In this document: one piece after another, positions 1-62,657 of the stretch
Layout of the letters: each line of letters starts with the position of its first letter
Position numbering within the stretch: the first letter of the stretch is position 1
Assembly: GCF_010686655.1 (NCBI RefSeq)
Contig: NZ_JAAGVY010000030.1
Location: 1-62,657 of the forward strand
Origin: Cryomorpha ignava
GTDB lineage: Bacteria > Bacteroidota > Bacteroidia > Flavobacteriales_D > Cryomorphaceae
Direction: 5' to 3'
Length of the DNA stretch: 62,657 bases
Position numbers and translations under genes: made by a program
Notes under the pieces: generated by a model
What the model was told of the DNA's origin: nothing
The model's input: only the letters and a program-made list of their open reading frames with translations
Database searches by the model: none

Positions 1-2
1 CG

Positions 3-887
3 GTAGAGACTGAAACTATGACCACTATGGCTGGCGACTGGGAAACACTCACTTTCGATTTTGCTAACCAAGTTGATGGTACAGCCGCTCTTAACTTTGC
101 CAATACGTACAATAAGGCCTCTATCTTTTTCAATTTCGGAACAGATGGAGTCACTGCGGGTGCTCAAACTTATTACTGGGATGACGTAACTTTTGGAAGT
201 GCTCCCGAGCCTTTTACAGTGGTTGATATTATTGCTAACAGTAATGATCACAACACGCTTGAGGCGGCACTAGTAGCTGCCGGACTTATCGATGCACTTA
301 ACGGCGACGGACCTTTTACTGTCTTTGCTCCTACAGATGAAGCTTTTGCCAATCTTCCCGACGGAGTTCTTGACGCTCTTTTGGCAGATCCTACTGGCGA
401 TTTGCAAGAAATTTTGCTCTATCATGTTTTAGGGATGGAAGTTCTGGAAGCTGATATTGTAGCTGGAGACCAAACAACCCTTCAGGGAGAAGCTGTAACG
501 ATTACTATTACTAGCGGGCAGGTTTTTGTAAATGATGCGCTAATTACTGTTACAGATCTAATGGCTGATAATGGTGTTGTACACGTTATCGATGCGGTGT
601 TGATTCCTGCAAGTATAATTATTGGGCTCGAAGATATTAGCAATAATACTTCCGTAAGTGTTTGGCCAAACCCTGTTGTAGACCAGCTCAATGTTTCATT
701 TAAAGATGGGAACTTTGCCGGAGCTACCTTGCGTATATTTGATGTGGCAGGTAGATTAATTAAATCGGTAAATGTGAGTTCTTCTATTGTGAATGTTCAA
801 ACTGCTCCTTTTCAAGCGGGACATTACATTATGAGAATTGATACTCCACAAGGTGGATTCTACCACAAATTTGTGGTGACTAAATAG
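3..887 (+). CDS. Fasciclin (FAS1) domain protein with T9SS sorting domain, 5' partial
   Basis: Secreted or surface adhesion-type protein whose start lies left of the window: the frame is open from base 3, and no signal peptide follows the first ATG at 18. The visible N-terminus (about residues 1-58 after that ATG) ends in a YYWDDVTF stretch typical of beta-sandwich carbohydrate-binding modules. Residues about 65-198 are a complete fasciclin domain (FTVFAPTDEAF, LLYHVL and VVHVIDAVLIP motifs). Residues 215-289 form a type A T9SS C-terminal sorting domain (WPNPVVDQLNV, then GHYIMRI and a short KFVVTK tail). It would be exported by Sec, then by T9SS. The partner of FAS1 domains varies, so the ligand is unknown. 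Confidence 0.9.
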   Translation, partial: VETETMTTMAGDWETLTFDFANQVDGTAALNFANTYNKASIFFNFGTDGVTAGAQTYYWDDVTFGSAPEPFTVVDIIANSNDHNTLEAALVAAGLIDALNGDGPFTVFAPTDEAFANLPDGVLDALLADPTGDLQEILLYHVLGMEVLEADIVAGDQTTLQGEAVTITITSGQVFVNDALITVTDLMADNGVVHVIDAVLIPASIIIGLEDISNNTSVSVWPNPVVDQLNVSFKDGNFAGATLRIFDVAGRLIKSVNVSSSIVNVQTAPFQAGHYIMRIDTPQGGFYHKFVVTK

Positions 888-1020
888 TGGCTCAATTGAG
901 GCTTAAATCTGGATCATAAGTTTGATAGCCCATACAGACATGCGTTGGGCTATCGATCTTTCTTAACTGGACACCTATGTGTATTGACAAACTCTAGTTT
1001 GTGGCCATGCGAGGCCAAAC

Positions 1021-1048
1021 AAAAAAGCAGCCTCATGGCTGCTTTTTT
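1021..1048. terminator. Bidirectional intrinsic terminator
   Basis: Perfect 12-bp stem (AAAAAAGCAGCC / GGCTGCTTTTTT) with a TCAT loop. The A and T tracts make it usable from both sides, and it lies between the convergent fasciclin and metalloprotease genes. Confidence 0.85.
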
Positions 1049-1068
1049 GTTATCAATAAATTCAAAAA

Positions 1069-4000
1069 TCAATTCTCTTTAATCAATTTAAAGCTCGAGC
1101 TGCCCTTATCTCCGGTAGCGCGAATAAAATAAATACCCGAAGCGTATTTGCTCAAATCAATTTCCAGCCACTCGGCATTTGCAACAGGAATAGCTTTCAA
1201 TTCACGACCACTTACATCGTACAAGCTAATCAAGTCTATGCCTGACGCTGACCCCAGTCCGATTTTGACATTGTCGGAAGCGGGATTTGGAAAAATGCTC
1301 AAATTGTATTGATCTGCATTATCCACTCCAACGAATACATTTTCGTCAAAACAAATTTCCAGGCTCCAGGCTTCAAAGCTTCCACCACCAGATAATTCAG
1401 AGTCTTCGAGTTCAAGCGTCCATATTCCGCTAGCTTCTTCGTCGGCAAAGGCCGAAAGTGACTCTAGCGGCGCATAAGCCAATCCAGAAGTGGGTGGACA
1501 GTCAATTTCTGCCAAACCATCATCTGAAAATGATAGATTAAAATCCTGATCGGACCCACAAACATTGGCAAACAAATCTACCACCGTGCCGGCAGGGCTG
1601 ATCAATCGCGCGCTCAAATCGCTAACTCGGAAATGAGCTCCAGAGAGGCCGCTTACTCTCACAGTTTCAACATTCCCCGAAAGGGGCACCTCAATTTCTG
1701 ACGAATATACTGTCGGAAGAGCAGATATGCTTACAGGCAAATCTATTGCCAGGTTAATTAAACAGGGTAAAGTTGAGAATGAGTATACCGCAGATGTAGC
1801 CTCTCCACATTCATTATCAGTGCGTACCCTCCAGAAAAGGGTTTCAACCGGTGGCAAATCCTGATAGAAATAATTGACATTGGTTAAACCTTCAAAAGAT
1901 TCAAGCATATCGGAAAAAGCTGCGTCAAATGCAATATCAAGAGCGTAAACCGCAGCGGGCGAAATGCTTTGTTCCCATACAAAAGTAACTGAGGTAGCCA
2001 CTTCGCTATTCAAGTTTTGGGGAAGCAAGAGTTCGGCTGCCGCCGGAGTCTCTTCATTTATATTCAGATTCATATCCAGATTAGATGCAATATTTCCAGA
2101 TAACCCGTTGACAACAATATCGTAAGCACCCACGCTGGAAGCACCGCTGGCCGTGAGGGTAACTGTACTGCTTTGTCCAGGACTTATCGTTTCAGGGTTG
2201 AAAGTTGCGCTTACACCATTTGGCAGATTAGACACGCTTAGCTCAATTAAATCGCTAAACTCAAAAACAGGCAAGGCAGTAACACCAAAGGCCGTTTCGT
2301 TGTTTTCACAGACGTTTAAGAAAGTCTCGTTTGTAGTGAGTAGGTAGCTACCACCCTCGGCAAAACAGAGCTCAATAGACCAGTTGGTCAAAGACCCACC
2401 TGCTCCGTTCACCTGATCGAATACCTTCAGTTGCCATATCCCTTGCGAGTCTTCACCGTTAAAGTCAGAAAGCGCTTGCTCTGGCAGATATGACTGACCA
2501 GATGTCGGCGGACAATCTACATCTTCAGAAAAAGCAGCATCATCAAATCCAAAGTTGAAATCTGTATCGGAACCACAAACATTGCTAACGAGCGTTACCT
2601 CGGTGCCCTGTGGACTTTTAAGCTTGAAAACCAGATCGCTAACCCGGAAATGAGTACCTGCAATATTTGTAATATTCACATCGGTAATAATTCCACTGCT
2701 CTCCACTTCCAAATCTGATGCAATTACTCCGGCTGTTGCGGGGATAGCTTGGGGAACATCGTTGCTCTCAAATCCAAAACAAGAATGGGTAGAAAAGCTA
2801 AAAACATTAGAGTAATCTGATACTCCACAGGGTGTAGATTTCCGGACGCGCCAGTAATACGTGGTTTCAGCTTCTAAACCGGCAAGAAAAAGCACACTTT
2901 CAGAAAGGTTTTCGATATCGTTTACAATATCAGTAAATCCTGCATCAAGAGCCAGTTGAAATTGGAAAACTAAATTGGGCGATGAAGAAGAGCTCCAGCT
3001 AAATTCAACATCGGTTGAAACAAATTCTGCATTATTTTCTGGCGAGTTAAGCTCTGGTATAGAGGCATCTACTGCATTAAACCCAACTTGTAGCGGGAGG
3101 CCAACCTGCGTACCCATAGATGTACCGAGTACGACCAGATTTACTACCCCACTCTCTACTCCCGAGGTATTAGAAAGTGTGAGTGTTGTGGATTGGCCGG
3201 GCAATAAAGTAGTAGTACCGAAAGTAGTTGTAATTCCTATGGGATCGTTTTGCAACGACAATGTAACCGGGTCATCAAAATTGCCAACTGCCTCGGCAGT
3301 AATATTAAAAACTACATTATCGCCAATGCATACTATCTGCGATGAAGTATCGGAGGTGAGATAAAACCCTTCGGTAATGGCGTTTATTGTAAAATTTGAA
3401 TTTGAAATATCAAAAAAGGTTCCGGCATCGTTCATCACCATTACTCGTGCGGTGCTGGTAGCACTATTTGGAACACTAACTTCTGCACTACCTGAGTTTG
3501 CAACATTTTCTGCTAATAGCACGGGGTATGAGGTGCCCCCATCTACCGAAAGGTAAATATCAACAATCTGACAATCAATAGGCAACTGATCAGTATTTGC
3601 TACATCCCAGGTTACAGTTTCTAATGTATAAGCATCCCATGCTATTCCGGAAGTGGTGGGATACGTTACTGTAAATGGCCCTGCATCTGCCACGACCGTC
3701 ACGGTTGTATTTTCAAATTGGGTACATCCAGCGCTCGGCGAGTTGTCGCGCACAGTGACTCTAAAATTCATGTTTCTACCAACTGCCGGAAGGCGTTCCC
3801 ATATTTGGGAAGCCGAGTTGGCAAGGGATGGCAATCGCGGAAAATAGCGTGTAGGGCTCAAATCAGGGTCGAATGATCTGAAGTTAGGGCCATTTGTTGA
3901 GCCGGCAGAAGGTGGCTGGGTTGAAATTTGACTATCAGTTTGCTCCCAGCAGTATGTCAATATATCGCTTTCATCCATATCGCTGGCTTGAGCAGTAAGC

Positions 4001-5307
4001 GCAAACGGAGTAGATATTGGGATGAACACATTTGTTGGTACACTCTCTATTTCTGGAGCAGTATTATCAATGCTGGTAATCACAGCACAACCATGAGATT
4101 CTATTTCGATTCCTATCTGGCGCATGCTCACCCCGTGGAAGTAGTCATCGCTATTATTTTGAACATCAGGAGAGCAAATTCCGGCATAAGCCATAATGGT
4201 AGATCCGCTACCGGGCTCTATGGCTGTTGAATTGTTGCGATTGCCATTGCAGGAATTATTAAAAGTGTGGCTGCCACCAAACTGATGTCCCATTTCGTGC
4301 GCCACGTAATCTATATCAAACGAGTCGCCAATAGGAGCTCCACTGCCGGTAACTCCACGCGCTTTTTGCAAACCACAAACAACGCCCAGACCGGCGAGGC
4401 CACCGCTATTTGTACCAAACACGTGGCCAATATCGTAGTTTTCCGAGCCTATTACATCATTTATATTTGTTTGATTTTGATTTATCATCGCCCCGGGATT
4501 TCCATTACTGTAAGGGTCCGTAGAAGCACTGGTATAAATAAGTGAAGTGGTATTTGCAATGAGCTCGAGCGTAACACCAAAATCGCGTTCGTACACCATA
4601 TTTACTCTGTTTACGGTCGTTATAATTGCCGAAAGTGCATTTGGAACTGTTCCGCCTTGAAATTGAGTGTACTCGCCTGTGGCAGCAATAGCCAGGCGGT
4701 AAGTTTTCAGCTCACAATTATTATAGGGTATGGCAAGTTTTGATTCCTCAGGCACGTATTCACCATCTCCCCCATTTACCAGGCAATCTGCTGTTTTGTT
4801 TGCAATGTATTTTGAACGGGTGTACACAATATAGGCCTCTGTATCGCCTTCAAAAGCAGGATCTATAAAGATTGTTTCCTCGCCGGGCACTTTATACATG
4901 GCGTGTAGGCCTTTCGGCGAAAGGTCTAATTTTCCCCAGGTGCTATGGTTTTGAGTTGATACAATATTATAGGTTACTATTTCTGGGAATTCAGTCTGTA
5001 AGGCTGTGCTCATGGTTGTATTCTCAACCAGAAAAAAAGTTGAAAATTTCCCGTTTTCCGCAGGCAGTTCAATTGTATAATCCGTTTTTAATTGCAATAT
5101 TTCCTCATAAATTGCCTGAAAATCTATCGTAAAATACTCTGCTTCGCGCGACTCAATAAGCGGTTTGTCAGAATGATTTGATTTGAGATGGTTTAAACTA
5201 ACGCTGTTCCAGTTTTCCTGTGCAGCAGCAGAGAAATTTAAAAAACAAGCTAATAGAAAAGTCACCAGCACGGATGTGCGGAAGGGGTTTAATTTCAGGT
5301 TTGTCAT
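1069..5307 (-). CDS. Secreted reprolysin-type (M12B) metalloprotease with two P-domains and T9SS sorting domain
   Basis: A 1412-residue exported zinc protease. A signal peptide (about residues 1-29, ending FSAAAQ) is followed by a propeptide-like region to about 195. The catalytic domain (about 200-410) carries the extended zinc motif HEMGHQFGGSH at residues 337-347 with a downstream IMAY Met-turn. After that come Ig/PKD-like segments, an FN3-like domain (about 749-840), a proprotein-convertase P-domain-like beta-sandwich (about 842-987), a second FN3-like domain (about 1092-1188), a second P-domain (about 1189-1329), and a type A T9SS sorting domain (FPNPASDNVKI ... SGIYFIR). Zinc ligands and Met-turn are intact, so it should be active. 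The natural substrate is unknown. It is transcribed alone from a promoter just upstream. Confidence 0.93.
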   Translation of the reverse strand: MTNLKLNPFRTSVLVTFLLACFLNFSAAAQENWNSVSLNHLKSNHSDKPLIESREAEYFTIDFQAIYEEILQLKTDYTIELPAENGKFSTFFLVENTTMSTALQTEFPEIVTYNIVSTQNHSTWGKLDLSPKGLHAMYKVPGEETIFIDPAFEGDTEAYIVYTRSKYIANKTADCLVNGGDGEYVPEESKLAIPYNNCELKTYRLAIAATGEYTQFQGGTVPNALSAIITTVNRVNMVYERDFGVTLELIANTTSLIYTSASTDPYSNGNPGAMINQNQTNINDVIGSENYDIGHVFGTNSGGLAGLGVVCGLQKARGVTGSGAPIGDSFDIDYVAHEMGHQFGGSHTFNNSCNGNRNNSTAIEPGSGSTIMAYAGICSPDVQNNSDDYFHGVSMRQIGIEIESHGCAVITSIDNTAPEIESVPTNVFIPISTPFALTAQASDMDESDILTYCWEQTDSQISTQPPSAGSTNGPNFRSFDPDLSPTRYFPRLPSLANSASQIWERLPAVGRNMNFRVTVRDNSPSAGCTQFENTTVTVVADAGPFTVTYPTTSGIAWDAYTLETVTWDVANTDQLPIDCQIVDIYLSVDGGTSYPVLLAENVANSGSAEVSVPNSATSTARVMVMNDAGTFFDISNSNFTINAITEGFYLTSDTSSQIVCIGDNVVFNITAEAVGNFDDPVTLSLQNDPIGITTTFGTTTLLPGQSTTLTLSNTSGVESGVVNLVVLGTSMGTQVGLPLQVGFNAVDASIPELNSPENNAEFVSTDVEFSWSSSSSPNLVFQFQLALDAGFTDIVNDIENLSESVLFLAGLEAETTYYWRVRKSTPCGVSDYSNVFSFSTHSCFGFESNDVPQAIPATAGVIASDLEVESSGIITDVNITNIAGTHFRVSDLVFKLKSPQGTEVTLVSNVCGSDTDFNFGFDDAAFSEDVDCPPTSGQSYLPEQALSDFNGEDSQGIWQLKVFDQVNGAGGSLTNWSIELCFAEGGSYLLTTNETFLNVCENNETAFGVTALPVFEFSDLIELSVSNLPNGVSATFNPETISPGQSSTVTLTASGASSVGAYDIVVNGLSGNIASNLDMNLNINEETPAAAELLLPQNLNSEVATSVTFVWEQSISPAAVYALDIAFDAAFSDMLESFEGLTNVNYFYQDLPPVETLFWRVRTDNECGEATSAVYSFSTLPCLINLAIDLPVSISALPTVYSSEIEVPLSGNVETVRVSGLSGAHFRVSDLSARLISPAGTVVDLFANVCGSDQDFNLSFSDDGLAEIDCPPTSGLAYAPLESLSAFADEEASGIWTLELEDSELSGGGSFEAWSLEICFDENVFVGVDNADQYNLSIFPNPASDNVKIGLGSASGIDLISLYDVSGRELKAIPVANAEWLEIDLSKYASGIYFIRATGDKGSSSFKLIKEN

Positions 5308-5330
5308 AATAATATAATGGTTTCAAAAAT

Positions 5331-5338
5331 CAAAAGTA
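5331..5338 (-). promoter_or_regulatory. Putative -7 element for the metalloprotease gene
   Basis: On the minus strand this reads TACTTTTG, a full match to the Bacteroidota -7 consensus TAnnTTTG, about 24 bases before the start codon. No clear -33 TTG is visible. Confidence 0.5.
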
Positions 5339-5428
5339 CATTCATCCTGCGGAGTAATCCAGTAGATAGTGCATGGAAAATAAAAACTTTAGTGCTATTC
5401 AAGGAATCCCGAAAAGCAAGAGTTTCTA

Positions 5429-6010
5429 TTATCTACCATCTGCTCTCAATCCATCAATTCGTTCAATGATAGCAGTTTGCTCATCTTTGGCAATTTTAAA
5501 TTTTGGATCTGCTTGTTCAATTTCGGAGGGCGGCTCTTCATCGGGAATTTTGTAATGCAGTACATATACATAAGCATATTCCAGCATGGGCATATCCATG
5601 GCAATGTCGCCGCGGATATATCTAATTATATCTTTCCGTTTGCGAATGCCTTCGAAAATGGCAGGCACAGTTTCGTTTCCACGGTTGTACAGACCTTCAA
5701 AAGCGATTAAGCTCACAACGGCGTTTGGATTTCCGGTAAGAGCCAGTAATTCATCGTCGGTTGCTATGCGCATCAGTTTCAAGCGCCGGGCATAGGCGGG
5801 ATCCATTTCCTGCTTTCTAGCAATCTGCTCGGTTCCTATGTAATTATCGGCCGTTATTTTTTCTACAAGCATTTCTACTTCTGCACTAATATTCATTGGC
5901 TTTTTTTCCGATTCTGACAATTCTACTTTTGACCTGCATGCAGATGAGCAAAGTAAAACAACCATAAAAAGACAAGAAATACTCTTTTTCAAATAATTAT
6001 ACCGGTACAT
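5429..6010 (-). CDS. Hypothetical lipoprotein
   Basis: A 193-residue protein of unknown function. The N-terminus has basic residues, a hydrophobic stretch and a Cys in an SSAC context at about residue 25, consistent with a lipoprotein signal peptide (the lipobox is imperfect). The mature part is charged and mostly helical, with no domain I recognise; a KRKDIIRYIRGDIAMDMP segment recalls HEAT-like helical pairs, but this is weak. It sits alone between the metalloprotease and LysM genes, read in the same direction, separated by about 90 bases from the LysM stop. Confidence 0.7.
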   Translation of the reverse strand: MYRYNYLKKSISCLFMVVLLCSSACRSKVELSESEKKPMNISAEVEMLVEKITADNYIGTEQIARKQEMDPAYARRLKLMRIATDDELLALTGNPNAVVSLIAFEGLYNRGNETVPAIFEGIRKRKDIIRYIRGDIAMDMPMLEYAYVYVLHYKIPDEEPPSEIEQADPKFKIAKDEQTAIIERIDGLRADGR

Positions 6011-6099
6011 ATGAGTTCTTTAAAATATAGTACTGCCTTAAACTGCAGCCTTAAATACAAACCTCAGATTTTCTTTTTTAGTTGAGCTTTCCGAAAAAA

Positions 6100-6501
6100 T
6101 CAATTCTGTGCACTGCGTCCTTCCGGAAATGGAATCGTAAGCTCCTGACCAGGAAATATTTTATCCGGATCTTTCAGCTGGTCTGTATTCGCCTCAAAAA
6201 TACGCTTGTATTCCATGGGTTTACCATAATACGCTTTCGCGATTTTTGAAAGTGACTCGCCACTTTTTACGGTGTGCTTCGCGTAATACTGATGATTAGA
6301 AACTTTTATATCGGCCTCAATATCAGAAGGATTTTCACCGCCAATACGCTTTATTTCATCCCACATCAAGTCTTTCTCGCGCAAAGTGTTTACTGTTCCA
6401 CCTACCCTCAATTTCGATCCGGATTCTTCTACATAACCATCCTTAACATTCATTTTTTCGCCCATATTCAATACGGGTTGGTACTTTTCTTTTACGCTCA
6501 T
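6100..6501 (-). CDS. LysM-domain protein (YgaU/Kbp-like)
   Basis: About 133 residues. The C-terminal 50 residues form a LysM domain (HTVKSGESLSKIAKAYYG ... IFPGQELTIP), which binds N-acetylglucosamine-containing polymers such as peptidoglycan. The N-terminal part (GYVEESGSKLRVGGTV) resembles the BON-like half of the E. coli YgaU/Kbp type. No signal peptide is visible, as in that family. I place the start at the ATG at 6501: the frame extends upstream to 6567, but the extra 22 residues (MLTCELQSQILK...) are unlike the family and read through an AT-rich leader. The exact role, potassium binding or cell-wall binding, is not settled by sequence. Confidence 0.82.
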   Translation of the reverse strand: MSVKEKYQPVLNMGEKMNVKDGYVEESGSKLRVGGTVNTLREKDLMWDEIKRIGGENPSDIEADIKVSNHQYYAKHTVKSGESLSKIAKAYYGKPMEYKRIFEANTDQLKDPDKIFPGQELTIPFPEGRSAQN

Positions 6502-6612
6502 AATTCTTGATTTAAAAATTAAATTTGTCAATTTCAAAATTTGAGATTGCAACTCGCAAGTTAGCATTTCAAACTTGTGTAATTTTACGATTTTAACCTA
6601 TCAATTCTTTCT

Positions 6613-7071
6613 ATGCCTGTATTTATTCATCTCGCTAATCTAATCATTCCCAAATCGATAGTTGAAGCAAAATATCCCGGCGGTATAAAAAGCTTTAAAG
6701 CCGAAAACGACTTTGATGGCGAAAATCACAACCAGCAAGATGATGAATTGTTCAGCATTTCAAGAAAGTTCATCCATGAATTTGACATTGGAATGCTCAT
6801 CCAAAAAGGATTTGATTACGATAAGGAAAACCATTTCTCAAATGATTTTGTGCTACTTCCGCGAAAGGGAAAAGCACCGTGGCAGCCTGAATGGTTAGAA
6901 CAGAATGGCGTTTTTGCCTGGCATACCTCCAGCCATCCCGAATCAATAAAACGGGCAAACTTTATAGCGCACGAGCTCGATGCCGAAACTATTAAGCGCA
7001 GTTCAGATCTCGGGGTAAATCTATTGCTACCTATTCGCAGAGATCAGAGCGATTATTACCCGAAGGATTAA
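6613..7071 (+). CDS. Hypothetical protein, 152 aa
   Basis: A 152-residue soluble protein with no signal peptide, no membrane segment and no domain I recognise. It is acidic, with conserved-looking aromatic patches (KAPWQPEWLEQNGVFAWHTSSHP) and an ending DQSDYYPKD. It is divergent from the LysM gene (start-to-start about 110 bases) and its stop lies two bases from the stop of the convergent gene 7073-7606. Coding bias matches its neighbours, so I believe it is a real gene. No function is proposed. Confidence 0.72.
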   Translation: MPVFIHLANLIIPKSIVEAKYPGGIKSFKAENDFDGENHNQQDDELFSISRKFIHEFDIGMLIQKGFDYDKENHFSNDFVLLPRKGKAPWQPEWLEQNGVFAWHTSSHPESIKRANFIAHELDAETIKRSSDLGVNLLLPIRRDQSDYYPKD

Positions 7072-7072
7072 T

Positions 7073-7606
7073 TTAATATGACGACCGACGTATGTCGCCG
7101 CTATCGGGCGCAGAACCGTCATTCCAGAAAAAATCAGGATGTGCTTCTTCACGTATTTGGGGCAATTGTGACAAGGGCAAAGCTTTGTATGAGGATGAAG
7201 TCATAGACCAAAAAACGATCAAGGTCATATCGGGTTCATCGTTTTCTATGAGATCTACGTCGATTATAAATTTCTGCTTTGGATTAATTCCTTTTGGCAC
7301 TACACCGCTTATATAGATGATTTTCTCAACCAGACCATCATTAAACTTTATTACATGGTCTATCCCTTTTTCTATGCGCCAAGGTATTTCGTATTTACAT
7401 TCGTAATAAACCAGCCCGTCTCTATTCTTTTTTTTTGGCGGAGCCAGATAAACATCCTCCCGGCTGGTAATACCCTGCGCAACAACAGAAGCTATGGCAA
7501 TGCTTTCTGAATAAATTGTACCCTTAATTGTAAGTTGAGCCAAAGCATCTCCATACCCGCCGAGGAATAATAAAATAATTGTGAATAAAATGTAGAATCG
7601 CTTCAT
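7073..7606 (-). CDS. Hypothetical exported protein
   Basis: A 177-residue protein with a clear Sec signal peptide (MKRFYILFTIILLFLGGYGDALAQ, cleavage after ALA). The mature part is short, beta-rich and of unknown function (TIKGTIYSESIAIASVVAQG at its start suggests a small beta domain). There is no T9SS sorting domain, so the protein is expected to be periplasmic. A good -7 promoter element lies 26 bases upstream. Confidence 0.72.
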   Translation of the reverse strand: MKRFYILFTIILLFLGGYGDALAQLTIKGTIYSESIAIASVVAQGITSREDVYLAPPKKKNRDGLVYYECKYEIPWRIEKGIDHVIKFNDGLVEKIIYISGVVPKGINPKQKFIIDVDLIENDEPDMTLIVFWSMTSSSYKALPLSQLPQIREEAHPDFFWNDGSAPDSGDIRRSSY

Positions 7607-7631
7607 AAACGCAAACTGACTTGTATTATGT

Positions 7632-7639
7632 CAAACTTA
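7632..7639 (-). promoter_or_regulatory. Putative -7 element for the exported protein at 7073-7606
   Basis: Minus-strand TAAGTTTG matches TAnnTTTG, 26 bases before the start codon. Confidence 0.45.
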
Positions 7640-8164
7640 TCTCTCACACTAAAATGGAAGATCAGGCAGGAAGTAAAAGGATGAAAAACCCTTTGAATGC
7701 GGTGAAAATAGCCAAATTCTTATGGCCTAAAATCACTATCAACATAAAATCTTAACATTTTAGTGTTATCTTTTTCATGGATTCAGTATTGCGATCAATT
7801 TTTTATGAAAACTAAAAGAGATTGCTGTCGGTCTGAATAGCATCGCATTATGGATGGTAAAAAGAACAATTACAGGATCTACACGAAGACCAAAATCCAC
7901 AGCCTGACTCAATTTAGTTTCAAAACAAGAACCGGAACATTTCAATTTAATTGCAACATGATTAATATAGAATCACCGTTGCAAGAAAAATGTATCAAGC
8001 TATATGTCTGCGCGTTAGCTCTCCGACCTATCAATTAAGATGAAAATATCTGAATAATTTCTTTCTTTTTTCATTCTTTTTTTTCATTTTAGAGCGCTTT
8101 CTTGTGATATGCAGTCGGGTAGATGAGAGAAGACGCTGCGCATCATTAGTGAAATAAGATTTCT
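7640..8164. other. Intergenic, no gene supported
   Basis: About 525 AT-rich bases between divergent genes. A 62-codon open frame (7850-8038, +) shows no domain or convincing coding bias and I do not call it. TTATCTTTTTC at 7767-7777 could be a weak promoter for a transcript toward the PAS/LuxR gene. Confidence 0.5.
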
Positions 8165-8908
8165 ATGGAACAGAATTTTAAAAAGGAATTAAAAGATATT
8201 ACTCAAAACCTCATTGTGCAGCCCATACACACGGAAGCACGAGTTCCATTTGATTTTCACTCCTATCCCCTTTCTGCCAATCAGGCATTGTATGTGCTTT
8301 CTTTAAAATCAGGCGAATTGATTTATCAGCGCAATATTTTAGCGCTGTTGGGCTATCACGAACAGGAATTTAATTTTGACTCGCCATTTGATTTAATCCA
8401 CGAAAATGATTTTCCGATAGTAAAAGATATAATTAAAAACACGCTGGCTTTTTCGCGAGACTACGGCTTGCCAGAAGAGTCTGTACTTTGCATTACCTAT
8501 AGAATGCTTAAAAAAGACGGAACTTATATTAGAGTACAGCGGCTTTCAGGGATTTGCCCAAATCCCGATGGCAACTCCCTAAGGTACAACTATTCCATAC
8601 TTCAAGACATTACCTATATGGGAATGAACCCTGATGTGCATTGGGACTGGAATAGTCCCGGATTAAATAAAGGAGCCTATATAAATGCGATAAAAATTCA
8701 ACCCGTCGAAAATTTGACCAAAAGGGAAAACGAGGTTATGGAATTAATCCTCGAAGGAATTGATGGATACGCAATCTCCAAAAAGCTTGGAATTAGTTAC
8801 AACACCGTAAAGACACATCGCAAGAATATATTCCAGAAAACAGGGTGCAGCAGCGCTCCTGAATTAATGCACTATATAAGAAAAGGGGTCTTTCGTCGAA
8901 ACTCTTGA
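8165..8908 (+). CDS. PAS-like sensor with LuxR-type DNA-binding domain
   Basis: A 247-residue cytoplasmic transcription factor. Residues about 35-150 have the features of a PAS fold (GELIYQRNILALLGYHEQEF, then FDLIHENDFPIVKDII and a YRMLKKDGTYIRVQR strand pair, typical of PAS_3). Residues about 185-240 are a LuxR/GerE helix-turn-helix (LTKRENEVMELILEG ... GISYNTVKTHRKNIFQKTG). There is no phospho-receiver domain, so the signal is presumably sensed by the PAS module. It lies 78 bases upstream of the subtilase in the same direction, but the subtilase has its own promoter; regulation of the protease is a guess from adjacency. Confidence 0.87.
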   Translation: MEQNFKKELKDITQNLIVQPIHTEARVPFDFHSYPLSANQALYVLSLKSGELIYQRNILALLGYHEQEFNFDSPFDLIHENDFPIVKDIIKNTLAFSRDYGLPEESVLCITYRMLKKDGTYIRVQRLSGICPNPDGNSLRYNYSILQDITYMGMNPDVHWDWNSPGLNKGAYINAIKIQPVENLTKRENEVMELILEGIDGYAISKKLGISYNTVKTHRKNIFQKTGCSSAPELMHYIRKGVFRRNS

Positions 8909-8914
8909 AAAACT

Positions 8915-8947
8915 TCTTTTCACTTACTGTTCAATTGTTTAGATTTG
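8915..8947 (+). promoter_or_regulatory. Promoter of the subtilase gene
   Basis: TTG at 8915-8917 and TAGATTTG at 8940-8947, with 22 bases between them, match the Bacteroidota -33/-7 pattern. The start codon is at 8987. Confidence 0.6.
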
Positions 8948-8986
8948 TCGCGTTGTAACTTTTTACCCATCAAAATTACCAATTGA

Positions 8987-11900
8987 ATGAAAAATTTGAC
9001 CATTACGCTTGCGGGTATTTTATACCTCGCCACATCACTCTATTCCCAAGATTATTTCTACGATGAAGACCGCCCTCTGGCAGTCTCTGAAAATGCAAAA
9101 GAACTGGTTGTTCACTTAAACACAGCCGAAGCATTTTCGAAACTCACAAAACAAATTCCATCCGGATGGAAGCTCGTGAAGCAAATTGAAAAATACCAAA
9201 TGGTGGTTCTTGAATCTCCGTCAAATCTCCCTGAAAATTTCTCGCTTACCGATCTTGCCGGTTATTCGGATTTGAATATTAAAGACGAAAATTTCGCTAT
9301 TCAGCTTGACGACGGATTTAATCTTTGGCTAGGTTATCAATTGCTGCTTGAACCTAAAAACGGAGTATCCATACCAAATGATATTTCGGGTTTAATGGAA
9401 AAATTTGGCGGAAGCTTTTACCGCGATGACTTTGGAAAGTTTATTATTGAAGTCACCAACCCCAAAAATTCGCTGCTTTTTGCAAATGCACTTGTTGAAA
9501 ACGGATATGTAAACTGGGCCCATCCCAATTTTTACGCCAATCATACCAAATACAGCGACCCCTTGTACCCATTTCAATTTCAAATGAATAATACGGGACA
9601 ATACATTAGCGGTACCAACAGCCTGAACGATATAGACTGCAATGCCGCCGAAGCATGGGGTATTACTACTGGAAGTTCTAGTATTACAGTTGCCGTAATT
9701 GACGATGGTATGGAAAGCCACGAAGATATGGAAGATGCAAATGGAAACAGCCGCCTTATTGCAGGCTTCACTCCATCAAATGGAGCAGGTGGCACCCCAT
9801 ATTCTAGCGGCGCTCACGGTATGGCCTGTTCAGGTATAATTGGTGCTTCACACAACGATATTGGTGTGCGTGGCGTAGCTCCAGGAGTAAAATTTAAATC
9901 TGTAAATATCTTTGAAGGAAGCGAAACGACAAATGATTTGGCCAATGCATTTACCTGGGCCAAAAATCAGGGAGCAGATGTAATGAGCAATTCTTGGGGA
10001 TATACCTCTTGCACATTAAGCCTTTCGGCGTTGAATTCTGCAATTACCGATGCCAAAAATAATGGGCGCGGTGGAGCTGGAAGTGTTATTGTTTTCGCTT
10101 CAGGAAATGGATATAAAACCTGTGTTGATTATCCTGCAAAACTTAGCTATGTAATGGCAGTTGGGGCAGTAACAAATCTAGGTACACATTCTAACTACGC
10201 CAATGAAGGCTCTGATCTTGATATCGTTGCACCAAGTAACGCTGCTCCCGGACAAGCAGGCGCAGGTGTACGTACAATAGATCGCGAAGGATCAAATGGC
10301 TACAGCTCTGGAAATTATACCAGTGGTTTTGGAGGTACGTCTGCCGCCTGCCCTGTTGTAGCAGGGGTTGCAGCACTTATTCTCTCTCACGATCCCACCC
10401 TTACCGAATTAGAAGTGAGAAATCTTATTCAGAGTACGGCCTCCGACATGGGAACTTCTGGATTTGACAATACTTATGGATACGGGCGTGTAAACGCTTA
10501 TCAGGCCTTAATGCAGATAGGTGGAACACCAGCGCCGGTTTGCAATCTTACTGTCTCAAACTATCCTTACTACATGGATTTCGAAAACGGATTGAGCGGC
10601 TGGGCACAGCAAGATAACGACGATTTTGATTGGACGCTGAAAACAGGATCGACAAGCTCTTCAGTCACAGGACCTACTTCGGCATATCAAGGCAATTTTT
10701 ATCTGTACACAGAAGCCTCGGCACCGAATTACCCCAATAAAACTGCCGGAATTTTAGCGCCTTGCTTTGATTTAACAGGCATAGACAATCCTTCGCTAAA
10801 CTTCATGTACAATATGTATGGTGCAGCAATAGGCCAATTAAGCGTTGAAGCGAGCACGGACGGGCAAACCTTTACGGAAATATGGTCGCTATCCGGAAAT
10901 CAGGGCAATGCCTGGGAACTAGCAAACATTAGCCTGGCAGCATATACCGGCGAGAGCACCTTTAGTTTTCGAATTATAGGAACTACAACAAATAATTATA
11001 CAGGCGATATAGCCATCGACGATTTATCAGTCACTTCGGGAGTCATTGCCCCTATTGCGAGCTGTACCACAACAATTGAAAATTATCCCTACGTTGAAAG
11101 TTTTGAATCTGCCGTTTCGCTATGGCAAAACTTGGAAAATGATAATATCGACTGGACAAGGGATGCAAGCGGAACACCTTCAAACTCAACCGGCCCCATA
11201 GCTGCTGCCGATGGTACTTACTATTATTATATAGAAGCTTCATCGCCAAACTATCCGGCAAAGACGGCTGTGTTGGAATCTCCGTGTTTTGATGTTACCG
11301 CAATTTCAGATCCGGTAATTACTTTTGAAACAAATATGAACGGTGCTGCCATGGGTACTTTAACACTGGAAGCCAAGACCGAGACAGGCGACTGGACAAG
11401 TATTTGGAGCCTTAGCGGAAATCAGGGTAGCGACTGGCTTTATCAGCAAATAGGCCTGGCAGATTATGCAAATGAAACGGCCTTGAAATTTCGATTTACA
11501 GGTTCTACAGGCACTTCTTTTACAAGCGATATGGCTTTGGATGCGATTTTTGTTGGTACCGCTCCTGCGGAAACCGGTGGTGATTGCACATCAACAATTG
11601 CTGCATTTCCGTATTCAGAAGGTTTTGAAACGGTAGCTACAGCGTGGATTCAAGGCAATTCCGATAATCTGGACTGGACACGAAAAACCGGCACCACAAC
11701 CTCGTCAGGCACCGGACCGGGAAATGCCTTACAGGGATCATACTATTATTATATGGAAGCTTCATCGCCAAACTATCCGGCAAAATCTGCCGAACTGATC
11801 TCACCTTGTTTCGATTTTTCAGCAGAGACGAATGCAGCTATCGACTTTTCGTATCATATGTATGGAAGTAGTATGGGAGATTTGAAACTCGAAGCCAGAA

Positions 11901-12853
11901 ATGGAAACGGCCCATGGCAATTGCTTTGGTCAATAACCGGTAATCAAGGAAATAACTGGATTACAGAAACTGTGTCGCTTAACGATTTTAGCGGAAGCGA
12001 AAACATAGCACTTCGCTTTATTGGCACAACCGGCACCAGCTTTGCAAGCGATATAGCAATAGACGGAATACAGGTTTACACCAATACAACGGCGACAGCC
12101 TGCCTACCCGAAGATTTTACCAATAACGTTAACTCATATGGCGGCTCACAAGATGCGGGCACTCACAGCGTATCAGGAGGAGGAAGCACCATTTCAATAC
12201 AAAACAATGCTTGGAAATACGCGCCTTTCAATTACACAATTACAGCCAATACCATGCTCGCTTTCGAGTTTAAAAGCACCGGCCAGGGAGAAATACACGG
12301 AATAGGTTTTGATACGGACAATAATATTTCCAATACGCTCACCTTTCAACTTTATGGAACGCAAGCGTGGGGGATTTTGAATTACGAAAATTATTCAGGT
12401 TCAAACTGGCAGTCGTACACCATTCCGGTAGGGTCATTTTTTACCGGAACGTATAACAGACTTACCTTTGCTTGTGATAACGACGGTGGAACGGGTGACA
12501 ACTCGCAATTTAGAAATATTGTTATTTATGAAAACGGAAGCTGCACGCCCGGGATTTCAATCAATACCTCAACTGTGAACAATGCAATTATTGGTACAGA
12601 AAATGAAACCGTCTCTACCTTTGTAGTTTATCCCAATCCGGCGTCGAATTTGGTTCATATTACCATAAATAATGTCCGAGAGCAAGGGTCTATCGCCCTT
12701 ACAGACATTAGCGGCAAGGTATTGAGGGTCATTAAACTGCAAACAGAAAACACCGACTTAGATATCAGTAATTTTGCAAATGGTGTTTATTTTATTCAAT
12801 TGCTAAATGGCGACCAAATTTTGGAAACACAAAAATTAATCAAGACAAATTAA
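8987..12853 (+). CDS. Subtilisin-like serine protease (S8) with three MAM-like repeats and T9SS sorting domain
   Basis: A 1288-residue secreted protease. Signal peptide 1-20 (ending SLYSQ), a propeptide to about 180, and a subtilase domain about 200-510 with the catalytic triad Asp239 (AVIDDG), His277 (AHGMACSG) and Ser452 (GGTSAACPVVAG), all intact. Three repeats of about 170 residues follow (about 518-685, 692-862, 866-1030), each starting Cys-x-x-x-(I/V)-x-x-(Y/F)-P-Y and containing F-E-x-x-x-x-x-W, resembling MAM-type adhesion domains. A further beta-sandwich (about 1035-1195) and a type A T9SS sorting domain (YPNPASNLVHI ... NGVYFIQL, from about 1210) end the protein. A strong hairpin terminator follows it. 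Confidence 0.94.
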   Translation: MKNLTITLAGILYLATSLYSQDYFYDEDRPLAVSENAKELVVHLNTAEAFSKLTKQIPSGWKLVKQIEKYQMVVLESPSNLPENFSLTDLAGYSDLNIKDENFAIQLDDGFNLWLGYQLLLEPKNGVSIPNDISGLMEKFGGSFYRDDFGKFIIEVTNPKNSLLFANALVENGYVNWAHPNFYANHTKYSDPLYPFQFQMNNTGQYISGTNSLNDIDCNAAEAWGITTGSSSITVAVIDDGMESHEDMEDANGNSRLIAGFTPSNGAGGTPYSSGAHGMACSGIIGASHNDIGVRGVAPGVKFKSVNIFEGSETTNDLANAFTWAKNQGADVMSNSWGYTSCTLSLSALNSAITDAKNNGRGGAGSVIVFASGNGYKTCVDYPAKLSYVMAVGAVTNLGTHSNYANEGSDLDIVAPSNAAPGQAGAGVRTIDREGSNGYSSGNYTSGFGGTSAACPVVAGVAALILSHDPTLTELEVRNLIQSTASDMGTSGFDNTYGYGRVNAYQALMQIGGTPAPVCNLTVSNYPYYMDFENGLSGWAQQDNDDFDWTLKTGSTSSSVTGPTSAYQGNFYLYTEASAPNYPNKTAGILAPCFDLTGIDNPSLNFMYNMYGAAIGQLSVEASTDGQTFTEIWSLSGNQGNAWELANISLAAYTGESTFSFRIIGTTTNNYTGDIAIDDLSVTSGVIAPIASCTTTIENYPYVESFESAVSLWQNLENDNIDWTRDASGTPSNSTGPIAAADGTYYYYIEASSPNYPAKTAVLESPCFDVTAISDPVITFETNMNGAAMGTLTLEAKTETGDWTSIWSLSGNQGSDWLYQQIGLADYANETALKFRFTGSTGTSFTSDMALDAIFVGTAPAETGGDCTSTIAAFPYSEGFETVATAWIQGNSDNLDWTRKTGTTTSSGTGPGNALQGSYYYYMEASSPNYPAKSAELISPCFDFSAETNAAIDFSYHMYGSSMGDLKLEARNGNGPWQLLWSITGNQGNNWITETVSLNDFSGSENIALRFIGTTGTSFASDIAIDGIQVYTNTTATACLPEDFTNNVNSYGGSQDAGTHSVSGGGSTISIQNNAWKYAPFNYTITANTMLAFEFKSTGQGEIHGIGFDTDNNISNTLTFQLYGTQAWGILNYENYSGSNWQSYTIPVGSFFTGTYNRLTFACDNDGGTGDNSQFRNIVIYENGSCTPGISINTSTVNNAIIGTENETVSTFVVYPNPASNLVHITINNVREQGSIALTDISGKVLRVIKLQTENTDLDISNFANGVYFIQLLNGDQILETQKLIKTN
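10540..12090 (+). repeat. Three MAM-like repeats encoded in the subtilase gene
   Basis: Three tandem coding repeats (about 10540-11040, 11058-11570, 11583-12090). Repeats 2 and 3 share a nearly identical stretch of about 43 bases (11219-11261 and 11742-11784, one mismatch seen), far more alike than the rest of the repeats, which points to recent duplication or gene conversion. Confidence 0.75.
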
Positions 12854-12874
12854 TACTTTAGTAAATCGATTAGT

Positions 12875-12907
12875 AAAAAAGGGAGTCTGTTTCAGATTCC
12901 CTTTTTT
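12875..12907. terminator. Intrinsic terminator after the subtilase
   Basis: About 15-bp stem (AAAAAAGGGAGTCTG / CAGATTCCCTTTTTT, one G-T pair) with a TTT loop and a terminal T run. Confidence 0.88.
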
Positions 12908-12952
12908 GTTTACACATGGCGAGCGCTTTAATTTAAAGGTATTATCTTCGCA

Positions 12953-12960
12953 GCCGAAAA
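12953..12960 (+). promoter_or_regulatory. Possible -7 element for icd
   Basis: TATCTTCG is one base from TAnnTTTG and sits 105 bases before the icd start, implying a leader of about 100 bases. It is a weak call. Confidence 0.35.
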
Positions 12961-12987
12961 ATAGTTAGTACAATCTGCCCCGGTTAA

Positions 12988-15288
<2,301 letters not shown>

Positions 15289-15296
15289 ATAGTTTT

Positions 15297-15377
15297 AGCT
15301 GCAAGCTGTAAGCCGCAAGCTTCAAGTAGCATTTGTCTTTAGCTGCGCGATTTTCTTGCAGCTTAAAGCTTACGACC
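15297..15377. repeat. Palindromic intergenic repeat, copy 1
   Basis: Built from AGCTGCAAGCTGTAAGCC-like units. It shares a core (TTTAGCTGCGCGATTTTCTT then GCAGCTT and AAGCTTACG) with 17811-17881 in the same orientation. The two copies flank the T9SS remnant and the type B T9SS gene. Confidence 0.75.
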
Positions 15378-15420
15378 GAAGGAAGTCCGTATGGATAGCT
15401 ACCAAAAACTTCCAAAACCA

Positions 15421-15451
15421 AAAGCGCACCGGAAACTCCCGATGCGCTTTT
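15421..15451. terminator. Hairpin with T tract, probable terminator
   Basis: Stem AAAGCGCA / TGCGCTTT plus inner GGA/TCC pairing, then TTTT. It lies 130 bases after icd and directly before the stop of the minus-strand remnant, so it may once have served both. Confidence 0.55.
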
Positions 15452-15483
15452 CTAATTAAGATTGGTACACTATCTTATTGAGT

Positions 15484-15651
15484 TTATTTCATACTGATTA
15501 ATTTACCGGTTTCAACCTCTGTATTGTTCATGTAGAGTTTATAGATGACAATACCCGTGGGTAAATCTGCGCTTTGTACAGTGAGGTTAACCTGTTTTTC
15601 AGCAACTTGTGTTTCAAACACGAGTCTGTATTTATTATCTAAATTGGTCGG
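15484..15651 (-). pseudogene. Remnant of a T9SS sorting domain
   Basis: On the minus strand 55 sense codons and a TAA read as the tail of a type A sorting domain: TNLDNKYRLVFETQVAEKQ, then VNLTVQSADLPTGIVIYKLY, ending GKLISMK. A TGA closes the frame upstream at 15652-15654 and there is no start codon, so this is the last part of a secreted protein whose body has been lost. The DNA beyond 15655 shows no further homology that I can see. Confidence 0.72.
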
Positions 15652-15835
15652 TCAGCATTGTCGTGACCATTTCATGTTTCAATCTCATTCTAATACGGGA
15701 AAATTCAAAATTTCTTATTAACTTTCATGCTTAGCAATACTAAAGTAATTCTTCTTCATAAGGTTAAGTTTTAAAGGATTTACTTGCGGTGCTAAAAAAA
15801 AAACCAATTTAGCAAGGATTAAGTAAGTTAATTTT

Positions 15836-17767
15836 ATGAAGTGGATTCTCTTTTTGACATTAGCATTTTTCTTGTATAAACCAACATGGGGTCAAAATCT
15901 TTTTGTCGAAGAGTGTTTTGTGGGTGGTGTTACGGTTGCTGGTAGAACTTCTTTATCAATAACTGATGGTTTTTTTAAAATAAAATGGGAGAATAATTAT
16001 AGTTTAAAGGCGGCTTATGCTTTGTCATACAGATTTAGATCACCTCCGTCAACCGAATTTATGGTGAACGATAATACATTTATTTGGGATTCCTCCAATC
16101 AATTCGGTGATCAACAGGCTGGGAATATCTCATCGGATTACTTCGCCGTAAATGTTCTTGATATTACTAATCAAATAGAAATAAGTAGCGATTCATGTTA
16201 TGTTTACATGAATGGCATAGATTATTCAAAAGGGTTCGAGCAAGCTTATTATAGTTTGGAATTCGTATTTCTATATGAGTCTCCGAGTATTTCAGACACT
16301 ACATGTTTGAGAATTTACACTGCCTCTCAACCGCAGTATATACCTCAAAACTATTCTTTTGTACTTCCTGATTATAATCCATATAAAGATGTCGGATTTT
16401 CAATTTATTCTGATCGGCTCAATAATTTTTATGAAGATAGAACCTGCATCGGTATAAATGGTGATAATATAGGTTGTGTATATGGATGGGACAAAACGAA
16501 TTTAGGCACGTCCGGTGTGAGGGGTCATTTCTATTACGAAAATGGAGAATTACAAGGTTTAGATGATGATACCGCCAATACGCGTGTATTTAAGAGTGAT
16601 GGAATAGCCATTATCAACCAGTATTTAACTGATCAGCCTTTGCAACAACTTTATTTAAATCCTGTAAATTATAATAATCCGATCTGGGGTTTTAATAATC
16701 ACCCCGCCTTCTTCATCGTGTACACCCCAAATTGCAGTCTCCCTCAAGGAGATATGCCACGCTCTCAATCTACCTGCCGCCGACAGGCACCAAATCGAGG
16801 CCAACCTGATTACACAGAACCCATAGAATTTAGCGCCATACCGGGCTATGACCATTACGCATGGACACCTGCCGCTGGTCTTAGCGATTCTACAATTGCC
16901 AATCCCATTTGCAATGCAGATAGCAGTGGCTGGTATCGGGTACGGATGTGGAACGATGATGAAGACGGTGCTTGCGCACAAACTATCCCTGTTTTTCTCA
17001 CAGTCGGCAAAGTGCCGCGTCCAAAAAGTCTTCAAATAATTCCCAGCACCTGTCCCGCCAATACCGGCAAGATTATCTTTGGAGGAATGGACGGGAAAGC
17101 ACCGTTTCAATACACTGTTAACGGAGAAACAAAAAACAGTTCCATGTTTGAGAATCTTGCGCCCGGTAGTTATGAACTCTCTGTGCAAGATGCCTTGGGA
17201 TGTTTGTGGGACAGTACCGTGGTGCTTGATGTAAATCCGTTTCAAACAGCCGCCTTTTCGGCCAATCCAGATTCGGGTTACTCGCCACTTAAAGTCGTTT
17301 TTCACAACCAAAGTACCAATGCCACAAGCTATGTCTGGCTTATGGACGGCGAACCTTTTAGCACTTCGCCTAATTATACCGGCTATACCTTTGCAGATAC
17401 GGGCACCTTTACCGTCGCACTTATTGCGTATCGCATAGACGCCACATGTACTGATACTGCCTTTGCCACCATTCGGGTAGCGGAAGGAGTAAAAATGATT
17501 GTTCCCAATATCATTACACCAAATAACGATGGCCGCAATGATGCCCTCGTGGCACAAACCGGTGGCGTAGCCATCATGCGGTGGGAAGTGCGCAACCGCT
17601 GGGGCAATCTTCTCCATAGCGGCGAAGCTACCAATCCACCACCGGCGCTGACCCTCTGGAGCCCGGAAGAAAATCAATATCCTGATGGAGTTTATACGGT
17701 GATTATTACGGCGCGAGGGAATAGCGGAGAGGTTAAGGATTTTGGGGTGCAGGTTGTTTTGAAATAG
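15836..17767 (+). CDS. Secreted PKD-domain protein with gliding-type (type B) T9SS sorting domain
   Basis: A 643-residue exported protein. Signal peptide 1-19 (ending PTWGQ). Residues 20-295 show no domain I recognise. Residues about 320-385 are a PKD/Ig-like segment, about 395-465 a SprB-like repeat (GSYELSVQDALGC), about 470-545 a PKD domain (SYVWLMDGEPF ... YTFADTGTFTVALIAY), and about 553-643 a gliding-motility type C-terminal domain (VPNIITPNNDGRNDAL, NRWGNLLH, YPDGVYTVII), the type B T9SS signal. Bases before about 16720 are clearly more AT-rich than those after, and the change falls near a small palindrome at 16772-16789 that encodes the odd peptide STCRRQAPN. The gene may be a recombinant of two alleles. 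Confidence 0.88.
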   Translation: MKWILFLTLAFFLYKPTWGQNLFVEECFVGGVTVAGRTSLSITDGFFKIKWENNYSLKAAYALSYRFRSPPSTEFMVNDNTFIWDSSNQFGDQQAGNISSDYFAVNVLDITNQIEISSDSCYVYMNGIDYSKGFEQAYYSLEFVFLYESPSISDTTCLRIYTASQPQYIPQNYSFVLPDYNPYKDVGFSIYSDRLNNFYEDRTCIGINGDNIGCVYGWDKTNLGTSGVRGHFYYENGELQGLDDDTANTRVFKSDGIAIINQYLTDQPLQQLYLNPVNYNNPIWGFNNHPAFFIVYTPNCSLPQGDMPRSQSTCRRQAPNRGQPDYTEPIEFSAIPGYDHYAWTPAAGLSDSTIANPICNADSSGWYRVRMWNDDEDGACAQTIPVFLTVGKVPRPKSLQIIPSTCPANTGKIIFGGMDGKAPFQYTVNGETKNSSMFENLAPGSYELSVQDALGCLWDSTVVLDVNPFQTAAFSANPDSGYSPLKVVFHNQSTNATSYVWLMDGEPFSTSPNYTGYTFADTGTFTVALIAYRIDATCTDTAFATIRVAEGVKMIVPNIITPNNDGRNDALVAQTGGVAIMRWEVRNRWGNLLHSGEATNPPPALTLWSPEENQYPDGVYTVIITARGNSGEVKDFGVQVVLK

Positions 17768-17810
17768 TCTCGAGTCGCTAGTCTCTTGTCGCGAGGGAGT
17801 AGTTTCAAGC

Positions 17811-17881
17811 CGCAAGCTGTGAAAATTTCTCTTTAGCTGCGCGATTTTCTTGCAGCTTGAAGCTTACGGCTTGAAGCTTTT
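17811..17881. repeat. Palindromic intergenic repeat, copy 2
   Basis: AAGCCGCAAGCT near the left end pairs with AGCTTACGGCTT near the right end (one mismatch), so the element can form a long hairpin. Direct relative of 15297-15377. Confidence 0.75.
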
Positions 17882-17906
17882 CCCATATATTTACCGCAAA
17901 AAATTA

Positions 17907-18782
17907 ATGGCTTCAGGAATTTTTGCCGTATTAGATGATCTAGCCGTTCTTTTGGACGATGTGGCTATGATGAGTAAAGTTGCGGCGAAAAAAACTGCCG
18001 GAATTTTGGGCGACGATTTGGCTGTAAATGCTGAAAAAGCGTCCGGGTTTGCCTCTACTCGCGAAATTCCGGTATTGTGGGCTATAACCAAAGGGTCGTT
18101 TCTCAACAAGCTGATTATTCTTCCAGTTGCCTTTCTGCTAAGTGCATTTTTGCCTTGGGCTGTTACAATTATTTTAATTCTCGGTGGTCTGTATCTGGCT
18201 TATGAAGGTGCCGAAAAGATTTACGAATTCTTTGTGCCACATAAACACGAAAAGGAAGTAAAGTCTAAAATAGAACTCTCTGAAAGTGAAATTCTCGCAT
18301 TTGAAAAAGAAAGGGTTAAGTCAGCCATTTTAACCGACTTTATTCTATCCATTGAAATTATAATTATCGCGCTTGGCACAGTTGCTACCGAGCCCATCGT
18401 ATCACAGATATTGGTGGTAACTATTATTGCAATTATTGCAACCGTGGGTGTTTATGGTATTGTTGCGCTTATTGTGCGAATGGACGAAGTGGGCTTTAAA
18501 CTCATTAAAAACAGCAAAAAAGAGAAGAGTTTTACCAAATCTTTGGGTAACTTTCTTGTTCTGGCATTGCCAAAAGTGATTAAAAGCCTAAGCGTAATCG
18601 GCACCATAGCTTTGATTTTAGTTTCCGGTGGAATATTTGTTCACAGCACCGAATTTTTCCGTAATCTTCTCCCCGCTCTCCCATCCATTCTGCTTGAGTT
18701 TATCGTTGGACTCGTGGTTGGATTTATTGTTTTGCTTTTGGTAAACGCATTTATGAAAATAAAAAGTATGCTGAAGAAGTGA
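17907..18782 (+). CDS. DUF808 (YedI-like) inner membrane protein
   Basis: A 291-residue multi-pass membrane protein of the DUF808/YedI family; the molecular function of the family is not known. The N-terminal signature is clear (ASGIFAVLDDLAVLLDDVAM and KKTAGILGDDLAVNAEKASG), and five to six hydrophobic helices follow, with a GGLYLAYEGAEKIYEF segment typical of the family. I start at the ATG at 17907: an in-frame ATG at 17850 would add residues read through the palindromic repeat, which are not part of the family. Confidence 0.88.
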   Translation: MASGIFAVLDDLAVLLDDVAMMSKVAAKKTAGILGDDLAVNAEKASGFASTREIPVLWAITKGSFLNKLIILPVAFLLSAFLPWAVTIILILGGLYLAYEGAEKIYEFFVPHKHEKEVKSKIELSESEILAFEKERVKSAILTDFILSIEIIIIALGTVATEPIVSQILVVTIIAIIATVGVYGIVALIVRMDEVGFKLIKNSKKEKSFTKSLGNFLVLALPKVIKSLSVIGTIALILVSGGIFVHSTEFFRNLLPALPSILLEFIVGLVVGFIVLLLVNAFMKIKSMLKK

Positions 18783-19254
18783 TGGCAATGAGGCAGATCA
18801 AATTTGACTTTCAATATTTGGAGTTTACAGGTGGCTGAACATCAATGCTTCCCGCACCCCAACTTAGCATAGCGATTTCCGAACGACGAAGTCCTCACGA
18901 ATTCAAATAGAAAATAAACACTTATGAGTAATACCTTATAAAATGAACTCTTATGAGTAAAAGGGCGCCACCGCACACATCATGCAAAGTGAGCAACTTA
19001 GCGCATCGATCTCATGACCACAGGGAATAATTTTATCCATTTATATGCTTTTCTAGGCAGATCAAATTTGGCATTCCCCTTAAGGATGTGATGACAGAAA
19101 GACTTCAATAAATGATTTTAGTTTCTTCTTTACCAAAAGACCACACAGATTTTACGCAATCAAGCGAAGCATAACCAAAACAAAAATCAAATCAAGAACA
19201 ACTTTGCGCCTAACGCCAAATGCGTCATCCTTGATTTGCGCCTTAGCGAGACTA
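18783..19254. repeat. Intergenic region with dispersed-repeat copy A (18848-18980)
   Basis: No gene. It contains, in order, a CTTCCCGCACCCCAACTTAG block (18848), an AATACCTTATAAAAT block followed by TTATGAGTAAAA (18931-18962), and ACCGCACACAT (18970-18980). The same three blocks in the same order occur at 51783-51937. The right end of the element is not recognisable here. Confidence 0.65.
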
Positions 19255-20244
19255 TTAATCATAATACTCAAACCCATCAATAATATCTAAATAAACCCCA
19301 TCAAAACCGGCATTCAGTATTTTAGAAAGATACGAATCTTCATTTCCATAAATTATATCCTGCCAGGCCGGTTCCCAATACTTCACCTTGTAATTGCCCG
19401 GCCAGTCTGGGTTCACAGCATCAAGCCATTCGGGTTTTGCTGAATTCCATAATGGGTTCCAATAATAACGGTAATCTTCAGCTTCGCCAATAGACATATA
19501 GCATACCACCAATCGCGAGCCACCATTTGCTTTAATACGCAGCTCTTCTATTTCACCGGCAGTGAAAGCCAAATTGTCGGCCGAAAATAAATCCATGATT
19601 ACCAAATCATAGTTGGTGGCTGTTACCGCATCTATAAAATCAGATTTTGATGTAAAGTTTGCAGGATTAATCAAGTAAAGAAAATTCTTAACCTGCGTCA
19701 TTGCCAGAATATCATCATCATTTTCGGCATAAATAGGATTGGGATAATTGGGAATATGGTCAAGTTCACGGCGATTTGCCGCAAATGACACATAATTTCT
19801 CGACTGATTTACAGCATATGAATCATCTACCTTTAAGGGAGTGGAACAATAATCAGTTACCAGAATTTTATTTCCGCTATTTCGAGAAACATTTAGAAAA
19901 TCAATGATATAATCTCTTTCCTCACCAAGCGTAGCTTCGTTATCATTATTATAGCCGTACAGCAAATCTTCCTGTCCGTTTGCATCAATTGCGTTTAAAT
20001 AATCCATTGCTTTAGCACCATCAGCCTCGCCATCTATGGTAACCAGCTCTATTCCATTTTGGGGTATAATCAAAAATCCGGGATGATCTTCTTTTGCCGC
20101 CTGGCTAATACCGATTACAAAATTTCGCATTTCCTGTCGGTAATACGGATTTACTTCCTCAGCTTCTTCATCACTTTTCTTGCAAGAGGTAAATAGAATG
20201 AGCGCCACGAAAAACACTTGAGAAATACGAACCATAAAATCCAT
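19255..20244 (-). CDS. GH114/TM1410-like lipoprotein (putative endo-alpha-1,4-polygalactosaminidase)
   Basis: About 329 residues. The N-terminus has a lipoprotein signal (hydrophobic run ending LFTSC followed by charged residues), so the protein is anchored in a membrane. The rest matches the TM1410/GH114 family of TIM-barrel proteins: an N-terminal NYVSFAANRRELDHIPNYP stretch, YDLVIMDLFSAD, VVCYMSIGEAEDYRYYW with the family's acidic residues, and the C-terminal GFDGVYLDIIDGFEYYD motif with acidic catalytic candidates. The substrate is not predictable. Start: of the in-frame ATGs at 20265, 20244 and 20235, that at 20244 has a purine-rich GGAGAG about 13 bases upstream; this is uncertain. Confidence 0.85.
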   Translation of the reverse strand: MDFMVRISQVFFVALILFTSCKKSDEEAEEVNPYYRQEMRNFVIGISQAAKEDHPGFLIIPQNGIELVTIDGEADGAKAMDYLNAIDANGQEDLLYGYNNDNEATLGEERDYIIDFLNVSRNSGNKILVTDYCSTPLKVDDSYAVNQSRNYVSFAANRRELDHIPNYPNPIYAENDDDILAMTQVKNFLYLINPANFTSKSDFIDAVTATNYDLVIMDLFSADNLAFTAGEIEELRIKANGGSRLVVCYMSIGEAEDYRYYWNPLWNSAKPEWLDAVNPDWPGNYKVKYWEPAWQDIIYGNEDSYLSKILNAGFDGVYLDIIDGFEYYD

Positions 20245-20530
20245 TTCTGTAAAAACGCTCTCCATATTTTAAAATTGTTTTCTTTGATCGAGTAGAGCTA
20301 TTTCATTGTGCCTATTAAAAGAAAGTGACTTTATGACTTTGGTTTGAATCAATTAATGAAGTGTTTGGTTCGCTGGCTAAAGTAAATGTGCCATGTGATT
20401 TGTGCCTCACCCAAAAGGGTGATTTTTAGGTTAAATGATTTAGGTAACGAATTATACACCTGACAAATCATATCAAAGCCAAATCAAAAACCCCTTCTAA
20501 AATTCTCCAAACTAATCATCAAAAAAAGTC

Positions 20531-20538
20531 TATTTTTG
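20531..20538 (+). promoter_or_regulatory. Putative -7 element for the MATE gene at 20547
   Basis: TATTTTTG matches TAnnTTTG and lies only 8 bases before the start codon, implying a nearly leaderless mRNA. Confidence 0.5.
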
Positions 20539-20546
20539 CCGCCCCA

Positions 20547-21878
20547 ATGACCGTTCGCGAACACTATAAAACCAATATGCGCATTGCCCTTCCGGTAATG
20601 ATCGGACAGCTAGGACACACCATGGTGAGCGTTGCCGACAGCATTATGGTTGGGCAGTTGGGCACGATAGAACTGGCCGCCGTAGCTTTGGGAAATAGTC
20701 TTTTTGCCATTTTCATGGTTTTCGGTATTGGCATTACATCAGGCATTACCCCACTGGTTGCCAAGGCAGATGGTATGAAAAGTAAGCACCTGCAAGGGGT
20801 ATTGCTCCGCCACGGTTTTTGGGTTAATCTGGTGGCAAGCATCGTTTTATTTGCCATAATCAGCTTCCTTACCCCTGTTTTGTATCTCTTAGACCAAGAT
20901 CCGGGCGTGGTGCCGCTTGCACAACCCTATCTTATTATTTTAAGTGGATCTATTATTCCGCTGATGATGTTTATGACTTTTAAGCAATTTGCCGAAGGTC
21001 TGTCTGATACAAAAGTTGCGATGGTGGTAATAGTGGGTTGCAATCTGGTTAATGTCGGACTCAATTACGTGTTCATTTTCGGAAAGTTAGGCTTTGAACC
21101 GATGGGTTTAATTGGCGCCGGATGGGCTACGCTTATTGCACGCATACTCATGTTTATCGTTATGTGGATTTATGTGCGCCGCGCCAACCGATTTAAAATG
21201 TACAATTTACGCATTCGGGTTACGCGTTTCCGCAAAACGGTTACCATGCGATTGCTTCAGGTCGGCATTCCATCGGGATTGCAATATATTTTTGAAGTCA
21301 GCGCCTTTTCACTTGCGGCAATCTTTGCGGGAATGATCAGCGCTACAGCTTTGGCAGCGCATCAAATTGCCATTAATATCGCCAGCGTGAGTTATATGGC
21401 CGTTACCGGATTGGGCGCAGCAGCGACAGTGCGCATTGGCAATCAGGCAGGCCAAAGAGATTTTTTAAACCTAAAGCTGGCAGCGAGTACTATCTTCAAA
21501 ATGGGTATTGCTTGGATGGCACTAACAGGTCTTATTATACTCATATTTAAAAACCAGCTGGCCGGTTTCTATTCCACCGATCCCGATGTGCTTGCCCTTG
21601 CCGGAAAAATGCTCATCGTTGTAGTTATATTCCAGCTTTCCGATGGTATTCAAGCAGTAGGTTTGGGAGCGCTCCGCGGATTTACAGATGTGAAAATTCC
21701 CACCTACATCACCTTCGCCGCTTATTGGCTTTTTACGCTTCCGCTGGCTTTTTACCTTTCGCAATATACCGTGCTCGGCGCCATGGGGATTTGGTATGCG
21801 CTTGCCGCCGGGCTTACCGTTTCTGCTATATTGCTTGTTTCAAGATTTAAAAGGCTGCTCGCCGATTTCGTACATTAA
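20547..21878 (+). CDS. MATE family efflux transporter (NorM-like)
   Basis: A 443-residue inner membrane protein with 12 predicted helices in two MATE repeats. Repeat 1 starts IALPVMIGQLGHTMVSVADS with the MVGQLGTIELAAVALG signature, and repeat 2 has LQVGIPSGLQYIFEVSAF and ALAAHQIAINIASVSYM. It exports cationic drugs or metabolites in exchange for Na+ or H+. It is monocistronic, just before a small lipoprotein gene. It is a different subfamily from the second MATE gene at 39886. Confidence 0.93.
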   Translation: MTVREHYKTNMRIALPVMIGQLGHTMVSVADSIMVGQLGTIELAAVALGNSLFAIFMVFGIGITSGITPLVAKADGMKSKHLQGVLLRHGFWVNLVASIVLFAIISFLTPVLYLLDQDPGVVPLAQPYLIILSGSIIPLMMFMTFKQFAEGLSDTKVAMVVIVGCNLVNVGLNYVFIFGKLGFEPMGLIGAGWATLIARILMFIVMWIYVRRANRFKMYNLRIRVTRFRKTVTMRLLQVGIPSGLQYIFEVSAFSLAAIFAGMISATALAAHQIAINIASVSYMAVTGLGAAATVRIGNQAGQRDFLNLKLAASTIFKMGIAWMALTGLIILIFKNQLAGFYSTDPDVLALAGKMLIVVVIFQLSDGIQAVGLGALRGFTDVKIPTYITFAAYWLFTLPLAFYLSQYTVLGAMGIWYALAAGLTVSAILLVSRFKRLLADFVH

Positions 21879-21977
21879 CACATTGGTAGGAAATGATGTC
21901 CTTAAAACATTCAACAAAAATTTAAATTTATTCCTACGCTTTCGCGAACAAATTCTAATTTTCGGTGTTTTATAAGC

Positions 21978-22454
21978 ATGAAAACAAACACTACCCTAAT
22001 CATCATTCTGGTCACTCTTTTGTCTCTCGCAGGATGTAAATCGAGCATCTCTCTTGAAGATATGCAGAAACAAAAAAGCAAGGCTATGAGCGAATTGACC
22101 TCTGCCAAAAAAGAGCTCATAGAACTCGCCGATATGAAAGAAAAATACTCACTCGACGTTCGGAAAGAGCAAGTAAAAACCCTCGAAAAACGGCAGAAGC
22201 AAGTAAACAAAGATATCAAGAGCGTAAAAAATGTTGAAAGCACAAGTGCTCAGAAAGGTGCCAATACCATGGTTGATAATTTGAAAAGTGAAAACGACAA
22301 ATTATCCAAAAAGATATCAAACCTAAACTCAATTAAACAAGAGGATTGGTCATCAGCAAAAGATTCTATTAATCAGGAGTTTAGCCGTCTAGAAAAGAAA
22401 ATCCAACAGCTAACTTCGAATGTAGAAGTTCTTAATAAAATGGAAGTTGAGTAA
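21978..22454 (+). CDS. Coiled-coil lipoprotein
   Basis: A 158-residue protein with a canonical lipoprotein signal (TLLSLAGC, Cys at residue 20). The mature part is almost entirely helical and charged, with heptad-like Leu/Lys patterning (LSKKISNLNSI, FSRLEKKIQQLTSNVEVLNK), so a coiled-coil or periplasmic spacer is likely. There is no enzymatic motif. It lies 100 bases after the MATE gene in the same direction and is followed by a hairpin terminator. Its function is unknown. Confidence 0.8.
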   Translation: MKTNTTLIIILVTLLSLAGCKSSISLEDMQKQKSKAMSELTSAKKELIELADMKEKYSLDVRKEQVKTLEKRQKQVNKDIKSVKNVESTSAQKGANTMVDNLKSENDKLSKKISNLNSIKQEDWSSAKDSINQEFSRLEKKIQQLTSNVEVLNKMEVE

Positions 22455-22496
22455 GATTTAGAATATTTGTATTTAACAATACCCTATAATTAAGAC

Positions 22497-22520
22497 GTCG
22501 CCGCGAGGCGACCTTTTTTT
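22497..22520 (+). terminator. Intrinsic terminator
   Basis: GTCGCC-GCGA-GGCGAC stem-loop followed by eight T residues, 42 bases after the lipoprotein stop. Confidence 0.88.
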
Positions 22521-22604
22521 TGGTCATCACTTGGGTTACGCGAAGTTGGATATCCCCGCTGTAAGAAATTCGAACATTCACTTGTTTTACATGCTAACAT
22601 TTTT

Positions 22605-22612
22605 TATCTTCG
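22605..22612 (+). promoter_or_regulatory. Possible -7 element for the Panacea gene
   Basis: TATCTTCG, one base from TAnnTTTG, 20 bases before the ATG. An autoregulatory operator is likely for this type of gene, but I cannot point to one. Confidence 0.35.
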
Positions 22613-22631
22613 AACAGAAAACCAGTTAAAA

Positions 22632-23423
22632 ATGCAAACAATAACTCGAAAAGAAATAGCTGATAGAATATCAAAGCTAAGAAAAAACAAAGGATATACT
22701 CAAGACGAACTAGCAAAGGTTCTGCACATTTCAAGACCTTCTTTAACCCAAATAGAATTAGGCAATAGAAACTTATCGGTAATAGAATTGAAAAAAATTG
22801 CGGATAATCTCTCTATTTCGATAGATAAATTACTAGCTGAAGATTTCGAGATTGAAGAAATTCAAATTAATTTCAACAATGAGTACAAGGGTCAGTTGAG
22901 GATATCTACTCCTGATTTAAAAGTTGACAAGTTTAAAAACATCCTACTCTATATACTTGAAAAATGTGCAGGCAAATCCAATTTTGGCGAGACCCTTTTG
23001 TACAAGCTCTTGTATTTTTCTGATTTCAATTATTATGAAATTTATGAAGAGCATCTAACCGGTGCGGAATATCGAAAGTTGCCATTTGGCCCTGTACCAC
23101 AAAAATTTGATTCTATCATGAATCAAATGATTTCAAATAAAACCATTAAAAGAATTAAAACCGAATATCATGGTTATCCGCAAACCAGATACATTCCTCT
23201 TTCAAAACCTGATTTAACAAAATTCAAGGCAAGTGAAAAAGATGTGATCGATAAAGTTATTGATCAGTATTCTGACTGGTCAGCTTCTGCAATTAGTAAC
23301 TATTCTCATAAAGATATGCCTTGGTTAGCCTCTAAGGAGGGTGAAGTAATCGATTATGAACTTGCTTTTTATCGAGAGCATCCATACTCTGTCAGAACTT
23401 ATTATGACAATAATGTCAAGTAA
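22632..23423 (+). CDS. XRE-type HTH plus Panacea (DUF4065/SocA-like) antitoxin
   Basis: A 263-residue cytoplasmic protein. Residues about 8-65 are a Cro/C1-type helix-turn-helix (LRKNKGYTQDELAKVLHISR and LTQIELGNRNLSVIEL). Residues about 110-250 are a Panacea domain (NFGETLLYKLLYFSDFNYYE, LTGAEYRKLPFGPVPQKF, then the DWSASAISNYSHKDMPWL block). Panacea proteins are known as antitoxins that pair with many unrelated toxins, and HTH-fused ones also repress their operon. The stop codon overlaps the start of a short downstream frame (TAATG), the usual arrangement for a toxin partner, but that frame is truncated. The base composition is more AT-rich than the neighbours, which fits acquisition. Confidence 0.87.
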   Translation: MQTITRKEIADRISKLRKNKGYTQDELAKVLHISRPSLTQIELGNRNLSVIELKKIADNLSISIDKLLAEDFEIEEIQINFNNEYKGQLRISTPDLKVDKFKNILLYILEKCAGKSNFGETLLYKLLYFSDFNYYEIYEEHLTGAEYRKLPFGPVPQKFDSIMNQMISNKTIKRIKTEYHGYPQTRYIPLSKPDLTKFKASEKDVIDKVIDQYSDWSASAISNYSHKDMPWLASKEGEVIDYELAFYREHPYSVRTYYDNNVK

Positions 23424-23551
23424 TGAAAATTGAGGAATTAAGCGAATACAAAAAAGATGTTAAGAAGCTCACTAAGAAGTACAAAACCTTAGCTGAAGAT
23501 ATGGAAGTGGTTAAAAAGGTATTAATTGTTCATCCTGTGTACTGGCAATAG
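23423..23551 (+). pseudogene. Truncated toxin partner of the Panacea antitoxin
   Basis: A 42-residue frame that starts in the antitoxin stop codon (TAATG). Its N-terminus (MKIEELSEYKKDVKKLTKKY followed by KTLAEDMEVVKKVL) resembles the first helix pair of RelE/ParE-like toxins, which usually run to about 90-120 residues. The frame ends at TAG after HPVYWQ, and I find no continuation of the fold in any frame before the stop of the convergent glycosidase at 23676. I infer a 3'-truncated, inactive toxin. That it is a toxin at all rests on position and on this short resemblance. Confidence 0.6.
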
Positions 23552-23675
23552 TCTAATTTTCCCTAAACTTCATAAATTATATGCTCCAATTTTAAACACT
23601 TGTTTGCAACGCCAATGTGCCTTTGCGTCGATAAATATCACCGCGGAGCGAGGCAAACCGACTGAAGATCAAAAT

Positions 23676-26648
23676 TCACGGCGCAACAAAAGCAGTATCA
23701 GCGATAGAACCAGCCAAAACCCTGTAAATCTCTGCCTGGATATTTGTACGAATATTCAGCTTGGCGAGTTTGTTGTTTTCGGCAGTAGGATATACGCGGT
23801 TTGACAGAAAAACATAGATTATATCTTCCGTCGGATCGGCCCAGATTATTGTGCCGGTAAATCCGGTATGGCCAAAAGAATCAAACGAAACACACTTGCA
23901 GGTTGGCCCGGGGCCCGGAGGCATTACAGGTTTATCAAATCCGGCACCGCGGCGGTTTACGTCATTTTCGTCTTCGCAATACTGGCATTTGGTATACTCT
24001 TCAATCGTAGAAGCTTTTAGATACCGCTTACCGCCATAAACACCCTCGTTTAGAAGCATTTGCATTACTACTGCCAAATCTTCGGCATTGCTGAATACGC
24101 CTGCGTGACCGCCTACCCCGCCTTGCATGGCAGCACCCGGATCGTGCACATATCCGTGTACCAATTCTTTTCTAAAATAAGTGTCGTACTCGGTTGGCAA
24201 AATGCGGTCTTTGGGAAATCGCTCAAGTGGCAAATAACCCATGGTGGTGAGGCCGAGCGGTGCATAAAAATTCGCGGAAGCGAAACTATCAATGCGCAAA
24301 CCACTCTGACGTTTTACTATTTCGCGCATGAAATAATAACCCAGATCGCTGTATTTGTAGTCATTATTTGCCCGCAAGGGCGCCATAATAATCTTTGTCA
24401 AAAGGGAGTCGCTGTAGTTTTTATTGATGAACATTTTATAAGCCACCTGACGCGAGTACAAATCAGATTTTGTCTTGGAGTAAATGTTCCACTTTGGCTC
24501 ACCGTCTTTAATGGTGCTGGTATAGAAAGGAATCCACGCAGGCATACCCGCTACGTGAGCCAGCATTCGGCGGGGAAACATGTCGTAATAGGGATTGGTT
24601 TTCTCGATTTCGGGAAAGTAAGTATGGAGAGGTGCATCGAGATCAAACTTGCCCTCATCGTCAAGTTTCATCAGGCTCAAAGTGCTGGCGACAATTTTGG
24701 TGATGGATGCGAGGTCGTAAATATCTGTAGTGCGTACCGGCACATCATCGTCGTAGGTGTGAAATCCAAAAGTCTTGTTATACACCACTTGTCCGCCTTT
24801 TGCCACCAGAATTTGTGCACCAGGGTACGCTCGCTGGCGAATGCCTTCAATAGCCATGCTGTCAATCAGGTCAAATGCATTCGGCTTTAAGCCAAATTCC
24901 ATAGGGGTAGAATAATGGAGTCTGATGGCTTCAGAAAGTTGAACGCCGGTTTGTGCCGGAAAATAAGTTCCGATGGAAACAGGTAGCTTTCCGGTAATTT
25001 TAATGGCTCCCATAAGCGCTTCGGCGGCAGCCCTGCTCAAATAAGCATCATCTTGATAGCTGATTAAAATCGCTGCAAATCGCTCGGGGTGATTCAGTTT
25101 TTCAAGCGCGTAAGGACTTCCCTGATGAACGAGGATAACCTCCTGCTCAAGCGCAATGGCTTCGATAAGCGAAATGGCCGCCGCACTCAATCCAAAATTC
25201 TTTCCGGGACGATTGTTTGTACCCTCTATATTTACAATAACTGTATTGCGGCCTTTTAATTCCTCGCGAATGCTTTTTCCATCGGCCAAAGTTGGTGCAG
25301 ATGCGGCTTCAATCGCTTTAAAATCGGCGTATTTGGCAAGTCGGTTTTTAAAAACCGTTCCGTTTCCACCAATAGTCAAAACGGTAATTTTTCGGTTTTC
25401 GAGGTTCTTAAGCGGAATAATATTGTCCTTGTTTTTCACCAAAGTGATAGCCGCTTCGCAGAGTTTCTTCTTGAGATGCTGGGCTTCGGGGGTATTTAAA
25501 TCATTGTTGAGATTTACTGTGCTGATCGGTTTTTCGGTATTCAAGCCCACCCATTCCTTGGCGCGGAGAATTTTCATAACGCTCGTATTCAACTGCTCTT
25601 CAGTATAATCGCCTTTGGTAATTGCTTCTTTAATTTTGTCAATCGCTTTTGGCACATCCATCGGAAAGAGCAAAACGTCATTTCCGGCTTCAAGTGCCTT
25701 TACATCAACCTCGCCGGGTGCCATATAATCTGCCAATCCCTTCATATTCATTGCATCAGTAAAAATAAGGCCTCTAAAACCCATTTCGCCTTTCAGCAAA
25801 TCGGTAATAATCTCGGGCGAGAGGGTGCTGGGATGATTTGGAATGCTGTCAAATGCTTTTACCGAAAGGTGCGCCACCATTACAGATGAAAGTCCTTTAT
25901 CAAACAACTTAGAATAGGGATATAATTCCAGATCGGTTAATCGCTCTTTATCGTGTTTTATCACCGGAAGGCCGAGATGTGAATCGGTGTCGGTATCGCC
26001 GTGTCCGGGGAAATGTTTGGCATTAGCCATTACGCCATTATTCTGCATTCCCTGCATGTATGCGATCGATTTTCGGGTAACCCAGAGTTTGTTTTCGCCA
26101 AAAGAGCGGCTGCCAATAACTGGATTTGCCGGATTGTTATTGATGTCAACCACAGGAGCAAAATTAATGTGCGCCCCTACCCGCTTAAAATTGCGGGCAA
26201 TTTCGGCGCCCATGGCATAAATCAGCGAATCGTTTTGAATGGCGCCAAGCGTCATCTGTCGCGGATAGGTAATGGTGCTGTCAAGGCGCATGGAGAGTCC
26301 CCACTCACCGTCCATTCCAACCCAAAGTGGAGTTTTAGAAATGGCCTGGAGCCGGTTGTACATATTGACCTGTCGCTCAGGACCACCTTGAAAAAAGATA
26401 AGCCCGCCGATATGGTATTTCTTAACCAAGTTAGAGAGTTCGCGCTCGTGAGCCGCGTCTTTATTGCTGTAGGCCGCCACCATAAATAGCTGACCTATTC
26501 GCTCCTCCAGGCTAAGCGACTGAAAAACAGAGTCGGCCCAGACAGATTTAACGCTGTCAAAAACAGGTTTGAAACCCGCATTTTGGGCTACAGCCATATT
26601 TGCAGAAAGCGTGACAAAAAGCAATAAAACGGTACGCAATATTTTCAT
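23676..26648 (-). CDS. NagZ-like GH3 glycosidase fused to a class C beta-lactamase-type serine hydrolase
   Basis: A 990-residue exported protein (signal peptide 1-21, ending NMAVAQ). Residues about 45-380 are a GH3 domain with the beta-N-acetylhexosaminidase signature KHFPGHGDTDTDSH at about 208-221, containing the Asp-His pair, followed by a C-terminal GH3 alpha/beta domain to about 560. Residues about 600-970 are a serine hydrolase of the beta-lactamase C/PBP family: SITK at about 645 supplies the SxxK nucleophile, YSDLGY the Tyr motif, and GGVGGHAGVF a KTG-like HxG motif. Likely periplasmic, with a role in trimming or recycling peptidoglycan sugars. The fusion is known in Bacteroidota; the substrate of the hydrolase half is unknown. 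Confidence 0.92.
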   Translation of the reverse strand: MKILRTVLLLFVTLSANMAVAQNAGFKPVFDSVKSVWADSVFQSLSLEERIGQLFMVAAYSNKDAAHERELSNLVKKYHIGGLIFFQGGPERQVNMYNRLQAISKTPLWVGMDGEWGLSMRLDSTITYPRQMTLGAIQNDSLIYAMGAEIARNFKRVGAHINFAPVVDINNNPANPVIGSRSFGENKLWVTRKSIAYMQGMQNNGVMANAKHFPGHGDTDTDSHLGLPVIKHDKERLTDLELYPYSKLFDKGLSSVMVAHLSVKAFDSIPNHPSTLSPEIITDLLKGEMGFRGLIFTDAMNMKGLADYMAPGEVDVKALEAGNDVLLFPMDVPKAIDKIKEAITKGDYTEEQLNTSVMKILRAKEWVGLNTEKPISTVNLNNDLNTPEAQHLKKKLCEAAITLVKNKDNIIPLKNLENRKITVLTIGGNGTVFKNRLAKYADFKAIEAASAPTLADGKSIREELKGRNTVIVNIEGTNNRPGKNFGLSAAAISLIEAIALEQEVILVHQGSPYALEKLNHPERFAAILISYQDDAYLSRAAAEALMGAIKITGKLPVSIGTYFPAQTGVQLSEAIRLHYSTPMEFGLKPNAFDLIDSMAIEGIRQRAYPGAQILVAKGGQVVYNKTFGFHTYDDDVPVRTTDIYDLASITKIVASTLSLMKLDDEGKFDLDAPLHTYFPEIEKTNPYYDMFPRRMLAHVAGMPAWIPFYTSTIKDGEPKWNIYSKTKSDLYSRQVAYKMFINKNYSDSLLTKIIMAPLRANNDYKYSDLGYYFMREIVKRQSGLRIDSFASANFYAPLGLTTMGYLPLERFPKDRILPTEYDTYFRKELVHGYVHDPGAAMQGGVGGHAGVFSNAEDLAVVMQMLLNEGVYGGKRYLKASTIEEYTKCQYCEDENDVNRRGAGFDKPVMPPGPGPTCKCVSFDSFGHTGFTGTIIWADPTEDIIYVFLSNRVYPTAENNKLAKLNIRTNIQAEIYRVLAGSIADTAFVAP

Positions 26649-26665
26649 GGAGCGATATTTGTTGT

Positions 26666-26673
26666 CAAAAGTA
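26666..26673 (-). promoter_or_regulatory. Putative -7 element for the NagZ-like fusion gene
   Basis: Minus-strand TACTTTTG matches TAnnTTTG, 18 bases before the start codon. Confidence 0.5.
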
Positions 26674-26759
26674 CATCAGCACAAGTGGAGTACAATGGTC
26701 ATGCCATGTATTTATCCACAAAGGGCTGTATTTAAAGAACGATTCACAAAAGAGTAAAG

Positions 26760-26767
26760 TATATTTG
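26760..26767 (+). promoter_or_regulatory. Putative -7 element for the mutL operon
   Basis: TATATTTG matches TAnnTTTG, 31 bases before the start of the first gene of the operon. Confidence 0.55.
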
Positions 26768-26797
26768 ACGATCGGTAATCCGTAAAAACACATAGAT

Positions 26798-27109
26798 ATG
26801 AAGCCGCCGAGAATTCCATCCGTTTTTAAACTTGGAGAACACAATAGCTACAAACGCTTTGACTATAAGCCGCGTACCTTTGATGAGCAAAAAGAAAAGC
26901 TCGAAAAACAACGCATTACTATAGAAAAAGAGATAGCGCGTGAGCAACGACTTGGACAAAATTATGAGTCGCACCTTCGCGAAAGAATAACCGATTCGTG
27001 GACGCATAAAGAAACTCGTCGTCAAAATCGTGCTTCATCCAAGCGGCTTTTACTAATTTTGGCGATCCTTGTTCTTATTATTTTCGCCATCTACTCAAAA
27101 ATCGCTTAA
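26798..27109 (+). CDS. Small C-tail-anchored membrane protein
   Basis: A 103-residue protein with a basic, coiled-coil-prone body (DEQKEKLEKQRITIEKEIAR) and one C-terminal transmembrane helix (LLLILAILVLIIFAIYS). It is placed 8 bases before mutL in the same direction; small genes of this kind upstream of mutL recur in Bacteroidota. There is no catalytic motif and its function is unknown. Confidence 0.78.
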   Translation: MKPPRIPSVFKLGEHNSYKRFDYKPRTFDEQKEKLEKQRITIEKEIAREQRLGQNYESHLRERITDSWTHKETRRQNRASSKRLLLILAILVLIIFAIYSKIA

Positions 27110-27117
27110 ACGATATA

Positions 27118-28950
27118 ATGCCCGATATTATTCAGCTTCTTCCCGACGCCGTAGCCAATCAAATAGCGGCGGGTGAAGTCGTACAACGCCCTGCTTCTGC
27201 CGTAAAGGAATTGCTTGAAAACGCCGTAGATGCCGGTGCAACAGAAATTAAACTCATTGTAAAAGATGCCGGCAAAACGCTGATTCAGGTTATAGACGAT
27301 GGCTGTGGGATGAGCGATACTGATGCGCGGCTTAGCTTTGAACGGCATGCCACCTCAAAAATCCGTAAGGCCGAAGAGCTTTTTCAAATTCGCACAAAAG
27401 GTTTTCGAGGTGAAGCGCTTGCTTCTATTGCGGCGATTGCCCACGTAGAGATGAAATCGCGGATGCGCGAAAACGAACTCGGTACGAAAATTCAAATTGC
27501 AGGAAGTGAAGTTAGCAGCCAGGAGCCATGCGCTGCGCCTTGTGGGACTTCCATTTCTATAAAAAATCTTTTTTATAATGTACCGGCGCGCCGCAATTTC
27601 CTGAAATCAGATTCGGTAGAGATGCGCCATATTATCGAAGAATTTGAGCGCGTAGCTCTCGCCCACCCCGATGTTGGTTTTACTGTACACCATAACAATG
27701 CCGAGCTTTTTAATATCAAATCGTCGCCTTTGCGCCAGCGCATTGTCAATATGTTTGGCTCCCGCTACAATGAGCGTCTGGTGCCGGTGCGCGAAGAAAC
27801 CGCCATTGTATCGGTAATGGGTTTTATCGGAAAGCCAGAATTTGCTAAGAAAACACGCGGCGAGCAGTACTTCTTTGTAAACGATCGATATATCAAAAAC
27901 AGCTATCTCAACCATGCTGTTACACAAGCTTTTGATGAACTTGTAAGCCGAGGATCGCATCCCTCGTACTTTTTGTATTTAAAGGTTGATCCTTCCACTA
28001 TTGATGTAAATATTCACCCTACAAAAACGGAGATTAAGTTTACTGAAGAGCGGTCTATTTACGCCATTATTCACTCGGCGGTGCGCAATAGTCTGGGCAA
28101 GTACAATATTGCTCCAAGCCTTGATTTCGATCAGGAAGATATTTTTAATGTTGCTCCTATGCCACAAAACATGGAAGTGGCACCTCCCGAACCCAAGGAT
28201 TATGATTTCAACCCTTTTGAGCAGGGGGCTAAGCCTTCCGGCAATTTTGGGGGCGGCGGGCGCAGCTCATCGGGCAGCTTTCCCACCGGCTGGAAAGATT
28301 TGTACGCAATCACCAAATCGGGCGATGACCAGCAACCCCTTTTCGATCGGGAAGAATCAGAAATATTCCCCGAAAGGGAAGCCGAAACCAGACCGGTTTT
28401 TCAGCTGCATGGCAAGTATATTTGCACCACCATAAAATCCGGCCTCATCATTATAGATCAACAACGAGCTCACGAGCGCATTCTTTACGAAGATGCACTT
28501 AATAATTTAGAAAATCAGGGTGGTTATAGCCAGCAGCAATTGTTTCCGCAAACGGTTGAACTTTCAAATGCCGACTGCGCCTTGATCAACGATTTAAGCG
28601 ATGACATGCACCGTCTGGGTTTTACGATCGATAATTTTGGTGGAAATGAAATTGTAATTAACGGCATTCCCACCGAGGCCGCTAATATTCCGGTGCAGGG
28701 ATTAATTGAAAATTTTCTGGAACAATACAAAAATACTGTTAACGAGGTGCAAAGCAATACCCGCGATCGCCTGGCACGTAGCCTTGCCCGCAGCCTGTGC
28801 ATACGCGAAGGGAAGAGAATGCAGCGTGTAGAAATGCTCGATTTAATAGATAAACTTTTTGCATGTAAACAACCACAAGCGGCACCAAATGGCAAGCCAA
28901 CTATTCTTACTTTTGCAAACGACGAACTAGACAAAAAATTTAAAGCATAA
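27118..28950 (+). CDS. mutL: DNA mismatch repair protein MutL (endonuclease type)
   Basis: A 610-residue cytoplasmic ATPase that links MutS mismatch recognition to strand incision. The N-terminal GHKL ATPase is complete: IAAGEVVQRPASAVKELLEN (N box), DDGCGM, then TKGFRGEALASIAAI. Residues about 420-600 form the MutL C-terminal dimerisation/endonuclease domain with DQQRAHERILYE, a variant of the metal-binding DQHAxxERxxxE motif keeping its Asp and both Glu, and a CKQP segment near the end, so nicking activity is likely. The stop is directly followed by the start of the first rhomboid gene. Confidence 0.96.
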   Translation: MPDIIQLLPDAVANQIAAGEVVQRPASAVKELLENAVDAGATEIKLIVKDAGKTLIQVIDDGCGMSDTDARLSFERHATSKIRKAEELFQIRTKGFRGEALASIAAIAHVEMKSRMRENELGTKIQIAGSEVSSQEPCAAPCGTSISIKNLFYNVPARRNFLKSDSVEMRHIIEEFERVALAHPDVGFTVHHNNAELFNIKSSPLRQRIVNMFGSRYNERLVPVREETAIVSVMGFIGKPEFAKKTRGEQYFFVNDRYIKNSYLNHAVTQAFDELVSRGSHPSYFLYLKVDPSTIDVNIHPTKTEIKFTEERSIYAIIHSAVRNSLGKYNIAPSLDFDQEDIFNVAPMPQNMEVAPPEPKDYDFNPFEQGAKPSGNFGGGGRSSSGSFPTGWKDLYAITKSGDDQQPLFDREESEIFPEREAETRPVFQLHGKYICTTIKSGLIIIDQQRAHERILYEDALNNLENQGGYSQQQLFPQTVELSNADCALINDLSDDMHRLGFTIDNFGGNEIVINGIPTEAANIPVQGLIENFLEQYKNTVNEVQSNTRDRLARSLARSLCIREGKRMQRVEMLDLIDKLFACKQPQAAPNGKPTILTFANDELDKKFKA

Positions 28951-29694
28951 ATGTTAGGCAATCAATCAGGAGGTATTCTCGGCAATATGCCGACGGTAGT
29001 TAAAAATTTACTCATTATCAATGGGTTGTTTTTTTTAGGGACAGTTGCTTATGAGCCACTCACGAAACTTTTCGGCGCGTACTATTACGATTCGCCCTAC
29101 TTTCACCCATGGCAAATTGTAACTCACATGTTTATGCACGGAGGTTTTATGCATATTCTCTTTAATATGTTTGCCCTGTGGATGTTCGGTACGGCCATAG
29201 AACGAGTTTGGGGTCCCAAGAAATTTCTAATTTACTATCTGATTACTGGCTTTGGAGCTTTCGTACTGCATTATGCAGTAATAGCGTGGCAGGTAAATGG
29301 TTTGGTAGAGCAGCTGGGGCCACAAGCCATCGAAACGATTAAGACGCAGGGAATTCAGCTTTGGGCAGAAGGCAAGAATTACACTGATCCGCTCATGGCG
29401 CAGCTTAATGCGTTTTACAATATTCCGGTTGTGGGTGCATCGGGAGCCGTGTTTGGAATATTACTCGCTTTTGGAATGATGTTCCCCGATGTGCGTCTTA
29501 TGCTTCTCTTTTTTCCAGTGCCTATCAAAGCCAAGTATTTTGTAATTGGATACGGTGCTATTGAACTTTTTTCGGGAATTGCAAACCGTCCGGGAGACAA
29601 CACAGCCCATTTCGCCCACCTTGGCGGAATGCTTTTTGGTTTTATCCTGATCAAACTTTGGGGCAAAAACGATAATAGTTACAGACAAAATTGA
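28951..29694 (+). CDS. Rhomboid family intramembrane serine protease 1
   Basis: A 247-residue polytopic membrane protease with six predicted helices. The catalytic Ser164 lies in GASGAVFGILL and His223 in AHFAHLGGMLFGF, forming the Ser-His dyad; the HGGFMHILFNMFALWMFG segment is the conserved helix 2 with His and Asn. An insertion of about 45 residues (IETIKTQGIQLWAEGKNYTD) sits between helices. It begins at the base after the mutL stop and ends one base before rhomboid 2, so the genes are translationally linked. The substrate is unknown. Confidence 0.94.
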   Translation: MLGNQSGGILGNMPTVVKNLLIINGLFFLGTVAYEPLTKLFGAYYYDSPYFHPWQIVTHMFMHGGFMHILFNMFALWMFGTAIERVWGPKKFLIYYLITGFGAFVLHYAVIAWQVNGLVEQLGPQAIETIKTQGIQLWAEGKNYTDPLMAQLNAFYNIPVVGASGAVFGILLAFGMMFPDVRLMLLFFPVPIKAKYFVIGYGAIELFSGIANRPGDNTAHFAHLGGMLFGFILIKLWGKNDNSYRQN

Positions 29695-29695
29695 T

Positions 29696-30601
29696 ATGGC
29701 TAATGTATTAGACGATCTGAAACTTGCGTACAGATCTGGTAGCATTGTTACCAGATTGCTCTTTGTGAATGTGGGCATTTTTCTTGTTCTCACCCTGATT
29801 CGCATTTTCGGATTTTTTTATCAAGCCCCTCTCCTTCCGCAGGTTATGCCGTGGATTGCGGGTAGCAGCGGCTGGGAGCGGATGCTCTATCGTCCGTGGA
29901 CGCTCATTACATACATGTTTGTACACGAAGGCCTCTTCCACCTTTTCTTTAATATGATTTTGCTCTACGTTGCCGGCCGTATTTTTGAAAACCTCCTCAA
30001 CGGCAAACGACTGCTTGCAGTTTATTTTCTAGGTGGAATAGCCGGCTTCTTACTATATTTTGCAGCCTATAATATTTTTCCGGTATTTAGCTCACAGAAT
30101 GGCAGTCTTATTTATGGAGCCTCTGCATCCATAATGGCAATATTGGTCGCAATTGCAACCTATCAGCCTAATATTGAGTTGAGACTTATCCTTATCGGGA
30201 ATGTGAAACTCAAGTACATCGCCATTTTTTTCGTGGCAATAGATGTGCTATTCCTCGATGGTGGAAATACCGGTGGAAGAATTGCTCACCTCGGTGGGGC
30301 GATTTTTGGATTTCTATATGCGCGCCAGCTTCAAAAAGGAAACGATTGGTCTAAAGGCTTTTTTGCGGTGACCGATTTCTTTGGACAGTTGGTTAATTCC
30401 AAACCAAAAATGAAAGTGGCTTCTAGTCGTGCACGCACTGCCGGCTCGGCGAAAACCACTAGCAAGCCCTCGCAGCCTTCAAAGCAAGACAAGGAGCATC
30501 AGACAAAAATTGATTCCATTCTCGATAAAATTTCGCATAGCGGCTACGATAGCCTTACGAAAGCTGAGAAGGAATACCTATTTAACGCAAGTAAGAAATA
30601 G
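29696..30601 (+). CDS. Rhomboid family intramembrane serine protease 2
   Basis: A 301-residue paralogue of the preceding gene. Helix 2 has HEGLFHLFFNMILLY, the nucleophile is Ser143 in YGASASIMAIL (Ala-Ser in place of the usual Gly after the serine), and the base is His198 in RIAHLGGAIFGFLY. A basic, low-complexity cytoplasmic tail of about 85 residues (SSRARTAGSAKTTSKPSQPS) follows the last helix; it is absent in rhomboid 1. The stop TAG shares its G with the GTG start of the next gene. Confidence 0.92.
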   Translation: MANVLDDLKLAYRSGSIVTRLLFVNVGIFLVLTLIRIFGFFYQAPLLPQVMPWIAGSSGWERMLYRPWTLITYMFVHEGLFHLFFNMILLYVAGRIFENLLNGKRLLAVYFLGGIAGFLLYFAAYNIFPVFSSQNGSLIYGASASIMAILVAIATYQPNIELRLILIGNVKLKYIAIFFVAIDVLFLDGGNTGGRIAHLGGAIFGFLYARQLQKGNDWSKGFFAVTDFFGQLVNSKPKMKVASSRARTAGSAKTTSKPSQPSKQDKEHQTKIDSILDKISHSGYDSLTKAEKEYLFNASKK

Positions 30602-31716
30602 TGATAAAGTGGCTTAGATCATTGAGCAAGCGCCTGCTGATACTGTTAAACATATTGGCAGTAGCGGCATTGCTTCTGGCTTATCTATCCACATATATCA
30701 GCCCCGAAAATGTGGCTTTCCTCGCTTTATTTGGTATTGCTTATGGTGTAATTCTGATTGCAAACTTGATTTTCATTCTGTTTTGGCTGTTTGTTAAAAA
30801 GCGACTTGCACTCATTTCTGCAATCGCAATCATAATCGGATTTTCACATCTGGCGGCTTATATGCAGCTTATGCCTCATTTTGAAAAATCTGAAATAAAA
30901 GGTCAAAAAATCAAAGTAGTTTCACAGAATGTAAAGCTTTTTGGGTGGTATAACTGGAGGCACAACAAGCAGGACAGAGATACCATGATAGCGGGTTTGA
31001 AAAGGGCTGAGGCCGATATTTATTGCTTTCAGGAATTCTTTCACAATACCACACCCGGCAAATTTGACACCCGAAACACCATCGAAAAAAGGTTGGGTAC
31101 ACCCTATTCTGATTTGCACTATACCAATTCCATTAATATGGATGAGAAGTATGGAATTGTGACTTTTAGTAAATACCCCATTGTAAATATGGGCAGGGTA
31201 GTGTTTGAAAGAGAGTACAGCAATACCTGCATTTACAGCGACATAGCTATAAATGGCGACACCATAAGAGTATATAATGCCCACGTTGCTTCCATACGTT
31301 TTCAAAACGAAGATTACCGCTTTATAGAAGAGATCAAAAAAAACGATCAAACTGTAAAGCCTGCTATTAAAGATGGGATGAGCATTTTAGAACGCCTGAC
31401 TATCGCGTATAAAAAACGGGCCAATCAGGTGCGCTCCATAAAAGCCCACGCCGCTGAAAGTCCGTATCCAGTAATTATTTGCGGCGATTTTAACGACACA
31501 CCCGTTTCGTACAGTTATGCACAGCTATCTGAAAATATGGTTGATTCTTTTCGCGAAAGCGGCTGGGGAATTGGGAATACGTACATCGGCAAATTTCCTT
31601 CCTTTCGGATAGACTATATTTTTCACAGCCCGGAATTGAATTCGCAGAATTACCGCAAGTTGCCCGAAAAGGTTTCTGATCATCATGGTATTGCAGCTGA
31701 GATTTATTGGGAATAG
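30601..31716 (+). CDS. Endonuclease/exonuclease/phosphatase (EEP) family membrane protein
   Basis: A 371-residue protein starting at a GTG that overlaps the previous TAG by one base. The N-terminal 95 residues carry two to three transmembrane helices. Residues about 105-371 are an EEP/DNase I-like fold: KVVSQNVKLFGW with the metal-ligand Asn, CFQEFF with Glu, YGIVTFSKYPIV, ICGDFNDTPVS with the Asp-Asn pair, and SDHHGIAAEI with the catalytic Asp-His. The metal and phosphate-cleaving residues are present. The substrate could be a phosphodiester lipid, a nucleotide or DNA. Last gene of the mutL operon. Confidence 0.9.
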   Translation: MIKWLRSLSKRLLILLNILAVAALLLAYLSTYISPENVAFLALFGIAYGVILIANLIFILFWLFVKKRLALISAIAIIIGFSHLAAYMQLMPHFEKSEIKGQKIKVVSQNVKLFGWYNWRHNKQDRDTMIAGLKRAEADIYCFQEFFHNTTPGKFDTRNTIEKRLGTPYSDLHYTNSINMDEKYGIVTFSKYPIVNMGRVVFEREYSNTCIYSDIAINGDTIRVYNAHVASIRFQNEDYRFIEEIKKNDQTVKPAIKDGMSILERLTIAYKKRANQVRSIKAHAAESPYPVIICGDFNDTPVSYSYAQLSENMVDSFRESGWGIGNTYIGKFPSFRIDYIFHSPELNSQNYRKLPEKVSDHHGIAAEIYWE

Positions 31717-31793
31717 TAATCCATGTAATTCTTAGTCTAAAAGGTTTTTCCTATCTTAGTAATCCAAATTCAATAAAACCAGATAGATTTTCA

Positions 31794-32486
31794 ATGACCT
31801 TATTTAATGGCAAATATCGAATTGAATCTACCAGAATGAAATATTGGAATTACAATTGGGCAGCATCCTATTTCGTTACAATCTGTACACATAACCGAGA
31901 TCATTTTTTTGGAGAAATAAAAGATCATGAAATGATTACCAATCCAATTGGCGACATGGTAAATATCGAATGGTTAAAAACATTGGAATTACGTCCCGAC
32001 ATGAATTTAATGTTAGGTGATTATCAGGTTATGCCAAACCATTTTCATGGAATCGTAGTGATTGACCCAAACAAATACAATTCCCGAAAAACGGGATATG
32101 ATGGTTATGATGACCCCAACGGTAATGATGGCGAACACGATGATGTTGGCAATTGCACCGAACGTAGAGACGCGATGCTTCGTGTCTCCCCTTCAACGCC
32201 CGATAATCCAAACGACAAAACAATAATAATCGATAACGCAGAAAATTATAATCCATCAAACAAAAAAACAGCCCAAAACCAATTCGGCCCACAGAAAAAA
32301 AACCTGGGATCAATTCTTCGTGGATTTAAATCTGCCGTAACAGGATTCGCCCATACGATCGATCCATCATTTAAATGGCAGCCGAAATTTCACGATCACG
32401 TTATTCGCGATCAAGGGCAATACGACGGAATTTCGTATTACATTAGAAACAATCCCAAAAATTGGAAAGAGGATCGGTTTTATTGA
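31794..32486 (+). CDS. REP-associated tyrosine transposase (RAYT, Y1/HUH type)
   Basis: About 230 residues, IS200-like HUH nuclease fold. The N-terminus ASYFVTICTHNRDHFFGEI is the conserved first strand; VMPNHFHGIVVI carries the HUH pair at His83 and His85, and ISYYIRNNPKNW near the C-terminus carries the tyrosine that would attack DNA (Tyr215 or Tyr216). GSILRGFKSAVTGFA is the conserved helix between them. Residues about 95-165 are a low-complexity insertion (NNNDKT-like), part of which is a REP palindrome in the DNA (32164-32188). A long in-frame extension upstream to 31707 overlaps the EEP gene and lacks similarity, so I start at the ATG at 31794. It is probably an active housekeeping-type RAYT and not an insertion sequence, because no terminal repeats flank it. 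Confidence 0.85.
   Translation: MTLFNGKYRIESTRMKYWNYNWAASYFVTICTHNRDHFFGEIKDHEMITNPIGDMVNIEWLKTLELRPDMNLMLGDYQVMPNHFHGIVVIDPNKYNSRKTGYDGYDDPNGNDGEHDDVGNCTERRDAMLRVSPSTPDNPNDKTIIIDNAENYNPSNKKTAQNQFGPQKKNLGSILRGFKSAVTGFAHTIDPSFKWQPKFHDHVIRDQGQYDGISYYIRNNPKNWKEDRFY
32164..32188 (+). repeat. REP-like palindrome inside the RAYT gene
   Basis: GTAG followed by a 9-bp stem GAGACGCGA / TCGTGTCTC (one G-T pair) around a TGCT loop. The GTAG tetranucleotide before a stem is the classical RAYT recognition layout. It encodes RRDAMLRVS of the transposase. Confidence 0.75.
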
Positions 32487-32570
32487 ATGGGATTTTTTGG
32501 GTTATGCGGGATTGGTGGTAACGAACGCGGGCATCATGAATGTAATGTATCCATATTGGTCGCGCGGCAA

Positions 32571-32616
32571 GAGACGCCATGCCTTTGGCTTGGTAAACTG
32601 AGCATCGCGTCTCTAC
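32571..32616. repeat. REP-like inverted pair downstream of the RAYT gene
   Basis: GAGACGCCATGC (32571-32582) faces GCATCGCGTCTC (32602-32613), one mismatch, closing on CTAC, the complement of GTAG. Same sequence family as 32164-32188, so together they look like a BIME-type pair. Confidence 0.7.
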
Positions 32617-32726
32617 ACGCGCCCCGTCAACACAACCACCCAACGGCAATGACCGCGACCAAAATACCATCATCGTCATAAACAAATCCCACAAAACAAT
32701 CCCGCAAACCACCCTGTTATCTACAC

Positions 32727-33182
32727 ATGGATTCAACAATTAAAAACCAAATAATAAAACACCTTCACGGCGGTGAGGCATTTCTGCCGATAGAAAAGGT
32801 ATTGGAAGAATTCACGTTTGAAAACGTAGGCAAACGCATGCATGGGCTACCCTATTCCGGTTATGAAATGTTTTACCACATTGTGTTTGCACAAAAAGAT
32901 ATTCTCGATTTTTGTGCCGCCGATAAATATAAATCGCGTAAATGGCCTGACGAATACTGGCCCGACGAACAGGCACCCAAGGATGAAAAGGTATGGGAGG
33001 ATTTGAAAATAGCTTATTTTGATGACCGCGATGCCCTTGTTGTATTTGCGAAAGAGAAGGATTTATCTGAGGTTGTAAAACATGGAAAAGATCAAACCCT
33101 CGTACGGGAAATTCTTCTGGTTATTGAGCATACTGCTTATCATATGGGAGAGCTGGTGGTATTGTCACGATTGGTGGATTAA
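32727..33182 (+). CDS. DinB/YfiT-like putative metalloenzyme
   Basis: A 151-residue four-helix-bundle protein of the DinB superfamily. Candidate metal-ligand histidines are visible: LPYSGYEMFYHIVFAQ (His in the second helix) and VIEHTAYHMGELVVLSRL (HxxxH at the end), as in this family where three His bind a divalent metal. Members act in thiol- or metal-dependent chemistry such as bacillithiol transfer; the actual reaction cannot be read here. It starts 111 bases after the REP pair, with no other gene in the transcript obvious. Confidence 0.85.
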   Translation: MDSTIKNQIIKHLHGGEAFLPIEKVLEEFTFENVGKRMHGLPYSGYEMFYHIVFAQKDILDFCAADKYKSRKWPDEYWPDEQAPKDEKVWEDLKIAYFDDRDALVVFAKEKDLSEVVKHGKDQTLVREILLVIEHTAYHMGELVVLSRLVD

Positions 33183-33297
33183 GCTAATAATTTGATGTAT
33201 AGAAATTTGATTTCAAGCTTCCTTGGAAATATGATTCCTGATCAGCAATGTTTTTATTCATGAAAACCTTATCTTCAACTCTCAAACTGATTGAAAA

Positions 33298-33543
33298 ATG
33301 GAAATAATTATTAAAGGTGATGACAAAAAATTACTGAAGCAGGTTGAGGATTTAGCGCGAAAATTAGGATTGATTGTCTCAAGAAAAAAACAAACGGAAT
33401 TAAACCTTCAAAAGGATCGCTCTGAAAAATTATTTCAAATTATGGAAGAAATAGCAGCCTCAAATGCTTTTGGTTCGATCAAAGACCTTGTAGTCTGGCA
33501 ACGTGAGCAGCGCAAATACAGACCTTTACCAGGAAGAGAATAG
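33298..33543 (+). CDS. Antitoxin-like small protein (VapB-type partner)
   Basis: An 81-residue basic protein ending GSIKDLVVWQREQRKYRPLP; that tail is typical of antitoxins paired with PIN toxins, which end in a DP(V)xWQRExRKDRPLP-like motif. The N-terminus (EIIIKGDDKKLLKQVEDLAR) is helix/strand-like. Its stop lies 3 bases before the PIN frame. With the toxin frameshifted, the antitoxin may be a neutral remnant. I infer the role from context and the tail motif. Confidence 0.72.
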   Translation: MEIIIKGDDKKLLKQVEDLARKLGLIVSRKKQTELNLQKDRSEKLFQIMEEIAASNAFGSIKDLVVWQREQRKYRPLPGRE

Positions 33544-33546
33544 CCT

Positions 33547-33919
33547 ATGAAAATCCTTATTGATGCAAATATTATCATTTATTCTGTTCAAAAAGATCAG
33601 GAAGATCTTCGCAAATGGTTAAAAAACTATGTCCTCGTAGTGTCATCAATTACCCAATTAGAAGTACTCGGATATCATAAAATCACCACTGAGGTTCTCG
33701 ATAAAATGGAACAATTTTTTTTCGAATTGCGATGTAATAGCTATAAGTGACGAACTAATTAATATGGCAATAAAGTTACGCCAACAAAAAAGTATGAGTG
33801 TATGCGATGCTCTCATAGCTGCAACTTCTCTTGAAGAAGGGCTGAGACTTGTCACTGCTAATGTTCGTGATTTCAAACACATAAATAACTTGGATTTATT
33901 TAATCCGATTGATTTATAA
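33547..33919 (+). pseudogene. vapC: PIN-domain (VapC-like) toxin with homopolymer frameshift
   Basis: The first frame encodes 67 residues (MKILIDANIIIYSV with the catalytic Asp6, SITQLEVLGY with Glu) and stops. Removing one T from a run of eight T (33715-33722) restores the second half: FFSNCDVIAISDELINMAIK, then SVCDALIAATSLEEGLRL and VTANVRDFKHI with the remaining acidic residues, to TAA at 33917-33919. The complete protein would be 123 residues, the usual VapC length, and would cleave RNA. All acidic active-site positions are present in the joined frame. The lesion may be real, a slippage-variable tract, or a sequencing error. Confidence 0.82.
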
Positions 33920-33924
33920 ATCTA

Positions 33925-34203
33925 TTGGAGAAAGAAAGTTTCTGGATCATACCGTCCTTTGCACAGCTTTGGGATGAACCATTTGCCAATCTCGATCCTT
34001 CCACTCAAATGCGCATCAGCTCGGTGATAGAAAAGCAAAAAGAAAATGGTCGGACGAGTATTATCTCAAGCCACGATTTGCATCATATTTATGAAGTCTG
34101 CGAGCGGATTATCATTCTAGACCGTGGAAGAGTAATTAAAGACTCCCTGCGAAAGGGTACTAGCTGCGAAGAGCTATTTGCTTATTTTGGGGTTACTTCT
34201 TAA
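33925..34203 (+). pseudogene. C-terminal stump of an ABC transporter ATP-binding protein
   Basis: About 92 codons from a TTG at 33925. From LWDEPFANLDPSTQ (Walker B and D-loop) through IISSHDLHHIYEVCERIIIL (H-loop) it matches the end of an ABC ATPase, but Walker A, Q-loop and signature motif are missing, and the first 14 residues do not belong to the family. The stump begins directly after the PIN toxin, with homology from about 33965, suggesting that the toxin-antitoxin module replaced the front of the gene, probably through insertion or deletion. I expect it to be non-functional. Confidence 0.75.
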
Positions 34204-34272
34204 AAAGGTACAACTACCTTAATAAAAGTAACTTAGTTCAAATAACTTAAATAAAGCTTTTCAGTATGCTAA

Positions 34273-35160
34273 TTAACAACAACCACCACCCGGCGTACAT
34301 TCGCTTGCGGCTTGAATATCTTTTAGTTCAACTTCTGGCTTCACTCCTGCTACGCCTGGTTTGCCAGCAAAAACTGAAATACTGAAAATCCCAATATTAC
34401 CGGACTTGAAGCTTTTCATTTCGTTTTCGCTCAGATATTTGTTCAAGATATCGTCTGGAATAAGAATTGGTTTTTCCTTTTGAATTACCATGTCTTTGAA
34501 ACCTGCTTTTTCAATAAACCCGAGGTACTCATTGCGCTGAATCGCTCCTGAAACACAACCTGCATACATTTCAGCATCCTGATGTAGAGCTTCTGGCAAA
34601 TCGCCAACCAATACAATATCCGAAATGCTAAAGTGACCACCGGGTTTTAAAACGCGGAATATTTCGGAAATAACTTTTTCTTTATCCGGTACCAGATTGA
34701 GAACGCAATTGCTTACAACTACATCAGCCACAGCATCGCCAACTGGCATATTGTCTATATCACCTTCGCGAAATTCAACATTGTTGTAGCCGAGTTTATC
34801 TGCATTCAACCGAGCCTTATTAACCATAGCCGGAGTGAAATCAATACCGATTACTTTTCCAGATTCGCCTGTTTCATGACGTGCAATAAAGCAGTCGTTT
34901 CCTGCTCCGCTGCCCAAATCAATTACTGTATCGCCTTTCAAAATTTTTGCGAATTGTGTTGGAAGCCCGCATCCCAAACCGAGATCGGCGTCTGAATTGT
35001 AGCCTTCGACATCAGAATAATCGTCGGTCATAATATTGTAAACTTCTCCAGAAACAGCTCCTGAACCGCAACAAGAGGCCTGATTAACGGCTATATCCTG
35101 GTTTGCAATTTCGGCATATTTGTCGCGAACGATCTTTTTTAATTCTTCAGCAGTTTTCAT
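34273..35160 (-). CDS. arsM: Arsenite S-adenosylmethionine methyltransferase (ArsM)
   Basis: About 295 residues. It methylates As(III) using SAM, a detoxification step, in the cytoplasm. The SAM-binding core is [16 protein letters not shown] and [16 protein letters not shown], with [11 protein letters not shown] as the conserved ArsM loop containing one of the arsenic-binding cysteines; further cysteines lie at ASCCGSG near the start, AGCVSGAI, and the ECTPGGGCC tail. The ATG at 35160 (KTAEELKK) fits the family; the frame reaches back to 35241, but that adds 27 residues without similarity. It stands alone, with no arsR, arsC or acr3 seen nearby. Confidence 0.92.
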
Positions 35161-35886
35161 TTTTTCAGTTTTTGGCATTCCATACGGGCTCCCTTCGGTC
35201 GTTTTACTTGGTTTGAGATGTAGTTCAACAACTTCATCCAAGCGTTAGAGATTCCATTTCTTATTAAAAGCAATATTACGATAAAAGGATATAAGAGAGG
35301 AGAATTATTTTGTTAAATAATGGCTCCAATGTTTTTGCGCAGCACACAAATTCATTTTTCTGATGCTTTACGATTATGCTAAATACAACGCATTCACGTT
35401 CTTTTTTTTTGCCACTAATGCACGAATGAATGTCTGCTTCCAACGAAAATCCTTAATCTTAATACGCTAAACTTTTATTAGTGCATTCGTGGCATTCTCT
35501 TTTTTTGCCACTAATGCACTAATGACTTTCCTTATCCAAAAAATAACCTCAACGAATTAATACAAACTACGTTTTATTCGTGTATTACCTTGCATACGCA
35601 CTCCCAAGGTCGTATGTGAGATCGCTAATTACATGGTCATTCTCTTTTTTTTACCACAGTAAATTACTGTCTGCAAGTATTGAAAATTTCTTCCATTAAA
35701 ACCTGGTGGGATAAAAAGTTCCTCTTAAGATGCGAGCGACTTGGTCGTGCTATAACCACCTTCGACAACAAATTTATTCGTGCATCTGTGGCATCTCCTT
35801 TTTTTGTCTCGCATGCATAGATGGCTTTTACCATTATTGAGCTTTCGAATTAAAACAGAGAAGCAAGTAAAATTTGGAGTCTAAAT
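35161..35886. repeat. Intergenic block of palindromic repeats
   Basis: No gene. TGCCACTAATGCACGAATGA (35410-35429), its inverted relative ATTAGTGCATTCGTGGCATT (35477-35496), TGCCACTAATGCACTAATGA (35507-35526) and a fourth degenerate inverted copy at about 35774-35798 are each next to a T-rich run (CTCTTTTTTT). They could form alternative hairpins. Similar GCCAC-AATGCAC-type repeats are common in Bacteroidota intergenic DNA. Confidence 0.7.
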
Positions 35887-37893
35887 TTAATTTTTAACCA
35901 ACTTCACTCCCACCGCACTTCCGCTCGACTTCACAATATAAATTCCCTTTTCCAAATGGGCAATTGAGAAACTTTTCGAGCCACTTCCTGTCCAATGTGC
36001 CACTTCCTTCCCGGCAATATCAAAAACACGGAAATCTGATCTGCTTTTTTCTCCATTCTCAATATAAACCACATCACTTGCCGGATTCGGATAGATCGTA
36101 AAATTCGCTTTCGCGGAAGCTTCAGAAACACTGCTCGCAATATCAATAGTAAACGCTGCAGCATCACTTATTAAATCATCCCCACAAGCCGTTGGCTTAA
36201 CCAATCGCCAGAAATAAGTCGATAGATCAAAAGGCATAAAAGCCTGTACTGAATTACTGGAATCGTAAAAATTCTCGGCATAAACAATCTCATCAAAATC
36301 AGCATCAAGAGCGACTTGCAGCGTTACCATACCAGGCTGATTGTCAGTAAAAGTAAATGTGACATCCTGGTTAGGCAATAGTTCAAAACTAGGACTCACC
36401 GGGGCTGGAGCTACTGCTGTGGCCGGTTCAACATCTTTAACCAACACAAAAGGCAAGCGCTCTTCGCGGCCATTATTTGAAATGAAAACCACGCCCGGGT
36501 AATATCCGGGATTCAAAACATCTAATCCTGCCCAGGTGATTATATTTTCTGAAGGTGCGCCTTCAGTTTCTGAAAATTCCAATACCGGTGAAAGACCTGC
36601 AACACCCTCCATTTCAACCGTATAAGTTACCGATCCAAACAAACGGCGGTTTACGGAAATAGGCAGGTTTGCTGTGCTTTCTCCACAGACTTTCACCACA
36701 TTTGTTTGGAGCGCATAAAATTGGGGTTTCACCAAATGCAATCCCGTAAACATACCACTCACAGGAACAACGCCACTTTCAAAATAAGGATAATTGCTCC
36801 AGGTGCCTATAAATTGTGCAGCATCTGTAAATGGCACGACATCAAAAAAACCAAAATCTTCTAAATGACCGGTTTCCACTTCGAGCAAATCCAGAATTCT
36901 CAAACCATTGGTATAATTGGATTCGTAAACCATATCGTTATCGATATAAAGATTGTGATCGATAGAAGTATTTTGTAAATCAACATAGCTTATCACCTGT
37001 GGATTTTCCAAATCTGCCATATCCCAAATGATGGTTCGGGTATTCATTCCAAAGTCAAGCTCATCTGTTTCGTCATTGCTCAAAAGGTAGCGCATATCTT
37101 CGGTAAACCATCCCTGATGCGTGTATCCCACATCTTCGTATGTCGTTTGCGAAATAATTTCTACATCGGTTTTATCGGTAACATTGTAAACCACTATTCG
37201 ATCTGCATTAAATCCCACTGCAATTTCTTCGCCGGTGTAATTTTCATCAGGCCCCGTATAAGTCCGCACCTGCGCATCATGCACATAACCTCCCATGGCA
37301 TTGCTTCCGGCATATTGCGGGTTTAAGGGATCAGACACATCAACAATGTGCAGCCCACCATTAAAGGTACTGGTTCCCACGCCGTAAATGAACTTATTGG
37401 CCGTATCGGCTATCACATTATGAGCGTGACCAAACCCGCCGTAATAGGCATCCTCGTCAAATACACGCGGCAAACCTTCGGCTGTTAAGTTTTCGAGTCG
37501 TGTGAGGTCAAAAACCTGAATGCCATGTTGATTCGCTTCAGAAACGATATAAGCATATTGATCAATCACTTTTACATCGCGCCAAAGCGACCCAACAGTT
37601 GCTGTCGGTAAGAAACCAAGATAGATGGGATATTGCGGAGTAGTAATATCAATAAAAGCAGTTTTGTTTTCAAGACCAAGCAGTACGTATTCCCTTCCGG
37701 TAACGGTGCTTGTCCAGCCCCAAATGTCATTGGCATTGTCGGCAAAGAAATCATCTAGCGGAATCATTGCGAGCTGATCTACCTTATCGCATGGATACTG
37801 ACCTGCAAAACCATCAATACAAGGCTGTGCCAGTACATTTAACGAGAAAAAAATTGAAATAGAAAAAAGAATACATGTGTAAAATCTGAACAT
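35887..37893 (-). CDS. Choice-of-anchor B family secreted protein with T9SS sorting domain
   Basis: A 668-residue exported protein (signal peptide 1-22, ending FSLNVLAQ). Residues about 45-400 are the choice-of-anchor B region, made of LVIVD-like beta-propeller repeats: WGWTSTVTGREYVLLGL, TAFIDITTPQYPIYLGFLPT, GIQVFDLTRLENL, HNVIADTANKFIYGVGTS. This is followed by beta-sandwich segments and a type A T9SS sorting domain from about 590 (IYPNPASDVVYI ... KGIYIVK). The family is secreted or surface-attached and of unknown function. Confidence 0.92.
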   Translation of the reverse strand: MFRFYTCILFSISIFFSLNVLAQPCIDGFAGQYPCDKVDQLAMIPLDDFFADNANDIWGWTSTVTGREYVLLGLENKTAFIDITTPQYPIYLGFLPTATVGSLWRDVKVIDQYAYIVSEANQHGIQVFDLTRLENLTAEGLPRVFDEDAYYGGFGHAHNVIADTANKFIYGVGTSTFNGGLHIVDVSDPLNPQYAGSNAMGGYVHDAQVRTYTGPDENYTGEEIAVGFNADRIVVYNVTDKTDVEIISQTTYEDVGYTHQGWFTEDMRYLLSNDETDELDFGMNTRTIIWDMADLENPQVISYVDLQNTSIDHNLYIDNDMVYESNYTNGLRILDLLEVETGHLEDFGFFDVVPFTDAAQFIGTWSNYPYFESGVVPVSGMFTGLHLVKPQFYALQTNVVKVCGESTANLPISVNRRLFGSVTYTVEMEGVAGLSPVLEFSETEGAPSENIITWAGLDVLNPGYYPGVVFISNNGREERLPFVLVKDVEPATAVAPAPVSPSFELLPNQDVTFTFTDNQPGMVTLQVALDADFDEIVYAENFYDSSNSVQAFMPFDLSTYFWRLVKPTACGDDLISDAAAFTIDIASSVSEASAKANFTIYPNPASDVVYIENGEKSRSDFRVFDIAGKEVAHWTGSGSKSFSIAHLEKGIYIVKSSGSAVGVKLVKN

Positions 37894-38050
37894 AGAATAT
37901 TTTTAGACTGCGAAAGAGGAAAAACTATTGATAAAAAGCAAGTTTAAAAATGGGTATAGCGGAAATCCTAAAGGTTGTGGTGAGTTAGCGAGATCAAAAA
38001 ACATGATGTTTAAAATGATTGCCTAATTTTACCACAAAGCCCTATCATTA

Positions 38051-38341
38051 ATGAACTGGATTGATGTAAACGATTCTTTGCCCGAAAACGATCAACGCGT
38101 ATTGGCATTCTTGCCAAAAAACGAGATTTTCCTTCCCGGAAAAACCGGAGAAAAACGGTTTCTTCCCGTAATTTTTCTGCGCTTTGCCCGTGACTTTTTC
38201 GGAGAAAAAAACCCAAAACGAGCACAGTTTGGAGCGCACTTTTGGCTTGGCGAAGGACAGAGCAATCATTATTTTAGCGATGTAACACATTGGCTACCCG
38301 TTCCTGAAGGACCGGGAGGAGAAGTGGAAGAAATGCGGTAA
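38051..38341 (+). CDS. DUF551-like small protein
   Basis: A 96-residue protein starting NWIDVNDSLPENDQRVLAFL and ending FSDVTHWLPVPEGPGG; these ends match the DUF551 pattern (W-I-x-V-x-D-x-L-P ... V-T-H-W-(M/L)-P-(L/V)-P) found in phage and bacterial proteins of unknown function. It stands alone between the choice-of-anchor B gene and an SDR gene. Confidence 0.8.
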   Translation: MNWIDVNDSLPENDQRVLAFLPKNEIFLPGKTGEKRFLPVIFLRFARDFFGEKNPKRAQFGAHFWLGEGQSNHYFSDVTHWLPVPEGPGGEVEEMR

Positions 38342-38405
38342 GCGTCAACCCCGCTAAACATCTTCGCCTTGTGCATTGTCATAGTAGCACTAATTACATT
38401 TAATC

Positions 38406-39842
38406 TTGAAGATTCTACTAACAGGTGTAACCGGTTATATTGGCAGGCGGCTTATGCTCGAACTGGCCAAAGAAGGGCATCATATCGTTTGTTGCACCCG
38501 CGATGCGAATCGGTTTTCGCCGCCCAATTCACTTAGAAACAGTACAGAAGTTATAGAAATCGATTTGCTAAAGCCGGAGACTTTGGAAAACATTCCCAAA
38601 GATATTGATGCGGCTTACTATTTGGTGCACTCTATGGCCGGTTCTGAAGACTATCAGGAACTGGAGCTAAAATCTGCAGAAAATTTTCGAAAAGCAATTG
38701 ATAATACAAATGCACGTCAGGTAATTTTCCTTAGTGGAATTATCAACGATGAACATCTTTCAAAGCACCTGCAGTCGCGGAAGAATGTAGAAAATCAACT
38801 TTCAAAAGGAAAGTATCACTGCACAACATTGCGCGCCGGAATTATAATCGGTTCTGGAAGTGCGTCTTTTGAAATTATTCGCGATTTGGTTGAAAAACTG
38901 CCTATAATGATCGCTCCGAAATGGCTTAATACAAAATGTCAGCCCATTGGAATTGCAGATGTATTGTGTTTTCTAACAAAATCGCTTGGCGATGAGCGTA
39001 CTTACGATCAAAATTTTGATATTGGTTGTCCCGATATACTGACCTATAAGGAAATGCTGCTGAAGTACGCCGAAGCGCGCGGACTGAAAAGATCTATTGG
39101 CATTGTACCTGTAATGACCCCAAAACTGTCGTCGTATTGGCTTTACTTCATCACATCAACATCATACAACCTGGCTATAAACCTGGTAGATAGCATGAAG
39201 ATAGAAGTTATATGCCGGAACAATGATTTGGCCAAAATGCTTGACATTCATCCGATATCGTATATGGAAGCTGTGGAGCGCGCTCTGGCAAAAGTGCAGG
39301 ACAATTCCGTAATTAGCAGCTGGAAAGACTCTTTTATAAGTGGTGATTTCAAAATTGCCGTTTCTGATTTTGTGAAAGTACCTACCCATGGTTGTTTTGT
39401 AGATACACGGAAACGGAAGGTTAAAAATGAAAACAAAACCCTCGATAAGCTCTGGTCGATTGGAGGCAGAAACGGCTGGTATTATGGCAATTGGCTTTGG
39501 CAAACGCGGGGATTTATCGACAAGCTTTGGGGCGGTGTAGGCTTGCGCCGCGGGCGAACCAGCACGACGAATTTGCAAGCTGGCGACACCCTTGATTTCT
39601 GGCGGGTACTTTTTGCCGATAAAACAGAAAAACGCCTTCTACTCTTTGCAGAAATGAAACTCCCCGGCGAGGCCTGGCTGGAATTTGAAATAAAAAACAA
39701 TGAGCTAAAACAAACAGCCACTTTTCGCCCCAAAGGTTTGTGGGGAAGGCTCTACTGGTTTTCCGTATTTCCGTTCCACGGGTTCATCTTTAAGGGAATG
39801 CTCAATAGCCTGATAGATGTGGAAGATGCTGCGGACAATTAG
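38406..39842 (+). CDS. NAD(P)-binding SDR protein with DUF2867-type C-terminus
   Basis: A 478-residue protein. Residues 1-290 form an extended/atypical SDR Rossmann domain, opening KILLTGVTGYIGRRL with the TGxxGxxG motif and containing AAYYLVHSM and VIFLSGI; the rest (about 325-475) is DUF2867, a START-like fold (LDKLWSIGGRNGWYYGNWLW and LWGRLYWFSVFPFHGFIFKG). I use the TTG start at 38406, since the next ATG lies inside the nucleotide-binding motif. The family has proposed roles as reductases or epimerases acting on cofactors; its substrate is not known. Convergent neighbours are separate. Confidence 0.88.
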   Translation: MKILLTGVTGYIGRRLMLELAKEGHHIVCCTRDANRFSPPNSLRNSTEVIEIDLLKPETLENIPKDIDAAYYLVHSMAGSEDYQELELKSAENFRKAIDNTNARQVIFLSGIINDEHLSKHLQSRKNVENQLSKGKYHCTTLRAGIIIGSGSASFEIIRDLVEKLPIMIAPKWLNTKCQPIGIADVLCFLTKSLGDERTYDQNFDIGCPDILTYKEMLLKYAEARGLKRSIGIVPVMTPKLSSYWLYFITSTSYNLAINLVDSMKIEVICRNNDLAKMLDIHPISYMEAVERALAKVQDNSVISSWKDSFISGDFKIAVSDFVKVPTHGCFVDTRKRKVKNENKTLDKLWSIGGRNGWYYGNWLWQTRGFIDKLWGGVGLRRGRTSTTNLQAGDTLDFWRVLFADKTEKRLLLFAEMKLPGEAWLEFEIKNNELKQTATFRPKGLWGRLYWFSVFPFHGFIFKGMLNSLIDVEDAADN

Positions 39843-39885
39843 CAGCGCAAAAGAAGCAAAATAAATTCTGCCGTCATCAATCGCA

Positions 39886-41238
39886 ATGATATTATATTTG
39901 CGGTTATTGAAAAGTCAAATCCCAAATACAATAAGCAATAAGGCTATAAACCGCCTCGCCATTCCTGCAATTCTTATGGGAATTGCAGAGCCGTTAATCT
40001 CTCTTGTTGATATCGCTTTTATTGGTCGTACAGGTACTACGCAGCTCGCGGCTGTGGGTATTGCAAGCGGTTTTTACCTCATGTCAGTCTGGATTTTGGC
40101 TCAAACGCTCACTGCCATTGCGGCAATAGTAAGCAGACATTACGGACAAAAAAAGCTCGAAGAAATTGCCAGCCTTATTCCGCAGGCACTGCTCGCTAAT
40201 ATTCTTCTCGGACTTGGTTTTTACATCCTTACCTCCTATTTCTCCACAGAAATATTTCAACTTTACAATGCTCAAGGCGATGTGCTTGATGCCTGCAACC
40301 GATATTTCTCGATACGTGCCATTGGTTTTCCTTTTTCGCTTGCGGCCATGTTGCTTTTTGGCATTTTCAGAGGGCTCCAAAATACAACCTGGGCTATGAT
40401 TATTGCTTTGAGCGGCGCGGCGATAAATGTGGTTTTAGACTATATTCTCATTTTTGGTGTCAGCGGATTCATTGAACCAATGGGCTTGGAAGGTGCGGCG
40501 TATGCCAGCCTTACCGCACAGATTGTTATGTTTCTGCTTGCAGTGATTTTTCTCTTGTGGCGCACTCCATTTAATCTTCGGCTTTCGCCAAAAATAAATC
40601 CGCAATTTAGATGGCTCGCTGCCATGAGCGGCGATCTTTTTCTGCGCACTATTCTGCTCAACCTCACTTTTTATCTCGCTACGCGATACGCTACGGGGTA
40701 TGGCGATGAAGTGGTGGCAGCGCATACCATAGCACTCAATATCTGGCTATTCTCTTCGTTTTTCATAGATGGATACGCCCACGCCGGAAATGCAATTTCG
40801 GGCAGACTCATAGGCGAAGAAAATACAGCTGGGCTTTATCGACTCGGTTTTAAAATCGGCAAAATTTCACTTTTTATTGGTTCCGGGCTCGGTTTGGTTT
40901 ACTTGATTCTCTACCCGTATATTGCCGGTGTTTTCACTTCAGATAGTTTGGTGATTTCGGCTTTTAATACCGTTTTTTGGCTGGTTATTCTTTCTCAGCC
41001 TATCAATGCGCTTGCCTTTGCTTTCGATGGAATTTACAAGGGAATTGGACATACAAAAATCTTGCGCAATCTCCTTGCGGCAGCAACTCTCTTGGGGTTT
41101 GTTCCGGTAGCAGTCAGTTTTCACATCTTCGCTCCCTCCTTGCTTGGAATTTGGGTCGCCTTTTTAGCGTGGATGCTTATTCGCAGCGGCTGGATTGTAT
41201 GGGATTTTAGGCGAAAATATAAACCAGAATCTACTTAA
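39886..41238 (+). CDS. MATE family efflux transporter (DinF-like)
   Basis: A 450-residue 12-helix inner membrane protein. It shows MATE repeat landmarks: RLAIPAILMGIAEPLISLVD with FIGRTGTTQLAAVGIA in repeat 1 and VVAAHTIALNIWLFSSFFID in repeat 2, plus GIFRGLQNTTWAM. This is the DinF-like branch, unlike the NorM-like transporter at 20547. Its 3' end overlaps the stop of mrpG by 4 bases (convergent). The substrate is unknown. Confidence 0.92.
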   Translation: MILYLRLLKSQIPNTISNKAINRLAIPAILMGIAEPLISLVDIAFIGRTGTTQLAAVGIASGFYLMSVWILAQTLTAIAAIVSRHYGQKKLEEIASLIPQALLANILLGLGFYILTSYFSTEIFQLYNAQGDVLDACNRYFSIRAIGFPFSLAAMLLFGIFRGLQNTTWAMIIALSGAAINVVLDYILIFGVSGFIEPMGLEGAAYASLTAQIVMFLLAVIFLLWRTPFNLRLSPKINPQFRWLAAMSGDLFLRTILLNLTFYLATRYATGYGDEVVAAHTIALNIWLFSSFFIDGYAHAGNAISGRLIGEENTAGLYRLGFKIGKISLFIGSGLGLVYLILYPYIAGVFTSDSLVISAFNTVFWLVILSQPINALAFAFDGIYKGIGHTKILRNLLAAATLLGFVPVAVSFHIFAPSLLGIWVAFLAWMLIRSGWIVWDFRRKYKPEST

Positions 41239-41642
41239 ACCTCGCTTTCAGGCTTTTGAGAATCATCCTTTTTATCCGCGTCTTCGTCTTCTTCGTCAAT
41301 TCCCAATAACGAATGGGTATCCTCACTATCTTTTAAATCGTCGAGCACTGTTTTTCTCCAAAGCGGAATTCCAACGAAGTATGAAGCTTTGCCGATAAGG
41401 TGGGCTGCAACCGGAGCAGTAAGCAATAAAAAGAAAACAATGGCAAGTGCTCTGGTGGTCATAGACGCTTCGCCAAAATACACAGCTGCTGCAATCAAGA
41501 TCATTCCCACGCCGAGTGTAGCAGCCTTTGTGGTAACAGATATACGCAAATACAAATCGGGCATACGTACAATACCAATCGCAGCGAGAAGTACGAAAAG
41601 CGCACCAAAAGTTATAACAACCATAATCACATAATCCATCAT
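41235..41642 (-). CDS. mrpG: Mrp Na+/H+ antiporter subunit G
   Basis: A 135-residue protein with three transmembrane helices. The family signature RMPDLYLRISVTTKAATLGV is clear. A highly acidic C-terminal tail (SLLGIDEEDEDADKKDDSQK) extends beyond the usual length and is presumably cytoplasmic. It is the last gene of the mrpABCDEFG operon (minus strand), overlapping mrpF by 4 bases. Confidence 0.94.
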   Translation of the reverse strand: MMDYVIMVVITFGALFVLLAAIGIVRMPDLYLRISVTTKAATLGVGMILIAAAVYFGEASMTTRALAIVFFLLLTAPVAAHLIGKASYFVGIPLWRKTVLDDLKDSEDTHSLLGIDEEDEDADKKDDSQKPESEV

Positions 41643-41911
41643 CTCTTCTTTTGTTTTTCGATATAATAGGCAAATGCTACCGTTGTTAAAAATGCAATAA
41701 GGGCGAGGATTATTGCTACATCGAGGTAGTCTTTTTCATTAAATATAACCGCAAATACGCTGATAGTTCCTATTGCAGTGGTGATTAACAAATCAAGCGC
41801 TACCACGCGGTCGCTAAGGCTGGGCCCCATTAAAAACCGCACAAAAATAAGGATGGCACTAAGCGCCATAATGGGCAGAATAACAAACTGAAGATATTCG
41901 TGTAAGGTCAT
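41639..41911 (-). CDS. mrpF: Mrp Na+/H+ antiporter subunit F
   Basis: A 90-residue protein with three transmembrane helices and the family stretch GPSLSDRVVALDLLITTAIG. It overlaps mrpG and mrpE by 4 bases each, which indicates translational coupling. Necessary for assembly of the Mrp complex in studied systems. Confidence 0.93.
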   Translation of the reverse strand: MTLHEYLQFVILPIMALSAILIFVRFLMGPSLSDRVVALDLLITTAIGTISVFAVIFNEKDYLDVAIILALIAFLTTVAFAYYIEKQKKR

Positions 41912-42384
41912 CTCAATAATTCTAGCACTTTTCGTTCAAATCCATTTTTGATACCATGAATAAACTCCTCTTTATCATGCACATACATGGTATGCACATA
42001 GAGCACATCTCCTTTTTCTGATACATCGAGACTCAACGTACCGGGAGTAAGAGAAATAAGGTTGGCAAGCATCGTTATTTCCAAATCTGTTTTAGCATCG
42101 AGCGGTACGCTTACGATGCCCGGCTCCATGTATAGTGTAGGCGTCATTACCTCATACGCTACCTGGATATTGGCCTTTATTAGTTCGTATAAAAAGAAGA
42201 GAAAAAAGCTGATTGCCGAGGGTAGTAACTTGAAATATCTTTTGCCGGCATGCTCTCTATCGGCAAGCCACAGCGCCAAAAACCCCAGAAAAAATCCGAA
42301 AATGAAGTTGGCAAAGGTAAAATCTCCCTTAAGGGCAACCCAAACCAGCATCAGCATATTATTTACCAAAAACTTCTTTTTCAT
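41908..42384 (-). CDS. mrpE: Mrp Na+/H+ antiporter subunit E
   Basis: A 158-residue membrane protein. MrpE landmarks are the N-terminal helices (LMLVWVALKGDFTFANFIFG), YELIKANIQVAYEVM in the middle and LANLISLTPGTLSLDVS, which is the family hallmark. It overlaps mrpF by 4 bases and lies 6 bases after mrpD. Confidence 0.94.
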   Translation of the reverse strand: MKKKFLVNNMLMLVWVALKGDFTFANFIFGFFLGFLALWLADREHAGKRYFKLLPSAISFFLFFLYELIKANIQVAYEVMTPTLYMEPGIVSVPLDAKTDLEITMLANLISLTPGTLSLDVSEKGDVLYVHTMYVHDKEEFIHGIKNGFERKVLELLR

Positions 42385-42390
42385 CGCTGT

Positions 42391-43896
42391 TTATTTTCCC
42401 ATTACGGTATCAATATAGGGTTGCACATTTATCAGCTCACCGGCTATCCTGGTCGCAAGGGTATTCACACTTTCGGCACCAAAACCAATGTAGAGCGTTA
42501 CGAGGGTTAGAAACACAACAGGAAACAAGATAGCAACCTTTCGCCTTTTGCGCAACTTATTAAAATATGAAAAATCTTCGTGCTCTTCGAGATTGGCAGA
42601 TGATTTCCAAAAAACTTGCGCCCATAATTTAGCTACAACTACCAGAGTTATAAAACTCCCGAAAAGAATAAAGCCTACAGTAAGATAATTATCTGCTTCC
42701 ATACCGCCCAATATCAGCGACACTTTTGGCCAAAATCCCGAAAGTGGCGGTATACCAATAAGCGAAAATAGAGACAGTGCAAAAAGCAAAGCTAATTTAG
42801 GATAATCGTTGTAAATATCACCCAATTTACGCATATCTGATGTGCCTTTAATTTTCACAATGACTCCGCTTATCAAAAATAAATTGGTTTTAATAACAAC
42901 ATCATGAATGAGATAAAAAACCATCCCCGCAAGGGCAATTTCATTAAAGAGCCCCAGGCCAATGATCATATATCCAATATGACAAATGATAAGGTAGGAA
43001 AAGAACTTTCTGATATTGGTTTGAACCAGCGCGCCAATACCACCACTAAAAATTGTAATCACTGCCAGAATAATAAAGAGCTGACTAAAAAATTCATCAA
43101 CTACAAACACTACGCTAAACACGCGTATAAGTGCGTAAACGGCCACTTTGGTAAGCAATCCGCTAAAGATTGCTGTAACAGCTGTAGGCGGCGCATGGTA
43201 AGAATCGGGCAGCCAGGCATACAATGGAAATAAGGCCGCTTTAATTCCAAAACCAATAAAGAAAAACAAGGCGCAAACATTCACCAATCCGCGATTTTCC
43301 AATGCCGCTACTTTTCCCGAAAGGTCGGCCATGTTTAGCGTACCTGTCAATCCGTACAAAATACCGAGGGCAGTAAGAAACATGATAGACGCCAGCATAT
43401 TGAGCGCAAAATATTTTACTGCACCCTCAAGCTGCTTTTTTTCACTTCCGATGGTGAGCAGTACAAAAGAGCTGATAAGAATAATTTCAAACCATACGTA
43501 GAGATTGAAAATATCGCCGGTAAGGAAAGAGCCCGCCAATCCCATAAGCAAAAAGTGGAGTATCGAGAAATAGCCAAACCTCAAGCGATCGCGGGCGATC
43601 GTAAACGCTGAAAAAACCGATACCGCAAAGCCGACAATGGCAGTGAGCAGCACCATAGTAACGGCGAGGGTATCTGCAACGAAAGTAATTCCAAACGGCG
43701 CGCTCCAGTTGCCTGCCTGTACCGACATGCTGCCATTAACCCAAACGGTATAGAACAGTAGCGACGCAATAACCAGATTGACACTGCTCCCTGCAATGCT
43801 AAGCACCTTTTGTGTCTTAGTTTTAGTATAGAAAAACAGCAGCAATACTGCTAAACAGGCTTGAAATAATATGGGCAGAAGAATGAGTTGTGTCAT
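42391..43896 (-). CDS. mrpD: Mrp Na+/H+ antiporter subunit D
   Basis: A 501-residue protein with about 14 helices, of the proton-antiporter superfamily shared with NADH dehydrogenase NuoL/M/N. Key regions: the TM5 Glu in [18 protein letters not shown], the lysine-containing [23 protein letters not shown] helix region, and [14 protein letters not shown]-like TM12 ([17 protein letters not shown]). It provides part of the proton channel. It overlaps mrpC by 4 bases. Confidence 0.95.
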
Positions 43897-44252
43897 ATCG
43901 TTTCGTCGTCTTCGTTATAACTCAATTCATCCAAATCGTCGGTGCCCACCACTTTATACACCCGCTTAATCAGCACAATGGCAAATGCCTGCAATCCAAA
44001 ACTGATAACAATCGCTGTAAGTATCAATGCCTGTGGTACAGGGTCGGCGTACGCTTCCGCGAATGTGTCAAGTCCATCGGGAATAATCGGTGTACTGCCT
44101 TTTGTAAGCCTTCCGAGAAGAAAAATAAGCAGGTTCACACCATTTCCCAAAAGGATAAGCCCAATAATCATTTTCACCAAACTACGGCGCAGCATCATGT
44201 AAATGCCTGAAGCATAAAGAATACCGATCGTTATGGCAAGTAGCAGCTCCAT
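43893..44252 (-). CDS. mrpC: Mrp Na+/H+ antiporter subunit C
   Basis: A 119-residue homologue of NuoK with three helices: [34 protein letters not shown], and [17 protein letters not shown], each a MrpC signature. The stop overlaps mrpD; the start is 2 bases after the mrpB stop. The tail is acidic. Confidence 0.94.
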
Positions 44253-44254
44253 AG

Positions 44255-44668
44255 TTATGCGTCTTCGCTTATGGTGAATATGATGGTAAGCGATACTCCA
44301 AAAACAACAAGATAAACTCCGAGATCAAAAAACAGCGCCGAGCCCACTTTCCCAATTACGGGAATTGGATTTTCCATCCAAACTCCGGTCATAAACGGCT
44401 CGCCGGTAAAAAACACGGGAGCAAATCCGCTCAGCAAAGCCAGGCTAAGCCCAAAAGGCAATAAATACCCGGGATGAATCACAAGCAGCTCCCTCGTTTT
44501 TTCGAGGCCATGGGCAAACATATGTAGTACAAAAGCCACCGCAGCAATAAGGCCACCCACAAAGCCACCACCAGGCAAATAATGACCGCGAAGCAAGATA
44601 AAAACAGAAAACATAAGCAACAGCGGAAGAATATAGTTGGTGGCCGTGCGCAGAATTATTGAGTTCAT
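44255..44668 (-). CDS. mrpB: Mrp Na+/H+ antiporter subunit B
   Basis: A 137-residue protein with four helices. The signature is [20 protein letters not shown], followed by [16 protein letters not shown] and [17 protein letters not shown]. It lies 3 bases after mrpA. In this organism subunit A and subunit B are separate genes, as in the seven-gene group 1 operons. Confidence 0.94.
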
Positions 44669-44671
44669 AGC

Positions 44672-46978
44672 TTATTCTATATCCGATTTTTGCATTTGTA
44701 ATTTCAGCAAGCTATATACGCCGAGGGCAGATATAGCTAAAACAGTAATCTCCACCATCGTATCTATTCCACGAAAGTCCACCAATATTACGTTTACTAC
44801 GTTTTTACCTTTCGCAAGAAGGTATGCGTTTTCGGCATAGTAGGCGCTAAGTTCGCGGTTAACGGGCTGCCCCAGTACTTCCAGAATAAGCAGCGTAATG
44901 AGTAATCCAAAAGAAATAGCGATAACGCCATCGCGAAAACGAGAACGTGTATCACTCAATTTCAAATACTTAGGCAGTCGGTACAGTACGAGTACAAATA
45001 GTATAACCGTTAGTGTATCTATGGCAAACTGGGTCATGGCCAAATCTGGTGCTCCGTAAAAAACAAAGATGATACAAATGGCATATCCCAGCACGCCCAA
45101 GGCTGCGAGAGCGGTAAGCCGCGAAGGACTGAATACGGCAACTCCAATACCCAAAATCATAATCAGGATGGTACCCATTTCATAAAAGGATACTTCTTTG
45201 AGTGTTGCAAAATCCATGTACACATGTGTGCCAATAAAAAGTTCGTACCCCACAACCCCAATAACAAAAATCATTACGGCAATCAAATAATAGCGCACAT
45301 ATCCACTGGTAAAGAAACGCGTCCACATCAGTGAAATACGTTCAAAACCAATACTAGACAGTTGGGTAAAAGAAAGTGGGCCAATAAAATCGGCTTTTTC
45401 CATAAGGTCTACTTTCTTTTGGCTTGGCCTTATCAGAAAGTAGAGCACAAAACCCGATGCGATTGTAATTCCGCTTAGAAGCAAAATGATATTAAATCCG
45501 TGCCAGAGCTTGATATGAAAGTCGTATGGTTCGCCAGCCACCGCTTCCACTGCGGGTCTTACCAGGCTTTCGCCAATAAATGGAAAGAGACCGAATACAA
45601 GGCAAAGCACACCCAGGATTAATGGCGGCAACCAAATTACGGGCGAGAGTTTGCGCACATCATCCACGAGTTCTTCAGGTAGCCTGCCTACAAAAGGCTT
45701 TATACCCGCCACAAAGCCCGCGTAGAGCAAAAGCACATTGGTAATAACTGCCGCTGCGGTAATAAAAATCGCCATAGTGCCGGTGCCGAGGGTGGCTTCA
45801 TAAATCAAGTCTTTGCCCAGAAATCCAAACGAAGGGGGCATTCCGGCATTAGAAACGGCAGCCAAAAATCCGGCAATGGCGACTGGAATCATATACTTTG
45901 CCAGTCCGCCAAGTTTAAGTATATCACGGGTTCCAGAAGCTTTATCGATCGACCCTGCGACCAAAAAGAGTGTGGCTTTGTAAAGCGCATGAACCAGAAT
46001 AAAGATCAGCGCAGCCAGAAAAGCCTCTTCACTTCCAATCCCAATCAGAAAAGTGAGAATACCCAGCGCTGAAATGGTAGAATAGGCAAGAATACTTTTT
46101 AAATCGGTTCGGAAGAGCGTGTGCCAGGCACCGTAAAGCATTGTAATTCCTCCAAAAGCCATAAGCGTATTATTCCAGGACGGGTCGTTGCCGAGCAGCG
46201 GACTTAACCTAAGCAAGAGGTAGATTCCCGCTTTTACCATCGTGGCCGAGTGCAGGTATGTCGACACCGGCGTAGGAGCTTTCATTGCCAGCGGCAACCA
46301 AAAATGAAATGGAAACTGCGCCGACTTCGTGAAAGCTGCACCGATTATGAAAAAAAGGATTAGGATATAAGAGCTACTTTCTGAAAAGACAACTCCCGAG
46401 TTTAGCAGTTCTTGAATGGAATAGCTTCCGCCAACAGAGCCCATTAATATGACGCCCCCAAGCAGCAACATTCCTCCCAAACCTGTAACCCCCAAAGACA
46501 TTAAAGCCGCTTTTCGCGAATCTTCCTGACGGCTGTTGTAGCCGATTAAAAAGAAGGAAACCACGCTGGTCAGTTCCCAGAATACAAAAACGGTGATCAG
46601 ATTATCGGATAAAACGAGCCCCAGCATGGAAGCCATAAACATGCTCAAATAGCCGTAAAACCTATCGAGATGGGCGCTGCCCTTCATGTAGGCAGAGGTG
46701 TAGATAAATACCATTGCCCCAATTCCCGTAATCATCAAAACAAAAATCAACGAGAGCCCGTCGAGATTGAAGTTGAGATCGACGCCCATAGAAGATACCC
46801 ACTGGTAGGTCTTGAGAATAGGCCCGTTATTGAGTACTTCGGGAATAAAACTTGCGAAATAAACAAAAAGCCCCACCGGAACGATGGCATTTAAAATTGC
46901 CGCACGACCTTTCAGCTGGGTTCCGGCAAATACCAGAACACAAGCCCATAAAAATCCGATAAGAATCGCAAACAGCAT
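44672..46978 (-). CDS. mrpA: Mrp Na+/H+ antiporter subunit A
   Basis: A 768-residue protein with about 20 helices. The front two thirds are NuoL-like (FNLDGLSLIFVLMITGIGAM, VFWELTSVVSFFLIGYNS with the key Glu, TKSAQFPFHFWLPLAMKAPT with the conserved Lys, and HALYKATLFLVAGSIDK); the last third (GAPDLAMTQFAIDTLTVILF, FRGIDTMVEITVLAISALGV) is the MrpA-specific tail that interacts with MrpB. First gene of the operon. The complex exchanges Na+ for H+ and supports growth in salty or alkaline conditions. Confidence 0.96.
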   Translation of the reverse strand: MLFAILIGFLWACVLVFAGTQLKGRAAILNAIVPVGLFVYFASFIPEVLNNGPILKTYQWVSSMGVDLNFNLDGLSLIFVLMITGIGAMVFIYTSAYMKGSAHLDRFYGYLSMFMASMLGLVLSDNLITVFVFWELTSVVSFFLIGYNSRQEDSRKAALMSLGVTGLGGMLLLGGVILMGSVGGSYSIQELLNSGVVFSESSSYILILFFIIGAAFTKSAQFPFHFWLPLAMKAPTPVSTYLHSATMVKAGIYLLLRLSPLLGNDPSWNNTLMAFGGITMLYGAWHTLFRTDLKSILAYSTISALGILTFLIGIGSEEAFLAALIFILVHALYKATLFLVAGSIDKASGTRDILKLGGLAKYMIPVAIAGFLAAVSNAGMPPSFGFLGKDLIYEATLGTGTMAIFITAAAVITNVLLLYAGFVAGIKPFVGRLPEELVDDVRKLSPVIWLPPLILGVLCLVFGLFPFIGESLVRPAVEAVAGEPYDFHIKLWHGFNIILLLSGITIASGFVLYFLIRPSQKKVDLMEKADFIGPLSFTQLSSIGFERISLMWTRFFTSGYVRYYLIAVMIFVIGVVGYELFIGTHVYMDFATLKEVSFYEMGTILIMILGIGVAVFSPSRLTALAALGVLGYAICIIFVFYGAPDLAMTQFAIDTLTVILFVLVLYRLPKYLKLSDTRSRFRDGVIAISFGLLITLLILEVLGQPVNRELSAYYAENAYLLAKGKNVVNVILVDFRGIDTMVEITVLAISALGVYSLLKLQMQKSDIE

Positions 46979-47014
46979 ATTTTCAGTCTTCGACTACAAT
47001 TAATTTAAAAACTG

Positions 47015-47022
47015 CGAATATA
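47015..47022 (-). promoter_or_regulatory. Possible -7 element for the mrp operon
   Basis: Minus-strand TATATTCG, one base from TAnnTTTG, 36 bases before the mrpA start. Weak. Confidence 0.35.
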
Positions 47023-47132
47023 CAATAGGTAGCGGTTTTTATTGTGGTAAGATTGAAATTTGAGCGACAACTTTTTGGTGCCTATCACGAAGGGTGTGTA
47101 CTATAAAAAAGATTGTGGTGTCGCTGTTTTAT

Positions 47133-47417
47133 TCAGACTGACTTTGGGCTTACTTGTATTTGTCCTGCTATTGCTTTTAAAACTTTCATTATCGTCGCAA
47201 ACTGCGGTTTGGCTCCATCTGACAATGCTTTGTACAAACTTGGTCTACTCAATCCTGTTTCCTCCGATATTTTTGTCATTCCTATCGCTTTAGCAATATG
47301 TCCGATAGCATTAATTACATCTGCATTATCTCCTTCTTCCAAAACAGCATTAAGATACTCTGCAATCATTTCATTGTTGTCCAAATAATCCGCTATGTCA
47401 AATTTTGAAGTTCCCAT
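47133..47417 (-). CDS. HigA-type addiction module antidote, orphan
   Basis: A 94-residue protein with the antidote-protein layout: SKFDIADYLDNNEMIAEYLN, then a helix-turn-helix, GMTKISEETGLSRPSLYKAL and PQFATIMKVLKAI. In related modules a RelE/HigB-like killer gene lies directly upstream, but upstream here is the unrelated gene 47435-48034, and only about 150 bases separate the antidote stop from mrpA. No toxin is seen on either strand, so this is an orphan antitoxin. Confidence 0.85.
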   Translation of the reverse strand: MGTSKFDIADYLDNNEMIAEYLNAVLEEGDNADVINAIGHIAKAIGMTKISEETGLSRPSLYKALSDGAKPQFATIMKVLKAIAGQIQVSPKSV

Positions 47418-47434
47418 GTTTTTTATTCGAAAGA

Positions 47435-48034
47435 TTAATCAACCCTATCAAGGGTCATTTCAAAATATTGTATCCATTCCTCACCTTTCTTGTACTCGCC
47501 GGTTTCATACCACTGGCCTTTTTCATTCAACCAAATAATGTAGCGCAAATTGTCATTTGGGTACCAATGTAATTTATTGTCAATAAGTTCGGCATCAAAT
47601 TCATTGTTTTCCCCGTTTGGCAGATAGGAGCGAAATGAATATTCACCGTCTTGTTTGTTATACGAAATAATGGCGTAGGCATTGTGAATTACCCTTCCGC
47701 CTGCCATTCCCAAGCCTTCAATGACAATAAGGGTGGAGTCAAGTTTATATTTTATTTTTTCAGTTTGGTCGAAGTTTGATTTCCCACCCTCGCGCATCAT
47801 CCACCCTTCTCCTTTCCAATTGCCAACTATAAAGTCAAGTTCTGCCATTTTAGCTTGTATTTCAGGATCGGGCTGTACCGGTTGAGAAAAAGAAGAATTG
47901 ATTAAAAAAGCTGTCAAAAGCAGAGTTAGAATAGTTTTCAGGGTTTGATTTTTAGTTGATTGGAGCTTAAAATTAGAAATATATCCAATAAAACATACTC
48001 TCACCAATCCTTTTTCTTGTCTGATAGTCCTCAA
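47435..48034 (-). CDS. Hypothetical exported protein (DUF1579-like)
   Basis: About 150-199 residues. A signal-like stretch (LKTILTLLLTAFLINSSFSQ) precedes a small beta-barrel-like domain: LDFIVGNWKGEGWMMREGGK, ALDSTLIVIEGLGMA-like strand, YSFRSYLPNGENNEFDAEL and EWIQYFEMTLDRV. This pattern fits lipocalin-like DUF1579 proteins. The start is unclear: the frame has an ATG at 48034, but about 30 residues then precede the signal peptide. The true start may be the CTG codon before KTILTLLL or another non-ATG. Function unknown. Confidence 0.65.
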   Translation of the reverse strand: MRTIRQEKGLVRVCFIGYISNFKLQSTKNQTLKTILTLLLTAFLINSSFSQPVQPDPEIQAKMAELDFIVGNWKGEGWMMREGGKSNFDQTEKIKYKLDSTLIVIEGLGMAGGRVIHNAYAIISYNKQDGEYSFRSYLPNGENNEFDAELIDNKLHWYPNDNLRYIIWLNEKGQWYETGEYKKGEEWIQYFEMTLDRVD

Positions 48035-48209
48035 TTTTTTCCGAAAACCAATCCTAACCGACTCCTTATCAAAATTTATATCCTGAATTTCTAAACAACT
48101 TGGGTATCTAAAAAATTTATCAAAGACTTATCAATCAGTTCTTTAAATCCAAAACTTAAATTAAATCTGCTGCTGTTTGTCCTTGCCAAGACTAATTCAT
48201 TCTTTATAA

Positions 48210-49053
48210 CTACCTATCCACAACAAACTTTTTAACTAAACTCCCCTTCTCATCTTGTATTTCAACAAAATAAAGACCGGCGGCAAAACCGTCTAGGTTT
48301 ATTTTCTGCTGCTCACCAATCACAGCTCCACTCTTTACAAGCATACCATTCGCATTGTAAATCCGAAAATTTGCATTTACTGAATTTGTAAAAGACATTA
48401 GAATATGACTAGTTGCCGGGTTCGGAAAAATGGAGAATTCAGCTTCTTTTATTCTCTCTAAACCCACCCCGCTTCCAAGAGGGCCTCTTTTAAAATTAAT
48501 AGCTAATGGAAACTGATTACCCGATCCCCACGAAAAACTTGGCATTTCAACATGATTATCAAAGGTTAGATAATATTGGTGATACAAATTATTATTATTC
48601 TGAAAAAAAAAAGTATTCGTTATCAAAATAGGCACGATTTACCGGATCACCATATTCATATAATACGTCTGCTCTAAATAGGCTGCTATCCCATCGTGCT
48701 GTGATTGGCAAGACATAGTTTTCGGCGTATATGTAAGTTTCAAGGAATAATTCTGAAATATTAGCTGCATAAGAATTAGTTTTATTTAATTCTTCATCCA
48801 AATATCTCCAAACTCTAAACTGCCCGTTATTGGAATCCAAAGGGACTTCGCCCAACTGTGGATCAATATCGTATATAGTGTTACCTGCAGATGTGTCCAA
48901 TACCATCCACATTGTATCTTTTGCCCCTATGGCATCCTCAAACGCTATGTAAAAAGGCCACTAAGCGTTTTCTTGTCCGTTGGTATTTTTTGAAATTAGA
49001 TTTACCGCTAAAACTAAAAATGTAGTAATGAGCAAGTAGCTTGTAGATTTATT
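48210..49053 (-). pseudogene. Broken T9SS-secreted protein gene (in-frame stop plus frameshift)
   Basis: On the minus strand the reading starts in a signal-like segment (YLLITTFLVLAVNLISK, from about 49053), meets TAG at 48961-48963 after GQENA, continues WPFYIAFEDAIGAKDTMWMV to EYFFF, then shifts frame at a run of ten T (complement of 48603-48612). Dropping one T joins it to QNNNNLYHQYYLTFDNHV and a type A T9SS sorting domain (IFPNPATSHILM ... GLYFVEIQDEKG, KKFVVDR) ending at 48210. Two lesions in one gene argue for true decay. The parent protein was about 270 residues; there is no clear ATG. Confidence 0.72.
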
Positions 49054-49090
49054 CTTGTTATACCTGATTGGGAGTTTTTCAAATGAATAA

Positions 49091-49276
49091 TTATTCTGTT
49101 TTCAGAATCTTCGTTGTGCCAAAAGAATTATCAAATAACTTAACTCGGACAAAATAAACTCCATTAGGTAGACCGGACATTTCAATTGTTGAGCTGCTGT
49201 TAGAGTTAGTTGAAGTTACATTTCTGCCATACGTATCAAAAACATCAATACCCCGAATCTCTGATTCAGTATCATT
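49091..49276 (-). pseudogene. Second T9SS sorting-domain remnant
   Basis: On the minus strand 61 sense codons read NDTESEIRGIDVFDTYGR, NVTSTNSNSSSTIEMSGL, then PNGVYFVRVKLFDNSFGTTK and ILKTE before the stop at 49091-49093: a typical type A T9SS C-terminal domain. A TGA precedes it (49277-49279), and no body or start codon is found. It sits just upstream of the broken gene ending at 48210, so two neighbouring T9SS genes have decayed here. Confidence 0.72.
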
Positions 49277-49455
49277 TCAATAGTAGCGAATTATTTTAGT
49301 TAGAAAAAAATTTCAACTGATTATTCTTAGATAATTTTATAGTGTAATCCATACTTTGCTGGTACTAAAGGATTTAAAAGATAACTTTATCGGAATATCA
49401 AAATTATGTCCAATAATTATCATTAGCGATAATAATTAGCTACCATTAAAGACAT

Positions 49456-49493
49456 AAAAAAAGCCGCAGCCATGATTTTCGCACAGCTACGGC
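49456..49493 (-). terminator. Likely terminator of the serC-serA operon
   Basis: Stem GCCGNAGC / its complement around a loop, followed on the minus strand by a run of seven T. It lies 54 bases beyond the serA stop. Confidence 0.6.
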
Positions 49494-49546
49494 ATTATAA
49501 AAGACATTATCCAATTTCAGCTTGTTGCTAAAATTGGTAATCAATA

Positions 49547-50509
49547 TTACGCTGTCGTCATTTCAGCCATAATCAAATCGGCAAGTTCCTCGCCTATTCT
49601 GTCTTGTGCTTCAAGCGTAGCAGCACCAATATGTGGGCTAAGCGCCAATTTATCGTGTGATAATACTCCTTCAGATGGAGTTGGTTCATTTTCAAATACA
49701 TCTAGTGCAGCTCCTGCCACATGTCCACTGCTTAATGCAGAAAGCAATGCAGGCTCGTCAATTACTCCACCGCGGGCAGCATTTACAAGAAGTACGCCTT
49801 TTTTCATTTTGGCAATTTCTTTGCTGTCAATCACCGAGCTTCCATCGGCTTGTTTTGGTACGTGAATAGAGATGGCGTCGCTGCGGCGAATAAGCTCATC
49901 AAGTTCTACTTTCTCAACATCTACTACCACCTCTCCATGACCGTGAATGACAAAAGAAACTTTGGTGTAAACATCATAGATATCCGCACAGATTACGTGC
50001 ATTCCGCAGCCTAAGGCATATTGAGCAACAGCCTGACCAATACGACCAAAACCAACAATACCAAGCGTTTTTCCGCGAAGCTCAATGCCTTTAGCGTATT
50101 TTTTCTTCAATGCCTTAAAGTCTGAATGACCATTGGTAGGCATCTCGCGGTTGGCGTCGTAGGTAAAGCGCGCAAGGCTAAATAAATGAGCCATTACGAG
50201 CTCTGCAACAGATTGTGAGCTGCTGGCAGGTGTATTGGCAACCGTTATTCCTTTGTCGCGTGCATATTCCACATCAATATTGTCCATACCAACTCCACCG
50301 CGGCCGATAAATTTCAAATTCGGACAAGCATCGATTAACTCTTTACGTGCAGTTGTAGCACTGCGCACACAAAGTGCAACCACATCATTATTATTTATAT
50401 AATCAGCTAATTTTTCTTGTGGTACATGATCTGTTACCACTTTAAATCCTGCTGCTTCAAGTTTTTGTTTGCCGGAAGGCGAAATACCATCGTTTGCTAA
50501 TACTATCAT
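49547..50509 (-). CDS. serA: D-3-phosphoglycerate dehydrogenase
   Basis: A 320-residue NAD-dependent enzyme for the first step of serine synthesis (3-phosphoglycerate to 3-phosphohydroxypyruvate). NAD-binding motif GIVGFGRIGQAVAQ, substrate and catalytic residues in VNAARGGVIDE (Arg), FENEPTPS (Glu) and SPHIGAATLEAQ (His). No C-terminal ACT domain is present, so feedback inhibition by serine through that domain is not expected. It lies 10 bases downstream of serC in the same operon. Confidence 0.95.
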   Translation of the reverse strand: MIVLANDGISPSGKQKLEAAGFKVVTDHVPQEKLADYINNNDVVALCVRSATTARKELIDACPNLKFIGRGGVGMDNIDVEYARDKGITVANTPASSSQSVAELVMAHLFSLARFTYDANREMPTNGHSDFKALKKKYAKGIELRGKTLGIVGFGRIGQAVAQYALGCGMHVICADIYDVYTKVSFVIHGHGEVVVDVEKVELDELIRRSDAISIHVPKQADGSSVIDSKEIAKMKKGVLLVNAARGGVIDEPALLSALSSGHVAGAALDVFENEPTPSEGVLSHDKLALSPHIGAATLEAQDRIGEELADLIMAEMTTA

Positions 50510-50519
50510 TGTGAATATT

Positions 50520-51608
50520 TTAAGCGTTGTTTTCTAGTTCTTTCATTACATCTACCAGTACTTGCACGCTTTCAATCGGCAGTGCATTGTACATTGATGC
50601 GCGGTAACCACCAACTGAACGGTGTCCGTTTATTCCACTTACTCCTGCTTCTTTCCACATTTTGTCAAAGCGCTCTGTAAGCGATTCGTCTGTAAGAACA
50701 AACGTAGGGTTCATCAAGCTTCGATCTTCCACGGCAGTGGTACCTTTAAATAGTGGGTTGCGATCTACTTCATCGTAAAGCAACTTGGCTTTGGCTTCAT
50801 TTCGTTTTTCCAGTTCAGCAATTCCACCTATAGATTTCATCCACTCCATGGTAAGCATAGCTCCATACACTGCAAATACAGGTGGCGTATTGTACATTGA
50901 GTCTTTTGCTTCTTGCTTTTGAAGATCGAGCATAGAAGGAATCTGACGACCGGTTTTGCCGAGTTTGTCTTTGTTAACGATGTATAGCGTAGTTCCGGCA
51001 GGACCCATATTTTTTTGAGCACCGGCATAAATCAAGTCAAAATCTGACACATTGATTTTGCGGCTAAAAATATCGCTCGACATATCGCAAAGCATTGGTA
51101 CTGGTGATTTTGGAAATTCTTTTACCTGCGTTCCGCGGATGGTATTGTTAGATGTAATGTGAAAATAATCGGCATCTGAAGGAATGGTATACCCTTTTGG
51201 GATTTTGGTGAAATCATTATCCTTACCTGTTCCCACAGTAATAACTTCTCCAAGCAATTTTGCTTCTTTAATCGCTCCCGAACTCCAGGTGCCTGTATCG
51301 GTGTAAGCTGCTTTACCACCTTCATTTTTCATAAAGTTGATTGCCGATATGTAAAATCCAAGACTGGCACCACCTTGCAAAAACAAAACCGAGTAATTGT
51401 CAGGCACATTGAGCAATTCGCGCACGAGATTGCGGGCTTTTTCCATTATTTCAACAAAAGGCTTGCTGCGGTGAGACATCTCGATTAAGGAGAGTCCGTG
51501 ATTGTCGAGCTCCAAAATACTTTCTGATGCTTTTCTTAAAACTTCCGGTGGCAGAATACAAGGACCTGCACTGAAATTGTGAACTTTAGCCTTTACTTGA
51601 GTTTCCAT
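50520..51608 (-). CDS. serC: Phosphoserine aminotransferase
   Basis: About 362 residues; a PLP enzyme that forms phosphoserine from 3-phosphohydroxypyruvate and glutamate. Family landmarks: HNFSAGPCILPPEVL at the start, VLFLQGGASLGFYIS, LIYAGAQKNMGPAG with the PLP-binding Lys, and NGHRSVGGYRASMYNALP at the C-terminus. The ATG at 51608 suits the family; the one at 51638 adds 10 residues. A good promoter precedes it. It heads the serC-serA operon; a serB was not seen nearby. Confidence 0.95.
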   Translation of the reverse strand: METQVKAKVHNFSAGPCILPPEVLRKASESILELDNHGLSLIEMSHRSKPFVEIMEKARNLVRELLNVPDNYSVLFLQGGASLGFYISAINFMKNEGGKAAYTDTGTWSSGAIKEAKLLGEVITVGTGKDNDFTKIPKGYTIPSDADYFHITSNNTIRGTQVKEFPKSPVPMLCDMSSDIFSRKINVSDFDLIYAGAQKNMGPAGTTLYIVNKDKLGKTGRQIPSMLDLQKQEAKDSMYNTPPVFAVYGAMLTMEWMKSIGGIAELEKRNEAKAKLLYDEVDRNPLFKGTTAVEDRSLMNPTFVLTDESLTERFDKMWKEAGVSGINGHRSVGGYRASMYNALPIESVQVLVDVMKELENNA

Positions 51609-51635
51609 AATTGGGTTTTGTTTTATTTGGTGATG

Positions 51636-51667
51636 CAAAACTACTGCTTATTTTCAGATCGGCAAAG
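51636..51667 (-). promoter_or_regulatory. Promoter of serC-serA
   Basis: On the minus strand TTTGCC (complement of 51662-51667) and TAGTTTTG (complement of 51636-51643) are about 19 bases apart, a good Bacteroidota -33/-7 pair, 28 bases before the serC start. Confidence 0.6.
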
Positions 51668-51782
51668 GCAGGGCGGGTATCTCGTTGGTTTATAACAAGG
51701 TTTAAGAATCAAAGGTTGAGTTCCGACCCCAAAAGAGAATTTCCTTACTTAAATTGCTAAAATGCAAAGTCTATAATAACGC

Positions 51783-51937
51783 CTTCCCGCACCCCAACCC
51801 AACTTAGCGAAGCGATCTCACGAATACCTTATAAAATAGACAGTTATGAGTAAAATGGAGTCTACCGCACACATTGTTCTTAACAGTATTCTCATCTATT
51901 AAAACGAAGTTCTCCGTGGAACATTAATGTGTGCGGT
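51783..51937. repeat. Dispersed repeat copy B with MITE-like element (51864-51937)
   Basis: A 74-bp segment flanked by perfect 12-bp terminal inverted repeats ACCGCACACATT / AATGTGTGCGGT; imperfect pairing continues outward (GGAG on the left, CTCC on the right). The left flank (CTTCCCGCACCCCAAC, AATACCTTATAAAAT, TTATGAGTAAAA) is shared with 18848-18962. No coding capacity. Confidence 0.8.
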
Positions 51938-52059
51938 GGACGCTCCCCTTTATAGACATAATCTCTATACACATCTTGATTGGAAATTACGAAGTTGAAA
52001 TTCCGATTTTCTTAACGACTCTATAGTTACACCATCCAGCACCCCAACCCTAAAAACCT

Positions 52060-52133
52060 ACGTCACACATTACTCTTAAGAGTATTTGCATCTATAAGAA
52101 CGAAGCTCTTCGAGGAACATCTATGTGTGCGGT
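52060..52133. repeat. Dispersed repeat copy C, MITE-like element
   Basis: Also 74 bp, clearly similar to 51864-51937 along its length (for example CATCTAT and ACGAAG at the same positions) and with the same right end ATGTGTGCGGTGGACGCTCC. The left end ACGTCACACATT has two mismatches to the consensus. The region 51609-52270 holds no gene. Confidence 0.75.
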
Positions 52134-52270
52134 GGACGCTCCCCTTCCTGCATCCGACGAGGCTTTTCGCCGAGAGGAATGCATAGGGGCGTGCGCGGAC
52201 ATTGATAAACAGCAAGTTAAAATCCTCAAATAATAAATAACTTTGAGAAAATCTTAACAATCAAAATCTA

Positions 52271-53173
52271 CTACTGCCTGATAGGATTTGTATTGTTCCG
52301 GTGGCGATCGAAATTCACCTTGTCCGGAAAATTAAACTCAGCTCCTTTTTCTTCCGATTTCGGGCGGCTCATGTCAATAAATTCTATCAAATCCCAGGCT
52401 CCATCTCTATTTAGCTTGTACCCATTGTAAGCGGTACTGGGAAGATAAAAAGCATATTGACCTGCCAATCCTGTTTTTTCAGGTTCCAACCGGTCAAATA
52501 CAATCGCATCTTTTGATTGCATAAAGCGCAGATTGAGAATAGCAGATTTTGCATACTCAAATACTCGGCGTCGCGCCATTCCATCTGGAGTTTGAAAAAC
52601 GGCTTTGCCAAAAGTGATTTCACCTTTTTTATCAAACTCAATGGCATCGAGCACTTTCTTGTTTGAGAGTGAATTGTTCCCATCCCAACCCATCAAAACA
52701 TAATAATTTTCCTTTCTGACCTTAACCGGAAAAATCTCGTAATAAAGCGCTCCATACCAGTTATTTGGCTGGAGTTCCTCATTTTCAATTTCCAAACTTA
52801 GTTCTTGATTGTCAACAAGCTCCACATACTCCCCTTTTTGCGGAAGCAAAACAAACGCGTAGTATAAAAAGGTTCCTTCTAAGCGCGGCTGCACCCAGTT
52901 AAAGAGCCGAAAAGTATTGTCGGGACTTTTAATCGTAGAAATAGCGATAAACCTATCGAATGGATATTCAAAGGCCTCTTCTTTGGCGAATGCTTTTACA
53001 AGCAAATCACGAATCTTTGCCGAGGCTTCATCTCTAATTTCATCGCTTGCTCCGGTGGTAAGGTCGTCTTGTAAATCGGCAATTTTTTGCTCCAAACCGG
53101 CCAAATCTGCCGCATATGCACCAAATACCAAAAACAAAGAAATACAGGTTACCAGAAAGCTTTTCATTGGCAT
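52271..53173 (-). CDS. Hypothetical exported protein, 300 aa
   Basis: An exported protein (signal peptide ending FGAYA) with an N-terminal helical stretch (LEQKIADLQDDLTTG) and a mixed alpha/beta body (YYEIFPVKVRKENYYVLMGW, KGEITFGKAVFQTPDG, LEPEKTGLAGQYAFYLP). It is conserved-looking but belongs to no family I can name, and carries no T9SS domain, so it is likely periplasmic. Two ATGs (53173, 53167) are equally plausible starts. It lies between serC and the ferredoxin gene, a neighbourhood often kept in Flavobacteriia. Confidence 0.75.
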   Translation of the reverse strand: MPMKSFLVTCISLFLVFGAYAADLAGLEQKIADLQDDLTTGASDEIRDEASAKIRDLLVKAFAKEEAFEYPFDRFIAISTIKSPDNTFRLFNWVQPRLEGTFLYYAFVLLPQKGEYVELVDNQELSLEIENEELQPNNWYGALYYEIFPVKVRKENYYVLMGWDGNNSLSNKKVLDAIEFDKKGEITFGKAVFQTPDGMARRRVFEYAKSAILNLRFMQSKDAIVFDRLEPEKTGLAGQYAFYLPSTAYNGYKLNRDGAWDLIEFIDMSRPKSEEKGAEFNFPDKVNFDRHRNNTNPIRQ

Positions 53174-53245
53174 TAGGAACGGTAAATAGCTTTTAAAATT
53201 GTCGCCGGACGAGATATACCACCAGCGACTTGGTTCTAAAGAATT

Positions 53246-53593
53246 TTATAAGTGCATAAATGCCTTTTTCTCAAGAAGTTTCTCATCAGATTCGCGGTGA
53301 TCGGGGTCGTCAACGCAGCAGTCTACCGGGCAAACAGCCGCACATTGGGGCTCGTCGTGAAAACCTACACATTCGGTACATTTATCTGAAACGATAAAAT
53401 ATACGTCCATATCTACAGGTTCTTGCTCCTCCTCAGAGTCGTATGTATTGCCCATAGGAGTGGTGATGGTGCCGTTTAAGTCGGTTCCGTCGCTCATTCT
53501 CCATTCCACACCGCCTTCGTAAATAGCGTTGTTGGGACATTCCGGTTCGCATGCACCACAATTAATGCATTCGTCAGTTATGATTATAGCCAT
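53246..53593 (-). CDS. 4Fe-4S dicluster ferredoxin
   Basis: A 115-residue soluble electron carrier. The first cluster motif is [12 protein letters not shown] and the second is [20 protein letters not shown], each with four cysteines; the longer second loop is typical of the YfhL/Alvin-type ferredoxins. The linker between the motifs is acidic. Divergent from the acyl-CoA reductase, with promoters in the 92-base gap. Confidence 0.94.
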
Positions 53594-53617
53594 GGCTTAA
53601 TATTCTTTTTTGATGTC

Positions 53618-53625
53618 TATTTTTG
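53618..53625 (+). promoter_or_regulatory. Putative -7 element for acyl-CoA reductase
   Basis: TATTTTTG matches TAnnTTTG, 60 bases before the start codon. Confidence 0.45.
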
Positions 53626-53637
53626 CAAATTCAAGTG

Positions 53638-53645
53638 CAAATATA
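53638..53645 (-). promoter_or_regulatory. Putative -7 element for ferredoxin
   Basis: Minus-strand TATATTTG matches TAnnTTTG, 44 bases before the start codon. The two facing promoters overlap closely and could compete. Confidence 0.45.
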
Positions 53646-53685
53646 TAGCACTCTATGTTTGGAATTGTTCTAAGTTAGCAAGAAT

Positions 53686-54732
53686 ATGAATCATATCACA
53701 GAAATCATTGAGAAAGAGCAACTATCAAAATTTTCGGAAATCTTAAATGAGCTCGCCGAAATAGCCGATACAGAAAATACTGCCGATTCGTTTGGTACAA
53801 ATAGCTCCTTTAATGATACGATAAATAGCAGCACAGTTTTAAATCCGTGGTTTACCCGCCAAAACATCACGCAGGCATTGCAAGGTCTTAGCTATATGCT
53901 TCGACCCGAAGCTTTAGAAAAATGGCTAAAGTCTTATGACTTTACTCAAGTGGAAGCACCTAAGCGCGTGGGTCTTATCCTTGCGGGAAATATTCCGATG
54001 GTTGGTTTTCACGATATTTTCAGCGTTGCTATAGCTGGTCATAAACCGGTGGCAAAGCTTAGCAGTCAGGATAAATTATTGCTTCCTGCCGTTTTTAAAC
54101 TTTTTTATGCAGCAACTGGCATCGAGGGTTTTGATGTGGAATGGATAGAAGAAAGACTGCCGGCCGTTGACGCCGTAATCGCTACAGGAAGCAACAATAC
54201 ATCGAGGTATTTCGAGTATTATTTTGGGAAATATCCCAACATCATTCGCAAAAACAGAACTTCGGTGGCCATCCTTACGGGAAATGAATCTGAAGCAGAG
54301 CTCAAGGCTTTGGGAGCAGATATTTTCAGCTTTTTTGGGCTCGGCTGCCGAAATGTCTCAAAAATTTACGTCCACCGCGATTTTGATATCGACCGTTTTT
54401 TTAAAGGAATTTACGACTATCACGACATTGTAAACCACCACAAATACGCCAACAATTACGATTATTTCCGAGCCTTGTGGATGATGAATCAAGAGGACCT
54501 GCTTGATAATGGGTTTATGATTTTAAGACCAGCCACTTCACTTGCAAGCCCGATAGCAACAATATTTTATGAACGGTATGATGATTTAGGCGACCTTAAA
54601 AAGCAGCTTGAAAAACAGCGCGAAGAGATTCAGTGTATCGTATCACTTGATGATGTGCCTTTCGGCGAAAGCCAGCATCCTGAATTGTGGGATTACGCTG
54701 ATGGGGTTGATACAATGGAGTTTTTGCTTTAG
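53686..54732 (+). CDS. Acyl-CoA reductase (LuxC-like)
   Basis: A 348-residue protein of the LuxC/acyl-CoA reductase family, which reduces acyl-CoA to aldehyde with NADPH. Visible family features: VGLILAGNIPMVGFHDIFSV, KLSSQDKLLLPA, SRYFEYYFGKYPNIIRKNRT and FFGLGCRNVSKIYVH, in which Cys is the likely nucleophile. Orthologues in Bacteroidota are located next to the same ferredoxin, serC and serA. The physiological substrate is not clear. Confidence 0.9.
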   Translation: MNHITEIIEKEQLSKFSEILNELAEIADTENTADSFGTNSSFNDTINSSTVLNPWFTRQNITQALQGLSYMLRPEALEKWLKSYDFTQVEAPKRVGLILAGNIPMVGFHDIFSVAIAGHKPVAKLSSQDKLLLPAVFKLFYAATGIEGFDVEWIEERLPAVDAVIATGSNNTSRYFEYYFGKYPNIIRKNRTSVAILTGNESEAELKALGADIFSFFGLGCRNVSKIYVHRDFDIDRFFKGIYDYHDIVNHHKYANNYDYFRALWMMNQEDLLDNGFMILRPATSLASPIATIFYERYDDLGDLKKQLEKQREEIQCIVSLDDVPFGESQHPELWDYADGVDTMEFLL

Positions 54733-54735
54733 TAG

Positions 54736-54755
54736 CCGCGCGATTTATCGCGCGG
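54736..54755. terminator. Perfect palindrome between convergent genes
   Basis: CCGCGCGAT-TT-ATCGCGCGG, a 9-bp GC-rich stem 4 bases after the acyl-CoA reductase stop and 5 before the next stop. No T run follows, so it is either a weak terminator or a small dispersed repeat. Confidence 0.5.
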
Positions 54756-54759
54756 AAAA

Positions 54760-56244
54760 TCAAGGCAAAAACTCGAAACACCCGATCGCCGGCGGATTGG
54801 CGTAAGGAGTTCCAATCAAATCAAAAATTAATCCAGTGTTCTGACCTTTTCCAATTGCAAATGCTCCGGGAGTAAGTTGAAAATTGCCGCCAGAAAAATC
54901 GACAAAACCGGGCTGTTGGCCGACGTAAGTTGTGCCTGCAAAATATTCTAAGATCGGATTTATCACTTCTTCCTCGGCGCGAATTATGGAGTTTTCGAAT
55001 TTCAGAATAACAGGTTGCGCGAGATCAAAATCAAGGCCTATCTCATTAATTCCATTTCCATAAACTATGCAATTGCGGAATTTACTTGAATCAATCGGTC
55101 GGACTTCAACCTCGGTGCTGCTCACTGGCGTAAGATTCGTCAGAAAAACTGCTGGAGTTTGACGGGTTCCAAATTTCCAGTTATTGGCAAAGGTGCAATT
55201 GTTGAAATTATAACTTCCGCCACCTGTTCCCGCCAGCAAATACTGGCCGGCGCTGCTCATCAGCACATTATTGGCGATAATTTTGTAATTTTTAGAGAGA
55301 ATTCCGGCAATCGAGTTATTGCGGATCACCACATTATCAAGCTTTAAAGGTTGCGATGCAACGCTAACAGGATTTGGATTGTTAAAAGGAAGGGTTTCGC
55401 ATTGAATGCCAATGAAATTATTCTTGATCAGCACATGCTTAAAAACGTTGATTTGCGACCCTTCGTTGATCCAAATTCTATCCCATTGCCCCGGCTGCTC
55501 ATCATAAAATGATTCGAGTCGGTCTCCTTGAAAAACAATGGGCTCTTCAAGCGTTCCTTCGGCTTTGATATTGCCGCCGCGATAAACCCACAATCCGCTG
55601 CCCTGGTGAAAAAAGATCTGCGTTCCGGGTTCAACAACTAACTTTTGAAGTGAATCGACTACCAGATATCCATAAATCACAACGGGCTTTTCTGCTGTCC
55701 AGGTTACCGTAGCATTTGGATCATCGCTTATAATGGTGTAATTGGGCAATCCATTGGTAGGAAATACATCAGGAACATAAAAGATAGCATCCCAGCCCCA
55801 TGCCACCAGGTCAACAGATTGGTTGTTTCCATTGGTCTCAAACTCAATTTTTCCTTCTACAAACGGGTAGAGAATATTCGCATTGGGTTCAACAGTTACT
55901 TCAATGAAAATGTAAATACTATCATTCGGGCCGATTTCAATATTCTCTAAATTTGTTCCTGCCAGGCCATCGACATTAATTCTATATGAATTATTCGGAT
56001 CATTAAGCAGACTTACTTTGCTGATATTCACATAAGAATCGTCGCTGTTATAAACCTTTAGTACTTGTGTAGCAGAGCCAACAGTGTTAAAAACAGTATC
56101 AAACTTCACCGAATCAGTAGAGAAGGTGAGTCGCAAGTCCGGTGAGGTATTGATCTCATCTTTCTTACATCCCGAAAGCGAAGCCATAATGACAACACTT
56201 AGCGTAAAAAGAAAAAAAGTTATTTTATGTATTGGATTCTTCAC
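54760..56244 (-). CDS. Right-handed beta-helix lipoprotein
   Basis: A 494-residue lipoprotein (hydrophobic segment then SLSGCKKDE, Cys at residue 26). The mature N-terminal part is an Ig-like beta-sandwich (LRLTFSTDSVKFDTVFNTVG). From about 195 to 460 a parallel beta-helix is suggested by repeated short strands: VVEPGTQIFFHQGSGLWVYR, GGNIKAEGTLEEPIVFQGD, FKHVLIKNNFIGIQ, VVIRNNSIAGILS, FNNCTFANNW. Probably a surface-exposed polysaccharide-binding or structural protein; no catalytic residues are recognised. No T9SS domain. Confidence 0.85.
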   Translation of the reverse strand: MKNPIHKITFFLFTLSVVIMASLSGCKKDEINTSPDLRLTFSTDSVKFDTVFNTVGSATQVLKVYNSDDSYVNISKVSLLNDPNNSYRINVDGLAGTNLENIEIGPNDSIYIFIEVTVEPNANILYPFVEGKIEFETNGNNQSVDLVAWGWDAIFYVPDVFPTNGLPNYTIISDDPNATVTWTAEKPVVIYGYLVVDSLQKLVVEPGTQIFFHQGSGLWVYRGGNIKAEGTLEEPIVFQGDRLESFYDEQPGQWDRIWINEGSQINVFKHVLIKNNFIGIQCETLPFNNPNPVSVASQPLKLDNVVIRNNSIAGILSKNYKIIANNVLMSSAGQYLLAGTGGGSYNFNNCTFANNWKFGTRQTPAVFLTNLTPVSSTEVEVRPIDSSKFRNCIVYGNGINEIGLDFDLAQPVILKFENSIIRAEEEVINPILEYFAGTTYVGQQPGFVDFSGGNFQLTPGAFAIGKGQNTGLIFDLIGTPYANPPAIGCFEFLP

Positions 56245-56398
56245 TCAACAAATAAAATTAAAATGAACCGGCTAAACATTTAACCTATTGCAAATCAGAG
56301 TATAAAAACGGATTTATACTTTCTACTTATGCAAAACTCTAAAAGCTCACAAATATTATAAATTTCAGTGAAGTATTTCATCATTAAAAACAATATTG

Positions 56399-56406
56399 TA
56401 CATTTG
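56399..56406 (+). promoter_or_regulatory. Putative -7 element for rpmE2 with a leader of about 110 bases
   Basis: TACATTTG matches TAnnTTTG. The L31 start at 56523 lies about 115 bases downstream, so the mRNA would have a long leader; small hairpins are possible in it (for example TACAC-AAAAG-TGTGTA and ATGG-CCAAAT-CCAT). Confidence 0.55.
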
Positions 56407-56522
56407 CACCCCGATAAATGGAAATTGTGGATTACACAAAAGTGTGTACGCATATTTCAGGAATCAAAATTCGGCAGATGGCCAAATCCATTTGCATTAA
56501 AGAATCCCAAATTGATAAAATT

Positions 56523-56780
56523 ATGAGAAAAGGCATACACCCGGAAGACTATAAATTTGTTGTTTTCAAAGACATGTCTAACGATTACGCATTTTTAAGC
56601 CGTTCTACGGCGTCTTCTGACGAAACTATAGAGTGGGAAGATGGTAACGAATACCCACTGATTAAGCTTGAGATCTCTTACAAATCTCATCCTTTCTTTA
56701 CAGGAAAAATGCAGTTTGTTGATACCGCAGGACGCGTTGACAAATTCAAAAAGCGTTACGCCAAATTCGACAAGAAATAA
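56523..56780 (+). CDS. rpmE2: 50S ribosomal protein L31, type B
   Basis: An 85-residue zinc-independent L31 paralogue: [55 protein letters not shown]. It lacks the CxxC pair of type A L31, as the type B family does, and is often induced under zinc limitation in other bacteria. I use the ATG at 56523 because the frame reaches back to 56418 but the extra 35 residues have no family similarity. A strong terminator follows. Confidence 0.95.
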
Positions 56781-56800
56781 GCGATACGCCTATAAAACTG

Positions 56801-56832
56801 AAAGCCTTTCCGATTGGAAGGGCTTTTTTTTT
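56801..56832 (+). terminator. Intrinsic terminator after rpmE2
   Basis: AAAGCCTTTCC-GATT-GGAAGGGCTTT stem-loop followed by a long T run. Confidence 0.9.
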
Positions 56833-57238
56833 TAGTTTTTGTTGCGGATGGATAAATCGAAAAAGATAATACATCCGAAGATCTCAACAATTTAATCAAG
56901 AACGCTCTCACACACCCCCAACCCCTAAAGGGGCGACCCTATCGCACGGTTTGTCTTGTCCTGAAACCTCGTAATTCAGAACGGAAGTTATAGTCTCAAA
57001 ATTGGTTTAAAGGAAAATAATTACTTTTTTGAATAAGATGTGCGGTGGCCTCCCTTCAGGGTCAGGGTGCGGGAAGGATTTGATTATCAATTTTTTAAAA
57101 TAATTTAATCGATACGGCCAAATTTTAACAAGTATATAGGTAAGGTCAACAAATTTGAATCCAGGTCACCAAAACCCAACTCCCCTACCCATCCATTTTC
57201 AATTTTCCATTACATTTACCCGGAAATAAAACTACTGC
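56833..57238. repeat. Intergenic region with degenerate dispersed repeat copy D
   Basis: No gene. AAAGGGGCGACCCTATCGCACGG (from 56927) faces GATGTGCGGTGGCCTCCCTT (57038-57057), an imperfect inverted pair that resembles the TIRs at 51864-51937, and GTGCGGGAAGG (57067-57077) is the complement of the CTTCCCGCAC block. TACATTTA at 57211-57218 may be a weak promoter for the next gene. Confidence 0.5.
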
Positions 57239-58444
57239 ATGAACCCAATCCTTATAGATATTAACTGGAGAAATTTGCTTCCGCTCACTTTCGCGAAGCC
57301 ATTGTCTCATTTACTTATTGGTATTGATACAATTGCAGAAAAATGGGAGCGTCATTTAAACGTGGTTCCGGGCGTTTTGCCACCCCAATATTTGCGCGAA
57401 GCCTTCCCGGCAAATTCCGATTCAGAAATTATCTTTATCAATTCGGCGGTTATTCCTACCCCATCATTGGCGGAAGCCGTAACCAAATTGAAACCCGGGC
57501 AGGTATTGACTCATCGCGGAATATTTATTGCTGCCCCTACTGGAAATAATAGTTTAGACGACCTGGCTGCAAGAATTGAAAAAGGAGAATCATTTTCATT
57601 TTCGAATTTTGGACAAGACGAAGTCTTTTTTAACGAACCGACCGTGATTTTAGAATCTCCGGCTGACATATTTGCACAGAATGATGCCATTTTGCGTCAG
57701 GACTTTCAGGAAATCACAAAAAAATTCAAAACCACCAATTTTCCAAATCACATCATCACTTCGGGTTTTGACATTTTTATTCATCCCGAGGCCAAAGTGC
57801 ACCACTGCGTGCTAAATGCTACCACCGGCCCTATTTACATCGGAAAAGGCGCCGTAATAATGGAAGGAAGCCTCGTGCGTGGCCCCTTTGCTATTGGCGA
57901 AAGCTCAACACTTAAAATGGGCGCAAAAGTTTATGGTGCTACGAGTATCGGCAAGCACTGCAAAGTGGGTGGCGAGGTAAACAATGTGGTGATAAACGAC
58001 TACTCAAACAAAGGCCACGATGGCTTTTTGGGAAACTCGGTAATCGGCTCGTGGTGCAACCTGGGCGCAGATACCAATACATCAAACCTCAAAAATAACT
58101 ACGGCGAGATAAAGGTGTGGAACTACGAAACTGAAACGCTCGAAAATACCGGTCGCCAGTTTCACGGACTCATTATGGGCGACCATTCCAAAGCAGGCAT
58201 CAATACCATGTTTAACACTGGAACTGTAGTGGGAATGTGTGCAAATATTTTCGATGGTGGCTTTCCTCCAAAATTTACGCCTTCCTTTTCATGGGGCGGT
58301 GCGCAGGGCTTTGAAACGTTTAAGATCGAAAAGGCATTTGAAGCTTCGCAAGCTATGATGGAAAGAAGAAATGTGCATTTCGGAAAACCGGAAGCCGATA
58401 TTTTTCGTTTTGTATTTGAATACGATTCCAAATTCAAGACCTAA
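57239..58444 (+). CDS. GlmU family (putative sugar nucleotidyltransferase/acyltransferase)
   Basis: A 401-residue cytoplasmic protein of the Bacteroidota GlmU-related family. The N-terminal half is a degenerate nucleotidyltransferase-like domain (RNLLPLTFAKPLSHLLIGID) lacking a full GxGTRMxP signature; the C-terminal half (about 185-385) is a left-handed beta-helix with hexapeptide repeats (IYIGKGAVIMEGSLVRGPFA, IGKHCKVGGEVNNVVI, NTSNLKNNYGEI). It is likely an acyl or nucleotidyl transferase in sugar metabolism; the substrate cannot be given. It is separated from lon by 112 bases. Confidence 0.85.
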   Translation: MNPILIDINWRNLLPLTFAKPLSHLLIGIDTIAEKWERHLNVVPGVLPPQYLREAFPANSDSEIIFINSAVIPTPSLAEAVTKLKPGQVLTHRGIFIAAPTGNNSLDDLAARIEKGESFSFSNFGQDEVFFNEPTVILESPADIFAQNDAILRQDFQEITKKFKTTNFPNHIITSGFDIFIHPEAKVHHCVLNATTGPIYIGKGAVIMEGSLVRGPFAIGESSTLKMGAKVYGATSIGKHCKVGGEVNNVVINDYSNKGHDGFLGNSVIGSWCNLGADTNTSNLKNNYGEIKVWNYETETLENTGRQFHGLIMGDHSKAGINTMFNTGTVVGMCANIFDGGFPPKFTPSFSWGGAQGFETFKIEKAFEASQAMMERRNVHFGKPEADIFRFVFEYDSKFKT

Positions 58445-58556
58445 AAAGCTCTTTCTGGTGTTTGGCACGGCTCTTGACTCATAGGGGAAAATGAAATAAT
58501 CAGAGCCTGTACTGCCAATCTGTCGGGTTCTAAAAAATATAAACACGAAACTATTT

Positions 58557-60989
58557 ATGTTCGAATCAATCGGATTACAAGATATAGTGGATAGCGAAAC
58601 AGAATTTATACCTTTAATAACATCGGAAGATGAAGAGGCGATGAATAATGAAGAAACTCCGCTTGAATTGCCCATTCTTCCAATAAAAAATACGGTTTTA
58701 TTTCCAGGCGTGGTACTGCCAATTACGGTAGGCCGCGATAAAAGCATTAAGCTTGTGCAAGATGCCTACAAAGGCGATCGCACTATTGGGGTGGCAAGCC
58801 AAAAAGATCAAGGGGTTGAAGATCCTGAATTTGAAGACCTGAACAATATTGGAACGGTTGCCAAAATTATACGACTTTTAAAAATGCCCGATGGAAGCAC
58901 CACGGTAATTATACAAGGTAAGAAGCGTTTTGAAATGATAGACGTGCTTGCTACCGAGCCATACATGCGGGCAAAAGTGCGCGAATTTGCTGAAATAAAG
59001 CCACAGCGCAATATTAAGAAGTTTGAAGCGCTTGTAGATTCGTTAAAAGATTTGGCGCTACAAATCATCAAAGTATCGCCGAATATTCCGAGCGAAGCAG
59101 CTTTTGCCATAAAGAACATTGAGAGCTACAGCTTTTTGATCAATTTCATTTCGAGCAATATGAATGCCGCCGTTAGCGACAAGCAAAAATTGCTTGAAAC
59201 TGCCGATTTGCGGAAGCGCGCCGAAATGGTTTTAGAATATCTTACCAAAGAGCTGCAAATGCTCGAGCTGAAGAATGATATTCAGAGCAAGGTGAAAACG
59301 GATATTGATCACCAACAGCGTGAGTACTTTCTGCACCAGCAGCTGAAAACCATACAGGAAGAGCTTGGCGGAAATCCGCAGGATGAGATGGTGCAAAATT
59401 TAAAAAAGCGCGCCAAAGACAAAAAGTGGAATGAGAAGACCGCAAAAGCTTTTAAAAAGGAAGTTGAGCGGCTGGAGCGGATGAATCCGCAGGGAGCTGA
59501 TTATTCGGTGCAACTCAATTATATTGAGCTTTTGCTTGACCTGCCGTGGAATCATTACTCAAAAGATAAATTTGATCTCGCACGCGCTCAAAAAATTCTT
59601 GATCGCGATCACTACGGACTTGAGAAAGTGAAGGAACGTATTATAGAGCACCTTGCAGTTTTGAAATTGAAAGGCAGCATGAAGTCGCCAATATTGTGTC
59701 TTTATGGCCCTCCCGGAGTTGGTAAAACATCTCTTGGTAAATCTGTTGCAGAGGCGCTTGGCCGCGAATATGCGCGTATGTCGCTCGGCGGTTTGCGCGA
59801 TGAAGCAGAGATTCGCGGGCACCGAAAAACGTATATCGGCGCCCTTCCGGGAAGGATTATTCAAAATATTAAAAAAGCCGGGACGTCAAATCCTGTTTTT
59901 ATTCTTGATGAGATGGACAAACTGGGACGCGATTCGCACGGCGATCCGTCTTCGGCAATGCTCGAAGTTCTTGACCCGGAGCAAAATAGTACATTCTACG
60001 ATAATTATGTAGAGCTCGATTACGATCTATCAAACGTTATGTTTATTGCTACTGCAAATGCGCTTGGCACCATACACCCCGCCCTGCGCGACCGTATGGA
60101 GATGATAGAGGTTAACGGATATACCGTAGAAGAGAAAGTAGAGATTGCAAAACGCCACCTCGTTCCGAAGCAAATTAAGCAAAACGGTGTACCTGATAAA
60201 GAAATCAAACTCGGAAAAGGAGTTTTAGAAAAAATCGTTGAAGATTATACCAACGAATCCGGAGTACGTGGTCTTGAAAAACGAATTGGAAAAGTAGTTC
60301 GTTTTCGCGCCAAGCAAATGGCGCTTGACGAAAAATACACAACTACGGTAATGGTAGATGATTTGGAAACCATACTTGGCCCATCGCATGCCAGAGATAA
60401 ATATCAGGACAATGATGTAGCCGGAGTTGTAACCGGACTGGCGTGGACTCCAACAGGTGGTGACATTTTATTTATTGAATCATCGCTTACCAAAGGAAAA
60501 GGGAAGCTTACCCTTACCGGAAATCTGGGCGATGTAATGAAAGAATCGGCTATGCTGGCGCTTGAATTTTTGAAATCACATTCAGATACCATTGGCCTTG
60601 AGCAGGAAGTTTTTGACAAATGGAATGTCCATATCCACGTGCCGGAAGGTGCTACTCCAAAAGATGGCCCATCGGCAGGTATTACCATTCTTACGGCTCT
60701 CGCTTCGGCGTTTACCCAAAGAAAGGTTAAGAAATATTTGGCTATGACGGGTGAAATAACTTTGCGTGGAAAAGTGCTTCCCGTAGGCGGAATAAAAGAG
60801 AAAATTCTCGCTGCCAAACGTGCGAACATCAAGGAGATTATTCTTTCGAGTAAAAACGAGAAAGACATCAACGAGATTAATCCGCGATATATCAAAGGAT
60901 TGACTTTCCACTATGTGGATGACATGATGGATGTGATAGACAAAGCACTCACCAATCAAAAGGTTGAAAAAGCGCTGAAAGTGGCTTAA
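58557..60989 (+). CDS. lon: ATP-dependent protease Lon
   Basis: An 810-residue AAA+ serine protease of the cytoplasm that degrades misfolded and regulatory proteins. N-domain about 38-240 (ELPILPIKNTVLFPGVVLPI), AAA+ domain with Walker A GPPGVGKTSLGKS (about 384-396), Walker B VFILDEMDKLG, sensor IATANALGTIHPALRDR, and a protease domain with Ser706 (KDGPSAGITI) and Lys749 (GGIKEKILAAKRA). All motifs are intact. Length and N-terminus fit the family. It ends 24 bases before a strong terminator. Confidence 0.97.
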   Translation: MFESIGLQDIVDSETEFIPLITSEDEEAMNNEETPLELPILPIKNTVLFPGVVLPITVGRDKSIKLVQDAYKGDRTIGVASQKDQGVEDPEFEDLNNIGTVAKIIRLLKMPDGSTTVIIQGKKRFEMIDVLATEPYMRAKVREFAEIKPQRNIKKFEALVDSLKDLALQIIKVSPNIPSEAAFAIKNIESYSFLINFISSNMNAAVSDKQKLLETADLRKRAEMVLEYLTKELQMLELKNDIQSKVKTDIDHQQREYFLHQQLKTIQEELGGNPQDEMVQNLKKRAKDKKWNEKTAKAFKKEVERLERMNPQGADYSVQLNYIELLLDLPWNHYSKDKFDLARAQKILDRDHYGLEKVKERIIEHLAVLKLKGSMKSPILCLYGPPGVGKTSLGKSVAEALGREYARMSLGGLRDEAEIRGHRKTYIGALPGRIIQNIKKAGTSNPVFILDEMDKLGRDSHGDPSSAMLEVLDPEQNSTFYDNYVELDYDLSNVMFIATANALGTIHPALRDRMEMIEVNGYTVEEKVEIAKRHLVPKQIKQNGVPDKEIKLGKGVLEKIVEDYTNESGVRGLEKRIGKVVRFRAKQMALDEKYTTTVMVDDLETILGPSHARDKYQDNDVAGVVTGLAWTPTGGDILFIESSLTKGKGKLTLTGNLGDVMKESAMLALEFLKSHSDTIGLEQEVFDKWNVHIHVPEGATPKDGPSAGITILTALASAFTQRKVKKYLAMTGEITLRGKVLPVGGIKEKILAAKRANIKEIILSSKNEKDINEINPRYIKGLTFHYVDDMMDVIDKALTNQKVEKALKVA

Positions 60990-61012
60990 GACATTTTGAT
61001 AGAAATAAAGTA

Positions 61013-61045
61013 AAAGCCCCGACAGATAAACTGTTGGGGCTTTTT
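61013..61045 (+). terminator. Intrinsic terminator after lon
   Basis: AAAGCCCCGACAG-ATAAA-CTGTTGGGGCTTT stem (one G-T pair), then a T run. Confidence 0.9.
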
Positions 61046-61083
61046 GCTTTTATTAGCTCCAGCTGATGGGAATTTGGAACAAG

Positions 61084-61201
61084 GCCCACTGGGCATGCGC
61101 CCTGCGGAATCTAAAATTTCATCTACAAAAATTGTAGATTATCTATTTCATAGGTAGCCTTAGATTTATTCCGCAGGGTGGATACCGCTGCGGAGCGGCT
61201 T
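61084..61201. repeat. Long palindromic repeat unit, copy 1
   Basis: About 118 bp: left hairpin GGGC-ATGC-GCCC flanked by GCGGAAT, central hairpin ATCTACAA-AAA-TTGTAGAT, and right hairpin CCGCAG-GGT-GGAT-ACC-CTGCGG. The right end GCGGAGCGG is complementary to the CCGCTCCGC left end of other copies; here the left end is degenerate. Confidence 0.85.
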
Positions 61202-61252
61202 CAGACTAACCACTGGTGGAGCAGATAATCAGACCGTATCTTCAATAAAAAC

Positions 61253-61376
61253 CCGCTCCGCTGGGCATGCGCCCTGCGGAATCTAAAATTTCATCTACAA
61301 AAATTGTAGATTATCTATTTCATAAATAGCCTTAGATTTATTCCGCAGGGTGGATACCGCTGCGGTGCGGCTTAAG
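61253..61376. repeat. Long palindromic repeat unit, copy 2
   Basis: About 124 bp, nearly identical in its core to copies 1 and 6, with the full CCGCTCCGC left end and a GCGGTGCGG right end. The spacer after it (AGACAAACCAGTG ... CATCTTCAATAAAAC) resembles the spacer after copy 1, so the tandem unit is about 170-185 bp. Confidence 0.88.
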
Positions 61377-61437
61377 ACAAACCAGTGCGGTGCGGATATT
61401 CAGAGGGCATCTTCAATAAAACTACGCTCCATCGACG

Positions 61438-61575
61438 CGCTCCGCTGGGCATACGCCCTGCGGAATATAAATTTTATTTATGAGAAATTTAGTAATCTTG
61501 TATAATAAATAGTCGTAGGACTTAACTTTCTGCGTCGACCGACGACCGCTCCGCTGGGCATGAGCCCTGCGGAAT
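61438..61575. repeat. Degenerate third unit and half unit next to RAYT
   Basis: The left hairpin of the unit occurs at 61438-61466 (GGGC-ATAC-GCCC) followed by a degenerate body, and again at 61546-61575 (CCGCTCCGCTGGGCATGAGC then CCTGCGGAAT), which ends 33 bases before the RAYT start codon. Confidence 0.78.
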
Positions 61576-61608
61576 AGGTTTTCATTTCAAAATTTAATTA
61601 TTCGCAAA

Positions 61609-62187
61609 ATGACAAGGCAAGGCATCAAGCAAAATATTAAAAACAATACATCTTATTTTATTACTCCAACCGTAATTGGTTGGATAGATATATTCACGAG
61701 AAGAGAAATTCGAGATATCGTTATCGAGTCGTTGCGCTATTGCCACTACCACAAAGGTTTGAATGTTTATGGTTATTGCATTATGTCAAATCACTTACAC
61801 CTTATTGTCAACTGCAACGAACCTTTTCAATTGAGGGACACAATTAGGGATTTTAAAAGACATACATCAAGCACTATTTTTCAATGGATTATGGGCAACC
61901 CCGAAAGTAGAAGGGATTGGATGACAGGGCTATTTACCGGAGCTGCTAATGAAGATATTAAGAGCAAGAATATTAAAATTTGGCAAACCGGAAACCATGC
62001 CATTGAGTTGATCAACGAACAGTTTACCTGGAGAAAAGTATTGTACATTCATGATAACCCGGTGCGAGCAGGGTTGGTATCGAATCCGGAAGATTGGATT
62101 TACAGTTCTGCTCGAAATTATATTGAAAAAGAAGCTGTATTTGAGGAGGTGAGTTGTCTGCCTCCACCATTGAATTTTAAGAAATAA
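61609..62187 (+). CDS. REP-associated tyrosine transposase (RAYT)
   Basis: A 192-residue HUH single-strand DNA nuclease/transposase related to IS200 TnpA. The metal-binding pair His62 and His64 lies in MSNHLHLIVNCNEP; LRDTIRDFKRHTSSTIFQ is the following helix, and the nucleophile is probably Tyr146 in VLYIHDNPVRAGLVSNPEDW, a motif specific to RAYTs. The C-terminal IYSSARNYIEKE also matches. Start choice: the first ATG (61609), 33 bases after a REP half unit. It surely recognises the palindromes around it, by family logic, since RAYTs process REPs with a matched gene nearby; that is inference. It is not closely related to the RAYT at 31794. Confidence 0.9.
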   Translation: MTRQGIKQNIKNNTSYFITPTVIGWIDIFTRREIRDIVIESLRYCHYHKGLNVYGYCIMSNHLHLIVNCNEPFQLRDTIRDFKRHTSSTIFQWIMGNPESRRDWMTGLFTGAANEDIKSKNIKIWQTGNHAIELINEQFTWRKVLYIHDNPVRAGLVSNPEDWIYSSARNYIEKEAVFEEVSCLPPPLNFKK

Positions 62188-62222
62188 TTTTTTTTTGGGG
62201 GGGATGGTTAGTTCGGAAGGTG

Positions 62223-62252
62223 ATTCCGCAGGGCGCATGCCCAGCGGAGCGG
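62223..62252 (-). repeat. Inverted half unit downstream of RAYT
   Basis: Exact inverted complement of the left 30 bases of the full repeat unit (GGGCATGCGCCC hairpin with CCGCTCCGC edge); on the plus strand it reads ATTCCGCAGGGCGCATGCCC onwards. Confidence 0.85.
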
Positions 62253-62533
62253 TTCGTATTTCATGACGGTAGTGGTATGTAATTTCTAATAACCAGTCAC
62301 CTATGTATGTTAACGAAATATGCCTTAATATTAAAATTTCTGTTTTTTTTTGAAATGTGGGCATCAAAACAAGACCCCAAAGGTTGGGAAACTTAGCACA
62401 GCGTTTTCATGCCGCAAAGCAAGTAAACCTTTGAGGTCAACACAATAATTGAAACACAATAATTGAAACACAATAATTGATTCCCCAGACTTTTTATAGA
62501 TAAAGAGTTTCCAGAGCATGCGCCGAACGGAAC

Positions 62534-62657
62534 CCGCTCCGCTGGGCATGCGCCCTGCGGAATCTAAAATTTCATCTACAAAAATTGTAGATTATCTATT
62601 TCATAGGTAGCCTTAGATTTATTCCGCAGGGTGAATACCGCTGCGGAGCGTCTTAAG
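62534..62657. repeat. Long palindromic repeat unit, copy 6, at the window edge
   Basis: About 124 bp, nearly identical to copies 1 and 2 (GGTGAATACC in place of GGTGGATACC, right end GCGGAGCGTC). It ends with CTTAAG, as copy 2 does. The array may continue beyond the window. The stretch 62253-62533 between copies has no gene. Confidence 0.87.

Follow-up and report, generated by a model that had tools for sequence, protein, structure and literature searches.

The repeats beside lon in Cryomorpha ignava very probably belong to a REPtron, in which a RAYT gene is enclosed by two of its own REP hairpins in inverted orientation and REPINs are found on both sides. The window, meaning the whole stretch of DNA analyzed (62,657 nucleotides, ending with contig NZ_JAAGVY010000030.1, here C30), had been proposed in a preliminary description to hold a REP-RAYT system, and this proposal is borne out by the family assignment of the encoded protein, by inverted REPs on both sides of its gene and by the agreement of REP with RAYT over many loci. 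Such a locus is known in kind, and the partnership is less studied in Bacteroidota. RAYTs, or TnpA-REP proteins, are HUH single-strand nucleases related to IS200/IS605 transposases. By analogy with E. coli TnpA-REP, the RAYT protein would act in trans on single-stranded DNA, recognize a REP hairpin by its imperfect stem and 5′ foot, cut beside the hairpin, and move or copy REPINs into intergenic DNA. Binding, cleavage and transposition are thus predicted from this analogy. What can be read from the sequence is the RAYT family and its catalytic motifs, the inverted REPs, the REPIN architecture, the mostly intergenic position of REP arms elsewhere, the match between REP class and RAYT clade, and the absence of the array from the gap between lon and porQ in three relatives. 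Among the points against the REPtron reading, no mobility event was seen, and the full units are undispersed, with all four at the lon-porQ locus if contig C98 follows C30.

Architecture of the repeats

The features of the locus are as follows.

58557-60989: lon (identified by Pfam)
61012-61044, forward strand: terminator-like hairpin 3′ of lon (consensus match)
61084/6-61204, forward strand: REPIN copy 1 (left REP 61084-61110, inverted right REP 61168-61198)
61253-61376, forward strand: REPIN copy 2 (left REP 61253-61282, spacer 61283-61339, inverted right REP 61340-61370)
61438-61518, forward strand: degenerate unit, a left REP with decayed spacer (78% over 83 columns)
61546-61575, forward strand: single REP just upstream of the RAYT gene (97% identity, foot outward, z -4.3)
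61609-62187, forward strand: RAYT gene (192 aa; NHLH at 61-64, WQ at 125-126, YIHDNP with Tyr146)
62222-62252, reverse strand: single inverted REP just downstream of the RAYT gene (100% identity, foot outward, z -3.5)
62534-62657, forward strand: REPIN copy 3, stopping at the end of contig C30

The array starts past the terminator-like hairpin, whose consensus matched two sites against a mean of 1.6 in shuffles. Three nearly identical copies of about 120 bp and three half copies had been described here, and all were recovered. The units are 121-124 nt long. Aligned with copy 2 over 127 nt, copy 1 is 93% and copy 3 is 96% identical to it, so that the conservation extends over the full length as had been claimed; full-length unit matches in a search of the own genome have E values of 5e-50 or lower. 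A pattern for the REP gave 20 matches, and a control pattern read backwards gave none. The left REP of copy 1 is devoid of the usual foot, and the right REP of the degenerate unit is unrecognizable. Copy 3 lies at an assembly break, because position 62657 is also the end of C30.

The preliminary description took the repeat for a unit much longer than the classical REP. It is instead composed of two inverted REP hairpins of about 30 nt, separated by an A+T-rich spacer of 57 nt, which is the architecture of a REPIN or BIME. As single-stranded DNA, the two inverted REPs and their spacer fold into one long hairpin, as expected of a REPIN (-32.4 kcal/mol, z -7.0, with none of 200 shuffles as good). 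The left REP alone folds at -11.2 kcal/mol (z -4.1) into a hairpin whose stem has a single T-T mismatch and whose loop is four bases long, and the four single REPs folded alone gave z values of -3.5 to -4.3. A long REP of a new type was also considered and was rejected because both arms fold independently as a REP of about 30 nt. Compensated hairpins, likewise described, were not found: among 44 base pairs compared across four copies, none is altered on both sides, two are altered on one side (T-A to T-G), and five are lost, each in one copy. No Rfam family matched the repeats at the gathering threshold.

The spacers between tandem copies had been called conserved, and this is partly so. Between the tandem copies 42 nt align at 79%, and positions 1-206 of contig C98 match window positions 61198-61403 at 93% with the inter-unit spacer included. 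Copies 1 and 2 follow each other at a spacing of 172 nt and have partly common flanks. Tandem duplication of a 172-bp segment probably contributed more to the near identity of the local copies than separate insertions did, and the spacing and common flanks fit the tandem REPIN clusters of Pseudomonas fluorescens, as far as the available text of PMC3116915 describes them. The recent spread proposed earlier holds only in part. The close similarity of the copies is accounted for by tandem duplication that included their flanks; REP arms, and REPINs with other spacers, do occur elsewhere, but full units are found only in the window and on C98, probably in a single array. The 172-nt array went unreported by Tandem Repeats Finder, which listed only a 14-nt repeat, present as three perfect copies at 62439-62480, between the RAYT gene and copy 3.

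The two arms of the unit are not alike. The right arm at 61340-61370 (GGTATCNACC centre) is closer to the REP at another RAYT gene of this genome, on contig C83 (L042, C83:6462-6489; centre GGGTATCAACCC, a GGTATC centre), than to the REPs at the window RAYT. Given this resemblance, two REP classes may be combined in the unit as a hybrid. The E. coli REPtron and its BIMEs likewise pair one RAYT with more than one type of REP (Y, Z1 and Z2, according to the part of PMC6006769 at hand, compared with the left and right arm types here), and E. coli REPs share the stem irregularity (PMC8266576, from an incomplete text). With the REPINs of P. fluorescens SBW25, as portrayed in the accessible portion of PMC3116915, the locus has in common the inverted REP doublet with spacer, the tandem clusters of near-identical REPINs that include flanks, and the position of such clusters beside RAYTs. 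It differs from SBW25, for which the same portion gives 430 REP doublets, in that full 124-bp units were found only at this locus, in that the arms are of two subclasses, and in that there is no GTGG or GTAG foot.

The RAYT protein and the distribution of its REPs

The protein scores 97.2 bits against the NCBIfam model REP_Tyr_transpos (NF047646; cut-off 80) and 32 bits against Pfam Y1_Tnp (cut-off 23). Residues N61, H62, H64, W125 and Y146 are invariant in nine aligned sequences, so that both the HUH motif and the catalytic tyrosine are conserved; Q126 and the D of YIHDNP are variable, the other eight sequences having N or Q at the latter position. A profile of the nine sequences found E. coli TnpA-REP (4er8) as its best match among solved structures, making this the nearest solved relative, although the match is weak (E 8.5e-5). 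The gene is flanked by 97% complementary hairpins, the REPs at 61546-61575 (forward) and 62222-62252 (reverse).

Judged by its motifs, the window RAYT most closely resembles subclass 2.6, a Bacteroidetes group which, in the available part of PMC6006769, is stated to contain RAYT group 5 of Bertels et al. 2017. According to that part, the two have in common NH[LIV]H, WQ, two serines following the core (YSS in the window), a similar length (192 aa against a median of 179), a mostly Bacteroidetes distribution, and flanking hairpins that lack GT[AG]G and recur at other places in the genome. The tyrosine motif differs at its fourth letter, with YIHDNP in the window and YIH[QN]NP in the subclass. 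Moreover, the structures of subclass 2.6 are called atypical and weaker there, whereas the window hairpins are strong and G+C-rich and a GCT-type foot recurs.

The RAYT model has nine matches in the own genome at E <= 0.001, of which four are above the cut-off (contigs C49, C30, C83 and C80). For the C49 and C80 genes dN is 0.038 and dS 0.246, the C80 gene itself being decayed; dS could be estimated in one of five pairs. Directly upstream of the C49 RAYT (2127-2829), an internally shortened copy is present (L041, C49:1790-2114), whose 5′ part is similar to the start of the RAYT gene (173 nt, 97%) and whose 3′ part is similar to its end and flank (117 nt, 91%). This copy would resemble a MITE-like derivative. 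In genome G007, a RAYT fragment with one stop (C126:4500-4993, L171 region; 59% identity over 93 aa) adjoins two REPs of the C49 class.

A search of the own genome with the 124-nt unit gave 31 matches, four of them full length: three in the window and one at the start of C98, with none elsewhere in this draft assembly. Some copies may have been missed, because scoring covered 40 of the 47 first-look candidates and the assembly is split into 149 contigs. The arms are more widespread. Sites matching the left-arm REP with at most three mismatches were counted in 60 genomes, and the own genome has 23, G005 has 30, G007 has 31, G002 has three and G003 has four, with none in the other 55. Only the own genome, G005 and G007 encode a RAYT of at least 70% identity, so that genomes in which a close RAYT is present carry 23, 30 and 31 sites and the 57 others carry 0-4. 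Equal numbers of the repeat in genomes lacking the RAYT, named in the preliminary description as an outcome that would argue against a RAYT-driven family, were thus not seen among these 60 genomes, which are few, related and mostly drafts. This comparison is not independent of kinship, as G005 and G007 belong to one genus and all five positive genomes to one family. In G002 and G003, drafts in 240 and 490 contigs respectively, REPs are present but a RAYT search at E 1e-10 was negative; this either speaks against a strict link or is an effect of draft assembly. In G007, 16 of the 31 left-arm (class A) sites are an outer-stem variant, CCGA or CCGG with TCGG, at two to three mismatches.

Other REP classes have other distributions. 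For example, the right-arm class, counted in 20 genomes, has 20 sites in the own genome, one in G007 and none in the other 18. The class found beside the C49 and C80 RAYTs, which was counted within three mismatches and so includes the GGATTTGCAATCC and GCAGTTGCACTGC variants, is present in 13 of the 60 genomes (16 sites in G001, 16 in G007, 12 in G040, 11 in G002, eight in G003, eight in G024, six in the own genome, and one or two in each of six more).

Placement was assessed for 38 of the 43 left-arm and right-arm sites of the own genome, those within the sequence examined. Only three of the 38 lie in stop-to-stop ORFs of at least 150 aa, which make up 76% of the bases examined, but the sites are clustered and hence not independent. 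Among the 23 left-arm sites, for example, ten are on C48 and six on C30; in G005, about half are on the RAYT contig. The arms thus have many extragenic sites (23 and 20), and related doublets occur elsewhere, whereas all four 124-bp units are at one probable locus.

REPINs of a second subfamily, which has a different spacer, are found at five places (L055-L059, on C27, C20, C15, C14 and C4), with 146-250 nt aligned at 94-99% identity and with outer flanks that differ where seen; the C15 copy is cut by the start of the contig. The copy on C4 (L059) is bracketed by a 74-nt perfect direct repeat (C4:55911-55984 and C4:56177-56250). To our knowledge, direct repeats around a REPIN are not expected of this enzyme class. 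Arrays of REP-bearing units, tandem and interspersed at a spacing of 102-103 nt, are present on C48 (L039, 2266-9683) and C31 (L049, 59634-59960).

Co-divergence of REP and RAYT was examined at 88 loci, comprising 79 loci from the best 80 of 409 relatives in named genomes, which are apparently Bacteroidota throughout, and nine from our own analysis. At 66 of these, by our rule, the RAYT gene lies between inverted repeats that form a hairpin; the other 22 were missed by the search for inverted pairs (one because of short flanks), and the own C83 locus and that of G005 are among them. Over the 66 loci, RAYT distance and REP distance are correlated (Mantel r 0.513), and none of 9999 permutations was as high (maximum 0.142). 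Stem class, defined after the hairpins had been viewed and labelled from one hairpin per locus by our own scoring rule, requires 15 changes on the RAYT tree compared with a mean of 32.4 when shuffled (0/300 as low). All 11 loci with a CCGC/GCGG stem fall inside the window RAYT's clade of 15, which has an SH-aLRT value of 99 in a quick tree made without bootstrap. At the level of sequence, these data indicate that REPs stay with their RAYT. Linked DNA would co-diverge to some degree even when there is no recognition, and therefore the Mantel signal is silent on whether a RAYT binds its REP.

The lon-porQ site and alternative readings

Contig C98 opens inside a repeat, holds the fourth full unit, and continues with genes that we take to be porQ, cmk and ispH from their ORFs. 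With porQ of C98 as query, matches were obtained in 18 of 20 genomes, and lon lies within the fetched flank of porQ at 9 of 17 loci in relatives. The two genes are about 1.1 kb apart in G005, while their aligned parts are separated by 142 nt in G003, 66 nt in G004 and 117 nt in G006; the latter three loci contain neither a RAYT match nor such a REP. Because porQ is on C98 and lon and porQ are neighbors without the array in relatives, the array probably arose as a single insertion into the lon-porQ gap and has partly grown by tandem duplication. Contig C98 would then probably follow C30, and all four full units would belong to the lon-porQ array. The site, filled here and unfilled in three relatives, is a handy model. 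The ORFs around the RAYT genes of G001, G005 and G007 differ from those of the window. The plan of a forward REP, the RAYT gene and a reverse REP, with REPINs outside, is common to the window, G007 and G001 (the latter with an extra single REP); on the RAYT contig of G005, all 14 REPs have the same orientation and there is no inverted pair.

Whether the locus is better called a TIRtron is largely a naming matter. In that case the gene would be a TIRYT, a tyrosine transposase whose terminal inverted repeats are not related to GTAG REPs. This name covers RAYT-like genes flanked by non-GTAG inverted repeats, some of which are self-complementary and many of which are REP-like in dimers or clusters, as set out in the available text of PMC3733652, and a GTAG foot was found at none of our 66 loci. 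Nevertheless, we consider this reading unlikely, since every repeat is a complete short hairpin, occurring as doublets and singlets, the protein matches the NCBIfam RAYT model, and subclass 2.6 is treated as TnpA-REP with atypical structures in the part of PMC6006769 that we could use.

Alternatively, inert palindromes might have been amplified locally by slippage or unequal crossing-over, with the RAYT as a bystander or relic. Tandem amplification probably accounts for the local near identity, in view of the 172-nt spacing and common flanks of copies 1 and 2 and of the spacer-containing match on C98, and to that extent it is merged with the REPtron reading. It also agrees with the lack of full units elsewhere and with the REP-unit arrays on C48 and C31, contigs on which no RAYT match was found. 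As an explanation of the whole locus it is quite improbable, because it leaves unexplained the REP arms at other sites, the matched REPs that flank RAYT genes in many genera, and the tracking of RAYT clade by REP class. Very unlikely indeed is the view that the repeats are RNA-level elements with a host function (terminators, mRNA stabilizers or regulators of lon or the RAYT gene) rather than mobile DNA. Their mostly intergenic placement and strong hairpins would suit such elements, and roles in termination and mRNA stability have been hypothesized for REPs (PMC3733652, in its available part). Yet there is no Rfam match, lon has its own terminator-like hairpin ahead of the array, the gap between lon and porQ lacks the array in G003, G004 and G006, and REP class tracks the RAYT. 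An RNA-level role is possible as a secondary function of the repeats.

A recurrent foot other than GTAG

The best lead from this locus is a recurrent foot that is not GTAG. The REPs of the window have CCGC/CGCT at this position and thus fall outside the GTAG-tagged superfamily. In the available text of PMC8266576, cleavage of single-stranded REP by E. coli TnpA-REP takes place at a CT next to the hairpin and depends on both GTAG and a stem bulge; GTAG is essential there, whereas the window REPs are without it. We tentatively suggest, at somewhat less than even confidence, that RAYTs of this Bacteroidota group recognize other feet, GCT above all and also GAT and GTT, and that changes in the protein have been accompanied on several occasions by changes in foot and stem. 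If so, these enzymes would be single-strand nucleases re-specified in nature, a series in which guide and cleavage site could be read from sequence. The RAYT biochemistry in PMC8266576, as far as its text was available, concerns REPs with a GTAG foot. RAYTs for which the stem of the REP, and perhaps its foot, tracks RAYT phylogeny without GTAG would make guide recognition and cleavage-site choice testable on many natural pairs.

Subclass 2.6 was already stated to lack GT[AG]G (PMC6006769, in the portion available), and hence the new part may be the recurrence of one particular foot. We did not find a GCT-type foot for Bacteroidota REPs in the literature consulted on RAYTs, REPs and REPINs, although the supplementary table of PMC6006769 may list such REPs. 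GTAG is present at none of the 66 loci on the 5′ side and at one on the 3′ side; as only 1.6 occurrences are expected in random 10-mers, this represents lack of the canonical foot and not avoidance. The foot labels, likewise taken from one hairpin per locus by our scoring rule and lacking at 20 of the 66 loci, require 10 changes on the RAYT tree over the 46 labelled loci (16.1 when shuffled, 0/300 as low). When unlabelled loci are included as "other", the signal is weaker, with 27 changes where shuffles average 32.0 (3/300 as low). By comparison, GCT occurs at the 5′ edge of the stem at 32 of the 66 loci and on the 3′ side at 10, while random 10-mers from the same flanks gave a mean of 6.8 and a maximum of 18 in 2000 draws. 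Because the loci are related, this recurrence is a lead and not a proof. The GCT foot is found at 11 of the 15 loci in the window RAYT's clade and at 21 of the 51 outside it.
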